This document shows positions 1 to 43,175 of a stretch of 43,175 nt of DNA, piece by piece. The stretch is from Bryobacterales bacterium (GTDB lineage: Bacteria; Acidobacteriota; Terriglobia; Bryobacterales; Bryobacteraceae). The first letter of the stretch is position 1, and each line of letters opens with the position of its first letter. Made by a program: the position numbers and the translations under genes. The DNA lies in assembly GCA_003167255.1 (NCBI GenBank), contig PMTR01000006.1, positions 55,376 through 98,550 on the forward strand. The letters run 5' to 3'. The notes below the pieces were generated by a model. It had not been told where the DNA came from and searched no databases. It worked only from the letters and a program-made list of their open reading frames with translations.

Positions 1-827
1 CGCACGTCGATATGGCGCGTCACGTTGCTGCCCAGCCGCTCGAATTCGCGCTCCTGCAGCACGCGCAGCAGCTTCACCTGGATGGGCCCCGGCACGTCGC
101 CGATTTCATCCAGGAAGACGGTGCCCGTATCGGCCTGTTCGAACTTGCCGGGCTTGGTGGTGTTGGCGCCGGTGAAAGCGCCCTTTTCATACCCGAACAG
201 CTCGCTCTCCATCAGGTTTTCCGGGATGGCGGTGCAGTTGATCTTTACCAGCGGCCGGTCGCGCCGCGGCGAGTGAAAATGGATGGCGCGCGCGATCAGG
301 TCCTTGCCCACCCCGCTCTCGCCAGCCAGCAGCACGGTCGAGCGCGTGGGCGCTACGCGTTCGATCGCGTCGAAGATTTCCTGCATCGCACCGCTGCGCC
401 CAATGATATTGTCGAACTCGTAACGCCGGCCCAGCTCCGCCTTGAGTTGCCGGTTTTCATCGCGCAGCGCGCGCACTTCCATGGCCTTGTTGACCACCTG
501 CATCAGATGGTCCAGCGAAAACGGCTTGAGCAGAAAATCGGTGGCGCCGGCTTTCATGGCTTCGACGGCGGTTTCCACGCTGCCGAACGCCGTCATCATC
601 ACCACCGGCACCTGGCTGTTCTGGCGGCGGATCAGCCCCAGAAACTGCAAGCCGTCCATGTTGGGCAGTTTGAGATCGGTGAGCACCATGTCGGCGCGGT
701 CGACAATCTTCAAGCCCTCTTCGGCGGTGGCGGCGTTGTCCACCTCAAAGCCCGCGGAGGCCAGTTGCAGCCCGATGACGCGCCGCAGCTTCTCTTCGTC
801 TTCCACAATCAGGATGCGTTTTTTCAT
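1..827 (-). CDS. NtrC-family sigma-54 response regulator (partial, C-terminus off the left edge)
   Basis: Reading leftward from ATG at 827 gives 275 residues with no stop before the window edge. Residues 1-115 are a receiver domain with acidic pocket E9/D10, phospho-acceptor D51 ([10 protein letters not shown]), T79 and K101. A short helical linker follows, then an AAA+ sigma-54 activator domain with Walker A GESGVGK (169-175), the sigma-54 contact loop GAFTGA (216-221) and Walker B VFLDEIGD (237-244). The missing end should hold the rest of the ATPase and a Fis-type DNA-binding helix-turn-helix. Its ATG overlaps the stop of the upstream histidine kinase (ATGA), so the two are almost certainly co-translated as a two-component pair. 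It would drive sigma-54 promoters when phosphorylated. Target genes cannot be told from the sequence. Confidence 0.95.
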
Positions 828-2059
828 GCGGGGTTCGCGGCGGCGGTCTGGAGAGCGCTCGGCTCCACCGGCAGAAGCACGTGAAAAACGCTGCCTTTGC
901 CGGGTTCGCTCTCCACTGTTATTTTACCGCCGTGTTCGTCCACAATCTTGGAAACGATGGCCAGGCCCAGCCCTACGCCCTGCGGCTTGGTGGTGAAGAA
1001 CGGGTTGAAAATGGAGTCGCGCTGTTTCGCGCCAATCCCCGCGCCGCGATCGATCACCGCGATCTCCACCATTCCGCCCGCCGCGCGGGTCTTCACCGTC
1101 ACCGCGCCCCCCGCCTGCGTGGCCTGCACGGCATTCAACACCAGGTTGTAGAAAACCCGCTCCAGCAGCTCCGCGTCGAAGGGAAACGGCGGGATTTCCG
1201 GTTCGTAGTTCTTGTAGATCGCGACACCTTGCACTTCGCGTTCCACCAGCGCCACCGCGCGGTCCAGTGTCTGCGCCAGGTCGGCTTTCTCCAACTGTAG
1301 CCGCAAGGGACGCGCAAACTGCAGGAAGCGGGTGATCAGTGAGTTGGTGCGGTCCACTTCCGTGGAGATGAAGCCCGCCACCTCACGCGCCACTTCGTTC
1401 TCCGCGCTGACGCTGCGCGCCAGCATTTCGGCCGACGCCTTCATGGTGCCCAACGGGTTGCGCAGCTCGTGCGCCAGCCCCGCCGAGAGCTGCCCCAACG
1501 CCGCCAGCCGGTCCGACCGCCGCACGGCCTCCTCCGCCTGCTGGATGTGGACATTGGCCTCCGCCAACTGCTCCGCGGCGCGCCGGTGCTTCCCCGATTG
1601 CACGCGCAGATCCTCCGCCAGCGTGTTGGCCAGGATGCCGATCATCATCAGGAAGGCGACACGGATGGGCAGCACGCTGGAAAACGGGTTCTCCTTGATG
1701 AGAATGAAGGCCAGGTATGCAGCGCAAGCCAGCGCCGAGATTGCCAAAGACCCGGCCATGCCGAACGTAGTGGCGGCGGAGACCACGGGCAACAAGAGCA
1801 CTGGCCAGTAGTTGCTGTCGATACTGCCGGTAAAGCCGATCAGCACGAAACCCAGGATGACTTTCAGAACGATCCAAAGAACACGTCCGCGGGTGGACGC
1901 GAGCGCCGGGATTTTGGGTTCGAGGATTTGCAGAACCGCCAGCCCCACCAGCGGGCCGGTGTCGTAGCGATCCTTAAACGGCAGCGTGTAGATCAGCACC
2001 GAGAACAGCAGAACCCAGATGAAATCCTGCGGCCGGACCAGCCGCGTCCAGCGGAGCAT
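824..2059 (-). CDS. Membrane sensor histidine kinase, NtrB/AtoS-like, partner of the sigma-54 regulator
   Basis: About 411 residues from the ATG at 2059. The N-terminal ~150 residues hold about five hydrophobic segments without an obvious periplasmic domain, so the sensor is probably membrane-embedded. A coiled linker leads to HisKA with H-box [10 protein letters not shown] (phospho-His about residue 197). The HATPase_c domain has N-box [10 protein letters not shown] (about 305), G1 DRGAGIG (about 337), F-box FNPFFTTKP and G2 GVGLGLAIV. In-frame starts also exist at 2122 and 2137, but these reach into the divergent rpsA start. The 2059 ATG keeps the two genes apart, and a CATAAT box lies upstream at 2100-2095. 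The stop overlaps the regulator start by 4 nt (ATGA). The signal sensed is unknown. Confidence 0.92.
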
Positions 2060-2120
2060 TGGATCGTCAGGCAAGCGTGATATCCCAGTCGGGATTATGC
2101 CACAATAAGGGTACCGTCTC

Positions 2121-3827
2121 ATGGCCAACCCAAGCATTCTGGATCAGGACCGGGCTCCCGGTTCCGAATCCCCAACCGCGAACGAATCCTCCGGCTCCTT
2201 CGGCGATATTCTGTCGCAATACGAACAGTCTCACTCCCACAAGGCGGAAGTGGGCGGAAAAGGCCTCGAAGGCACCGTGATCGCGGTTTCCGGCGAGTCC
2301 GTCTTCCTCGACATCGGCTACAAGATCGAAGGCACCATTCCCCTGGCCGAGTTCCAGGCGGCGGGCCAGACCGTCAAGCCGGGCGACAAGATGCCGGTCT
2401 CCATCAAGGGCCGTGGTCCCGAGGGCTACTACGAGCTTTCGCGCCTGAAAGTGGAGCGGCCCAAGGACTGGTCGTCGCTGGAAAAGGCTTTCGCCGATAA
2501 AGTCGCCATTATGGGCGTCATCACGGCGGTGGTGAAGGGCGGCGTGAGTGTGGATGTGGGCGTGCGCGCCTTCATGCCGGCTTCGCGCAGCGGCGCCAAG
2601 GACGCGGCTGAGATGGAAAAGCTGGTGGGCCAGGAAATTCGCTGCCGCATCATCAAGCTGGACGTGGCCGATGAGGATGTGGTGGTGGACCGCCGCGCCG
2701 TGCTCGAAGAAGAAGAGCGCTCCACCAAGGAACGCCGCTACAGCGAGATCAAGGAAGGCGAGACCATGCAGGGCAAGGTCCGCAGCCTCACCGATTTCGG
2801 AGCCTTCGTGGACATCGGCGGCGTCGACGCACTGCTCCACGTGGCCGATATTTCCTGGGGACGCATCAACAAACCGGCCGACGTGCTGACCGTGGATCAG
2901 CAGGTGGAAGTCAAGGTGCTCAAGGTGGATGCCGCCAAGCGGCGCATCTCCGTGGGCCTGAAACAGCTCCAGCCGCACCCCTGGGACCTGGCCGGCGAGA
3001 AATATAAGACCGGCGAGCGCGTGCAAGGCACGGTGACGCGCGTGGCCGATTTCGGAGCCTTCGTGGAGCTCGAAAAGGGCATCGAAGGTTTGATCCACCT
3101 CTCCGAGATGTCATGGTCCAGGAAGGTGCGCAAGCCCTCCGACGTAGTCAAGCCAGGCGACCAGGTGGAGGCGGTGATCCTGGGGGTCAATCCGGCCGAC
3201 CGCCGCATCGCGCTGGGGTTGAAGCAAGCCCTGGGCGACCCGTGGGCCGACGCCGCGAAGAAATTTGCCGCCGGAACGGTGGTGGAAGCGCCGGTGACTT
3301 CCCTGACTAATTTCGGCGCCTTCGTGCAAGTCGCCGAAGGCATCGAGGGCATGATCCACATCGGCGACATCAGCGCCGAGAAGCGTCTCAATCACCCGCA
3401 GGAAGCCCTCAAGGTGGGCCAGCCGGTGAAGGCCGTAGTTCTCGAGATCGACAGCGAAAAGCGGCGTCTGCGCCTGGGCATGAAACAACTCGTGCCGACC
3501 GGCCTGGACGAATACATCGCCGAGCACAAAGAAGGCGACATGGTTACGGGCCGCGTGGTCGATGTTTCCACCGGCCGCGCGCGCGTCGAACTGGGCGAAG
3601 GCATTCAAGCCACATGCCGCGTCAGCGCAGCCGCGGCCGAGCCGGAAGAAAAACCGGCCGAGGCGAAAGTGGACCTCTCCTCGCTGACTTCCATGTTGCA
3701 ATCCAAGTGGAAAGGCGGCCAGAGCGCCAGTCCCCGCAACGAACCGGCCCGCGCCAGCCAGATCCGCAGCTTTCGCATTGTGAAGCTGGACCCGTCCACC
3801 AAGAAGATTGAGCTCGAACTGGCGTAG
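2121..3827 (+). CDS. rpsA: 30S ribosomal protein S1
   Basis: 568 residues. After a ~45-residue N-terminal tail there are six S1 (OB-fold) RNA-binding repeats, roughly at 48-115, 130-197, 213-282, 300-369, 387-456 and 471-568. Repeats 3-5 carry the canonical DFGAFV or NFGAFV core and I/LHxxD/E motif. S1 brings mRNA to the 30S subunit and helps unfold structured leaders. The last repeat is odd: its strands are separated by an alanine/glutamate/proline- and serine-rich insert (about 505-548) before the closing strand FRIVKLDPSTKKIELEL. An AAGGG at 2107-2111 sits 9 nt before the ATG. The gene is divergent from the NtrB/NtrC pair. Six repeats match the usual Gram-negative form, and no cmk gene is adjacent as in E. 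coli. Confidence 0.95.
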   Translation: MANPSILDQDRAPGSESPTANESSGSFGDILSQYEQSHSHKAEVGGKGLEGTVIAVSGESVFLDIGYKIEGTIPLAEFQAAGQTVKPGDKMPVSIKGRGPEGYYELSRLKVERPKDWSSLEKAFADKVAIMGVITAVVKGGVSVDVGVRAFMPASRSGAKDAAEMEKLVGQEIRCRIIKLDVADEDVVVDRRAVLEEEERSTKERRYSEIKEGETMQGKVRSLTDFGAFVDIGGVDALLHVADISWGRINKPADVLTVDQQVEVKVLKVDAAKRRISVGLKQLQPHPWDLAGEKYKTGERVQGTVTRVADFGAFVELEKGIEGLIHLSEMSWSRKVRKPSDVVKPGDQVEAVILGVNPADRRIALGLKQALGDPWADAAKKFAAGTVVEAPVTSLTNFGAFVQVAEGIEGMIHIGDISAEKRLNHPQEALKVGQPVKAVVLEIDSEKRRLRLGMKQLVPTGLDEYIAEHKEGDMVTGRVVDVSTGRARVELGEGIQATCRVSAAAAEPEEKPAEAKVDLSSLTSMLQSKWKGGQSASPRNEPARASQIRSFRIVKLDPSTKKIELELA

Positions 3828-4153
3828 AAATAATGTGGGGCAGGCGCCCTCGCCTGCGCCGGACCCCCTGGTCCGGCCCTCCGATCCCACGGAATCCGCC
3901 AGCCCCGAGATTGGCTTCATTCCTTCAAATGTCCACCAGCCTGCCAGTGTCGCCCCTGCCGATTGACTTCGTTCCTGCAACCCGGACGTTCCGGCGCGAG
4001 GCCGGGTCGGGCATCCACCGCGGCAACTGAAGGACAGGACCCCAGACCTGATTGCGGTCGTACCACATCGTGAATAAGAGTTTCAGGACTGCTTATCTCC
4101 GGATGGCATGTGACGTGCAAGGTAGGGTCCGACACACCAAGTGGAGGGTTCTG
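3828..4153 (+). other. Intergenic stretch upstream of the ferredoxin oxidoreductase operon
   Basis: 326 bp between rpsA and the ferredoxin-like subunit. It starts with a palindromic element (3835-3876), then shows no convincing gene on either strand. The open frames here have no ribosome-binding site or family resemblance. It should contain the oxidoreductase operon promoter, but no clear -35/-10 pair could be picked out. Confidence 0.5.
3835..3876. repeat. GC-rich double-hairpin element of the GTGGGG family
   Basis: Starts GTGGGG, then hairpin CAGGCG-ccct-CGCCTG followed by CCGGACC/GGTCCGG. It lies 8 nt after the rpsA stop and could act as a transcription-end or mRNA-stabilising hairpin, but it has no U-tract. 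Related elements recur across the window. Confidence 0.7.
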
Positions 4154-4375
4154 ATGGCCAAAGGCGCAGTTGCTATTACCGTCGAGCGGTGTAAGGGTTG
4201 CGGATTCTGTGTGGAATTCTGCCCTACACACGTGCTCGCCCTTTCATCCGCATTCAATTCAAAGGGATACCACCCGCCCCACGTTGTGGCTGGGGAGAAG
4301 TGCAGCGGCTGCGATCTGTGCGGAATGTACTGTCCGGACTTCGCCATTTTTGGAGCAAAAAGACATGCAAGCTGA
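4154..4375 (+). CDS. korD: 2-oxoacid:ferredoxin oxidoreductase, delta (2x[4Fe-4S] ferredoxin) subunit
   Basis: 73 residues with two classic CxxCxxCxxxCP clusters: C13/C16/C19/C23 and C50/C53/C56/C60. These bind two [4Fe-4S] centres that pass electrons from the thiamine-diphosphate site to free ferredoxin. The start is the ATG at 4154, preceded by GGAGGG at 4143-4148. Longer in-frame reading back to 4052 has no ribosome-binding site or ferredoxin resemblance. The last codons overlap the alpha subunit start by 11 bp, so translation is coupled. The order delta-alpha-beta-gamma with separate polypeptides is that of four-subunit 2-oxoglutarate or pyruvate:ferredoxin oxidoreductases. The substrate is inferred from the neighbours, not proved. 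Confidence 0.92.
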   Translation: MAKGAVAITVERCKGCGFCVEFCPTHVLALSSAFNSKGYHPPHVVAGEKCSGCDLCGMYCPDFAIFGAKRHAS

Positions 4376-5522
4376 CGCTAAGGGCGTCCTGACCGGCGTT
4401 CATTTTCTCGACGGTGACCATGCCTGCTGTGAGGGAACCCTTGCGGCAGGTGCGCGATTTGCCGCAGGTTACCCCATCACCCCCTCCACCGAGGTGGTCG
4501 AACGGTTCGCGCAGCGCATCCCGACGGTGGGCGGGGTGTTTATCCAGATGGAAGACGAACTGGCGGCCTCGATTGCCATCCAGGGGGCGGTTTGGGGTGG
4601 CGCCAAGGCGTTTACGGTGACTTCCGGCCCGGGATTTTCCCTGATGATGGAGCATATCGGCTACGCGGCCATGACGGAGACGCCGTGCGTGTTCGTGAAC
4701 GTGCAACGCGGCGGACCGTCGACCGGGCTGCCAACGCTTCCGGCGCAGGCCGACATGATGCAGGCCAAGTGGGGATCGCACGGCGACTACGGGATTGTGG
4801 CGCTGTGCCCGAACTCTCCGCAGGAATGCTTTGACCTGACCATCACGGGCTTCAACATCGCGGAAGAATTCCGCGTGCCGGTGCTGATGATGCTGGATGA
4901 ATGCGTCGGGCACATGACGGAGAAGGTGGTGATTCCGGAAGCCGAACAGTTGGAGATTACGCCGCGGCGCTACACTAAGCTGCCGCCCGAAGAGTTCCGG
5001 CTGTATGAGCCGCGCGAGGACATGGTCCCGGACATGGTGCGGGCAGGCGCGGGGTACCGCTTCCACGTGACCGGCCTGACGCACGACGAACGAGGCTATC
5101 CGAGCATGAACGTGGAGACCCAGGACCGCTCGGTGAGGCGGCTGGTCGATAAGCTGAAACCGTTTTCCAACGGCCGCGCGCTTTTCGAGACGGAAGACCT
5201 GGAGGACGCCCAAGTGGTGGTGGTCTCCTACGGGATCACCTCGCGGGTGGCGCAACGCGCGATCCAACTGGCGCGCGCCCAGGGGATCAAGGCCGGCAAG
5301 TTCCGCATCATTTCGGCGTGGCCGTTCCCGGACCAGGCTATTGACGCGTTGGCCGGGAGGGTGAAGGCCTTCGTGGTGCCGGAACTGAACCTGGGCCAGA
5401 TGGTGCATGAAGTGGCGCGCGTGGCGGCGGGCCGGGCCAAAGTGATTCCGGTGACGCACGCCGGCGGAACTGTACACAACCCCGAAGTAATTCTGAATGC
5501 CATCGTGGAGGCAGCCCGATGA
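4365..5522 (+). CDS. korA: 2-oxoacid:ferredoxin oxidoreductase, alpha subunit (probably 2-oxoglutarate)
   Basis: 385 residues from ATG 4365. This is the pyrimidine-binding and transketolase-C half of the enzyme. Family motifs are GYPITPSTE near the N-terminus, QMEDELAAS, TSGPGFSLM and QRGGPSTGLPT. The C-terminal part (about 220-385) is the domain II/III region ending in the conserved VPELNLGQM and EVARVA segments. The enzyme oxidatively decarboxylates a 2-oxoacid to an acyl-CoA while reducing ferredoxin, or runs in reverse for carbon fixation. The start overlaps korD. The stop overlaps the beta subunit ATG (ATGA at 5519-5522). The motif set favours KorA over pyruvate PorA, but a branched 2-oxoacid substrate cannot be excluded. 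Confidence 0.93.
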   Translation: MQADAKGVLTGVHFLDGDHACCEGTLAAGARFAAGYPITPSTEVVERFAQRIPTVGGVFIQMEDELAASIAIQGAVWGGAKAFTVTSGPGFSLMMEHIGYAAMTETPCVFVNVQRGGPSTGLPTLPAQADMMQAKWGSHGDYGIVALCPNSPQECFDLTITGFNIAEEFRVPVLMMLDECVGHMTEKVVIPEAEQLEITPRRYTKLPPEEFRLYEPREDMVPDMVRAGAGYRFHVTGLTHDERGYPSMNVETQDRSVRRLVDKLKPFSNGRALFETEDLEDAQVVVVSYGITSRVAQRAIQLARAQGIKAGKFRIISAWPFPDQAIDALAGRVKAFVVPELNLGQMVHEVARVAAGRAKVIPVTHAGGTVHNPEVILNAIVEAAR

Positions 5523-6418
5523 ACGAGGCGACTCTTGAAACTCCTTTCGAGATGCCGGCGGATGCACAAAACCCGGTAGAGCCGTTTCTGCGGATGGACC
5601 GGATGCCGCACATCTGGTGTCCGGGCTGCGGGATCGGCACGACCGTGAATTGTTTCACGCGGGCGCTGCTCGATTCGAAAGCGGATTTGGATAAAGTGGC
5701 GGTGGTTTCGGGCATCGGTTGTACGGGGCGGGTGGCGGGTTACGCCAATTTGGATTCTTTCCACACCACGCACGGGCGCGCCATCCCGTTCGCCACGGGG
5801 CTGAAGCTGGCGAACCCGGAGCTGCAGGTGGTGGTGTACTCGGGCGATGGGGATCTGTTCGCGATTGGCGGCAACCACTTCATCCACGCGGCGCGGCGCA
5901 ATATGGACTTGAAGGTGATTTGCGTCAACAACCTCACTTACGCCATGACGGGGGGCCAGACTGGACCGGCGACGCCGAGCCACGTGATCAGCGCGACGTC
6001 TCCATACGGAGTTTTCGAGCCCTCCTTCAACCTGGTGCAGTTGGCCGAGGCGGCTGGCGCGGCCTACGTGGCGCGCTGGACCACCTACCACGTGAAGCAA
6101 CTGGCGCGCTCGATGGAAGAGGTCATGAAGAAGAAGGGCTTCTGCTTCATCGAGGTGATTTCGCCCTGCCCGACACTCTACCAGCGGCGGAACAAGATGG
6201 GTGACGGCCTGGACACCATGAAGTTTTACAAACAGATGAGCAAGACACGCAACGGGGCGCCCACCAGCGAGTGCGCGCTGACCAAGGCGGGCGAGATTGT
6301 GGTCGGTAAATTCGTGGACCGCGACCGCCCGGGTTATTTCGAGATGATGAGCGCCCAGATGCACGAGACTCTGGGAGACCGTTATGCCTCGCCGGAGGTC
6401 ATGTGCAGCGAATGTTAA
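5519..6418 (+). CDS. korB: 2-oxoacid:ferredoxin oxidoreductase, beta subunit (thiamine diphosphate binding)
   Basis: 299 residues. WCPGCGIG (33-40) is the conserved cysteine motif of this subunit family. The thiamine diphosphate/Mg2+ motif runs from SGDGDLFAIGGNH (108-120) to NNLTYAMTGGQTGP (137-150). It forms the active site with the alpha subunit. The ATG overlaps the korA stop by 4 nt. The length is typical for KorB. A GGAGG at 6394-6398, inside the last codons, serves the next gene. Confidence 0.95.
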   Translation: MNEATLETPFEMPADAQNPVEPFLRMDRMPHIWCPGCGIGTTVNCFTRALLDSKADLDKVAVVSGIGCTGRVAGYANLDSFHTTHGRAIPFATGLKLANPELQVVVYSGDGDLFAIGGNHFIHAARRNMDLKVICVNNLTYAMTGGQTGPATPSHVISATSPYGVFEPSFNLVQLAEAAGAAYVARWTTYHVKQLARSMEEVMKKKGFCFIEVISPCPTLYQRRNKMGDGLDTMKFYKQMSKTRNGAPTSECALTKAGEIVVGKFVDRDRPGYFEMMSAQMHETLGDRYASPEVMCSEC

Positions 6419-6996
6419 GTGAAATTCGAATTGCGGGATTCGGCGGCCAGGGTGTGATTCTGGCAGCCGTGGTGATCGGCAAAGCCGAAGCCATCTTTCA
6501 TGGCGGCTACGCCTGCATGACGCAGAGCTTCGGCCCGGAAGCGAGGGGCGGATCGTCGAGCGCGCAGGTGATTCTCTCGAGCGAGCCGATTCTCTATCCC
6601 TACGTCGCGCGGGCGGACGTTCTGGTGGTGATGTCGCAGGAAGCTTACCGGAAGTTCGGGCCGCAATTGAAGCCGGGCGGCATCCTGATTACCGAGCAGG
6701 ATCTGGTGCACGTGGATGAGGCTCCTCGCGGCGTGCGGCTATATGGCGTGCCGGCGACGCGGTTGGCCGAAGAGTTGGGCCGCAAGATGGTGCTGAACAT
6801 CGTGATGGTGGGATTCTTCGGCGCGGTGACCGGTCTGCTGGAAGCCGACGCATTGCGGCAGGCGGTGGCCGATTCGGTGCCGCCGGCGTTCCAGAAACTG
6901 AACCTGCAAGCGTTCGACAAGGGGTACGAGTACGGGTCGCAGTTGATGGTAAAGCTGACGGACGTGGAAGAAGCGGTGTCGCTCGAATCGGCGTAA
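6403..6996 (+). CDS. korC: 2-oxoacid:ferredoxin oxidoreductase, gamma subunit
   Basis: 197 residues if begun at GTG 6403, 194 if begun at ATG 6412. GGAGG at 6394-6398 is 4 nt from the GTG and 13 nt from the ATG, so the GTG is slightly favoured though both spacings are imperfect. The N-terminal GFGGQGV glycine loop, MTQSFGPEARGG and the Rossmann-like core are those of the gamma domain that helps bind coenzyme A. The gene overlaps the end of korB, completing a tightly packed four-gene unit. A palindromic element follows at 7022. Confidence 0.92.
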   Translation: MQRMLSEIRIAGFGGQGVILAAVVIGKAEAIFHGGYACMTQSFGPEARGGSSSAQVILSSEPILYPYVARADVLVVMSQEAYRKFGPQLKPGGILITEQDLVHVDEAPRGVRLYGVPATRLAEELGRKMVLNIVMVGFFGAVTGLLEADALRQAVADSVPPAFQKLNLQAFDKGYEYGSQLMVKLTDVEEAVSLESA

Positions 6997-7021
6997 GGCG
7001 CGAATGCCTACTACCTGACTT

Positions 7022-7053
7022 GTAGCGCCGGCGGTCTTCGCCGCCGGTGCTCG
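7022..7053. repeat. Palindromic element, TAGCGCCGGCGG type
   Basis: Hairpin GCGCCGGCGG-tctt-CGCCGCCGGTGC, 25 bp after the korC stop. A near copy (TAGCGCCGGCGGTCTTTACCGCCGGC) is found at 31307. It may end or protect the kor transcript. Confidence 0.7.
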
Positions 7054-7217
7054 CTTCGAATGTGCGGCAAAACGCGGGTGGTAAAAGGGTCCCCTTTACT
7101 CTGCTTCGCCCAGGAAGTCGCGCAGTTCAGGCTGGCCCCCTTTGGGCCCGCCTGATCGCTGAATCCCGGCGTGAGAGTCGTGGCGCTGAGGTTTCGGGCT
7201 CCCGTCGGGAAGAGGAT

Positions 7218-7223
7218 TAGAAT
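7218..7223 (+). promoter_or_regulatory. Possible -10 box TAGAAT before the 59-aa antitoxin gene
   Basis: TAGAAT ends 6 nt before the ATG at 7230, which would give a leaderless or nearly leaderless transcript. No clear -35 box is seen. The spacing matches similar boxes before pheS, comEC, the Gfo/Idh gene and the Ser/Thr kinase. Confidence 0.35.
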
Positions 7224-7229
7224 GAGGTT

Positions 7230-7409
7230 ATGGCAAGAGCTGCTGATAATGGCGCCCAGAAGAACGGCCACAAGACGAAACCCGCGGTGTCAAAGCTCGG
7301 CAAGGAACTCCGCCGCATCAGCGACCAGATTGCCGCATCGGGCGAGAAGCCGCTGACCCGACGCGAGCTGGAGCGGGAAGTAGCGAGTCGCCGGACGGGA
7401 AATTTCTGA
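7230..7409 (+). CDS. Small basic antitoxin-like protein paired with the PIN toxin
   Basis: 59 residues: a charged, lysine/arginine-rich protein with a helical middle (SKLGKELRRISDQIAASGEK) and a C-terminal PLTRRELEREVASRRTGNF. It is too short for many gene finders. It stands 7 bp before a PIN-domain gene on the same strand, the usual place of the antitoxin in VapBC-type modules. I do not recognise an AbrB, RHH or MazE fold. The helix-rich, antitoxin-sized protein would be expected to wrap the PIN active site. A TAGAAT box lies 6 nt upstream and there is no good ribosome-binding site apart from a GAGG too close to the ATG. The role is inferred from position and size. Confidence 0.65.
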   Translation: MARAADNGAQKNGHKTKPAVSKLGKELRRISDQIAASGEKPLTRRELEREVASRRTGNF

Positions 7410-7416
7410 TCGTCAC

Positions 7417-7818
7417 ATGACCCGGACATTCTGCGACGCCGGCGTGTTAATCGCCGCCGCCCGATCCGTGGGACCGGATAGATTGCGCGCCTTGCAGCTT
7501 CTCGAAGAGCTGGACCGCGTGTTCCTGACCAGCCTGTTCATTCACCTGGAAGTCGTACCGAAGACAATCTTTTATAAGAAACGCCTGGAGCAGTCGTTCT
7601 ACGATCGGTACTTCAACAACGCAGTCTGGTTCCGCCAACTGGACAAGATTGAGGCTGCGGCGCAAACGGAGGCCGCCAAAGCCGGTCTTTCGGCGATGGA
7701 CGCTCTCCATGTGGCAGCGGCACACTTATCCCGTGCGGATGAGTTCGTCACGACCGAGAAGCCGGACAAGGCGATTCACCGGTCTTCGTTGGTCAAGGTC
7801 GTCTACCTGTTCCGTTAG
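7417..7818 (+). CDS. PIN-domain ribonuclease toxin (VapC-like)
   Basis: 133 residues. It begins MTRTFCDAGVLI, where D7 is the first acidic residue of the PIN fold. E45, D95 (SAMDALHVAAA) and the D108/E109 region before FVTTEKP supply the rest of the metal-binding cluster. The SAMDALHVAAA helix and the FVTTEKP strand are highly characteristic of single-domain PIN proteins. Such proteins are Mg2+-dependent endoribonucleases, many of which cut tRNA or rRNA. The length matches VapC. It is preceded at 7 bp by the 59-aa gene. The codon mix is more AT-rich than the housekeeping neighbours, in keeping with a transferred module. Confidence 0.85.
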   Translation: MTRTFCDAGVLIAAARSVGPDRLRALQLLEELDRVFLTSLFIHLEVVPKTIFYKKRLEQSFYDRYFNNAVWFRQLDKIEAAAQTEAAKAGLSAMDALHVAAAHLSRADEFVTTEKPDKAIHRSSLVKVVYLFR

Positions 7819-7900
7819 GCGATAGTGCGGCGGCCACACTGCCCTGGTTCCAAGTCGCCGGACATAAAAGGCTGATTGGGATAAATACGTCCGTCCCCTT

Positions 7901-7929
7901 TTGCTCCCTTTTGCTCGATGTCCTATAAT
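7901..7929 (+). promoter_or_regulatory. Sigma-70-type promoter TTGCTC-17-TATAAT
   Basis: A perfect TATAAT at 7924-7929 sits 17 bp after TTGCTC (7901-7906). Transcription from about 7936 would run through a 36-codon open frame (ATG 7940 to TAA 8050) into the secreted-protein gene at 8038. The -10 is the best consensus match seen in the window. Confidence 0.5.
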
Positions 7930-8037
7930 CGCAGTGACGATGAGCCGGCGAGGTGGTTGCGAGCGGTCGAATCAAGACCCTCTTTGGCTCCTGTTTGGAC
8001 AGTTTACGGCACTCGCCGGAAGACGCAAGGTGGAATC

Positions 8038-8631
8038 ATGCGATGGGTAAGTCTATTCAGAATTCTACTAATGGCGCCGTGCGCCGCTTGCCTCGCACAG
8101 CAAGTGAAAACTGAAGACAATCCGGCGGACGGGTCGAAGTCTGTTCAAATCGCGATCAAGGCTCGCGAACCGTATAAGCAAGCGGACGGAAGCCCGTTCA
8201 CCCCAAGCTTGGAGATTCGCTGCGAAGAGACGCACGCGGGCAAACGGTCGGTAATCGTCATCCTCGCAACAGGGGGAGTTGAGACAGCCGTTTCCAATGA
8301 AATCGAATCCTTCGCCGACAACCGTACACGGTCGGGTCGTAAGCCGATTGACAATTCAGTAGTTAACTATGCAGATGAGCGTCCCTTTCATGAGCCTAGA
8401 ATAAAGTTTGACGAAGGGAAATCGACATTGGCCTCCCGGCGCTTGAATGTTGAGAAGGACAGTTTGATTGTTCCTGGTAGTGTATTTCTAAAAGGCGCAC
8501 TGACGGCCCAAACTGTCTCGATCTCATTTCCCGCGGTCGGCGAGTCAAATCAGGACGATGTTGTTAGCAAGTTCGATCTTAGTGGTTTCAAAGCTGAATT
8601 TGACAAGCACCCGGAGTGCAACATCAAGTAG
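8038..8631 (+). CDS. Exported protein of unknown function, VasI-like in layout
   Basis: 197 residues. The start at ATG 8038 is chosen because it gives an immediate signal peptide (MRWVSLFRILLMAPCAACLA, then QQ). The mature part is mostly beta strand. It holds EIRCEETHAGKRSVIVIL and, near the end, the pattern VSISFPAVGESNQDDVVSKFDLSGFKAEFDKHPEC. Type VI-associated VasI-like and related periplasmic proteins have a similar layout: a reported input, a folded value and a closing 'FDLSGF' strand with a Cys. The two cysteines (in EIRCEE and HPEC) could form a disulfide. No secretion-system genes are present, so the likeness is only suggestive. Base composition is lower in GC than the operons either side, and it sits inside a toxin-antitoxin island. 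Confidence 0.6.
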   Translation: MRWVSLFRILLMAPCAACLAQQVKTEDNPADGSKSVQIAIKAREPYKQADGSPFTPSLEIRCEETHAGKRSVIVILATGGVETAVSNEIESFADNRTRSGRKPIDNSVVNYADERPFHEPRIKFDEGKSTLASRRLNVEKDSLIVPGSVFLKGALTAQTVSISFPAVGESNQDDVVSKFDLSGFKAEFDKHPECNIK

Positions 8632-8797
8632 GGCGGTCGTCCGGGGAAAATGGGGGAAATGGGGACGACAGCTACCAATTTCCCCTTTTGGAATTGGATC
8701 GCTGACCCGAGGTTGCCCCTTTCACCCCCCTCCCATGCCCACGCCGATGTCATCGTTGCGCCGGCCGTAAAGCAATGGCCTCAGGAACTGTTGAAAC
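8632..8797. other. Intergenic region with C/G-run inverted motif
   Basis: Contains GGGGAAAATGGGGGAAATGGGG (8643-8664) and the partly inverted ATTTCCCCTTTTGG (8679-8692). The upstream gap at 7885-7916 also has CCCCTTTTGC runs. No gene is seen. These look like decayed copies of a dispersed element. Confidence 0.35.
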
Positions 8798-9166
8798 CTA
8801 AGCGTGCGAATGCGCGTTCTTTCGGCCTGTGGGCTTACGCCACGGATCGTCTTCGGCGATGCCGGACAGCACAACGGGCGCGCGGTCGGGGAATTCAGCG
8901 ATAAGCGACAGGTTCCCGCCCATGGCCACGACGGTCTTCCGGAGCGTGGAGAGCAACAGGTCGCTGCGCTTTTCAAGCCGCGAAACACTGTCCTGGGTGA
9001 TCCCGAGAGCTTTGGCCATCCGGACCTGCGTGAGCTTGCGCGCGTGCCGCAGCTCGCGCAGGGTCATCTCCTCCGCGATCAACTGAGCGGCGCGGGCCTC
9101 GACCTTCTTGCGTTGGGCGGGGCTCAGCTTCCTGATGATGTCATCCACGTTCGTGGGCATGGTCAT
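8798..9166 (-). CDS. XRE-family helix-turn-helix antitoxin/repressor without an intact toxin
   Basis: 122 residues. The helix-turn-helix spans about 34-90 with the typical TLRELRHARKLTQVRMAKAL and TQDSVSRLEKRSDLLLSTLR, followed by a beta-rich C-terminus (GGNLSLIAEFPDRAPVVLSG). This is the build of HigA-type antitoxins whose toxin normally lies just upstream. Here the upstream space on the same strand holds only a degraded DUF4160-like fragment. The gene has its own strong promoter with a tandem operator at 9173-9203 and an AAGGA ribosome-binding site just before the ATG. It could now be a lone autoregulator or an anti-addiction protein acting on related toxins. Confidence 0.85.
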   Translation of the reverse strand: MTMPTNVDDIIRKLSPAQRKKVEARAAQLIAEEMTLRELRHARKLTQVRMAKALGITQDSVSRLEKRSDLLLSTLRKTVVAMGGNLSLIAEFPDRAPVVLSGIAEDDPWRKPTGRKNAHSHA

Positions 9167-9172
9167 TTCCTT

Positions 9173-9203
9173 ATAATATGATATGCAGATAATATGATGT
9201 CAA
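9173..9203 (-). promoter_or_regulatory. Promoter TTGACA with 10-bp direct-repeat operator for the XRE gene
   Basis: On the minus strand TTGACA (9203-9198) is followed after 17-19 bp by CATATT/TATTAT. The same stretch holds two exact copies of ATCATATTAT (plus-strand positions 9173-9182 and 9189-9198), 16 bp apart start to start. They span the promoter, the natural place for autorepression by the XRE protein. This patch is markedly AT-rich against its surroundings. Confidence 0.65.
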
Positions 9204-9204
9204 C

Positions 9205-9300
9205 TACATTATCCGGCGGATGAGGTCTTCCCCACAGGATCGTGCCTTCGAACTCCCCGCACCGCGCGTGAAAATGAGCGGCACGATTCCGTCGGCCGTC
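9205..9300 (-). pseudogene. Degraded DUF4160-like fragment
   Basis: In one minus-strand frame the stretch RNRAAHFHARCGEFEGTI resembles the conserved PPHFHARYGE core of the DUF4160 family, small proteins often found in toxin-antitoxin-like pairs. The flanking residues do not continue the family pattern, there is no proper start, and the frame runs into the promoter and ATG of the XRE gene. It is read as the remains of the partner toxin. The match is short, so it may be chance. Confidence 0.35.
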
Positions 9301-9302
9301 GT

Positions 9303-9337
9303 TTGACGCTCCATCCGGCTTATGCCAATATAGGCAT
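9303..9337 (+). promoter_or_regulatory. Promoter and palindromic operator of the HigBA-like module
   Basis: TTGACG (9303-9308), 17 bp, CAATAT (9326-9331). Covering the -10 is the palindrome ATGCC-AATATA-GGCAT (9322-9337). An operator overlapping the -10 box is what an autoregulating HigA antitoxin would use. The toxin ATG follows at 9348. Confidence 0.6.
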
Positions 9338-9347
9338 GTGCCAACGT

Positions 9348-9704
9348 ATGAAGAACCTGACGTGGCTTGCCGATTCCCGTTCCACCGTGAAGTCATTTCC
9401 GGCTGGCGTCCAAGACGACATCGGCTATGCGTTGTACGCCGCGCAGTTGGGCGAACTGAGTGTTAAGGCCAAGCCACTGCATGGCCTTGGCGGCCAGGTG
9501 ATGGAGATTGCGGCCCATGACGCTAGCGGAACCTACCGCGCGGTCTATACGGTTTCTATCGGAGAATCGATTTACGTGATCCACGCCTTCCAGAAGAAGT
9601 CCAAGGCCGGGATCGCGACGCCGAAGCCGGAGATGGAACTCATCCGGCAGCGGCTCAAACAGTTGAGAAGTGAGGTGAAGAATGCCGAAAAGAGAAGCCC
9701 TTGA
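9348..9704 (+). CDS. RelE/HigB-like toxin (phage Gp49-type)
   Basis: 118 residues from ATG 9348, beginning MKNLTWLADSRSTVKSFPAG. The order of motifs (a helix with a Gly-rich 'KPLHGLGGQVMEI' turn, then YRAVYTVSIGESIYVIHAFQKKSKAGIATPKPE) is that of RelE-superfamily mRNA interferases of the HigB/Gp49 branch, which carry HAFxKKS and xTP near the C-terminus. It would cut mRNA at the ribosome when unopposed. The gene overlaps the antitoxin start by 23 bp, toxin first, as in higBA. An upstream GTG/ATG extension to 9303 would run into the promoter, so the shorter start is preferred. Confidence 0.88.
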   Translation: MKNLTWLADSRSTVKSFPAGVQDDIGYALYAAQLGELSVKAKPLHGLGGQVMEIAAHDASGTYRAVYTVSIGESIYVIHAFQKKSKAGIATPKPEMELIRQRLKQLRSEVKNAEKRSP

Positions 9705-10005
9705 ACAGGAGCCTAGTACGGGCAACGTATTCGCCGACCTCGGCCTGGCCGACGCGGGTGAACACCTCATCAAAGCTGGACTGGTAGTTCGGATCGCCCG
9801 GACCATCCGCCAGCGAAAGCTGACCCAAGCAGCCGCGGCACAGCTCATGGGCATCGATCAGCCCAAAATCTCAGCTATGCTGGCGGGCCGGTTCCGGGGA
9901 TATTCGGTCGAGCGCCTCATGCGTTTCCTGGTCGCGCTCGGGCACGATGTAGAGATCGTCGTAAGACCTAGAAAGCGCGGTACCGCCGAGCTTCGCGTCG
10001 CGTAA
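9682..10005 (+). CDS. XRE-family antitoxin (HigA-like)
   Basis: 107 residues. The helix-turn-helix lies at about 36-92: VRIARTIRQRKLTQAAAAQL, MGIDQPKISAMLAGRF and SVERLMRFLVALG. The last 15 residues are a basic tail. This is the second gene of a toxin-first pair. It would neutralise the HigB-like toxin and repress the shared promoter at 9303-9337. The acidic ~25-residue N-terminus before the HTH is typical of this subfamily. Translation is coupled through the 23-bp overlap. Confidence 0.9.
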   Translation: MPKREALEQEPSTGNVFADLGLADAGEHLIKAGLVVRIARTIRQRKLTQAAAAQLMGIDQPKISAMLAGRFRGYSVERLMRFLVALGHDVEIVVRPRKRGTAELRVA

Positions 10006-10042
10006 AGGCCGCAGGGGCGCGCCCACCCGCTCGCGGCTCGGG

Positions 10043-10936
10043 TTACGTGGACTGATACACCCTGAGCGTGCGCGTCACCGCGCGGACGCCGGCTTTGCGG
10101 AATGTGTTGGTGAGCAGGGCGGATATCTCCCGCAGATGGCTCTGCGCCACGGCGGCTACCGAAGGGCCGGAACCGCTCAGGCATACGCCGAGCAGACCAG
10201 GGTGGCGGAGTTCGAGCAGCCGGTCAAGCGCGGGGACGATGGCGCATCGGCTGGGCTGGTGGAGCTGGTCGCGCAGTGCTTCCGATAAGACCGCGTAGTT
10301 GCGGGTGCGCAATCCCTCGAGCAGCAGCGCTACGCGTTGGATGTTGCTCACGGCCGCGGAGAGGGGCACTGTCTGGGGCAAGATGGCGCGGGAACGGCGG
10401 GTCTCCAGTTGCACTTCGGGCGTCGCCACAATAATTCGCAGGGACGGCGGCCAGGGACCAGGGAGGGCGATCACCGAGCCGTCGTCGCGCTGGCAGCAGA
10501 CCACCAGCCCGCCCAGGAGCGCGGCCGCCACGTTTTCCGGATGGCCCTCAATGGCGCATCCGGCCGCCAGCAGTTTTTCGATGGGCTGCGGGCCGAACAG
10601 CTTCTCATACAGGCGGAAGCCGGCGGCTACGGCGGCGGCACTGCTGCCCAACCCGGAGCACAAGGGGATTTCGGTTTCGACTTCGACATCGACGGAAGGG
10701 AAACGGCGGCGCGCCGCGAGATGACGGAAGGCGCGCTCGATCAGGTTTTCGCCCTGCAATTCGATATTGCGAAAATGGAAGTGGAGAAGGCTGGCGCCGG
10801 GTTGGCGGCTCTTGCGGACGCGCAGGTGGAGGAACAGGCGGACGGCCAGGGCCAGAGTGTCGAGGCCCGGGCCGAGGTTGGCAATGGAAGCGGGCACGGA
10901 AATGCGGGCGCCGCGCGCGGGGAGGTCACGCGGCAT
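10043..10936 (-). CDS. thrB: Homoserine kinase
   Basis: 297 residues, GHMP kinase family. It opens with ISVPASIANLGPGLDTLALA. The ATP-binding loop is PLCSGLGSSAAAVAAG (91-106), and the C-terminal GHMP motif CLSGSGPSVAAVAQ completes the site. It phosphorylates L-homoserine to O-phospho-L-homoserine, the substrate of threonine synthase encoded next door on the same strand. ATG 10936 is the natural start. The thrC-thrB gap (10937-11232) is unusually long for such a pair and is filled with palindromic elements. Confidence 0.95.
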   Translation of the reverse strand: MPRDLPARGARISVPASIANLGPGLDTLALAVRLFLHLRVRKSRQPGASLLHFHFRNIELQGENLIERAFRHLAARRRFPSVDVEVETEIPLCSGLGSSAAAVAAGFRLYEKLFGPQPIEKLLAAGCAIEGHPENVAAALLGGLVVCCQRDDGSVIALPGPWPPSLRIIVATPEVQLETRRSRAILPQTVPLSAAVSNIQRVALLLEGLRTRNYAVLSEALRDQLHQPSRCAIVPALDRLLELRHPGLLGVCLSGSGPSVAAVAQSHLREISALLTNTFRKAGVRAVTRTLRVYQST

Positions 10937-11232
10937 GGGTCACCGGCTTTCGGCTGCGGGGCGTGGTGGGACAGACCATCGCTTTTTGTGGTCTGTCAGG
11001 TCTTGCAAACAGTGACAGGGTCGAAAAAGCGCCGGCCGAGTGGGGCGGCCAATTCTGGCCGCAGCCGGCTTTAGCCGGCTTCCCGTGCTGCCCAGCCCGC
11101 CCCGCGACATCCAGGCTCCCCCACTTCTTCACGAAATCTCGCGGGCCGAAGGCCCTCCGCAACAGACGACGAAAACCGATCGTCTGTCCCACTCGACAGG
11201 GCAAGCTAAAGCATGCCCCACTGGGGACAAGG
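10937..11232. repeat. Mosaic of palindromic elements between thrC and thrB
   Basis: 296 bp with at least four hairpins. 10966-10997 (GTGGGACAGACC...GGTCTGTC), 11040-11082 (GTGGGGCGGCC-aattct-GGCCGC then AGCCGGC-ttta-GCCGGCT), 11163-11192 (CAGACGA...TCGTCTGTCCCAC) and 11195-11225 (GACAGGGCAAGC...GCATGCCCCAC, imperfect). No coding frame with a ribosome-binding site is seen. Co-transcription of thrC and thrB would have to read through all of them. Confidence 0.75.
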
Positions 11233-12441
11233 TTAGCCATCGGTCCGCCCCACCGCGTTCAGAATAGAATCGGTATCTTTGAGGGCGTGTCCGGTGAGGA
11301 AGGCGACGACCCGCGATTCGGGGTCCATGCGGCCATCGGCGATTAAGTGGCGGATGCCGGCGAGGGTCGTGGCGGAGGCCGGCTCGCTGCCGATTCCGTC
11401 GCGGCCGAGCACTTGTTTGGCGGCCATGATGTCGGCGTCGTCGACGTCCATGACGATGCCGCCGGTGAAGCGGAGCGCGCGGAGGGCTTTCTTCCAACTT
11501 CTCGGATTTCCGATGCGGATGGCGGTCGCCATGGTCTGGGGGTCAGTGACAATTTGCAACTCGCTGCCGCCGGATTCGACGGTGCGCACCAGCGCATTCG
11601 ATCCGCGGGCCTGCACGATGACCAGGCGCGGAATGGGGTTCATGAGACCGATGGCGGCGAGTTCTTCGATGGCTTTGCCGAAAGCGGCGCTGTTGCCGAG
11701 GTTGCCGCCGGGCAGGACGATGTAATCCGGAGCGCGCCAATCGAGCTGGTCCATGAGATGGAAGATGGCGGTCTTCTGGCCCTCGATGCGGAAGGGGTTG
11801 ATGGAGTTCAGGAAGTAGATGCCGGTATCGGATTCGGCCATCAGGACGCGCAGGGCGTCGTCGAAATTGCCGTCGACGTACTGGGTTTCGGCGCCGAAAT
11901 CGAGGGCCTGGGCCAACTTCTGCATGGAGGCGCCGCCCTTGGGCAGGTAGACGCGCGCGCGCAGATTGGCGCGTGCGGCATAGGCGGCCATGGAGGCGGC
12001 GGTATTTCCGGTGGAGGCGCAGGCGACGATTTCCGCGCCCTGGCGGCGGGCCTCCGTGACGGCGACGGTCATGCCGAGGTCTTTGAAGGAGCCGGTGGGG
12101 TTCCAACCGAGATGCTTGAACCAGAGATGATGGGCGCCGGCGTAATCGGCGGTCTTCTGGCCGGCGAGAAGGGGGACATTGCCTTCGGCGAGGGTGACGA
12201 CGGCGCCGGCCGGGCAATCGGGGAGGTACTCGCGAAAGCGCCAGACGCCGCTCGAATCGAGGGGCGCGTTGGAAGCGCGCCGTTCGCGCCAGGTTTTCTT
12301 CAACTGTTCGGGCGAAAGGGGGCCGGGGTTGGGAACGGCCTGCAACAGATTGCCGCAAGCGGGGCAACTATAGCCGCGATAATCGCGAGGGACTTCCGTG
12401 GCACAGCCCGCTTCGCTACAACGCAAGACTGAAGGAACCAT
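11233..12441 (-). CDS. thrC: Threonine synthase
   Basis: 402 residues from ATG 12441; a longer start at 12480 adds 13 unlikely residues. An N-terminal zinc ribbon (C8, C13, C26, C29: CSEAGC...CPAC) is followed by the fold-type II PLP domain, with the PLP lysine K120 in NPTGSFKDLGM. Further motifs are ACASTGNTAASMAAYAARA and the glycine-rich PGGNLGNSAAFGKA. It converts O-phosphohomoserine to threonine. The zinc-ribbon version is common among Acidobacteria, Actinobacteria and archaea. It lies upstream of thrB. A TACTGT box on the minus strand ends 9 nt before the ATG, compatible with a very short leader. Confidence 0.95.
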   Translation of the reverse strand: MVPSVLRCSEAGCATEVPRDYRGYSCPACGNLLQAVPNPGPLSPEQLKKTWRERRASNAPLDSSGVWRFREYLPDCPAGAVVTLAEGNVPLLAGQKTADYAGAHHLWFKHLGWNPTGSFKDLGMTVAVTEARRQGAEIVACASTGNTAASMAAYAARANLRARVYLPKGGASMQKLAQALDFGAETQYVDGNFDDALRVLMAESDTGIYFLNSINPFRIEGQKTAIFHLMDQLDWRAPDYIVLPGGNLGNSAAFGKAIEELAAIGLMNPIPRLVIVQARGSNALVRTVESGGSELQIVTDPQTMATAIRIGNPRSWKKALRALRFTGGIVMDVDDADIMAAKQVLGRDGIGSEPASATTLAGIRHLIADGRMDPESRVVAFLTGHALKDTDSILNAVGRTDG

Positions 12442-12497
12442 TAGAAGCTCACAGTAGACAACCGGCGCGGCGCTTGTCAACGCGGCGCGGGGACGGC

Positions 12498-13043
12498 TTA
12501 CTTTTTCCCCAGAGCCGGGTTGCCTTGTTCCACCAGATTCTTCAGGCGGTTGACCTGCTCGGTGAGGACGCCGTCCACGGGTGCGGCGAGCGTGTTCATC
12601 CCCGCGGGGAGATAGCCGGTAGCGGCGAAGGTTACCTCGAGCCTGGTGCCATCGGGCGTGGCTGTGAGGGCCATGGTCATGCTGCCGCTGGCGGCCAAGC
12701 GCTGCAAGGGGCCGAGGCCGCCGCGCAGGACCAGCGCCTTGTCGGGCTCGACGTACACGACGTCCATATGGCGGACGCCCCCGCCGTTGCGAAATTCTTC
12801 GCAGAAGCAGCCGGTCGGAATGGCCTCAAGTCTCAGGTTGTGGGAATTGCCGGAGAAGGTGTGAGCGGAATCCCACCAGTCGGCGACACGGAGCAGGTGC
12901 GTGTAGACGTCGTGGGGCGAGGCATGGATGGCGACGGCGATCTTGACCGTGAAGCCGCCGGCGGCGGAATCGAGGACGTCGGCGCGGGCCGGCCAAGCGG
13001 CGGCGGAAAGAGCCACCACCCATAGAAGCTGTTGCATTTTCAT
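12498..13043 (-). CDS. Exported SRPBCC (START-like) domain protein
   Basis: 181 residues from ATG 13043, with a second ATG two codons on. The signal peptide is MKMQQLLWVVALSAAAWPARA, cut before DVLD. The rest is one SRPBCC/polyketide-cyclase-like ligand-binding domain: VKIAVAIHASPHDVYTHLL, WWDSAHTFSGNS, GGGVRHMDVVYVEPDKALVLRGGLGPLQ and the long C-terminal helix LTEQVNRLKNLVE. Proteins of this form bind hydrophobic ligands. Export to the periplasm is less common for the fold. The reading back to 13172 crosses a palindromic element and is rejected. Ligand unknown. Confidence 0.8.
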   Translation of the reverse strand: MKMQQLLWVVALSAAAWPARADVLDSAAGGFTVKIAVAIHASPHDVYTHLLRVADWWDSAHTFSGNSHNLRLEAIPTGCFCEEFRNGGGVRHMDVVYVEPDKALVLRGGLGPLQRLAASGSMTMALTATPDGTRLEVTFAATGYLPAGMNTLAAPVDGVLTEQVNRLKNLVEQGNPALGKK

Positions 13044-13085
13044 CGGAACGATCGGATCCCCTTTCCGGCAGTGTAGCAGACCGGG

Positions 13086-13162
13086 GGTGGGGCGGCCAAT
13101 TCTGGCCGCAGCCGCCTTCAGGCGGCTGGCCCCGCTGCAACAGGCCAGGAGGCCTGTCCTAC
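13086..13162. repeat. Palindromic element cluster upstream of the SRPBCC gene
   Basis: GTGGGGCGGCC-aattct-GGCCGC, then AGCCGCC-ttca-GGCGGCT, then CAGGCC-agga-GGCCTG: three hairpins in a row. The first half is nearly identical to 11040-11063. It lies between the divergent SRPBCC and sensor-kinase genes. Confidence 0.75.
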
Positions 13163-13282
13163 AACGTATCATTTGATATTAAACCCCCGATTCCGTAAAC
13201 TTGAAGCGCCAGGGCTGCTCAGCCAGGATATCGCGCGGCAGCCGGACCCGTCTGTGTTTCCAGCCGGATAAGGAGAGCGTCC

Positions 13283-16200
13283 GTGTCGAGTTCGGAGAAC
13301 CCCCGCCGGTGGGAAGCGGATGGAGATTTGTTTGCCGCGGCATTCGAGCACGCGCCTGTAATGATGGCGATCAGCGCGCCGGGCGAAGGCGTCTTTCTGG
13401 AAGTCAACCGGGAGTTCGAGAGGGTGTCGGGCTACAGCCGGGAAGAGGTGGTCGGCAAGAGCGCGGCGGAACTCGGTCTGATTGCGCCGGAGGAGCGGGA
13501 GCGCCTGGCGAAAGTTCTGGGCGCAGGCGGGCCGGCACTGGGGATCGAGATGTTGTTCCGTGCGAAGAGCGGGGCGTCCCGGAGGTGCTTGTGCAGCATG
13601 GTGCCGGTGCGCATCGGCGGAGTTGCCCGGACGTTGGCGTTGGGAATCGACGTTACCGGACACGCCCGCTATGAAGCGGAGCGAGGGCTGACGATTGAGC
13701 TGCTCGGTCTGCTGAATGCCCCCAGCGCGATGCGGGAAATGATGGAGGGCGCCACCAGGCTGCTGCAAAAGTTCACGGGATGCGCCGCGGTGGCCATACG
13801 GGTACGGGAGGGCAGCGATTTTCCGTTTTACACCACCTGGGGACTGTCGAACGAATTCGTGCGGGAGGAGAACTGCCTCTGCGCGGGCGCCGATTCGGAG
13901 CTGGAGTGCCTTTGCGGAGCGGTTCTGACGGGAGAATTCAAGCCTGGGCTGAAGGTTGTGACGGCGTACGGCAGCTTCTGGACGAACAGCCTCAGCGATC
14001 TGGTGAGCGGCCCGTCGGCCGGCAGTCTGCCTACAAGCTTGCGCGGCCGGTGCCTGAGCGAAGGATATGAAGCGGTGGCCCTGATCCCGCTGCGCTTCGC
14101 TGGCCGCACGCTGGGGCTGATGCAGTTCGACTATGTGGAGCGCGGGAGCATCACGCCGGAAGGCGTGGCGTTCCTGGAGCAGACCGCCGACAGCATCGCC
14201 ACCGCCATCGAACAGCGCCAAACCCAGGCGGCCTGGCGGGCCAGCGAATTGCGATACCGGTTGATCTCCGAGAACACCGCCGACGTGATCTGGCTGGCGG
14301 ACGCGCCCACGCTGAAATTCACGTATTTCAGTCCCTCGGTGGAGCGGCAGTGTGGATACTCGCCCGAAGAAGTGATGGCGCTGCCGGTCGGGGCATTGCT
14401 GACGCCGGAATCCTATCGCGTGGTGGAAGGGAGCTTTAGGGAGCGGCTGGCAAAGTTCGAAGCGGGGAGCGAAGCTGATCGGATTCAAACCTACGAGGTG
14501 GATCAGCGGCGGCGGGACGGCTCCCTCATGCGCGTGGAAATGGTGATCACGCTACTGGCGGGGGAAGACGGACGCGTGCGCGAGCTTCTGGGAGTTTCGC
14601 GCGACGTTACGGAACGTTACCAGCACACCGAAGCGTTGCGCGAGAAAGAGTATTGGCTGAGCGAATCGCAACGGGCCTCGCGCATCGGCAGCTACGCCAC
14701 GGACTTCACCACCGGTGTATGGACCAGCTCGGCGACGCTGGACGAGATCTTCGGCATCGGACCGGAATACATCCGAAGCGTGGACGGCTGGGCGGGCCTG
14801 GTGTATCCCGAGGATCGCCGGGAAATGCTGGAGTATCTCCAGCGCGAGGTGGTGGAACGGCAGCGGCCGTTCGACCGGGAGTACCGCATCGTGCGTCCGT
14901 CCGACGGCCAGATCCGCTGGGTGCATGGGCGCGGCGCGCTGGTTCACAACGCCACAGGTGAGCTGCTGACGATGACGGGGACGATTCAGGACATCACGGA
15001 ACGAAAGCGGCTGGAGGAGCAGTTGTTGCAGGCGCAGAAGATGGAATCGGTGGGGCGGCTCGCCGGGGGAGTGGCCCACGACTTCAACAATCTGCTGACG
15101 GTCATCAACGGCTATTGCGATCTGATGCTGGAGGGGATGGAGACGTCGGATCCGCTGAAAGAGCAACTGGATGAGGTCCGCGGCGCGGGGCAGCGCGCGG
15201 CCGACGTGACACAGCAATTGCTGGCGTTCAGCCGGCGGCAGGTGATGCGGCCACAGGTCCTGGACCTGAACGGCTTCTTGCTCGAGACCGAGCGGCTGTT
15301 GCAGCGGCTGATTGGGGAAGATGTCCGCTTGGTCACGGTGCTGGACGGGGCGTTGGGCAAGGTGAAGGCGGATCCGGGACAGATCAACCAGGTGATTCTG
15401 AACCTGGCGGTGAATGCGAGAGACGCCATGCCCGGAGGCGGGCGCCTGACCATCGAGACGGCCAATGTGGATATCGACGCGGAGGGTGCCGCGGCGCAAG
15501 TGGGGTCGCGCGCCGGGCGCTATGTGCGGCTGTCGGTGAGCGATACGGGCGCGGGGATGGATGCGGAGACCAGGCGGCACCTGTTCGAGCCGTTCTTTAC
15601 CACCAAGCCGGCGGGGCAAGGCACGGGCCTGGGGCTTTCGAGCGTATACGGAATCGTGCAGCAGAGCGATGGTTGGATTTCGGTGTACAGCGAGCCGGGT
15701 CAGGGCACGCAGTTTCACGTTTACTTGCCGCGGCTGGAAGACCATGGAGAAGCGGCCGCCGCGCCGAGGGAGAATCCCGCGCCGGCGTTCGGCACCGAGA
15801 CCATTCTGGTAACGGAGGACCAGGACAACGTCCGCAAGCTGGTGTCGCGGATGCTGCGTGGTTTCGGCTACCACCTTCTGGAAGCGGCCAACGGAGAGGA
15901 AGCGCTGGCGGTGGCGGCGGCGCATGCCGGACCGATCCACCTCTTGATCACCGATGTGGTGATGCCGGCAATGTCGGGCCGCGAGCTAGGCGCCGAGTTG
16001 AAGCGGCGGAGACCGGAGATCCGGGTGCTATACATGTCCGGATATACCGGCAACGCGATTGCGCGGCGCGGCCTTCTGGAAGAGGGCGTGGCCTTCATAC
16101 AGAAACCGTTCACGGCGGAATCGCTGGCGGGCAAAGTGCGCGACACGCTGGGACGCGCACCGGCGGCCGGGACGATTCTGGTGGTGGACGACGAGGCGGC

Positions 16201-16528
16201 CATCCGCGGCCTTTTTCACAAGATACTGGCGCGGGCGGGATACCGGGTGATGGAAGCTGCCGATGGGGCGCAGGCTCTGGCCGCGGTGAAGAAAGGCGGG
16301 GTGGACCTGGTGATCACCGATCTGGTTATGCCGGAGAAAGAGGGCATTGAGACCATTGTGGCGATCCGCAAGAATCATCCGCAGGTGAAGATCGCGGCCG
16401 TCTCGGGTGCGTTTGGCGGCAAGTATCTGGAGATTGCGTCGCAGCTGGGAGCCGACGCAGCGCTCGCCAAGCCGGTGTCGGAGGAGACGCTGTTAGGTAC
16501 GGTGCGGCGCCTGTTGGGTGGGAGCTAG
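13283..16528 (+). CDS. Hybrid sensor histidine kinase: PAS-GAF-PAS-PAS-HisKA-HATPase-REC-REC
   Basis: 1081 residues from GTG 13283, with AAGGAGA at 13270-13276 as ribosome-binding site. PAS about 15-130; GAF about 145-315, with an unusual run of cysteines ([21 protein letters not shown]); PAS about 325-450; PAS about 455-575. HisKA has H599 in [17 protein letters not shown], the HDFNN type often seen with REC-bearing kinases. HATPase_c has [25 protein letters not shown] and [13 protein letters not shown]. The first receiver has acceptor D891 (LLITDVVMP), the second D1013 (LVITDLVMP). No membrane segment or signal peptide is seen, so it is cytoplasmic. The GAF cysteines could hold a metal or react to redox. 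No DNA-binding partner is adjacent, so output may go to a distant phosphotransfer protein. Confidence 0.93.
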
Positions 16529-16543
16529 CGGACCCGGTACAAT
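16514..16543 (+). promoter_or_regulatory. Probable promoter of the tRNA gene (TTGGGT-18-TACAAT)
   Basis: TACAAT at 16538-16543 with TTGGGT 18 bp upstream, the latter inside the last codons of the sensor kinase. The tRNA 5' end is 30 nt downstream of the -10 box. Confidence 0.4.
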
Positions 16544-16573
16544 GGGGATGCCGCCCAAGAATGGAGCGGCTGG

Positions 16574-16649
<76 letters not shown>

Positions 16650-16785
16650 ACAGACTATAGGACCAACCTCCATCATTTCAGCAATTTGCGTGCGCACTTC
16701 GAGCTAAGCGGTTCCGAGGACCAGTGGATCCCAGAGCCGCTGCCGATGATCTCGAAGGTTGCGCGCATGCTTTAGCTTGCCCTGC

Positions 16786-16791
16786 TAAAAT
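16786..16791 (+). promoter_or_regulatory. Possible -10 box TAAAAT close to the pheS start
   Basis: TAAAAT ends 10 nt before the pheS ATG (16802). Transcription would begin about 3-4 nt before the start codon, and no good ribosome-binding site is seen. No clear -35 box. Confidence 0.4.
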
Positions 16792-16801
16792 AGGCCTTTT
16801 C

Positions 16802-17824
16802 ATGCTCGATCAATCCATCCAGGAACTGGAGTCCCGTTCCCTCGCGCGCATCGCCTCCGCCACCACGCTCGAAGAACTGGAAGCCGTGCGTGTCGATTCG
16901 CTCGGCCGCAAAGGGCCGCTCGCCCAGGCCGGCAAGGAGATGGGCAAACTCCCGCCCGAAGATCGCGCCCGCATCGGCAAGCTCCTCAATAGCGCCCGCC
17001 AGAATCTCGAACAGGCCCTCGAAGCGAAGAAGCGCGGCCTCGATTCCGGCTCGCTCAACGCCCGCCTCGAAGCCGAGTGGCTCGACGTCACCCTCCCTGC
17101 GCCCGGCCCGCGCCGCGGCCATCTCCACCCCATCACCCGCATCCAGCGCGAACTCGAGGATCTCTTCGCCTCCCTCGGCTTCGCCGTCCTCGACGGCCCC
17201 GAAGTCGAGACCGAATACTACAACTTCGACGCTCTCAACATCCCCGCCGATCACCCCGCCCGCGACATGCAGGATACTTTCTGGCTGGATGGCGGCAACC
17301 TCCTCCGCACCCACACCTCGCCCGTCCAGGTGCGCGGCATGGAGCGTCTCGGCCCGCCCCTGCGGATGATCGCCCCCGGCCGCGTCTTCCGCAACGAAAG
17401 CGTCGACGCCTCCCACGAGCACACCTTCTACCAGCTCGAAGGCATGATGATCGACCGCGATGTCTCCGTCGCCCACCTGCTCTACTTCATGAAGACGCTG
17501 CTGGCCGCCATCTTCCACCGCGACGTGACGGTCCGTCTGCGTCCCGGCTATTTTCCCTTCGTCGAGCCCGGCTTCGAGCTCGACATCCAGTGCCTCATCT
17601 GCGGCGGCTCCGGCTGTCCGGTCTGCAAGCAGAGCGGCTGGGTGGAACTCCTCCCCTGCGGCCTCGTCAACCCGAATGTCCTCCGCATGAGCGGCATCGA
17701 CCCCGGCGAATGGAACGGCTTCGCCTTCGGCCTGGGCCTCACGCGCCTGGTCATGATGCGCTACGCCATCGACGACATCCGCTACTTACAAGGTGGAGAT
17801 CTGCGGTTCCTGGAGCAGTTTTGA
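16802..17824 (+). CDS. pheS: Phenylalanine--tRNA ligase, alpha subunit
   Basis: 340 residues from ATG 16802; reading back to 16724 has no family resemblance. The N-terminal coiled coil (about 1-85) contacts tRNA-Phe. The class II catalytic core carries FRNESVDASHEHTFYQLEG (motif 2) and GFAFGLGLTRLVMMRY (motif 3). A C-x2-C-x4-C-x2-C cluster (CLICGGSGCPVCK) near residue 265 is usual in bacterial PheS. With PheT it forms the (alpha-beta)2 enzyme that charges tRNA-Phe. The TGA stop overlaps the pheT TTG start. Strong use of C-ending codons contrasts with the G-ending style of the genes at 13-16.5 kb. Confidence 0.97.
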   Translation: MLDQSIQELESRSLARIASATTLEELEAVRVDSLGRKGPLAQAGKEMGKLPPEDRARIGKLLNSARQNLEQALEAKKRGLDSGSLNARLEAEWLDVTLPAPGPRRGHLHPITRIQRELEDLFASLGFAVLDGPEVETEYYNFDALNIPADHPARDMQDTFWLDGGNLLRTHTSPVQVRGMERLGPPLRMIAPGRVFRNESVDASHEHTFYQLEGMMIDRDVSVAHLLYFMKTLLAAIFHRDVTVRLRPGYFPFVEPGFELDIQCLICGGSGCPVCKQSGWVELLPCGLVNPNVLRMSGIDPGEWNGFAFGLGLTRLVMMRYAIDDIRYLQGGDLRFLEQF

Positions 17825-20133
17825 AATTCTCTTACAACTGGATTCGCGAATTCGTCCCCACCCTTCACGAGGCCCCCGGTCCGCTGGAACGGCTCATCAC
17901 CATGAAGACCGCCGAGTGCGAGGGCGTCGAACCCGTGGGCGAGTTGCTCAGCGGCGCCTGCGTGGCGCGCGTGGAATCGGTCGAGCCCATCGCCAATAGC
18001 CACAACGCCCGGGCCGTCGTCGATGCCGGCCTGCACGGCTTCAAAACCGTGGTCTGCGGTGCACCTAACTGCCGCCCCGGCATGCTCACCGCCTGGGCCC
18101 CCATCGGCAAGAAGGTCATCAACGGCGTCGAAAGCGATGGCATGCTTGCCAGCCCCGCCGAGCTTGGCATCAACAAGGACCACTCCGGCATCATCGAACT
18201 TAAGGCCGGCGCGCCCGGCGATCCCCTGCCGCGCTGCGCCCCCGATGCCGTCATCGAAATCGACAACAAGTCGATCACCCACCGTCCCGACCTGTGGGGC
18301 CACTTCGGCGTGGCGCGCGAAGTCGCCGCCATCCTCGGCCTCAAGCTGCGCGATGCCGTCGATCTCAGCCTCATCCCGTCCGCCCCGCCCGCCATCGGCA
18401 TTCAAATCGAGGACTTCAGCCTCTGCCCGCGATACAGCGCGCTGGTCTTCGAGAACGTTTCCATCGGGCCGTCGCCTTACTGGCTGCAGGCCCGTCTGAC
18501 CGCCATCGGCCTCAACCCCATTAACAACATCGTCGATATGACCAACTTCGTGATGGCCGAGCTTGCGCAGCCCATGCACGCTTTCGACGCGGACCTTCTC
18601 AATGGCGGCACCATCTTCATCCGCCCCGCGCGCTTCGGCGAAGCGTTCCGCGCGCTCAACGACCAAAACTATACGCTGGACGCTTCCAACCTGGTGATCG
18701 CCGATGCCGCCGGCCCCATCGCGCTCGGCGGCGTCATCGGCGGCGCGCACAGCGCCATCGGCGCGAAGACCACCCGCGTGGTGCTCGAAAGCGCCAACTT
18801 CCAGGCTTCCTCCATCCGCAAGACGTCCGCCGCCATCAAGCTCCGCACCGACGCCTCCATCCGCTTCGAAAAGGCCCAGGACCCCGCCAACACCGTGCGC
18901 GGCCTGGCGCGGGCGGTGGAACTGCTGCGCGAAATCTCGCCTGGCATCCGCATCGTGGGCGGCCTCGCCGACCAGAAGAAGGAGATGCCGGCCCCGCCGC
19001 CCATCGCGCTGCGGCATGACTGGCTCGAGCGGAAACTGGGCCGCTCCATCTCGCCCGGCGAAGTGCGCCGCATCCTGGAAAGCCTCGAATTCCGCTTCGA
19101 CGAGCCTCAGGCGCGCGTCTATTCGGTGTCGGTGCCTTCCTGGCGCTCCACCAAAGACGTCTCCATTCCGGACGATCTGGTGGAAGAAGTCGGCCGCATG
19201 GTGGGCTACGACTCCATCACGCCCGTCGCGCCGCTGGTGCCCGCTGCGGTGCCCCCGGCGAATCCCACCCGAAAGTTCCAGCATGAGGTGCGCGCGGTCT
19301 TCGTCGATCAGGGCTTCACCGAGGTCTACAACTACTCCTTCCTCAGCGAAGAATCCGTGCGCGCGTTCGGCTTCGACCCGGCTGCGCACCTGCGCGTCTC
19401 GAACCCGATTGCATCCGACCAGGCGCTGATGCGCGCGTCGCTGCTGCCCGGCATCTGGAAGAACGTCACCGAGAACGCCAAGCACCGCGAAGCCTTCCGC
19501 CTGTTTGAAATCGGTTTGGAGATCCACAAGACCGCTTCCGGCCTGCCAGACGAAATCTCCCACTTGGTGGCGGCGCTTTATGAGCGGCACGGTGATGGCG
19601 CCGCGGGCCTGTACGAACTCAAACGCGCGGCCGAGTGCCTGATGCCCGGCGCGGAAGCCCGGCCCGCCGCGGCACGCCCGTTCGAGCACCCGGCTCGCTC
19701 CGGCGAACTCGTATGGCGCGGCCAGGCCGCCGGCCGCATTTTTGAGTTTCACCCCTCGCTGGTGGAATCCGGCCGCGCCGCGATTCTCGATCTCGACCTC
19801 CGGCAGGTGGAATCGCTCTCCGCGCTGCGGACGAAATACGCGCCCATCCGCCGCTATCCCTCGAGCGCTTTCGATCTTTCCGTCGTCTGCCCGCTGCGCG
19901 AGCACGCCGGCAACCTGCAGACCGCCATTGCCTCCCTTTCGGGGCCACTGCTTGAGTCCATCCAATTTGTGCGCCAATACTCCGGCCCCCCGCTCGATGA
20001 AGGCCAGAAGAGCGTCTCATTCCGCGTCACCCTTGGCTCCCCGGAGCGCACCCTTTCCAGCGAAGAAGCGGGCGACATTCGCACCCGCATCATCGAGGGA
20101 ATGCGGAGCTTGGGCTACGAACTACGTCTGTGA
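17821..20133 (+). CDS. pheT: Phenylalanine--tRNA ligase, beta subunit
   Basis: 770 residues from TTG 17821 (TTGA overlap with the pheS stop), reading MKFSYNWIREFVPTLHEAP, the family's normal N-terminus. The open frame extends back to 17077 only as an antiframe of pheS. Domains in order are an OB-fold tRNA-binding region (about 40-150), B3/4 editing domain (about 210-375) that clears mischarged tyrosine, B5 DNA-binding-like fold (about 405-475, ending SIPDDLVEEVGRMVGYDSI), catalytic-like core, and FDX-ACB anticodon-binding domain at the C-terminus (YPSSAFDLSVVCPL to ERTLSSEEAGDIRTRIIEGM). The rare TTG start and one-base-shifted overlap imply translational coupling to keep subunits equal. Confidence 0.96.
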   Translation: MKFSYNWIREFVPTLHEAPGPLERLITMKTAECEGVEPVGELLSGACVARVESVEPIANSHNARAVVDAGLHGFKTVVCGAPNCRPGMLTAWAPIGKKVINGVESDGMLASPAELGINKDHSGIIELKAGAPGDPLPRCAPDAVIEIDNKSITHRPDLWGHFGVAREVAAILGLKLRDAVDLSLIPSAPPAIGIQIEDFSLCPRYSALVFENVSIGPSPYWLQARLTAIGLNPINNIVDMTNFVMAELAQPMHAFDADLLNGGTIFIRPARFGEAFRALNDQNYTLDASNLVIADAAGPIALGGVIGGAHSAIGAKTTRVVLESANFQASSIRKTSAAIKLRTDASIRFEKAQDPANTVRGLARAVELLREISPGIRIVGGLADQKKEMPAPPPIALRHDWLERKLGRSISPGEVRRILESLEFRFDEPQARVYSVSVPSWRSTKDVSIPDDLVEEVGRMVGYDSITPVAPLVPAAVPPANPTRKFQHEVRAVFVDQGFTEVYNYSFLSEESVRAFGFDPAAHLRVSNPIASDQALMRASLLPGIWKNVTENAKHREAFRLFEIGLEIHKTASGLPDEISHLVAALYERHGDGAAGLYELKRAAECLMPGAEARPAAARPFEHPARSGELVWRGQAAGRIFEFHPSLVESGRAAILDLDLRQVESLSALRTKYAPIRRYPSSAFDLSVVCPLREHAGNLQTAIASLSGPLLESIQFVRQYSGPPLDEGQKSVSFRVTLGSPERTLSSEEAGDIRTRIIEGMRSLGYELRL

Positions 20134-20170
20134 CCTCCGGCGACACCGGTTTCCTGCCTCGCCCCCGCGC

Positions 20171-20845
20171 TTACGAGCGGCGGCGCTTCAGCCAGGCGAG
20201 CCACAGGCCCGCGCCAAGGAACAACGCGCCCGTGCCCGGTTCCGGAACTGTTCCCGGACCTTCGGACAGAGTGCCCTCAACCACGAACCGTGTGCCGGAG
20301 ATTCCCCCGTTTGCCCAGTATGATCCGGGATCCGATACTCCCGCGCCGACAAAGTACGACACGCCAGGCAGGTCGCTGTCCGAGCCTGGCGCGAGGGCGT
20401 TCCCGGTCGCTCCGAAGCGGCCGCCGCCGAAAATAAGTGCGTAGTATCCGGGCCCCAGCGTGACCGGCAGCGCCACCCGAATGTCGGCGCTGGAACTCGG
20501 AACCGTGAACGTGGCGCTGGCGAGCGGCGTAAAACTGCCCGGAGTGCTGGGGAACGCCGCCGGCCCGCCGATGGCGGCAATCGCAGCGAAGATGGTCCCA
20601 TTTGGCGCCGGGCCGACCGAGACAAAGTCGCCCCCGACGGCCGTTACATTGTAGGTGTCCAGAAGCTGGAAACGGACCGCCAGATCCGAGCCGCCGGCGA
20701 TATCCCATCCATTGCCCCAGCTCAGTCCGGTCGGCCCCAGAGTTGCCGATTGGAAAATGATCCCCGCATGCGCTGGCACGCATGCTAAGAGACCTAACGC
20801 CATTGTCCAACGCAGGAGTTTACTTCTTATATGGGAATGCTTCAT
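20171..20845 (-). CDS. PEP-CTERM exported protein
   Basis: 224 residues from ATG 20845, with AAAGGA upstream. Signal peptide MKHSHIRSKLLRWTMALGLL, cut after PAHA. The middle is a Gly/Ser/Pro-rich beta domain (about 30-195): IIFQSATLGPTGLSWGNGWD, TFTVPSSSADIRVALPVTL, GPGYYALIFGGGRFG. The C-terminus is the sorting signal VPEPGTGALFLGAGLWLAWL followed by KRRRS: PEP motif, hydrophobic helix, basic tail. Such signals are processed by an exosortase and mark extracellular or exopolysaccharide-associated proteins. No exosortase is in the window. It is the last gene of a four-gene minus-strand block, 95 bp after the DNA-binding/FG-GAP fusion. Confidence 0.88.
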   Translation of the reverse strand: MKHSHIRSKLLRWTMALGLLACVPAHAGIIFQSATLGPTGLSWGNGWDIAGGSDLAVRFQLLDTYNVTAVGGDFVSVGPAPNGTIFAAIAAIGGPAAFPSTPGSFTPLASATFTVPSSSADIRVALPVTLGPGYYALIFGGGRFGATGNALAPGSDSDLPGVSYFVGAGVSDPGSYWANGGISGTRFVVEGTLSEGPGTVPEPGTGALFLGAGLWLAWLKRRRS

Positions 20846-20940
20846 CAGATGAGTCCTTTCCCCATCGATTCTCACGTGCCCTGCGCCAAAGCGAGAGCGA
20901 CATAGTGCGACAGAAGTGCGACTCTGGCGGTTTCTTCGAT

Positions 20941-22251
20941 TCAGAACCGCCAGAACCGCGACAACTCGGGGCTGTTGCCATCGGGCGCGGCAGGGAAGGC
21001 GACCACCTTTCCCAAGAGGGCGATCTCGGCGGCGCTCAAGGGGTGGTCCAGCAAGTGCTGACGGTAGTAACGCTCATGCACGGCCGCAAAGTTGTCGGAG
21101 AGGCGAAATTCCACAACATTAAGGTTGAGATCAAGATAGTAGATGATCGCGCTGGACTCGGGTGCGGTAGTTTCCAGCAGGATGCGGTCGTGCGGATCAA
21201 CCGCCATGCTCGCTATCCGGGGCAGCCAGCCGGCTGCACGCCCGGTGTCGGGCAGGGGGAACAAGCGGTAGGCCAATTCGCCGCCTCCCGTCGCGGGCGG
21301 AAACGGGTCGCCGGCCGGCACAGGGTGGCGCGGAGCGGCGGAAAATGGCAGTTTCAACACCGCCAGCGCGACGTGGCCCAGACCCTCACCGGGATTGTTG
21401 ATGGCGCCAAGCAGAACCTCGTCTTGCCCGTCGTAGTCCAGGTCGTGCAGGATGCACTCATAGATCGCTCCCGGGTGCCAGTACTCCTCCAGCAGCCGGC
21501 CGGTTCGTGGATCGAGCAGGGCAACCTGCGAGGGATACCAGATGAAATGGTTGGCCACCGTGAGCAGGCGCGGCGCGCCGTGCACCCGGACGGCGCGCAA
21601 TAGGTTGCCGCGGTAAGTGGGCGCGAAGGTGCGGTTGCCGAAGGTTTTCGAAACGCCGTATCGGTATTGCCAGCGTAGGCTGCCTCGATGGTCGAAGCAC
21701 ATAACCGATCCGCCCTTTTCCGCCACATCGGCGGGGACGTAGTTGAGGACCACCTCCGCACGCCCATCGCCGTCGATGTCGGCGATCAACACCTTGTCTT
21801 GCGTCTCCACCTCAAATCTCGGGTCGAACGGCGGCAGATGCTTCTCCCAGCAGAGGCGATGGTGAGCATCCTCGATCAACAGGTGCCCGCCGGCAAACCG
21901 CCAGCTATGCGGGACGCGTGCCGGCCAAATACCAGTTTGCCAGCAGACGATAGCGGCCACTGCGGCGGCGGCCAAAGCGCCCGCGGTAACACGGAGCCAT
22001 GTCCAGCGGCGAACCGGCGGGGTGGCGTCGCCGGCGTCGCCCAACGCCATGGCGCCCTGCTCCAACCACTTCTGGAGCTCATCGGTATAGGCGAAGACGC
22101 GCGCCTTCCGGCCGCCGCCCTGGCGATGGACCGGTAGACCCGCCTGTTTTTCCCACCGCTCGACCGAGCGGACCGTTACGCCCAGGCACTCCGCAATCTC
22201 CTTCCAAGTGCGAAGGAGTCTGCGCTTGGGGACTTCCTTGAGTACTGCCAA
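20941..22251 (-). CDS. Fusion of DNA-binding helix-turn-helix, transmembrane helix and extracytoplasmic FG-GAP domain
   Basis: 436 residues from TTG 22251, supported by AAGGGG at a good distance. Residues 10-65 are a MerR/excisionase-like helix-turn-helix (LLRTWKEIAECLGVTVRSVE, then RWEKQAGLPVHR and the wing ARVFAYTDELQKWL). Residues 84-106 are one transmembrane helix (WLRVTAGALAAAAVAAIVCW). The outer part has FG-GAP/VCBS-like calcium loops: DIDGDGRAE (158-166) and DLDYDGQDE (270-278), with blades such as GSVMCFDHRGSLRWQY. By topology this is a one-component membrane regulator: DNA-binding inside, beta-propeller-like sensor outside. The HTH type is found in acidobacterial fusions with TPR or WD-like domains. 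The FG-GAP partner is less familiar to me. It sits between PEP-CTERM genes. Confidence 0.8.
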   Translation of the reverse strand: MAVLKEVPKRRLLRTWKEIAECLGVTVRSVERWEKQAGLPVHRQGGGRKARVFAYTDELQKWLEQGAMALGDAGDATPPVRRWTWLRVTAGALAAAAVAAIVCWQTGIWPARVPHSWRFAGGHLLIEDAHHRLCWEKHLPPFDPRFEVETQDKVLIADIDGDGRAEVVLNYVPADVAEKGGSVMCFDHRGSLRWQYRYGVSKTFGNRTFAPTYRGNLLRAVRVHGAPRLLTVANHFIWYPSQVALLDPRTGRLLEEYWHPGAIYECILHDLDYDGQDEVLLGAINNPGEGLGHVALAVLKLPFSAAPRHPVPAGDPFPPATGGGELAYRLFPLPDTGRAAGWLPRIASMAVDPHDRILLETTAPESSAIIYYLDLNLNVVEFRLSDNFAAVHERYYRQHLLDHPLSAAEIALLGKVVAFPAAPDGNSPELSRFWRF

Positions 22252-22291
22252 ACGCGCCCCTTAATGGCCAATACCGGCCAAAAAGACTTTT

Positions 22292-22837
22292 CTATCGCTT
22301 TATACCATATGGCGGGATGCCGTACCGGGATCGGAAATCAGGCTGCATCGTTCCGCTCACGGACGCCGCCCAATCGAGTCCCGCGTGCACTGCCAACCTC
22401 GCCGCGATTTTTGCCGCCCCTTCCGCCGGAAACGGCGCCGTCTTGCGCTTCTCCAGATCGGCAAATGCATTGATGCATTCGAGCGTGGCCGCCAGCTTCC
22501 CCCGAGTGTCGTCCACCAGAAACATCAGGTAATGGATCCGCTTGGACGAAGATCCCACGAATCGCACATATACCGTGACAAGGTCTCCCGGCATTACTTC
22601 GTTTAAGTAGTGAATGTGGTGTTCCAGGTCCATCGTGCCGGTGTGATGGGCGGCGTGGTATTCCGGCGTCAGTCCCATCCACTCGTGCAGCGTATCGCTC
22701 GCGTCGTCGAACAGCGCCAGGTACCAGCGCACGTTCATGTGCCCGTTGCTGTCGCGGTACCCTTCCGGAACCGCCGCCCGAAGGCACACCGGCTCCAGCG
22801 CGGTAATCTGCTCCAATGCGATATGCGGCGGCTTCAA
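22292..22837 (-). CDS. Hotdog-fold acyl-CoA thioesterase-like protein
   Basis: 181 residues from TTG 22837, whose bases overlap the stop of the upstream PEP-CTERM gene (TTGA). YRDSNGHMNVRWYLALFDDA is the 4HBT-type active-site and long-helix signature (D-x-N-G-H-M-N). Next comes HHIHYLNEVMPGDLVTVYVRF, then KRIHYLMFLVDDTRGKLAATLE, the usual five-strand hotdog order. The family hydrolyses acyl-CoA or betaine/carnitinyl-CoA-type thioesters in the cytoplasm. No start other than TTG is available before residue 34. The tight coupling to an exported surface protein is unusual. The substrate cannot be inferred. Confidence 0.82.
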   Translation of the reverse strand: MKPPHIALEQITALEPVCLRAAVPEGYRDSNGHMNVRWYLALFDDASDTLHEWMGLTPEYHAAHHTGTMDLEHHIHYLNEVMPGDLVTVYVRFVGSSSKRIHYLMFLVDDTRGKLAATLECINAFADLEKRKTAPFPAEGAAKIAARLAVHAGLDWAASVSGTMQPDFRSRYGIPPYGIKR

Positions 22838-23595
22838 AGCTTCGCGGACCTGCCCCCAAGCATACCAATCTTGCGCCGCCCGACGAGTCCGAGCGCCGCC
22901 AGCGCCGTGCCCGCCAGCACCAGCGTGGAAGCCTCCGGCGCCGGCTGCGGCCCGCCATCATTCGGGAATTCCGGGCCCTCCAGCATCTGCGCCGGACTGC
23001 CGTTGCTCAGGTTCACATTCACGTATACGAAGGCGTCGCCGGAGCTCATGCCCTGACTGAGAGCTTCATAATACTCGGCCCAGTACAACACCGCGGGGTC
23101 CGTGGGATTCGCCGCGCTCGCCTGTTGCACCGATCCCAACGAGAATCCGTCCCCGCCGTCCTCCCTAATGTCCCAGACCGCCAGTTGCAGTCCCGCGCCC
23201 TGTGCCGGTGACGCCGGTGCGTTCGGCGCCGCCATAATCCCCGGCAGCGCGTTGTCGATCAGCCACGACACCCGGTCCAGGCTCCCGCCTCCCACCTCGT
23301 CCGGCGTCACCACGCTCGTTCCGTACATCTGATTCAGGTAGATGTCGGTGAACAGTTGCACGCACAAGGTGTCGCGGTTGAACACTCCCGCCGAGTCGGT
23401 AAGCTGGATCAAGATCACTCCCGCGAAAAACGCAGGCACGTCTTGGCCGTTCTCCCCGATCCAGACGTTGTACTCCCCGGCACTTGTATCTACACCGGTT
23501 GCGACAAGCGTATCGGCCGCTGCAATCCCGCACAGCACTGTTGCGGCTGTAACCAGCATCGTGGCCCGCCGCGCTACTATGGATAAGTTCTTCAC
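22834..23595 (-). CDS. PEP-CTERM exported protein with thioester-domain-like motifs
   Basis: 253 residues from GTG 23595, which gives a clean signal peptide (VKNLSIVARRATMLVTAATV, cut near AAADT); a TTG at 23628 and an ATG at 23559 are alternatives. The core has a Cys-hydrophobic pattern CVQLFTDIYL (about 96), RVSWLIDN and GLQLAVWDI. Together these resemble the Cys-Gln thioester-forming domains of some surface adhesins (Cys in the first motif, Gln in LQLAxW). The C-terminus is the sorting signal: PAPEASTLVLAGTALAALGL, then VGRRK. If the thioester forms, the protein could bond covalently to host or matrix molecules. That is inference from motif spacing. It is the first gene of the block and its stop overlaps the thioesterase start. 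Confidence 0.78.
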   Translation of the reverse strand: MKNLSIVARRATMLVTAATVLCGIAAADTLVATGVDTSAGEYNVWIGENGQDVPAFFAGVILIQLTDSAGVFNRDTLCVQLFTDIYLNQMYGTSVVTPDEVGGGSLDRVSWLIDNALPGIMAAPNAPASPAQGAGLQLAVWDIREDGGDGFSLGSVQQASAANPTDPAVLYWAEYYEALSQGMSSGDAFVYVNVNLSNGSPAQMLEGPEFPNDGGPQPAPEASTLVLAGTALAALGLVGRRKIGMLGGRSAKL

Positions 23596-23842
23596 GGTTC
23601 GAGTATAAATTTTCCCAAAATGCCGCAAAAGTCATAGTCGGCCTAGAGGTACGGAATCCGGCCATTTTCCTGCATTTCCACAGTTAACACCGCCGGTTTA
23701 TCGATCTCCATTAAAATCAGAAAGATAGCGGCCTGGTTCACTTTGGTAACCATTCCCCGGTACTTGCCATCCGGAACGTACACCCAGCGATGTTATCGGG
23801 TGTTTCCCTGAGCTTGGCTAACCCCGCGGACCCGCCCCCTGC

Positions 23843-23848
23843 TACAAT
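23843..23848 (+). promoter_or_regulatory. Possible -10 box TACAAT close to the comEC start
   Basis: TACAAT ends 9 nt before GTG 23858. This predicts a transcript starting almost at the start codon. No ribosome-binding site is seen in between, and no -35 box at a standard distance. Confidence 0.4.
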
Positions 23849-23857
23849 CGCCCTTCC

Positions 23858-26344
23858 GTGAAGCATCCGCTGATGGGGCCCCTGGCTGCTATTGCCGCGG
23901 GGATCCTGGCTGCCCGCTTCGTACCCTTTCGCCAATCCGAATTGCTCGCCGCCGCCGCCGCCTTCTTTCTGCTCGGCCTGCTGGCGCTGGCTCGCAAGTC
24001 CCGTGCGCTCGCCGGCGTCTGCTGCCTGCTCGCCCTGTTCTCTTCCGGCACCCTCATCGCCCTTCTCCACCAGCCCGGCCCGCCTCCGGAAATCGACGCC
24101 GAAGCCCGCGAAATCGTCATCCTCGGTGGCTGCGTCGTCGAGCCCCCTGCCATTTCCGGCGAACGCGAACGCTTCCTCCTCGAACTCGAGCCCCACACTC
24201 GCGCCCAGGTCACGCTCTACACCAAGGATGGCGCTCCGCTACCCGCGCTCCGCTACGGCCAGAACATCGAGCTCGATGCCCGCATCCGCAAGCCCCGCAA
24301 CTACGGCAACCCCGGCGCCTTCGACTACGCCGGATTCCTCGCCCGCCAGGACATCTTCTGGACCGCTTCCGGCGACGCCGCAACCCTACACGTTCTCCCC
24401 GGTCACTGCGGCTCCGCCATCCCCAAACTCGCCATGGATCTCCGCGCCGCTATCCTCCGCCGCACCGAGCGCCTCTACCACGGCAACGATTACCAGACCG
24501 GCATGATGCAGGCCCTCTTGATCGGTCAGAATTTCCAGCTCCAGAAAGTCTGGACCGAGCAATACCGCGACACCGGCACCTTCCACGTCCTGGTCATCTC
24601 CGGCACCCACGTGGCGATTCTCGCGGCCTTTTTCCTCTTTTTCCTGCGCGTCTGCTGCGTCTCCGAAAACCTCGCCATGCTGCTCACGGTGATGGCCGCG
24701 TGGCTCTATGCGCTGGTCACCGGCTGGGGCGCCCCCTGCGTGCGCTCCGCCGCCGGCCTGACCCTGTTCATGGTCTGCGGTTACTTCTACCGAAAGCGCC
24801 GGCCGCTCAACCTCCTGGCCGCGGTGGCGCTCGCCTTCCTGGTCTGCGATCCCGATCAGCTCTTCGACGCCAGCTTCCAGCTCACTTTCCTGGCCGTCGC
24901 CTTCCTGGGCGCTTTCGCTACGCCTCTGATCGAGGCCACCTCCGGTCCGCTTGCCCGCGGCCTCACGGACCTCCACGATACCGGCCGCGACTTGTACCTT
25001 GCGGCGCGCGTTGCCCAGTTCCGCATCGAAGTGCGGATGCTAGTGCAGATTCTGCGGGGCGTCACACGTCCCCCGAGCCCCTTGACCACGCTGGCGATCA
25101 CTATTCCCGCCCGCCTGGCGCTCTTCTTCTATGAAGTGGCGGTGGTCTCTGCCGTGATTCAACTCGGCCTCGCGCTCCCCATGGTGGTCTACTTCCACCG
25201 CCTCGGCCTCTCCGGCCTCTCCGCCAACGCCTTCGCCGTCCCCATCATGGGACTCCTGGTCCCCGTCGGCTTCGTGGCCGTCGCCACCGGCTGGACCTGG
25301 GTTGCCTCGATCGGCGCCTCGCTGCTCTGGCTCTCCCGCGCGATCGTGGGCTGGCACGCCGCCATCGAGCCCAACTGGCGCATCCCCACCCCGCCGGTCT
25401 GGCTCGGCATCGCTTTTCCGGCCGCCCTGCTCGCCTTCGCTCTCGCGCGAGGGCGTAGGTCTCGCGCCGCTTCCGGCGCCGTGGCCGCAGCCCTTCTCGC
25501 GCTCCTGGTCTGGCACCCGTTTCCACCCGGGCTTCACCGCGGCCAGTTGGAAATGAGCGTCATCGATGTCGGTCAGGGCGATAGCATCCTGCTGGTTCTG
25601 CCCGATGGGAAACGCCTGCTCGTGGATGGCGGTGGCATCCCGACCTTCGGCCACCAGCCCCGCTCCCAACTCGATATCGGCGAAGATGTCGTCGCCCCTT
25701 ACCTCTGGAATCGGGGCATCTCAACCCTCGACGCCGTGGCTCTCACCCACGCCCACGAAGACCACATCGGCGGTCTTCCCGCCCTGGTGTCCGATTTTCA
25801 TCCGCGCCAGTTGTGGACCGGCGCCACTTCCTCAAATCCCGCCTGGACCGCTCTGCGCGATCGAGCCGCTCGCGACGCCGTCCAAATCGTCCCCTTCACC
25901 GCCCCCGCTCACTTCACTTTCGGCGGCGCCGAGTTCGACGTCCTCGCCCCCCTGCCCGATTACATCCCCGTCGACACCCCTCACAACAACGACTCCCTGG
26001 TCCTCCGCGTCCGCTACGGTGCCCGCTCTTTCCTGCTCACCGGCGACGTCGAGCGTCCTATCGAACGCCAGATGCTCGCGGCCAACGAAGTCCCTCTCAC
26101 CGACGTCCTCAAGGTGGCGCACCACGGCAGCCGCACTTCCTCCACGGACGACTTCCTGGATGCCGCCCGCCCCGCTTTCGCGCTGATCTCCGCCGGACTC
26201 GACAATAGCTACGGCCACCCCAACCGCGACGTCCTCGACCGGCTGGCCGATCGTCACACCGCCGTCTTCCGCACCGATCGCCAGGGCCTCATCACCGTCT
26301 TGACCGACGGCCGCCGCCTGATAGTCGAACCCTTTCGCTGGTAG
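23858..26344 (+). CDS. comEC: ComEC/Rec2 family DNA-uptake channel
   Basis: 828 residues from GTG 23858. An N-terminal membrane pair plus a DUF4131-like OB domain (about 55-180) is followed by the Competence membrane domain with many helices (about 220-560): VLVISGTHVAILAAFFLFFL, then GWGAPCVRSAAGLTLFM. A C-terminal metallo-beta-lactamase domain comes next with DVGQGDSILL, the metal motif THAHEDHIGGLP (about 630), NNDSLVLRV, LTGDVE and VAHHGSRTS. ComEC forms the inner-membrane channel for single-stranded DNA in natural transformation, and the beta-lactamase domain is the likely nuclease. Length and domain order are complete. No other competence gene is nearby. Strong C-ending codon use matches pheST. 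Confidence 0.95.
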   Translation: MKHPLMGPLAAIAAGILAARFVPFRQSELLAAAAAFFLLGLLALARKSRALAGVCCLLALFSSGTLIALLHQPGPPPEIDAEAREIVILGGCVVEPPAISGERERFLLELEPHTRAQVTLYTKDGAPLPALRYGQNIELDARIRKPRNYGNPGAFDYAGFLARQDIFWTASGDAATLHVLPGHCGSAIPKLAMDLRAAILRRTERLYHGNDYQTGMMQALLIGQNFQLQKVWTEQYRDTGTFHVLVISGTHVAILAAFFLFFLRVCCVSENLAMLLTVMAAWLYALVTGWGAPCVRSAAGLTLFMVCGYFYRKRRPLNLLAAVALAFLVCDPDQLFDASFQLTFLAVAFLGAFATPLIEATSGPLARGLTDLHDTGRDLYLAARVAQFRIEVRMLVQILRGVTRPPSPLTTLAITIPARLALFFYEVAVVSAVIQLGLALPMVVYFHRLGLSGLSANAFAVPIMGLLVPVGFVAVATGWTWVASIGASLLWLSRAIVGWHAAIEPNWRIPTPPVWLGIAFPAALLAFALARGRRSRAASGAVAAALLALLVWHPFPPGLHRGQLEMSVIDVGQGDSILLVLPDGKRLLVDGGGIPTFGHQPRSQLDIGEDVVAPYLWNRGISTLDAVALTHAHEDHIGGLPALVSDFHPRQLWTGATSSNPAWTALRDRAARDAVQIVPFTAPAHFTFGGAEFDVLAPLPDYIPVDTPHNNDSLVLRVRYGARSFLLTGDVERPIERQMLAANEVPLTDVLKVAHHGSRTSSTDDFLDAARPAFALISAGLDNSYGHPNRDVLDRLADRHTAVFRTDRQGLITVLTDGRRLIVEPFRW

Positions 26345-26588
26345 GCTCCTGGAGGTGGCGTTCCGCGGAAGCACGACATCACACGGCCGGAGAACCAGTG
26401 CTTTGACCGAGTGATTTGGCGCTAGTGGACCTCCGCTCCCTTACGGTCGCGGCTCGGGTTGACAGACGAAAGCGTCTGTCCCACTTTGGTGCGTTTTTGT
26501 GGGGCAGGCGCTTCCGCCTGCCAACCGATTTCTTCACGGCTTCTGAGCGATGGATTGCGCAAAGGGACCAAACCAGCCGGCGGGAGAG
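26345..26588. repeat. Intergenic region with two palindromic elements
   Basis: 244 bp between convergent comEC and the LysR gene. 26461-26484: GACAGACG-aaag-CGTCTGTCCCAC. 26499-26522: GTGGGGCAGGCG-cttc-CGCCTGCC. The placement suits transcription termination from both sides, although U-tracts are weak. Upstream, CTCCGCTCCCTTACGGTCGC and GGCTCGGG partly match 10030-10042. Confidence 0.7.
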
Positions 26589-27479
26589 CTAGCGGGTGGC
26601 CAGGGCGGACTGCAGGAAGCGGGCGATGGATTCGGTGAGGGCACGGCGGTGCTCGGAACGGGCCATGGCCAGGGCTTGCGTGCGCACCAGCTTGCGATCC
26701 TGCACGCGGAACGTCTGGAAGAAGCGGGGGCGGCCCCGCAGGGCGCTTTCCGGCAGGATCGAGTAGCCGAATCCAGTCTCCACTAATTTCTTGATGGCCT
26801 CGGTATCGTCAGCCTCCATAATCACGCGCGGGGTGATGCCGATGTCGCGGAGAAAGTTCACAATGATGGTCCGCATATTGCTGCGCTTAGGGTAAAAGAT
26901 GAAAGAAGCGGAGGCCAGTTCGGCGGGCTGAATGACGCCGACGTGCCAGCCGCTGACGCGCTGAGGCGAAGGTTTGAGCACGAGCAGTTCTTCTTCGAAC
27001 AGGGGGACGAGGTCGAGGTTGGCTTGGGCGAAGGGCAGCGAGATGAGGGCGAGGTCGAAGCGGCGGTCGAGGAGACCGTCGACCATTTCCTCGGTGGGGG
27101 AGACGGTGATTTCGATGGGTGTTTGAGGGAATTTTTTGCGAAGCAGGCGGAGCGGAGGGCCGAGGCGGTGGATGAGAGTGGTGGCGCCAGTGGCGAGGTG
27201 AAAGGGACGGTTGTCGGTGAGGGGATCGTTGGCAAATTCCTGTTCGATGCGGCGGACCTGGGCGAGCACGGCGCGGGCGTGTTCGGCGAGGCGCATGGCG
27301 GCTGGGGTGGGGACGAGGCGTTTGCCGGAACGGACGAACAGCTCGGTGCGGAGGTCGGCGGCGAGGTTGTGCAACTGGAGGCTGACGGCGCCGGGCGAGA
27401 GGAACATTTTTTCGGCGGCGCGAGTGACGCTGGAGAATTCCATGACAGCGAGGAAGAGCTGAAGCTGGCGGAATTCCAT
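26589..27479 (-). CDS. LysR-family transcriptional regulator
   Basis: 296 residues from ATG 27479 with GGAGG just upstream. The winged helix-turn-helix at the N-terminus (MEFRQLQLFLAVMEFSSVTR, AAEKMFLSPGAVSLQLHNLA) recognises DNA. Residues about 90-290 are the periplasmic-binding-like effector domain (GATTLIHRLGPPLRLLRKKF, DLALISLPF, FGYSILPESAL). It lies 118 bp downstream of the KduD-like gene on the same strand, with a hairpin between, so it may be the last gene of the sugar operon or have its own promoter (TATGTT before the GGAGG). A role in controlling the KDG genes is likely but unproved. Confidence 0.9.
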   Translation of the reverse strand: MEFRQLQLFLAVMEFSSVTRAAEKMFLSPGAVSLQLHNLAADLRTELFVRSGKRLVPTPAAMRLAEHARAVLAQVRRIEQEFANDPLTDNRPFHLATGATTLIHRLGPPLRLLRKKFPQTPIEITVSPTEEMVDGLLDRRFDLALISLPFAQANLDLVPLFEEELLVLKPSPQRVSGWHVGVIQPAELASASFIFYPKRSNMRTIIVNFLRDIGITPRVIMEADDTEAIKKLVETGFGYSILPESALRGRPRFFQTFRVQDRKLVRTQALAMARSEHRRALTESIARFLQSALATR

Positions 27480-27573
27480 GACGCCTCCGTAACATAGTCT
27501 CGCACAGCGGCGAGGGTGGGCCGGGGGGCGGGAGATAGAGCCAGTGTCGAGCACCGGGCCGCTCGGCAGCCAT

Positions 27574-27599
27574 GACAGGCCAGGAGGCCCGTCCTACTC
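27574..27599. repeat. Palindromic element directly after the KduD-like stop codon
   Basis: On the minus strand TGA(stop)-GTAGGACGGGCCTCCTGGCC-TGTC: a hairpin with arms GGGCC/GGCC and loop around TCC. Copies of GACAGGCCAGGAGGCCTGTC type occur at 13130-13160 and 31338-31359. Confidence 0.6.
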
Positions 27600-28380
27600 A
27601 GATCTGGTTGACGCCGGAGGCCAGGAAGCCGCCATCGACGGTGATGCACTGGCCGGTGATGAAGCTGGCGCAATCGGAGGCCAACAGGATGGCGGCGCCG
27701 ATCAACTCGTCGGTGCGGCCGAAGCGGGCCATGGGCGTGCGGAGCTTGAGCTCGCGGCCGCGGTCGGTGCCATCGAGGAGCGCGGCGTTGATGTCGGTGC
27801 GGAAGACGCCGGGGGCGATGGCGTTGACGTTGACGCCGTCGCGGGCCCACTCGACGGCGAGGCTGCGGGTAAGCGCCAGGACCGCGGATTTCGACGCGGC
27901 GTAAGCGGTGACCTGGACCAGGGCGACGAATGAGTTGAGCGACGCGATATTGATGATGCGGCCGCGCCGATGTGCGGCGAGCGCCGGGTAGAAGGACTGG
28001 CAGGTGCGCAGCATGCCGGTCAGGTTAACGTCGAAGAGACGGTTCCACTCGGGCTCGGTAATTTCGTTGGTGGGCTTGCGGAAGATCTGGCCGGCGGCAT
28101 TGAGCAGGACATCCACCTGGCCGAATTTGGCGAGGACGGCGTCGCGGAAAGCGTCGATGGATTCACGGGAGCCAACATCGCAGGCGTGGCGGAGGGTCTT
28201 TGCGCCGGCCTGTTCGACGGCGTCACAGACCTCCTCCACATTGGGCCGGCGGCGGCCGGTGGGAACAACGTTGGCGCCGGCCGCGGCGAGGCCGATGGCG
28301 AGTTCCCGCCCGATACCGGACGTGCCGCCGATGACGGCCACGACGCGGCCGGTGAGATCGAAGAAATTTTTCGCTGGCAT
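27598..28380 (-). CDS. KduD-like short-chain dehydrogenase
   Basis: 260 residues from ATG 28380. NAD(P) glycine motif GGTSGIGRE (18-26), NAAG (94-97), catalytic S147, Y160 and K164 (YAASK), and PGVFRTDI after the active site. It begins FDLTGRVVAVIGG, as in 2-deoxy-D-gluconate 3-dehydrogenase (KduD) and gluconate 5-dehydrogenase. Being 13 bp after a 2-keto-3-deoxygluconate kinase supports reduction of 2,5-diketo-3-deoxygluconate (pectin route) or of the alginate-derived 4-deoxy-hexoseulose uronate. Which of these cannot be read from the sequence. The open frame upstream of 28380 overlaps kdgK and is not used. Confidence 0.85.
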   Translation of the reverse strand: MPAKNFFDLTGRVVAVIGGTSGIGRELAIGLAAAGANVVPTGRRRPNVEEVCDAVEQAGAKTLRHACDVGSRESIDAFRDAVLAKFGQVDVLLNAAGQIFRKPTNEITEPEWNRLFDVNLTGMLRTCQSFYPALAAHRRGRIINIASLNSFVALVQVTAYAASKSAVLALTRSLAVEWARDGVNVNAIAPGVFRTDINAALLDGTDRGRELKLRTPMARFGRTDELIGAAILLASDCASFITGQCITVDGGFLASGVNQI

Positions 28381-28393
28381 GAGAATGGGCTTT

Positions 28394-29476
28394 CTAGCGT
28401 TGGATGCGTGCGCCGCCGCCTTTGGCAAAGGCGCGGACCTGTTCGAGAGTTGCCATGGTGGTGTCGCCGGGGAAGGTGGTGAGCAGCGCGCCGTGAGCCC
28501 AGCCGAGCTTGACGGCTTCCTCGGGGGATTCGCCGGCCAGCAGACCGTAGAAGAAACCGGAGGCGAAGCCATCGCCGCCGCCGACGCGATCGAAAACGTC
28601 GAGATCAGTGACGGGCGCGGTGTAGGTTTTGCCGCCGATCCAGGCGACGGCGCTCCAACTGTGGCGGTTGGTGGAGTGGACTTCGCGGAGGGTAGTGGCG
28701 ACGACCTTGATTTGCGGATGCTTGGCGACGGCGTTATCGATCATGCCGAAGAAGGCGGAGGAATCAAGCTTGGACCTGGCGGCGACTTCGGGGCCGGCGA
28801 TGCCGAGGCCCTTTTGCAGATCTTCTTCGTTGCCGACGAGTACGTCGACGTTCTTGACGATGCGGTCGAGGACCTGGACGGCGCGCGCGGCGCCGCCGGA
28901 AATGCTCCAGAGTTTTTCGCGGTAATTGAGGTCGAAGGAGACCACCGCGCCGGCGGCTTTGGCGGCCTGCATGGCTTCGATGACGACCTCGGCGGTGGTT
29001 TCCGAGAGAGCGGCGAAGATGCCGCCGGAGTGGAACCAGCGGACGCCGCCGGCAAAGATTTTGGACCAATCGAAATCGCCGGGCTTGAGACGGGCGGCGG
29101 CTTCATTGGAGCGATTATAGAAGACCACGGGGGCGCGCATGCCGTGGCCGCGGTCGCTATAAACGGCGGCCATGTTGGGGCCGGTGACGCCGTCGTGGGG
29201 AAAATGTTTATAAAAGGGCTGGACACCCACGGCGCGGACGCGCTCGGCGATCAGGTCGCCGATGGGGTAATCGACCATTGCGGAGGCGATGCCGGTGCGG
29301 AGGCGGAAGCAATCGGCCAGATTGGCGGCGACGTTGAATTCACCGCCGCTGACGTGAATATCGCAATGGGAGGCCTTGCGGAAGGGGATGATTCCTGGGT
29401 CCAGGCGGTGCACCAAGGCGCCGAGGGACACCAAGTCCAGAGCGCCAGTAGGAGAAATTTGGAGAGGGAGACTCAC
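28394..29476 (-). CDS. kdgK: 2-keto-3-deoxygluconate kinase (PfkB family)
   Basis: 360 residues. PfkB-fold sugar kinase: SGGEFNVAANLADCFRL (43-59) near the substrate site, SFDLNYREKLW (180-190) typical of KDG kinases, VGNEEDL, and the C-terminal ATP/anion-hole signature DRVGGGDGFASGFFYGLLAG with catalytic D302. It makes 2-keto-3-deoxy-6-phosphogluconate, which an aldolase splits to pyruvate and glyceraldehyde 3-phosphate. Co-directional with the KduD-like gene, 13 bp apart. Fructokinase and other PfkB activities are less likely given NYREKLW and the neighbour. Confidence 0.88.
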   Translation of the reverse strand: MSLPLQISPTGALDLVSLGALVHRLDPGIIPFRKASHCDIHVSGGEFNVAANLADCFRLRTGIASAMVDYPIGDLIAERVRAVGVQPFYKHFPHDGVTGPNMAAVYSDRGHGMRAPVVFYNRSNEAAARLKPGDFDWSKIFAGGVRWFHSGGIFAALSETTAEVVIEAMQAAKAAGAVVSFDLNYREKLWSISGGAARAVQVLDRIVKNVDVLVGNEEDLQKGLGIAGPEVAARSKLDSSAFFGMIDNAVAKHPQIKVVATTLREVHSTNRHSWSAVAWIGGKTYTAPVTDLDVFDRVGGGDGFASGFFYGLLAGESPEEAVKLGWAHGALLTTFPGDTTMATLEQVRAFAKGGGARIQR

Positions 29477-29575
29477 ATTACAAGCTAGGACGGCGACTCA
29501 ACGGGTGTCAAGTTGGAATGGCTGAAGAGATTGTTTAGCGGGGCTGAGGGATGAGGGGGCGCAAGAAGGGACTCA

Positions 29576-29651
29576 GCCGCCGATTAACGTCGATCAACAC
29601 CGATAATCCAATTCATTTTCCAATCTGTGTTCATCGGCGTTGATCGGCGGC
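29576..29651. repeat. Imperfect inverted repeat GCCGCCGAT...ATCGGCGGC
   Basis: Left arm 29576-29606 (GCCGCCGATTAACGTCGATC, AACACCGATAA), right arm 29630-29651 (TTCATCGGCGTTGATCGGCG, GC). They pair over about 20 bp with a few mismatches round an AT-rich centre (ATCTGTG). The gap between rocA and kdgK (29477-29692) contains nothing else recognisable. Confidence 0.7.
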
Positions 29652-29692
29652 TAGATGCTTTGGCTTTTTTTCGCAGCCTCCTAGTCTAAAGC

Positions 29693-31252
29693 CTACAGTT
29701 TCGTGGCGACGGACTTGGCTTGCAGGAAAAGCAAGAGGTAGTCGGGGCCGCCGGCTTTGGAATCGGTGCCGGACATGTTGAAGCCACCGAAGGGATGCGC
29801 GCCAACCATCGCACCGGTGCACTTGCGGTTGAAATATAAGTTGCCGACGTGGAAGCGGTCCCTGGCTTCGCGCAGGTGCGCGGGGGTGTTCGAGAAGACG
29901 GCGCCGGTCAGGCCGTATTGCGAATCGTTGGCGAGCGAGAGGGCGTGTTCGAAATCTTTGGCTTTGGTGACGGCGAGAACCGGGCCGAAGATTTCCTCCT
30001 GGAAAATGCGGGCCTTGGAATCGATGTCGGCGATGATGGTGGGTTGGACGAAATAGCCGCCTTCGGGGGCGGGCTGATCGCCGGAGACGAGGCGGCCTTC
30101 CTGCTTGCCGGTCTCAATGTAGTTGAGGATGATCTTTTGGGCGCCGGCGCTGATGACGGGGCCCATGTAATTGGTTGGGTCGTCGGAAGGACCGACCTTG
30201 AGGGCTTTCGCTTTGGGGGCGAGTTTTTCGAGGAATTGATCGTAGATTTTGGCATCGACGATGGCGCGGGAGCAGGCGGAACACTTCTGGCCCTGGTAGC
30301 CGAAGGCGGAGAAGAGCACGGCGTCGACGGCCTTGTCGAGGTCGGCATCGGCATCCACGACGATGGCGTCTTTACCACCCATTTCGGCGATGACGCGCTT
30401 GATCCAGATCTGGCCGGGCTGGGCTTTGGCGGCCAGCTCATTGATGCGGAGGCCGACGTCGCGGGAGCCGGTGAAGGCGATGAAGCGGGTCTTGGGGTGC
30501 TGGACGATGACGTCACCGACGGCCGCGCCGCTGCCGGTGAGGAGCGTGAAGGAAGATTGGGGGAAGCCGGCTTCGAGAAGCACTTCGGCGAATTTGGCGG
30601 CGATGGTGGGAGTTTCGCTGGAGGGTTTGATGATAACGGTGTTGCCGGTGACGAGCGAGGCGACGGTCATGCCAACGAGGATGGCGAGCGGGAAATTCCA
30701 TGGCGGAATGACGATGCCGACGCCGAGAGGGATGTAGATCATTTCGTCGTGCTCGCCGGGGAGCTGAACGACGGGTTGCGGCGAGGCGAGACGGTGCATG
30801 TCGCGCGCGTAGTACTCGCAGAAATCGATGGCTTCGGAGACGTCGGCGTCGGCTTCGGGCCAGGTCTTGCCGGCTTCGTAGACCAGCCAGGCGTCGAACT
30901 CAAACTTGCGGAGGCGCAGAATGCGGGCGGTCTCGAGGGCCATGCGGACGCGGTCGGCGGCGGGAGTGGCGGCCCATTGCGGGAAGGCGGCGAAGGCGGA
31001 ATCGACGGCACGATTGGCGAGCGAGGTGGTCGAGCGGTGATGGACGCCGACGACTTCAGCCGGGTTGGACGGATTGACGGAAGTGAGCTTATCGCCGGTG
31101 GAAATGGACTCGTGGCCGATATGCAGGGGGTATTCGCGGCCGAATTCGGAGCGGACCTTTTGGAGGGCGATTTCCATGGCCTGCCGGTTGGCGGGCTGGG
31201 AGAAATCGGCGACGGGTTCGTTGCGGAATTGGGAAAGAGTTGCGGTTGCCAT
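29693..31252 (-). CDS. rocA: 1-pyrroline-5-carboxylate dehydrogenase (L-glutamate gamma-semialdehyde dehydrogenase)
   Basis: 519 residues, aldehyde dehydrogenase superfamily. Family-specific N-terminus with REYPLHIGHESI, PWNFP (184-188), FTGSRDVG (260-267), catalytic E290 in IAEMGGKDA and nucleophile C324 in GQKCSACSR. The C-terminus GGFNMSGTDSKAGGPDYLLL is diagnostic of the RocA/PruA group. It oxidises glutamate semialdehyde from proline or arginine breakdown to glutamate with NAD+. Proline dehydrogenase is not in the window. It is separated from kdgK by a 216-bp gap with an inverted repeat, so it is probably an independent transcript. Confidence 0.95.
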   Translation of the reverse strand: MATATLSQFRNEPVADFSQPANRQAMEIALQKVRSEFGREYPLHIGHESISTGDKLTSVNPSNPAEVVGVHHRSTTSLANRAVDSAFAAFPQWAATPAADRVRMALETARILRLRKFEFDAWLVYEAGKTWPEADADVSEAIDFCEYYARDMHRLASPQPVVQLPGEHDEMIYIPLGVGIVIPPWNFPLAILVGMTVASLVTGNTVIIKPSSETPTIAAKFAEVLLEAGFPQSSFTLLTGSGAAVGDVIVQHPKTRFIAFTGSRDVGLRINELAAKAQPGQIWIKRVIAEMGGKDAIVVDADADLDKAVDAVLFSAFGYQGQKCSACSRAIVDAKIYDQFLEKLAPKAKALKVGPSDDPTNYMGPVISAGAQKIILNYIETGKQEGRLVSGDQPAPEGGYFVQPTIIADIDSKARIFQEEIFGPVLAVTKAKDFEHALSLANDSQYGLTGAVFSNTPAHLREARDRFHVGNLYFNRKCTGAMVGAHPFGGFNMSGTDSKAGGPDYLLLFLQAKSVATKL

Positions 31253-31306
31253 TCTCTTCTATAGTGGCGCAAGGATCGGGGAGAATGCAAAGCGTGAAGC
31301 CGCCTG

Positions 31307-31408
31307 GTAGCGCCGGCGGTCTTTACCGCCGGCAGTGGGACAGGCCTCCTGGCCTGTCTTCCGTCGGCTTTCAACCGGCTATGGCCGGCGGAACCGCCTG
31401 CCCCACTT
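31307..31408. repeat. Tandem cluster of four palindromic elements
   Basis: TAGCGCCGGCGG-tcttta-CCGCCGGC, GTGGGACAGGCC-tcct-GGCCTGTC, GTCGGCTTTCAACCGGC and GGCCGGCGG...CCGCCTGCCCCAC in one 102-bp run. It lies between divergent genes (rocA minus, Gfo/Idh plus), so it is not a terminator for either. It combines sub-types that occur singly elsewhere in the window. Confidence 0.75.
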
Positions 31409-31421
31409 TGGCTGGGCGGGG

Positions 31422-31427
31422 TAAAAT
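31422..31427 (+). promoter_or_regulatory. Possible -10 box TAAAAT close to the Gfo/Idh start
   Basis: TAAAAT ends 9 nt before ATG 31437. No ribosome-binding site lies between. Same arrangement as for pheS and comEC. Confidence 0.4.
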
Positions 31428-31436
31428 GCGGATACT

Positions 31437-32453
31437 ATGCGCAAAGTGAAATGGGGCGTTTTGGGAGCGGCGAAGATTGCGGTGACGCGCGTGATTCCGG
31501 CGATGCAACTGGGCGACTGCTGCGAGATGGTGGGCATCGCGTCGCGGGACCGGGAGAAGGCCGGGAAGGCGGCGCGCGGTTTGGGGATTCCAAAAGCGTA
31601 CGGGTCGTACGAGGAGATGCTGGCGGACCCGGAGATCGAGGCGGTTTACAATCCGCTGCCGAACCATTTGCACGTGCCGTGGTCGGTGCGCGCAGCGGAG
31701 GCGGGCAAGCACGTGCTGTGCGAAAAACCGATCGGGATGAATGCGAAGGAGGCGCGCGAGTTGATGGCCGTGCGCGACCGCACGGGCGTGTTGATAGGTG
31801 AGGCATTCATGGTGGCATGCCATCCGCAGTGGGCGCGCATCATCGAGCTGGTGCGGAGTGGACGGATCGGCGAGCTGCGCAGCGCGGTGGGGACGTTCAG
31901 TTATTACAATGTGGACCCGGCGAACGTGCGCAACGTGCGGGAGTGGGGCGGCGGCGGTCTGATGGATATCGGCTGCTACCCGATCAAGACCTCGCGCATG
32001 GTGTTCGGCGAAGAGCCGGTGCGGGTTTTCGGCGCGATGACGCGGGACGCGCGGCTGGGCGGCGTGGATGTGCTGACATCGGCGATTCTGGAATACCCGT
32101 CGGGGCACTGTGTTTTCACGTGCAGCATGCAACTGCAACAGCAGCAGAGCATGCGATTTTACGGGACGAAGGGAAAGATCGAGCCGGAGATTCCCTTCAA
32201 TGCGCCGCCGGGAGGAACTTCGCGCATCACGATCGACGATGGGCGCGATCTGACGGGCGGGGGAACGACGGTGGAAGAATTTGCGGCCTGCGATCAGTAC
32301 ACGCTGCAAGGCGACCGGTTTTCGCGCGCGGTGCGGGAAGGCGGAGTGGCGCCAGTGCCGCTGGAAGATTCGCTGCGGAATATGGCGGTGATCGACGCGG
32401 TGGCACGCTCGGCGGAGACGGGACGGTGGGAGAAGCCAGCGGAGTGGTTGTAG
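31437..32453 (+). CDS. Gfo/Idh/MocA family NAD(P)-dependent oxidoreductase
   Basis: 338 residues. N-terminal Rossmann fold with GVLGAAKIAVTRVIPAM, then NPLPNHLHVPWSVRAAEAGK and the family's CEKPIGMNAKEA (the lysine of EKP is catalytic). The C-terminal alpha/beta domain carries GGGGLMDIGCYPI, including the conserved D-x-x-x-H/Y-like segment, and the sugar-binding face. The family acts on sugars, inositols or biliverdin. The best resemblance is to xylose/1,5-anhydro-fructose-type dehydrogenases, but the substrate is uncertain. It starts at ATG 31437 just after a TAAAAT box. A short hairpin follows downstream. Confidence 0.88.
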   Translation: MRKVKWGVLGAAKIAVTRVIPAMQLGDCCEMVGIASRDREKAGKAARGLGIPKAYGSYEEMLADPEIEAVYNPLPNHLHVPWSVRAAEAGKHVLCEKPIGMNAKEARELMAVRDRTGVLIGEAFMVACHPQWARIIELVRSGRIGELRSAVGTFSYYNVDPANVRNVREWGGGGLMDIGCYPIKTSRMVFGEEPVRVFGAMTRDARLGGVDVLTSAILEYPSGHCVFTCSMQLQQQQSMRFYGTKGKIEPEIPFNAPPGGTSRITIDDGRDLTGGGTTVEEFAACDQYTLQGDRFSRAVREGGVAPVPLEDSLRNMAVIDAVARSAETGRWEKPAEWL

Positions 32454-32541
32454 AAAGGAACCACCTATTCACTGGAGAGGCGCGGTCCAAAGGGCAATGT
32501 GGTCACGCACGAGAAGCAAATGAACTCGCTGGCGTGGTAGT

Positions 32542-32563
32542 TTCGGGGTTTCGTCGCCCCGAA
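32542..32563 (+). terminator. Hairpin downstream of the Gfo/Idh gene, possible terminator
   Basis: TTCGGGG/CCCCGAA stem of 7 bp with an 8-nt loop, 88 bp after the stop. It is followed by an AT-rich stretch (ATTACCAATAATTACC) but no run of T, so termination is only a possibility. Confidence 0.3.
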
Positions 32564-32681
32564 TTACCAATAATTACCAACGGTGCTTCACACCGACCTG
32601 CCAGCCCGGCACCGTTGGCCTCGGTTAGCCAGGTCCCAGCTATTGCCGCAATGAGCGAGAATAGGGAGTTCCTAAGGCATC

Positions 32682-33251
32682 CTACCCGCGTGCGCGAACG
32701 CGGGCCAGTCTTTCGGCCAGTACCGGCGAAAGACCTGCCTCTACCTCCGAGGTGATGCAACCGGCTTCGTCCAGATCCTTGAGGTGCGCTTCGTCGGTGG
32801 CGCGGAAACTCGTGAGCTTCATGCGGACCAGGTCCGGCAGCGGGATTAAGCGAAGTTCTCGGATTCGCCGATACGGTCCCAGTTCCGGGGCCGGCTCGGG
32901 ATATTCGGACCGTACCTTTTCGCCGCTGAAAACGAGGTGGACGGCCCTTCGGGCTGACGGTTGATCAACCTGCACCAGCATGTCGACTCCGGCCACGTGG
33001 CGGTGGCGGAGGCCGAAGGGCTCGGCGGCTTTAGCGATCTTTTCCAGGTCGTCGCGGCGGACGGCGATGTCGATGTCTTTCGTGAGACGGCCGGCGTCGG
33101 GCTCCCTCTCCTCTACATATAGATAGGCCGCCAGGCCTCCGACGAGCCGGTATTCCAGGCCGGCGGAGGAGAAGATCCGCTCTACGAGCCCGGCCAGGTC
33201 GAACAGTTGTTCCACGCGCTCCTCGAAAAAGGAATTGATGAAGACTGCCAT
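32682..33251 (-). CDS. Nucleotidyltransferase-fold protein (AbiEii/MNT-like)
   Basis: 189 residues. LVGGLAAYLYVEE followed by RLTKDIDIAV is the GG...DxD active-site pair of the polymerase-beta superfamily nucleotidyltransferases, in the style of AbiEii/COG2253-like proteins. The region VRMKLTSFRATDEAHLKDLD near residue 150 is the helix that closes this fold. Relatives modify tRNA or proteins by nucleotide transfer, often as toxins. No antitoxin (AbiEi-like) gene is adjacent. A frame-disrupted relic of a second AbiEii-type gene lies just upstream on the same strand. The ATG at 33251 has no strong ribosome-binding site. Confidence 0.75.
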   Translation of the reverse strand: MAVFINSFFEERVEQLFDLAGLVERIFSSAGLEYRLVGGLAAYLYVEEREPDAGRLTKDIDIAVRRDDLEKIAKAAEPFGLRHRHVAGVDMLVQVDQPSARRAVHLVFSGEKVRSEYPEPAPELGPYRRIRELRLIPLPDLVRMKLTSFRATDEAHLKDLDEAGCITSEVEAGLSPVLAERLARVRARG

Positions 33252-33309
33252 GGCTGACGGTTACATTATCGCATCGACACACCGGCGGCGGGACGTTTCC
33301 CGAGGCTGT

Positions 33310-33450
33310 CCAAGCGGCCTCCTGTCCCGATATGACCTTGAGGTCGATGTCTTCCGACATGCGCCGGATCAGACCGTGTGCGCGGCTTAATTAAGGGGGT
33401 GCCTCCGTCAAACACCAGCCGGTCCGGCAAATCTCAGAGCTCCCGAAAAA
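33310..33450 (-). pseudogene. Relic of an AbiEii-type nucleotidyltransferase gene
   Basis: Reading on the minus strand gives RELxDLPDRLVFDGGTPLIK (with an in-frame TGA at x) in one frame, and AHGLIRRMSEDIDLKVISGQ in another. An intact AbiEii would read RELSDLPDRLVFxGGTSLSK, then AxGLIxRMSEDIDLKV in one frame. The two halves meet at CCCCCTTAATTAAG (33390-33405), so at least one stop and one frameshift have broken the gene. Coding likeness stops soon after ISGQ and before the intact neighbour's ATG. Confidence 0.7.
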
Positions 33451-33539
33451 TCAGTCACAACTATTTTACCCTGGAGAATCAACTACTTACGGAAGCTTGC
33501 TTGCTGCGCGCCTGCTAGCCTGGAATTGGAGGAGAACCA

Positions 33540-34095
33540 ATGCCATCGTCACTCAGACGCATTCTGGCTTCGCGCGCCAACGGAGCCCGCTCTCAAGGTC
33601 CGTCCACGCCGCAAGGGAAGCATCGCTCTTCCCAAAACGCCATCCGCCACGGCCTGCTCGCCCGCTGCATCGTCCTGGATAAGGAATCCCGCGCATCCTT
33701 CGAAGATTTGTTGACCCAGCACCTCGACAGCCTCCAGCCCGCCGATGGCGTGGAATTCGGCATGGTCGAGGAAATGGTTGCCTCTTACTGGCGCATGCGC
33801 CGCGCTTGGGCCATCGAAACCCGCTTGCTCGAAGACGCCGCCAACGCCCAAGGCGAGTCCGACCCCGTCGGCTCCATCGCTGCCGCCTTCACCTCGCTCG
33901 CCGCCTCCCCCGCGCTCGCTCTCATACACCGTTACGAAACCCGCCTCCACCTCGTCTACCAGCGCTCGCTCCACAACCTCCTGCTCCTGCGCACCCTCGC
34001 CGTGCGAAACGAACCTAATCCCATTTCCGGACAATCGGACCCCGTAGCCCTTGATCCGGCCGATACCCTTACCGGCAATCCCGCCATCGCCGCCG
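33540..34095 (+). CDS. Conserved acidobacterial-type hypothetical protein with lost stop codon
   Basis: About 185 residues look genuine. MPSSLRRILASRANGARSQG, then PSTPQGKHRSSQNAIRHGLLA and VLDKESRASFEDLLTQHLDS, followed by helices around EFGMVEEMVASYWRMRRAWA and LHLVYQRSLHNLLLLRTLAV, ending near RNEPNPISGQSD. An excellent ribosome-binding site GGAGGAG (33528-33534) stands 5 nt before the ATG. I recognise the N-terminal pattern as a recurrent family of unknown function in Acidobacteria, with a helix-rich middle. The open frame continues to 34307, but the extra part reads out of frame through an unrelated permease scrap. The original stop seems to have been lost at a junction near 34095. C-ending codon style differs from both neighbours. 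Confidence 0.65.
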
Positions 34096-34101
34096 ACCCC
34101 G

Positions 34102-34299
34102 GCATTCCCCTTTGCCCTCATCATAGCGATTGTCGCGATCCCCGTCGGATTTCTGGTGGGGAACCGAGGCGCGATGACGGAGATCGGGGTGAGCATCGCA
34201 ATTGCCCTCTCGTACCTGGGGATTTCCAACCTGTTCGAGAGGATTGGGGACTTCAGCCAGTTACCGCCGGCGATGGTGGCGTGGGCGCGGGACGTCCTC
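34102..34299 (+). pseudogene. C-terminal fragment of an LptF/LptG-type permease
   Basis: One plus-strand frame reads FPFALIIAIVAIPVGFLVGN, RGAMTEIGVSIAIALSYLGI, SNLFERIGDFSQLPPAMVAW and ARDVL. This is the pattern of the last membrane helices of YjgP/YjgQ lipopolysaccharide-export permeases (GNRGA loop, LPP before the final helix). Nothing of the N-terminal ~300 residues or the final helix remains, and both ends stop abruptly. It is a left-over of rearrangement next to the aldo/keto reductase gene. Confidence 0.65.
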
Positions 34300-34334
34300 C
34301 CACCTGACACTGGCGGCACGGCGGCGCCCTGTGA

Positions 34335-35321
34335 TTACTCCAGGATGTCATGGATGCGGGTGCGCTCTTCGGCGGATAGTTGCAGGTTTTGAAGAGCGGC
34401 GACGTTCTGCTCGATTTGTTCGACGCGGCTCGCGCCGATGAGGGCGCTCGTTACCACGGAATCGCGAAGAACCCAGGCGAGGGCCATCTGCGCGAGCGAC
34501 TGGCCGCGCTCGCGGGCCATTTCCTGAAGGGTGCGGGCTTTCGCGATGTGGGCTTCGTCAACCTGGTTGGGCTTGAGAAAGCCGTGCGGCTTGGCGGCCC
34601 GGGAATCGGCGGGAATGCCATTCAGATAGCGGTCGGTGAGCAGGCCCTGGGCCAGGGGACAGAAAGCGATGCCGCCGATGCCTTCGGCGCGGAGGCGTTC
34701 CAGGAGGCCCATTTCGCTCCAGCGCTGGAACATGGAGTACTTGAACTGGTGGATGAGGCAAGGTGTGCCGAGGCGGCGGAGAACGGCGGCGGCAGCGGCG
34801 GTCTGCTCGGCGTTGTAATTGGAGATGCCGGCATAGAGGGCTTTGCCGGAACGCACGGCTTGGTCGAGCGCGCCCATGGTTTCCTCGATGGGGGTATCGG
34901 GATCGGGGCGGTGGGAATAGAAGATGTCGACGTATTCTAGGCCCATGCGGCGAAGGCTTTGATCGAGGCTGGAGACCAGATACTTGCGCGATCCCCAGTT
35001 GCCGTAAGGGCCGGGCCACATATCGTAGCCGGCCTTGGTGGAAATGATCAGCTCATCGCGGTAGGAAGCGAAATCCTCGCGGAAGAGGCGGCCGAAATTC
35101 TCTTCGGCGGAGCCGTAGGGCGGGCCGTAATTGTTGGCGAGGTCGAAGTGGGTGATGCCGAGCGAGAAGGCGCGGCGGAGCATGGCGCGGGAGTTCTCGA
35201 AGCTGTCGACGCCGCCGAAGTTGTGCCAGAGACCGAGGGAGACGGCAGGCAGGAGGAGACCGCTCGAACCGCAGCGGCGATAGGACATGGAGTCGTAGCG
35301 AGTGGGGGCGGCAGTGAACAC
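34335..35321 (-). CDS. Aldo/keto reductase, YghZ (L-glyceraldehyde 3-phosphate reductase) type
   Basis: 328 residues from GTG 35321, preceded by GGAGAG. Very close in pattern to E. coli YghZ: MSYRRCGSSGLLLPAVSLGL, WHNFGGVDSFENSRAMLRRA, THFDLANNYGPPYGSAEENF. The catalytic tetrad is D (FDLANNY), Y of NNYGPP, K of ISTKAGYDMWPGPYG and H of FYSHRPD. The C-terminal NADPH site reads SALIGASRVEQIEQNVAAL. YghZ reduces L-glyceraldehyde 3-phosphate and methylglyoxal and relates to Kv-beta channel subunits. Soluble, cytoplasmic. The N-terminal start context and length match the family. Confidence 0.92.
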   Translation of the reverse strand: MFTAAPTRYDSMSYRRCGSSGLLLPAVSLGLWHNFGGVDSFENSRAMLRRAFSLGITHFDLANNYGPPYGSAEENFGRLFREDFASYRDELIISTKAGYDMWPGPYGNWGSRKYLVSSLDQSLRRMGLEYVDIFYSHRPDPDTPIEETMGALDQAVRSGKALYAGISNYNAEQTAAAAAVLRRLGTPCLIHQFKYSMFQRWSEMGLLERLRAEGIGGIAFCPLAQGLLTDRYLNGIPADSRAAKPHGFLKPNQVDEAHIAKARTLQEMARERGQSLAQMALAWVLRDSVVTSALIGASRVEQIEQNVAALQNLQLSAEERTRIHDILE

Positions 35322-35366
35322 GTCAGGCTCTCCGAACCTTATGGTACATGGTCGGGGAGAGCAAGA

Positions 35367-35408
35367 GCGCGACCAGGAGGTCGCGCGCGGACGAGGGCGT
35401 CCGCCCTC
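35367..35408. repeat. Two palindromic elements between the small gene and the aldo/keto reductase
   Basis: GCGCGACC-agga-GGTCGCGC (35367-35386) and GAGGGCG-tc-CGCCCTC (35393-35408). The AGGA loop is the same as in the CAGGCC-agga-GGCCTG elements at 13 and 27 kb. Confidence 0.65.
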
Positions 35409-35431
35409 CTTTGTGAAGGAGAGGCTGGAGG

Positions 35432-35638
35432 CTAATCTTCGCGGCGGCGCCGGACGAGCCAGGGCTCGATGGCGCCGGGATTTTCGAGGATTTCGTGCTC
35501 GAGTTCCTGAAACTGGCTTTCGATGACCACGCGTTCGATGGATGCGCCGAGCGATTCATCGCGGGCTTCGATGCGTTTCTTCTCGATGAGGGCCAGGATC
35601 GCCTCAGAGAGTTCCAGCCGATCTTTCGCGGTGCTCAT
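35432..35638 (-). CDS. Small charged protein, possibly an antitoxin-like or addiction-module protein
   Basis: 68 residues, MSTAKDRLELSEAILALIEK and so on, helix-rich with many Glu and Arg, ending in an RRRRED tail. An unambiguous GGAGGA lies 7-12 nt before the ATG at 35638, so it is a real gene. I do not recognise a family with confidence. Size and charge recall the antitoxins of the 'putative addiction module component' kind, but no toxin gene is beside it. It sits between the aldo/keto reductase and the sugar transporter on the same strand. Confidence 0.6.
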   Translation of the reverse strand: MSTAKDRLELSEAILALIEKKRIEARDESLGASIERVVIESQFQELEHEILENPGAIEPWLVRRRRED

Positions 35639-35700
35639 ATCCTGTCCTCCTGTTGGATAAGACGCAGGAGATCGGCGAAAGTTTCGGAAAGGGTACCAGG

Positions 35701-35742
35701 CGGCCGGCTAAAGCCGGCTGCGGGCAAAATTGCCCGCCCCAC
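35701..35742. repeat. Palindromic element overlapping the end of the sugar transporter gene
   Basis: On the minus strand GTGGGGCGGGCAATTTTGCC-CGC then AGCCGGC-ttta-GCCGGC. It is the same sub-type as 11040-11082 and 39666-39707. The transporter's last ~11 codons and stop (CTA at 35708-35710) lie inside it. Confidence 0.8.
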
Positions 35743-36949
35743 TTGGGTGGATAATACGCGAGCCGCGGAAGCCGTAGAAGACTATGTAGAGATAGCAGAC
35801 GGCGGGTAGGAGGAAGGCGGTGTGGATGCCGATGGAATCGGCCAGAACGCCTTGCAGGAGGGGTACCAGCGCGCCGCCGACAATCGCCATGATCAGGAGT
35901 CCGGAGGCTTTGCCGGTGAGGGGGCCCAGTTCGGCGATGCCCAGAGTGAAGATGGTGGGGAACATGACGGAGTTGAAGAGGCCGACCGCGATGATGCTCC
36001 ACATGGCGACGAAGCCGGTGGAGGCCACGCTGGCGGACACCAGGAGGAAGGCGCAGGCAGCGGCGCCGCCGAGCACTTTGGCGGGCGTCACGGTGCGCAT
36101 GACGGCGGAACCGATGAAGCGGCCGACCATGGCGCCGCCCCAATAGAAGGATACGTAGCCCGCGGCAACTTTCGGGGCGAGGCCGCCAATGAAGGGTTGC
36201 GAAAAATAATTCACCAGGAAGCTGCCGATGGAGACCTCCGCGCCGACGTAAACGAAGATGGCGATGGCTCCCAGGACCAGGTGGCGGTGCTTCCAGATGC
36301 TATCGCCGGCGGAAATACCGTGGCGCTCTTCGATATCGGGAAGCGCGGGCAAGTGGAAGCGCGAGATGGCGAAGGCCAGCGAGAACAGAAGGGCGGCGAT
36401 CCCGAGGTACGGGAGTCGGACGGAAGAGGCGCCAACGGGAGCGCCAGCGCCGGAGAGGATGATGAGGCCGCCCAAGGCGGGAGCGATAGTGGTTCCCAGA
36501 GAATTGAAGGCCTGCGCCAGGTTGAGGCGGCTGGAGGCGCTTTCGGGGGCCCCAAGTTGGGCCACGTATGGATTGGCGGCGACTTGCAGGAGAGTAATGC
36601 CGGAGGCGAGAACCCAGAGAGCGCCCAGAAAGAGGCCATAGGACGGCACGATGGAGGCGGGATAAAACAAGAGCGCGCCGAGCCCCATGACGCCCAGGCC
36701 GGCCACCAGGGAGTGGCGGTATCCGATGCGCGCGAGGATGCGCGACGAAGGAATGGACATCAGGAAGTAGGCCGAGAAAAAGGTGAACTGAATGAGCATG
36801 GTCTCGGTGTAATTCAGTTCGAACAAGGCCTTGAGGTGAGGAACCAGGATGTCGTTCAGGACGGTGACGAATCCCCACATGAAAAAGACGGTAGTGACAA
36901 CCGTGAGGGCGAAGCCGGTTTTGGGGGGCGGTGCGGTGGGTTGGCTCAT
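35708..36949 (-). CDS. FHS-family sugar MFS transporter (FucP/GluP-like)
   Basis: About 413 residues from ATG 36949. Twelve hydrophobic segments. Motifs of the fucose/glucose/galactose:H+ symporter family are FALTVVTTVFFMWGFVTVLN-DILVPHLK near the start, QFTFFSAYFLMSIPS, LLQVAANPYVAQLG and LAQAFNSLGTTIAPALGG. It takes up a hexose or deoxyhexose with protons. The nearby aldo/keto reductase and KDG genes suggest a carbohydrate niche. The C-terminus ends HPSGAGNFARSRL, encoded by a palindromic element, so the original stop has apparently been replaced by one supplied by the element. A longer start at 36985 lacks a ribosome-binding site. Confidence 0.9.
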   Translation of the reverse strand: MSQPTAPPPKTGFALTVVTTVFFMWGFVTVLNDILVPHLKALFELNYTETMLIQFTFFSAYFLMSIPSSRILARIGYRHSLVAGLGVMGLGALLFYPASIVPSYGLFLGALWVLASGITLLQVAANPYVAQLGAPESASSRLNLAQAFNSLGTTIAPALGGLIILSGAGAPVGASSVRLPYLGIAALLFSLAFAISRFHLPALPDIEERHGISAGDSIWKHRHLVLGAIAIFVYVGAEVSIGSFLVNYFSQPFIGGLAPKVAAGYVSFYWGGAMVGRFIGSAVMRTVTPAKVLGGAAACAFLLVSASVASTGFVAMWSIIAVGLFNSVMFPTIFTLGIAELGPLTGKASGLLIMAIVGGALVPLLQGVLADSIGIHTAFLLPAVCYLYIVFYGFRGSRIIHPSGAGNFARSRL

Positions 36950-37020
36950 GGTCGGAAGCGGGAGCGAAAGTTCAGTGTGATACAAACGGCGCGGCGGGTC
37001 AAGCCGGAGCGGGTGGCGTG

Positions 37021-37026
37021 TAGTAT
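37021..37026 (+). promoter_or_regulatory. Possible -10 box TAGTAT close to the Ser/Thr kinase start
   Basis: TAGTAT ends 9 nt before GTG 37036; no ribosome-binding site between. Same spacing as for comEC and the Gfo/Idh gene. Confidence 0.3.
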
Positions 37027-37035
37027 TCTCGTAGC

Positions 37036-39654
37036 GTGCCGGAAAGTGGAGCTTCTCCTTACCAGGGCCGGTTGGTCGGGCATTACCGTCTGCGGGAACG
37101 CATCGGCGAAGGCGGGATGGGAGAAGTCTACCTGGCCGAGCGCGAGGACGAATTCCGCAAGCGCGCGGCGGTGAAACTGATCCGGCCGGGGATGGCCAGC
37201 CCGGAAGTGGTGCGGCGCTTCGTGATTGAGCGGCAGACGCTGGCGGCGCTGAACCACCCGCACATCGTGCGGCTGGTGGATGGCGGCGCCACCGAAGAAG
37301 GGCTGCCGTACCTGGTGGTGGATTATGTGGAAGGCGTGCCGATTGACCGCTACGCGGACGAACATAAACTGAGCATCACGGAGAGGCTGCGGCTATACGT
37401 GGAGGTGTGCGAGGCGGTGCATCACGCGCACCAGAGCCTGATTGTGCATTGCGATTTGAAGCCGACCAACATTCTGGTGACGGCGGACGGTGCGCCCATG
37501 CTGCTGGACTTCGGGATCGCGAAGCTGCTGGACCCGACGTCGATGGGGATTTCGGCGCAGGCGGCAATGACGCGGCAGCGGGCGTTCACGCCGGACTACG
37601 CGAGCCCGGAACAACTGCGCGGCGAGCCGGTGGGGACGACCACCGACATCTACGCGCTGGGGGTGGTGCTGTACGAACTATTGACGGGGCACAGCCCGTA
37701 CCGGACGCCGGCGGGATCGCTGGCGGATTGGATCCGGTCGGTATGCGAGACGGATGCGGAAGCGCCCAGCACGGCGATCCAGCGGGTGACGGAGACCTCG
37801 GCGGACGGCGACCGGCCGGCGGAGACGGTGACGCCGCAAACAGTGAGCGAGAGCCGCGAGGGAGATCCGCAAACACTGCGCAAGCGGCTGCGTGGGGACC
37901 TGGACGCGATCGTGCTGAAGGCGCTGCGCAAGGATCCGCGCGACCGGTACGGGTCGGTGGATCAACTGGCGGAGGACATCCGGCGGCACCTGACGGGGCG
38001 GCCGGTGCTGGCGCGCAAGAGCACGGCGGCGTATGTGGCGCGCAAGTTTTTCGCGCGGCACAAGCTGATGGTGGCGGCGGCAGCGGTGTTGCTGCTGACG
38101 CTCGGAGGCGGCCTGGTATCGACATTATGGGAAGCCCGGGTGGCGGCGCGGCGGTTCGAGGATGTGCGGCAGTTGGCGCACGCTTTCCTGTTCGAGGTCT
38201 ATGATTCGATTGCGGACGTGCCGGGCACGACGTCGGCGCGAGCGTTGATCGCGGGAAAAGGCGCTGAGTATCTGGACCGGCTGGCGCGCAATTCAAAAGG
38301 CGACGTGGGGCTCGAACTGGAGCTGGCGCAGGGCTACGTGAAGATTGGGGACGTGCAGGGGAATCCATACGGGCCGAACCTGGGCAACCGGGCGAAAGCC
38401 CTGGAGAGCTATAACAAAGCCCTGGCGATTGCGCAAGCGGTAGTGGCGCACGATGCCAGGAATCAGAAGGCGCTCGAAGTGCTGGCGGCGAGCCATGAAG
38501 GGTTGGCGACGGTGCTGCCGTTGGAGGGCAAGGCGGCGGAGGGCCTGGAGCACGCGCGACAATCGGTGAAGCTGCGGCAGGAAGTGCTGGCGAGCCGTCC
38601 CCACAGCGCGGAATTGAAGCTGGAACTGGATCGCGCGTACGAAAACGAGGGCGACGTTTTGGGAGGGAACCGCAGCATCAGCCTGGGGCGGAGGGAGGAA
38701 GCGGCGGCGATCTACCAAAAGGCGCTGGAACTGGTTCCGGAACTGCCGGCGGGAGATGCCCTGGCCACGCGGGCGACCAGGGCGAAAGCCGTGCTGCTGA
38801 CCAAGCTGGCGGATCTGGAGAGAGCCGGCAACGCGCCGGACGCGGTGCAGAAGTATGCGAGCGCTCTGGAGACGGCGGAGGCGCTGTATAAAAGCAATCC
38901 GAACAGCGCGAAGGACCGCGGGATCGTGACGGCGCTACTGAACAAGCTGGCCTACACGGAAGGGACTATGGGCAACCCGGCGGCGTCACTGCAACATTTT
39001 CAAAGGGCGGTGGAGATCGACGAAGCGGCGCTGGCCGGGGATCCGAACGACGAAGGGGCGCGGAGCGGCGTGATTGTGACGCTGAAGAACCTGGGGGATC
39101 TTTACTATTACACATTGAGCAAGATGCCGGAAGCGCTGCGGTGCTACCGGAGGGCGGCGGAACTGCTGGAACTGCAGGTCAAGGCCGACCCGGGCAACGT
39201 GGCGTGGCGGGCGAATCTATCGGAGCTGCTGACGGACATCGCGAGCGGGCTGGTGGCGACGAACCACGTGGAGGAAGCGAAACCCTACGACGTGCGCGGC
39301 CTCGCACTGGCTAAAGAAGTGGCGGACCGGCCGGGCGCTACCGGTGAGCAGATGTACAACTACGCGTGGCTGGCGGTGACGGTGGACCCGGCGGATCTGC
39401 GGAACCCGGCGGGGGCGCTGCCATACGCCATCAAGGCAGTCGAACTAAGCAACAACAAAGATCCGCTGTGCCTGCACGTGCTTTCGCAGGCGTATTCGGA
39501 GTTGGGGGATTACCGTCGCGCGGTGGAGGTGGAGGAGAAGGCGCTCGAATTGTTCGCACCGTCGGAAGCGGGGAAGCCGGCCCCAAGGAATCGGGGGGTG
39601 GTGGAGAGTTCGTTGGAGAAGTATCGGAAGGAACTGGCGAAGCGGGGGCGGTAA
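37036..39654 (+). CDS. Ser/Thr protein kinase with transmembrane helix and TPR-like C-terminal region
   Basis: 872 residues from GTG 37036. The cytoplasmic Hanks-type kinase domain (about 17-320) has G-loop IGEGGMGEVYLAE (23-35), catalytic K47, catalytic loop VHCDLKPTNILV (D140, N145), DFG (158-160) and YASPEQLRGEPVG. The usual HRD arginine is a cysteine (HCD), so this is a non-RD kinase, probably not switched on by activation-loop phosphorylation. One transmembrane helix (about 344-366) leads to an outer region (about 375-870) made of TPR-like helical pairs. This build is typical of Acidobacteria. It converges on the PEGA-domain gene, with a palindromic element between. Confidence 0.93.
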   Translation: MPESGASPYQGRLVGHYRLRERIGEGGMGEVYLAEREDEFRKRAAVKLIRPGMASPEVVRRFVIERQTLAALNHPHIVRLVDGGATEEGLPYLVVDYVEGVPIDRYADEHKLSITERLRLYVEVCEAVHHAHQSLIVHCDLKPTNILVTADGAPMLLDFGIAKLLDPTSMGISAQAAMTRQRAFTPDYASPEQLRGEPVGTTTDIYALGVVLYELLTGHSPYRTPAGSLADWIRSVCETDAEAPSTAIQRVTETSADGDRPAETVTPQTVSESREGDPQTLRKRLRGDLDAIVLKALRKDPRDRYGSVDQLAEDIRRHLTGRPVLARKSTAAYVARKFFARHKLMVAAAAVLLLTLGGGLVSTLWEARVAARRFEDVRQLAHAFLFEVYDSIADVPGTTSARALIAGKGAEYLDRLARNSKGDVGLELELAQGYVKIGDVQGNPYGPNLGNRAKALESYNKALAIAQAVVAHDARNQKALEVLAASHEGLATVLPLEGKAAEGLEHARQSVKLRQEVLASRPHSAELKLELDRAYENEGDVLGGNRSISLGRREEAAAIYQKALELVPELPAGDALATRATRAKAVLLTKLADLERAGNAPDAVQKYASALETAEALYKSNPNSAKDRGIVTALLNKLAYTEGTMGNPAASLQHFQRAVEIDEAALAGDPNDEGARSGVIVTLKNLGDLYYYTLSKMPEALRCYRRAAELLELQVKADPGNVAWRANLSELLTDIASGLVATNHVEEAKPYDVRGLALAKEVADRPGATGEQMYNYAWLAVTVDPADLRNPAGALPYAIKAVELSNNKDPLCLHVLSQAYSELGDYRRAVEVEEKALELFAPSEAGKPAPRNRGVVESSLEKYRKELAKRGR

Positions 39655-39665
39655 ATGGCGGGGAA

Positions 39666-39707
39666 GAGCCGGCTGAAGCCAGGCTGCGGCCAGGATTGGC
39701 CGCCCCA
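39666..39707. repeat. Palindromic element between the convergent kinase and PEGA genes
   Basis: On the minus strand TAGTGGGGCGGCCAATCCTGGCCGC then AGCC-tggcttca-GCCGGCT, imperfect. The PEGA gene stop codon TAG directly abuts the GTGGGG edge of the element. Likely forms the shared 3' end of both transcripts. Confidence 0.75.
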
Positions 39708-42700
39708 CTAGTTGGCGGCGAGGCGGAAATCGGTGAGGCCGATTTCGTCGCCGCTGGGAATGTGGAAGCCGAATTTGCCGTGTATCAAAGAGCTGAGGAC
39801 GGTCCAGTTGTCCAGGATCACCCACTGGCCACCTTGCTGGACGCTGTGGATGACGGCGTTGGGCATCACACTGATGGTGAAGCTCATGGGTTGCTTGCGG
39901 TCGAGCTTGTGGGGGATCTTTGCCTGCGACGCTTTGTCGCCGTTGACCACTTCGTAGCGAGTGAGGTTTTTGTCGTCGACCTGGAAGAACAGGTAGTTCT
40001 TGTTGTCGCGGAAAGCCATGACCCACTCGAGGCGCTTGCCTTTCAGGATGACGGCGGTGAAGCGGATGGTAGTCCCCTGGGTCAGGTTGGGCGCGGCGAG
40101 CACGTAATCGCCGCCTTCGTGGACGATCATGTTGTTCAGGCGGGTCCAGCCGCCGTCTTTCACCCAATCGTCGGGACCAAAAACCGGTGTGGAGGGGGGC
40201 GCTTTAGCGACGGTCTTGGGAGCCGTGTCAACCTTCTTATTAGAAGTAAACACGAGGCTGGCGGTCGAGATGGCATTGGCGGTGACGCGCACGGTGGCGG
40301 TGGCGTTCTGGTATTGAGGCGCGGTGCCGGTGATAGTGTAAGAACCCTCGGCCAAACTCAAGCTGGAACCGGAAACATCGCGATCCTGGGATTCGCCCTC
40401 TCGGCGGATGCGGAGGTGGGCATCGAGGCCGGCGGGGCTGATATCGACCTTGAGGGTGCCCAGCGTGCTTTCGAGCGCACCCAGCAGATCGACGGTCTTT
40501 CCGCTGGCGAGGGTCACGTCGGTTTGTAGCGGCTTGAAGCGATCCTGGCGGAGGGAGACGGCGTGGCGGCCGGGCTCGAGGGTAGAGAGGGAGAATTCGC
40601 CGTCGGAGCGGACCGTGCCGACGCGCGCGCCATCGATCCAGACTTCGGCGTTGGGAGGCGCGTGATGGACCGCGAGAGTGGCTTTGGCGGGCTGGAGGTT
40701 GAACGTGAGCTTGGCCTCCGCCCCTTTTTGGACATCGACGGTTTGATCGGGAGTGGGCGCGAAACCGTCTTTGCGGAGTTGCAGCGTGTATTTTTTGGGG
40801 ACGAGGTAAACGATGAGGCGTCCGCGCTTGGTAGTGCGGCGGTACTTGTCGCCGTTGATGTAGAGCTCGGCTTCGTCTTCATTGGCGACGACATTGACCA
40901 CGCCGAGATTGCGGGCGGTGCGGAGGGAAATATAGAGGGCGGCGGAGGGCTGGGCCTCGAAAACTATTTTGTCCTGCTCGCGGGCGGAGCCATCGAGTTG
41001 CAGTTCGTGGGTGCCGGGAGCGAGGTTCTGGAGGGGCAGACCGTCGGGCGGCAGATCGCCGGCAGGCTGGCCGTCGAGGGAGACCTTGAATCCGGTGGCG
41101 CTGCCGTAGAGTCGCGCGTCGGCGCCGAAGCCTGCGAGGACGAAGCCGCGGAGATTCGTGGTTTCGACCGGGGGAGAAATTTTGGGCATTGCGCCGGGCA
41201 AGATTTCGAGCTGCACGGAGGCGGTGGAATTGCCGCTTTGGACGGTGAGCGAATGCTTGCCGGGAGTGAGGTTGGCAATCTCGGCGCCACCATCCTGGAT
41301 CTGGCCGGCGGGTGAGCCGTCGAGTTGGACGGTGCCATCGCTGAGGTCGGTGAAGACGGCGACGTGCGGCGGAAGCGGAACGAGGGTGAGGTTAACTTGG
41401 GGAGAAGCGTCCTTACCGACGGTGAAGCTGGTGGAAACATCCTGATAGCCGGACAAGCGGGCGGTTACCTGGTAAGTGCCGGGAGAGAGATCCATGCGGC
41501 AGGTGGAAGTGCCGCAGGTATCGCCGTTGAACTTGATTTCCGCGCCTTCGGGCGAGGAGCGCATCACCATCTGGAACTTGGCGGCGGCGGGCAGGGGTGC
41601 CGGCTTGCGGCGGTGGGCGACTAACACGACTGCGGCGATCAGGAGAAACATGCCTACGGCGGTGGCGGTGATAACGTAGAGTCTCTTTTCCCGGCCGGCG
41701 TTGTTGAACCAGAGTTTGAGTTTGTCGAGCGCGGTCGGGCCGGACGGCGGCGGAGGAGGAGGCGGCGTTGGTTCGACAATGGGCTCCGGCGGCGGAGCGG
41801 GAGTTTCGAGGACGTTGCCGGTGGGCGGAGAGGGCGGGGCGGGTGCGGAGGTCTTGGATTCCGCCACGGCCATGGGCAGCGGAACGGCGGTTGAGGTGGC
41901 GAGGGAGCCGGGCAGTACGGTGAGATCGCCTGCCGGTTCCGCGGGCGGTTTCCCGGCGGGTGGCGAGGCTTCGGGCGCGGGCGCGGCGGGATGGGTCTCG
42001 CGGGCTTCGCGGGGACGGACGGTCTGGCGCTGTTTTTCGACCTGGGCGCGCAGCAAAGTAGCCTGCAATTGCTGGAGACGCGGCTCGTTGGGATAAGTGT
42101 CGAGACCCTGGGCGACGACCGCGAGAGCGCCATCGATATCGCCATCGGTTTGCATGCGGCGGGCCTGGGCGAGGCACCAGGCGACGAACTCCTCGCGTTT
42201 GCGATCGGAAATGCGCGCGGCGAGGCTCTGGGCGGGCGCGTGCTTGGGCTCGAGCTGGAGGACCTCCTGCACGAAAGCGTCGGCGGAATCCCAATCGGAA
42301 TCGACCAGGCGGCGGGCCTGGTCGAGGAGAGAGTTCACCAGCACGGTGCGGATGACGGTATTGCGGGAATCGAGGGAGGAAGCCTCACGCAAGGCGGCCA
42401 GGGCGTCATCGGGAGAGCCTTTCTCACTGGCCTCGCGAGCGCGTGCGAGGAGTTCGAGCGCCTGGGCGCCGCGCTCCTGGCTCTTACGGACGAGCTTTTC
42501 GAGTTCGAGCAACTCGGATTCGCCGGGGAATTCGGTGAGAGCGGCTTCCACGGTCTGCAGGGCGCGCTTGTAGTCGCCGTTTTCAAGGTACTGGTCGGAC
42601 TGCTCCACCCAGCGGGCCTTGGCGGTCTCACGGGCCTGTTGATCGCGGCGCTTGATGAGGCGCTGGATTTCGAAGGGAAGGCCGGGTTGTTTATCGTGGA

Positions 42701-43175
42701 TGGATTTGAGGATCTGCCACTGGTCGAGCGAATCGTTGAACTGGCCGTGCTCTTCGAAGAAGCGGGCCTTGGAGACGATGGAATTGACGAGGTCGCGTTT
42801 GTCGCGGACGAGGCGGACGGCGCGCTCCAGGTGGTTTTCGCCGGGATAGAGTTTGAGGGCTTCCTCGAGGATGCCCATGCGGCGATCGAGGTCGGGTTCC
42901 TCGTCGACTTTTCGATCGGTTTCGGCGATTACCTGGGAGAGCTTTTGGCGCTGGCGCTCTTCGACGTCGAACTTGAGGGCCTGGAAGAGGGCGTGATTGG
43001 GGTACTTGGCGAGGAACTGTTTGCAGGTGGCGGAGGCGGCTTCAAAGTTCCCGCCGGCGAGATTGCGCCTGGCTTCCTCGTAAGAGTTCTTGAGAGTGTT
43101 GTGCTCGGAGCTGACCTGGTTGTAGAAGTTCTGGTAGGTGCTGCTGCGGCCGGTATCGGATTCGGGGAGGTCGCG
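39708..43175 (-). CDS. Very large PEGA-domain membrane protein, N-terminus off the right edge (likely Ser/Thr kinase-linked)
   Basis: 1155 residues are visible and open to the window edge; the ATG at 42878 is internal, since the same frame continues upstream (RDLPESDTGRSSTYQNFYNQ). In order: helical TPR-like region (to about 430 from the edge), a Pro/Ala-rich linker, one transmembrane helix (RLYVITATAVGMFLLIAAVV), and at least five PEGA repeats (beta domains with SSPEGAEIKFNGD, LDGSPAGQIQDG, LSLDGQPAGDLPPDG-like, AELYINGDKYRRTT, AEVWIDGARVGTV). The C-terminal domain resembles DUF1080/LamG-type folds (NNMIVHEGGDYVLAAPN, FRDNKNYLFFQVDD, GKFGFHIPSGDEIGLTDFRL). The missing N-terminus is likely a kinase domain, as in other acidobacterial PEGA proteins. 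Confidence 0.85.
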   Translation of the reverse strand, partial: RDLPESDTGRSSTYQNFYNQVSSEHNTLKNSYEEARRNLAGGNFEAASATCKQFLAKYPNHALFQALKFDVEERQRQKLSQVIAETDRKVDEEPDLDRRMGILEEALKLYPGENHLERAVRLVRDKRDLVNSIVSKARFFEEHGQFNDSLDQWQILKSIHDKQPGLPFEIQRLIKRRDQQARETAKARWVEQSDQYLENGDYKRALQTVEAALTEFPGESELLELEKLVRKSQERGAQALELLARAREASEKGSPDDALAALREASSLDSRNTVIRTVLVNSLLDQARRLVDSDWDSADAFVQEVLQLEPKHAPAQSLAARISDRKREEFVAWCLAQARRMQTDGDIDGALAVVAQGLDTYPNEPRLQQLQATLLRAQVEKQRQTVRPREARETHPAAPAPEASPPAGKPPAEPAGDLTVLPGSLATSTAVPLPMAVAESKTSAPAPPSPPTGNVLETPAPPPEPIVEPTPPPPPPPSGPTALDKLKLWFNNAGREKRLYVITATAVGMFLLIAAVVLVAHRRKPAPLPAAAKFQMVMRSSPEGAEIKFNGDTCGTSTCRMDLSPGTYQVTARLSGYQDVSTSFTVGKDASPQVNLTLVPLPPHVAVFTDLSDGTVQLDGSPAGQIQDGGAEIANLTPGKHSLTVQSGNSTASVQLEILPGAMPKISPPVETTNLRGFVLAGFGADARLYGSATGFKVSLDGQPAGDLPPDGLPLQNLAPGTHELQLDGSAREQDKIVFEAQPSAALYISLRTARNLGVVNVVANEDEAELYINGDKYRRTTKRGRLIVYLVPKKYTLQLRKDGFAPTPDQTVDVQKGAEAKLTFNLQPAKATLAVHHAPPNAEVWIDGARVGTVRSDGEFSLSTLEPGRHAVSLRQDRFKPLQTDVTLASGKTVDLLGALESTLGTLKVDISPAGLDAHLRIRREGESQDRDVSGSSLSLAEGSYTITGTAPQYQNATATVRVTANAISTASLVFTSNKKVDTAPKTVAKAPPSTPVFGPDDWVKDGGWTRLNNMIVHEGGDYVLAAPNLTQGTTIRFTAVILKGKRLEWVMAFRDNKNYLFFQVDDKNLTRYEVVNGDKASQAKIPHKLDRKQPMSFTISVMPNAVIHSVQQGGQWVILDNWTVLSSLIHGKFGFHIPSGDEIGLTDFRLAAN

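Follow-up and report, generated by a model that had tools for sequence, protein, structure and literature searches.

The closest described relatives of the exported protein analysed here are the Gram-positive TIE proteins (SfbI, Cpa, CpTIE, BaTIE; PF08341), in which a thioester domain (TED) sits at the distal tip, separated from an LPXTG anchor by an isopeptide or ester stalk. The relevant part of a 2015 PSI-BLAST survey places TEDs exclusively in Gram-positive bacteria (PMC4450167), and among the papers listed by our literature text searches none showed an exosortase-anchored TED. A second described system comprises the PEP-CTERM/exosortase proteins (TIGR02595; NF038129 family), whose substrates carry a signal peptide, a PEP motif, a hydrophobic segment and a basic end in genomes that encode an exosortase. 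In the window considered here, a 43,175-nucleotide stretch of DNA from a Bryobacterales bacterium that was analysed as a whole, a block of four genes flanked by comEC and pheT encodes a protein with features of both systems:

22834..23595, minus strand: gene 1, predicted exported TED protein with a PEP-CTERM tail (ORF and predicted TED fold)
22292..22837, minus strand: gene 2, hotdog (4HBT_2) thioesterase (PF13279, E 7e-24)
20941..22251, minus strand: gene 3, putative membrane one-component regulator (HTH_17-like domain, one transmembrane segment, FG-GAP-like part)
20171..20845, minus strand: gene 4, PEP-CTERM surface protein (TIGR02595, 25.1 bits)

The layout is as an earlier sequence-only reading had described it: all four genes lie on the minus strand, the TTG start of gene 2 is contained in a TTGA that overlaps the TGA stop of gene 1, and gaps of 40 bp (22252-22291) and 95 bp (20846-20940) separate gene 2 from gene 3 and gene 3 from gene 4, respectively. 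The other genus member (G001; the source genome is G000) holds the same genes between comEC and pheT, with two extra genes inside the block and with the gene 1/gene 2 joint falling in a gap between two contigs. A 46-codon ORF at 23643-23783 was rejected as a gene, having no match in G001 or in the other compared loci.

Predicted fold, sorting tail and proposed bond residues of gene 1

Predicted fold, motifs and Pfam TED matches in relatives indicate that gene 1 encodes a TED, which very probably carries a self-made reactive bond, on a Gram-negative-type anchor. The relevant positions are:

22969..23517, minus strand: TED core, residues 1-183 of the folded piece (AlphaFold and solved TED entries)
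23362..23364, minus strand: codon of the predicted thioester Cys, C52 of the folded piece, invariant in 35/35 rows
23185..23187, minus strand: Gln codon of LQLAVWDI, Q111, in a central-helix TQxxPhiW-type motif (helix 103-120)
22987..22989, minus strand: Gln codon of AQMLEG, Q177, predicted bond-forming Gln, invariant in 35/35 rows
22870..22944, minus strand: PEP-CTERM sorting tail (PF07589, residues 229-253 of the scanned frame)

The sequence-only reading had suspected a Cys-Gln thioester domain in this first exported protein and proposed a structure prediction, and the AlphaFold model of residues 1-192 (pLDDT 94.5, pTM 0.90) returned a TED fold. When compared with solved structures, it matched 12 TED entries at Z 8.6-12.3, with the next entry at 3.4, and the model of an Armatimonadota relative, built from an overlapping alignment, matched 10 TED entries at Z 9.2-13.5, with the next at 3.1. 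Both models combine a beta-barrel with a helical bundle. In Foldseek, TED proteins occupied the top 16 chains for gene 1 and the top 10 for the Armatimonadota model at modest best E-values (1.6e-3 and 6.6e-4, respectively), and sequence identity to solved TEDs was about 7-13%. At E<=1, the Pfam TED family PF08341 was detected in 24 of the 35 members, its lowest E-value being 1.4e-6, in a member that has no single-scan score. Gene 1 itself had no PF08341 match; among ten members scanned singly, none exceeded the 22-bit cut-off, which is a detection threshold and not a structural feature, and four lacked a TED match at E<=0.5. A profile search of PDB sequences recovered no TED. Compared with Gram-positive TEDs, the gene 1 model lacks the class II beta-sandwich insert and has only a four-residue helix ahead of the first long helix. 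It shares with the TIE proteins, besides the predicted fold, a [YFL]C-type Cys motif, the QxxxW helix motif, a late Gln, an export signal and a C-terminal sorting tail.

At the N-terminus, translation from the GTG at 23595 yields what looks by eye like a good signal peptide, and this start codon aligns with an ATG in G001. The tail replaces the LPXTG anchor of the TIE proteins: inspected by eye, gene 1 has the PEP-CTERM substrate layout of signal peptide followed by a PEP-TM-basic tail, the latter scoring 17.5 bits against PF07589 (cut-off 20.7), while TIGR02595 was not among the gene 1 matches of the domain scan. Of the two PEP-CTERM proteins that had been claimed for the block, gene 4 passes TIGR02595 (cut-off 16; Pfam 15.3 bits against 20.7) and gene 1 stays below the Pfam cut-off. 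PEP-CTERM matches were obtained at E<=1 for 32/35 rows of our family alignment A2, in which the window row ended before the tail. The source genome encodes an exosortase (G000:C49, E 3e-72); none was found in 2 of the 12 TED genomes. In 34 tail-bearing rows, the PEP motif follows the late Gln by 6-26 residues, which leaves no space for a stalk. Gene 1 has neither the LPXTG anchor nor the isopeptide or ester stalk of a TIE protein, and its TED adjoins the anchor. What distinguishes it from other PEP-CTERM proteins is that its globular part is a predicted TED; the NF038129 model covers the tail and, in some members, reaches as much as about 45 residues upstream of it, with scores far under the cut-off. 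At a related locus, L095, a Cys and the helix motif are present and the PEP-CTERM tail is absent.

Alignment A2 (35 rows) was drawn from 38 loci and left out L088, L089 and L101, whose translations start after the Cys, as well as L095. The search pattern contained neither the Cys nor the late Gln, and Cys52, Gly128 and Gln177 lie outside it; by contrast, QxAxW conservation is a product of the pattern's construction, and the invariant Pro190 is the PEP-motif Pro of relatives, which the window row ends before, so that it is no evidence for gene 1. The domain has a single Cys in 34/35 rows, and a disulfide is hence not a general reason for its conservation. The surrounding residues, LCVQ in gene 1, vary among the 35 rows. 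From a separate comparison, the rows G005c, G014 and G005d were excluded, their coordinates being wrong or truncated.

Both motifs quoted in the sequence-only reading, CVQLFTDIYL and LQLAVWDI, are present, and the Cys of the first remains the predicted thioester Cys, whereas the Gln of the second belongs to the TQxxPhiW helix motif. We ruled it out as bond partner on the basis of the literature motif and spacing: it lies 59 residues from the Cys, as against 125 for the late Gln, and the known pairs listed in the part of PMC4450167 that treats them are 129, 152 and 153 residues apart. The passages on the helix motif in PMC4450167 and PMC6194298 describe that motif as dispensable for the thioester bond. 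The most likely partner of the Cys is the late Gln of AQMLEG (codon 22987-22989), which is level with Gln267 of CpTIE by alignment-range ends in both models. The late-Gln motif Phi-Q-zeta-Phi-Phi, described as weak, is recognisable, the gene 1 letters AQMLE fitting it only loosely.

The membrane regulator and the genes around it

Gene 3 corresponds to the HTH-TM-FG-GAP fusion that had been read from the DNA, although its HTH_17-like and FG-GAP-like matches are all under the Pfam cut-offs. We noted the following features in and around it:

22054..22203, minus strand: HTH_17-like domain (PF12728, E 1.8e-4, below cut-off)
21940..21996, minus strand: transmembrane segment (most hydrophobic 19-residue window, residues 86-104)
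21754..21780, minus strand: first FG-GAP-type motif, DIDGDGRAE
21418..21444, minus strand: second FG-GAP-type motif, DLDYDGQDE
22265..22280, no strand assigned: palindrome TGGCC-N6-GGCCA, 5' of gene 3, kept in G001
20905..20922, minus strand: direct repeat GTCGCACT-N3-GTCGCAC, 3' of gene 3

The two FG-GAP-type motifs share the form D-x-D-x-D-G-x-x-E. As in ToxR/CadC-like transmembrane regulators, the predicted order is an N-terminal DNA-binding domain, one TM helix and an outer C-terminal domain, giving gene 3 an apparently ToxR-like layout; unlike them, it has an HTH_17/excisionase-type HTH and an FG-GAP-like outer part. Class Acidobacteriae is reported to be slightly richer in transmembrane transcription regulators (PMC10269533), and the terms FG-GAP and HTH_17 are absent from the main text of that paper. 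The palindrome is a possible candidate operator, and the direct repeat has a single match each in the source genome and G001 and none in 35 further genomes searched.

Gene 3 may act on adjoining surface genes within the genus. A weaker and tentative form of the module, which we consider possible but somewhat improbable, is that the regulator controls adjoining secreted proteins of any kind (PEP-CTERM or secreted HExxH), with genes 1 and 2 as bystanders. A same-strand, secreted-looking protein follows the regulator in the source genome, G001, G016 and G423, a palindrome precedes it, and the proteins from G001 and G423, each with an HExxH motif, are homologues (29% identity over 567 residues and 40% over 233); G424 retains part of this protein. 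Part of this similarity is, however, a repeat that also occurs in other loci, and G549, G531 and G527 have no same-strand gene directly downstream of the regulator. Nor was there a clear PEP-CTERM neighbour at ten regulator loci of lower identity, where the pattern flagged two unconvincing cases, and none was flagged at ten others.

The TED family and the block as a whole

A tail-free profile detected the TED in 12/61 genomes, the source genome included, some of the matches being partial. The full profile gave matches in 52/297 genomes of a phylum-wide search, a figure that we do not use to count TEDs, since PEP-CTERM tails alone account for many of the matches. While TIE proteins are Gram-positive, predicted TEDs with PEP-CTERM tails were found in Acidobacteriota, Armatimonadota and Planctomycetota. 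The family is so diverse (mean column identity 26%), and its anchoring so unlike that of Gram-positive TEDs, that one might regard the gene 1 protein as a structural matrix component in which the TED fold persists and the bond is lost or unreactive. We think this unlikely, given that both bond residues are among the few invariant ones. In addition, 19 genes, most of them more divergent, were picked by hand from the genome search results and judged by eye: all retain the Cys and the late Gln, whereas two lack the helix Gln.

Gene 2 is a hotdog thioesterase whose TTG start lies within the gene 1 stop, as had been stated. Its similarity to L148 begins at residue 3, its nearest solved relatives are 2hlj and 5eo2, and it differs from other 4HBT_2 enzymes only in adjoining a TED gene, in this genus only; among the 61 genomes searched, it occurs in the source genome and G001. 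It looks like a horizontally acquired cytoplasmic protein. No signal peptide is visible by eye, so that an evident tie between the enzyme and the exported thioester is lacking. An action of gene 2 on the TED bond was rejected on the same ground and given that the two genes are unlinked elsewhere.

As a set, the four genes do not appear to be a single conserved system, and no such system is supported outside the genus. The joints are tight, the comEC-pheT position is common to both genus members (with the contig gap noted above), and PEP-CTERM genes stand next after the regulator in the source genome and second and third after it in G001, where the positional counterpart of gene 4 is 36.9% identical over 111 residues. 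A different PEP-CTERM gene is next after the regulator in G016, the sole case among seven evaluable loci of at least 47% identity outside the genus; a pattern search found none adjoining it in G423, G424 (where the stretch ends soon after the regulator), G549, G531, G527 or G488. The PEP-CTERM background is 17-46 matches per genome in five genomes counted. Close relatives of the thioesterase or the regulator were present at none of the 38 loci holding a gene 1 relative, and outside the genus we found no gene 1 relative linked to either of the two. The self-contained envelope module of the sequence-only reading, with the regulator sensing the surface and controlling surface proteins and the thioesterase serving the thioester protein, is in our view very unlikely. 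By the refuting condition attached to that reading, a scattering of the genes in related genomes, it fails beyond the genus; these 38 loci, the two-genome range of the thioesterase and the two extra genes in G001 speak against it.

Proposed bond chemistry and its meaning

We consider it likely that gene 1 encodes a compact, stalkless TED surface protein that is sorted by exosortase and forms covalent bonds to targets, with the thioesterase, the regulator and the second PEP-CTERM gene as a genus-level neighbourhood and not obligate partners. Once the protein is exported, an internal thioester would form unaided from the Cys and the late Gln, with loss of ammonia, and sorting by exosortase would place the protein at the cell surface or in the matrix. 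There, an amine or hydroxyl group on a target, which may be matrix, a neighbouring cell or a particle, could react with the thioester and become covalently bound in the manner of Gram-positive adhesins, and the ToxR-like gene 3 product could tune neighbouring surface genes.

Whether exosortase-sorted TEDs amount to a third, minimal, stalkless class of thioester adhesins in two-membrane bacteria (Acidobacteriota, Armatimonadota and Planctomycetota) is, in our view, evenly balanced; such a class would be the counterpart of the sortase-anchored TIE proteins, placing the reactive bond at the very site of sorting and bonding the cell covalently to matrix, neighbours or surfaces. Most exosortase substrates are, to our knowledge, without an assigned activity, and a 17 Da mass loss offers one defined chemical test for a class of PEP-CTERM proteins. 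If these domains form thioesters, covalent adhesion chemistry would exist in two-membrane soil bacteria, coupled to the exosortase system, and may provide a handle on matrix building and soil attachment by Acidobacteriota.

Layout of the four-gene block

The four genes occupy the minus strand, ordered here by direction of reading:
22834-23595, minus strand: gene 1, predicted thioester domain (TED) with PEP-CTERM tail
22292-22837, minus strand: gene 2, 4HBT_2 hotdog thioesterase
20941-22251, minus strand: gene 3, HTH/TM/FG-GAP-like regulator
20171-20845, minus strand: gene 4, PEP-CTERM protein

The tight joints described by the sequence-only reading (a TTGA overlap, then 40 bp and 95 bp) are all present, and the block is flanked by genes which, from their translations, we take to be pheT and comEC. 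Of the two proposed PEP-CTERM proteins, that of gene 4 scores over the NCBIfam model cut-off and that of gene 1 slightly under the Pfam one. For the HTH-TM-FG-GAP fusion assigned to gene 3, the HTH_17-like and FG-GAP-like domain matches are sub-threshold; the protein has a single hydrophobic segment and a pair of motifs of the FG-GAP type.

A palindrome, TGGCC-N6-GGCCA (22265-22280), precedes gene 3 and is kept in G001, the other genome of the genus; it is a candidate autoregulatory site. After gene 3 lies the direct repeat GTCGCACT (20905-20922), which has one match each in the window's own genome and G001 and none in 35 other genomes. TATACT (23602-23607) lies 6 bases ahead of the gene 1 start codon, GTG, and also precedes the gene in G001; the transcript is perhaps leaderless.

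Predicted thioester domain of gene 1

On the basis of its predicted fold and the invariant Cys52 and Gln177, gene 1 very probably encodes a Cys-Gln thioester domain, as had been read from its motifs. AlphaFold modelled the window protein (the gene 1 product) from a 35-row alignment with a pLDDT of 94.5 and a pTM of 0.90, and TED entries were the top structural matches. In Foldseek, TED proteins made up the top 16 chains at modest E-values (best 1.6e-3), and in VIA-align 12 entries reached Z 8.6-12.3 over 145-169 residues (rmsd 3.3-4.1), the next entry scoring 3.4. Eleven of these have thioester domain or TIE protein in their titles or are Cpa; the twelfth, 5dcq, bears the title adhesin FNE and is counted here as a TED. 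The Armatimonadota relative L096, folded from an alignment overlapping that of the window protein, gave a pLDDT of 96.2 and a pTM of 0.92, with ten TED entries, 5dcq included, at Z 9.2-13.5 (next 3.1) and TED proteins as the top 10 Foldseek chains. At sequence level, 24 of the 35 alignment members matched the Pfam TED model at E<=1 (best 1.4e-6). None of ten members scanned singly passed its cut-off, four of them lacking a TED match at E<=0.5; the window protein had no Pfam TED match, and no TED came up when PDB sequences were searched with a profile.

A Cys, a QxAxW motif and a late Gln are common to the gene 1 relatives of other genomes. Scanning species genomes with the QxAxW stretch alone as the pattern yielded 38 loci, with members in Acidobacteriota, Armatimonadota, Planctomycetota and one archaeal MAG, and 34 of these were aligned with the window protein. 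The invariant columns were Cys52, Gln111, Ala113, Trp115, Gly128 and Gln177, of which Gln111, Ala113 and Trp115 were selected by the search pattern and Cys52 and Gln177 were not; a seventh, Pro190, belongs to the relatives' PEP motif. The domain has a single Cys in 34/35 rows, the Cys to late Gln spacing is 109-159 residues (with a median of 114, and 125 for the window protein), and 6-26 residues separate the late Gln from the PEP motif in the 34 rows with a tail. Among 19 hand-picked genes judged by eye, Cys and late Gln were kept in all and the helix Gln in 17; tails were PEP-type in 18 and VPDSG-like in one. These 19 include a second, divergent TED-like gene with a PEP-CTERM tail in the window's own genome, outside the window (G000:C107:145602-146123; L113 4555-5220). 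A Fimbriimonas gene (L095 2588-3166) carries the TED-like Cys and helix motif without a PEP-CTERM tail, and a Methanoregulaceae archaeal MAG, possibly through contamination, holds a PEP-CTERM gene with the helix motif (L101 4642-5010).

The sequence-only reading had taken CVQLFTDIYL and LQLAVWDI as marks of a Cys-Gln thioester domain; the TED is supported, and the bond partner of the Cys is most likely Gln177 and not the Gln of LQLAVWDI. LQLAVWDI lies within helix 103-120 of the model and is the third TED motif (TQxxPhiW), which the bond does not require, going by Walden 2015 and Miller 2018 (PMC4450167, PMC6194298). Gln177 stands 125 residues from the Cys; for three class I pairs, PMC4450167 gives spacings of 129, 152 and 153, and it names Gln267 as the bond-forming Gln of CpTIE. 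Since the alignment ranges with CpTIE end at 185/275 (window model) and 167/273 (L096 model), the late Gln of both models would lie level with Gln267, as judged from range ends and not from a residue alignment. Unlike class II TEDs, the window model has no beta-sandwich, a short link joining its last helix (ending at 154) to the next strand (from 162), and it has only a four-residue helix where class I has an extra helix; because of these two differences, it may represent a minimal class.

Gene neighbourhoods in related genomes

The tail-free TED profile matched, in part incompletely, in 12/61 genomes, the window's own included. Exosortase was found in 10 of these 12 and in 37/61 overall, an overlap that says little because nearly all genomes of the family carry exosortase. 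Around the TED genes of the 38 loci, the commonest neighbour families occurred in 6, 6, 5 and 4 loci. The remaining shared neighbours mostly reflected local synteny between near relatives, and no constant partner gene was seen.

G001 is consistent with the same block: one contig carries comEC and gene 1, cut by the contig end, and another carries gene 2 without its start, gene 3, genes for a secreted-looking protein of 1122 residues and a PEP-CTERM protein of 189 residues, a gene 4 counterpart (36.9% identity over 111 residues) and pheT. The gene 1/gene 2 joint falls outside the sequence seen in G001, and the 95 bp joint is not conserved.

The proposal of a self-contained four-gene module is not supported outside the genus: with tblastn (E<=0.01), 0/38 TED loci, together 516,387 bases, held a close relative of gene 2 or of gene 3, and gene 2 occurred in 0/59 genomes outside the genus (E<=1e-5). 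Gene 2 was present in 20 of 199 phylum genomes drawn, its own included. Its absence from the 59 genomes, together with a best other phylum match of 37% identity, suggests that it was acquired from outside the family.

Gene 3 relatives at >=47% identity were found in 10/237 family genomes, one as a fragment. Outside the genus, the G455 stretch ends at the gene, leaving seven loci usable for downstream neighbours. The proposed placing of the regulator beside PEP-CTERM genes recurs in one of the seven (G016, where the PEP-CTERM gene has an F5/8 type C domain) and was not found in the other six. Because PEP-CTERM matches number 17-46 per genome (five genomes), such neighbours may exceed chance; they are no conserved module. 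In G423, the gene following the gene 3 ortholog encodes a secreted-looking homologue of the G001 protein of 1122 residues, with HExxH in both; G424 keeps part of this protein, and the regulator frame of G424 is broken by three stops. These large homologous proteins (L048 1701-5066; L166 4518-8093) thus adjoin gene 3 orthologs in two genera and are absent from the window block. Two further genomes, G012 and G493, have three tandem HTH-TM-sensor gene copies (L058 6457-10611; L178 6715-10935).

Implications for the gene 1 protein

Judged by titles and abstract starts, open-access literature (a subscription-journal report could be missed) yielded no paper on proteins combining a thioester domain with PEP-CTERM or exosortase, and among the open-access papers listed for thioester domains and Gram-negative adhesins none was evidently on exosortase-type TEDs. 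The main text of a fibrillar adhesin survey with new TED clusters (PMC9210967) contains neither 'PEP-CTERM' nor 'Acidobacteria'. PEP-CTERM-type TED matches may already be listed in protein databases.

According to PMC4450167, the thioester bond is present in TEDs produced in E. coli, and the SfbI TED reacts with a Lys of fibrinogen; PMC1569441 proposes that EpsH/exosortase processes PEP-CTERM proteins in exopolysaccharide-making bacteria. For gene 1, the sequence, predicted fold, invariant residues, tail and exosortase gene are observed. Its TED is a genuine and rather unexpected find in an otherwise ordinary, genus-level neighbourhood, and would form a reactive thioester like known TEDs and undergo exosortase processing.
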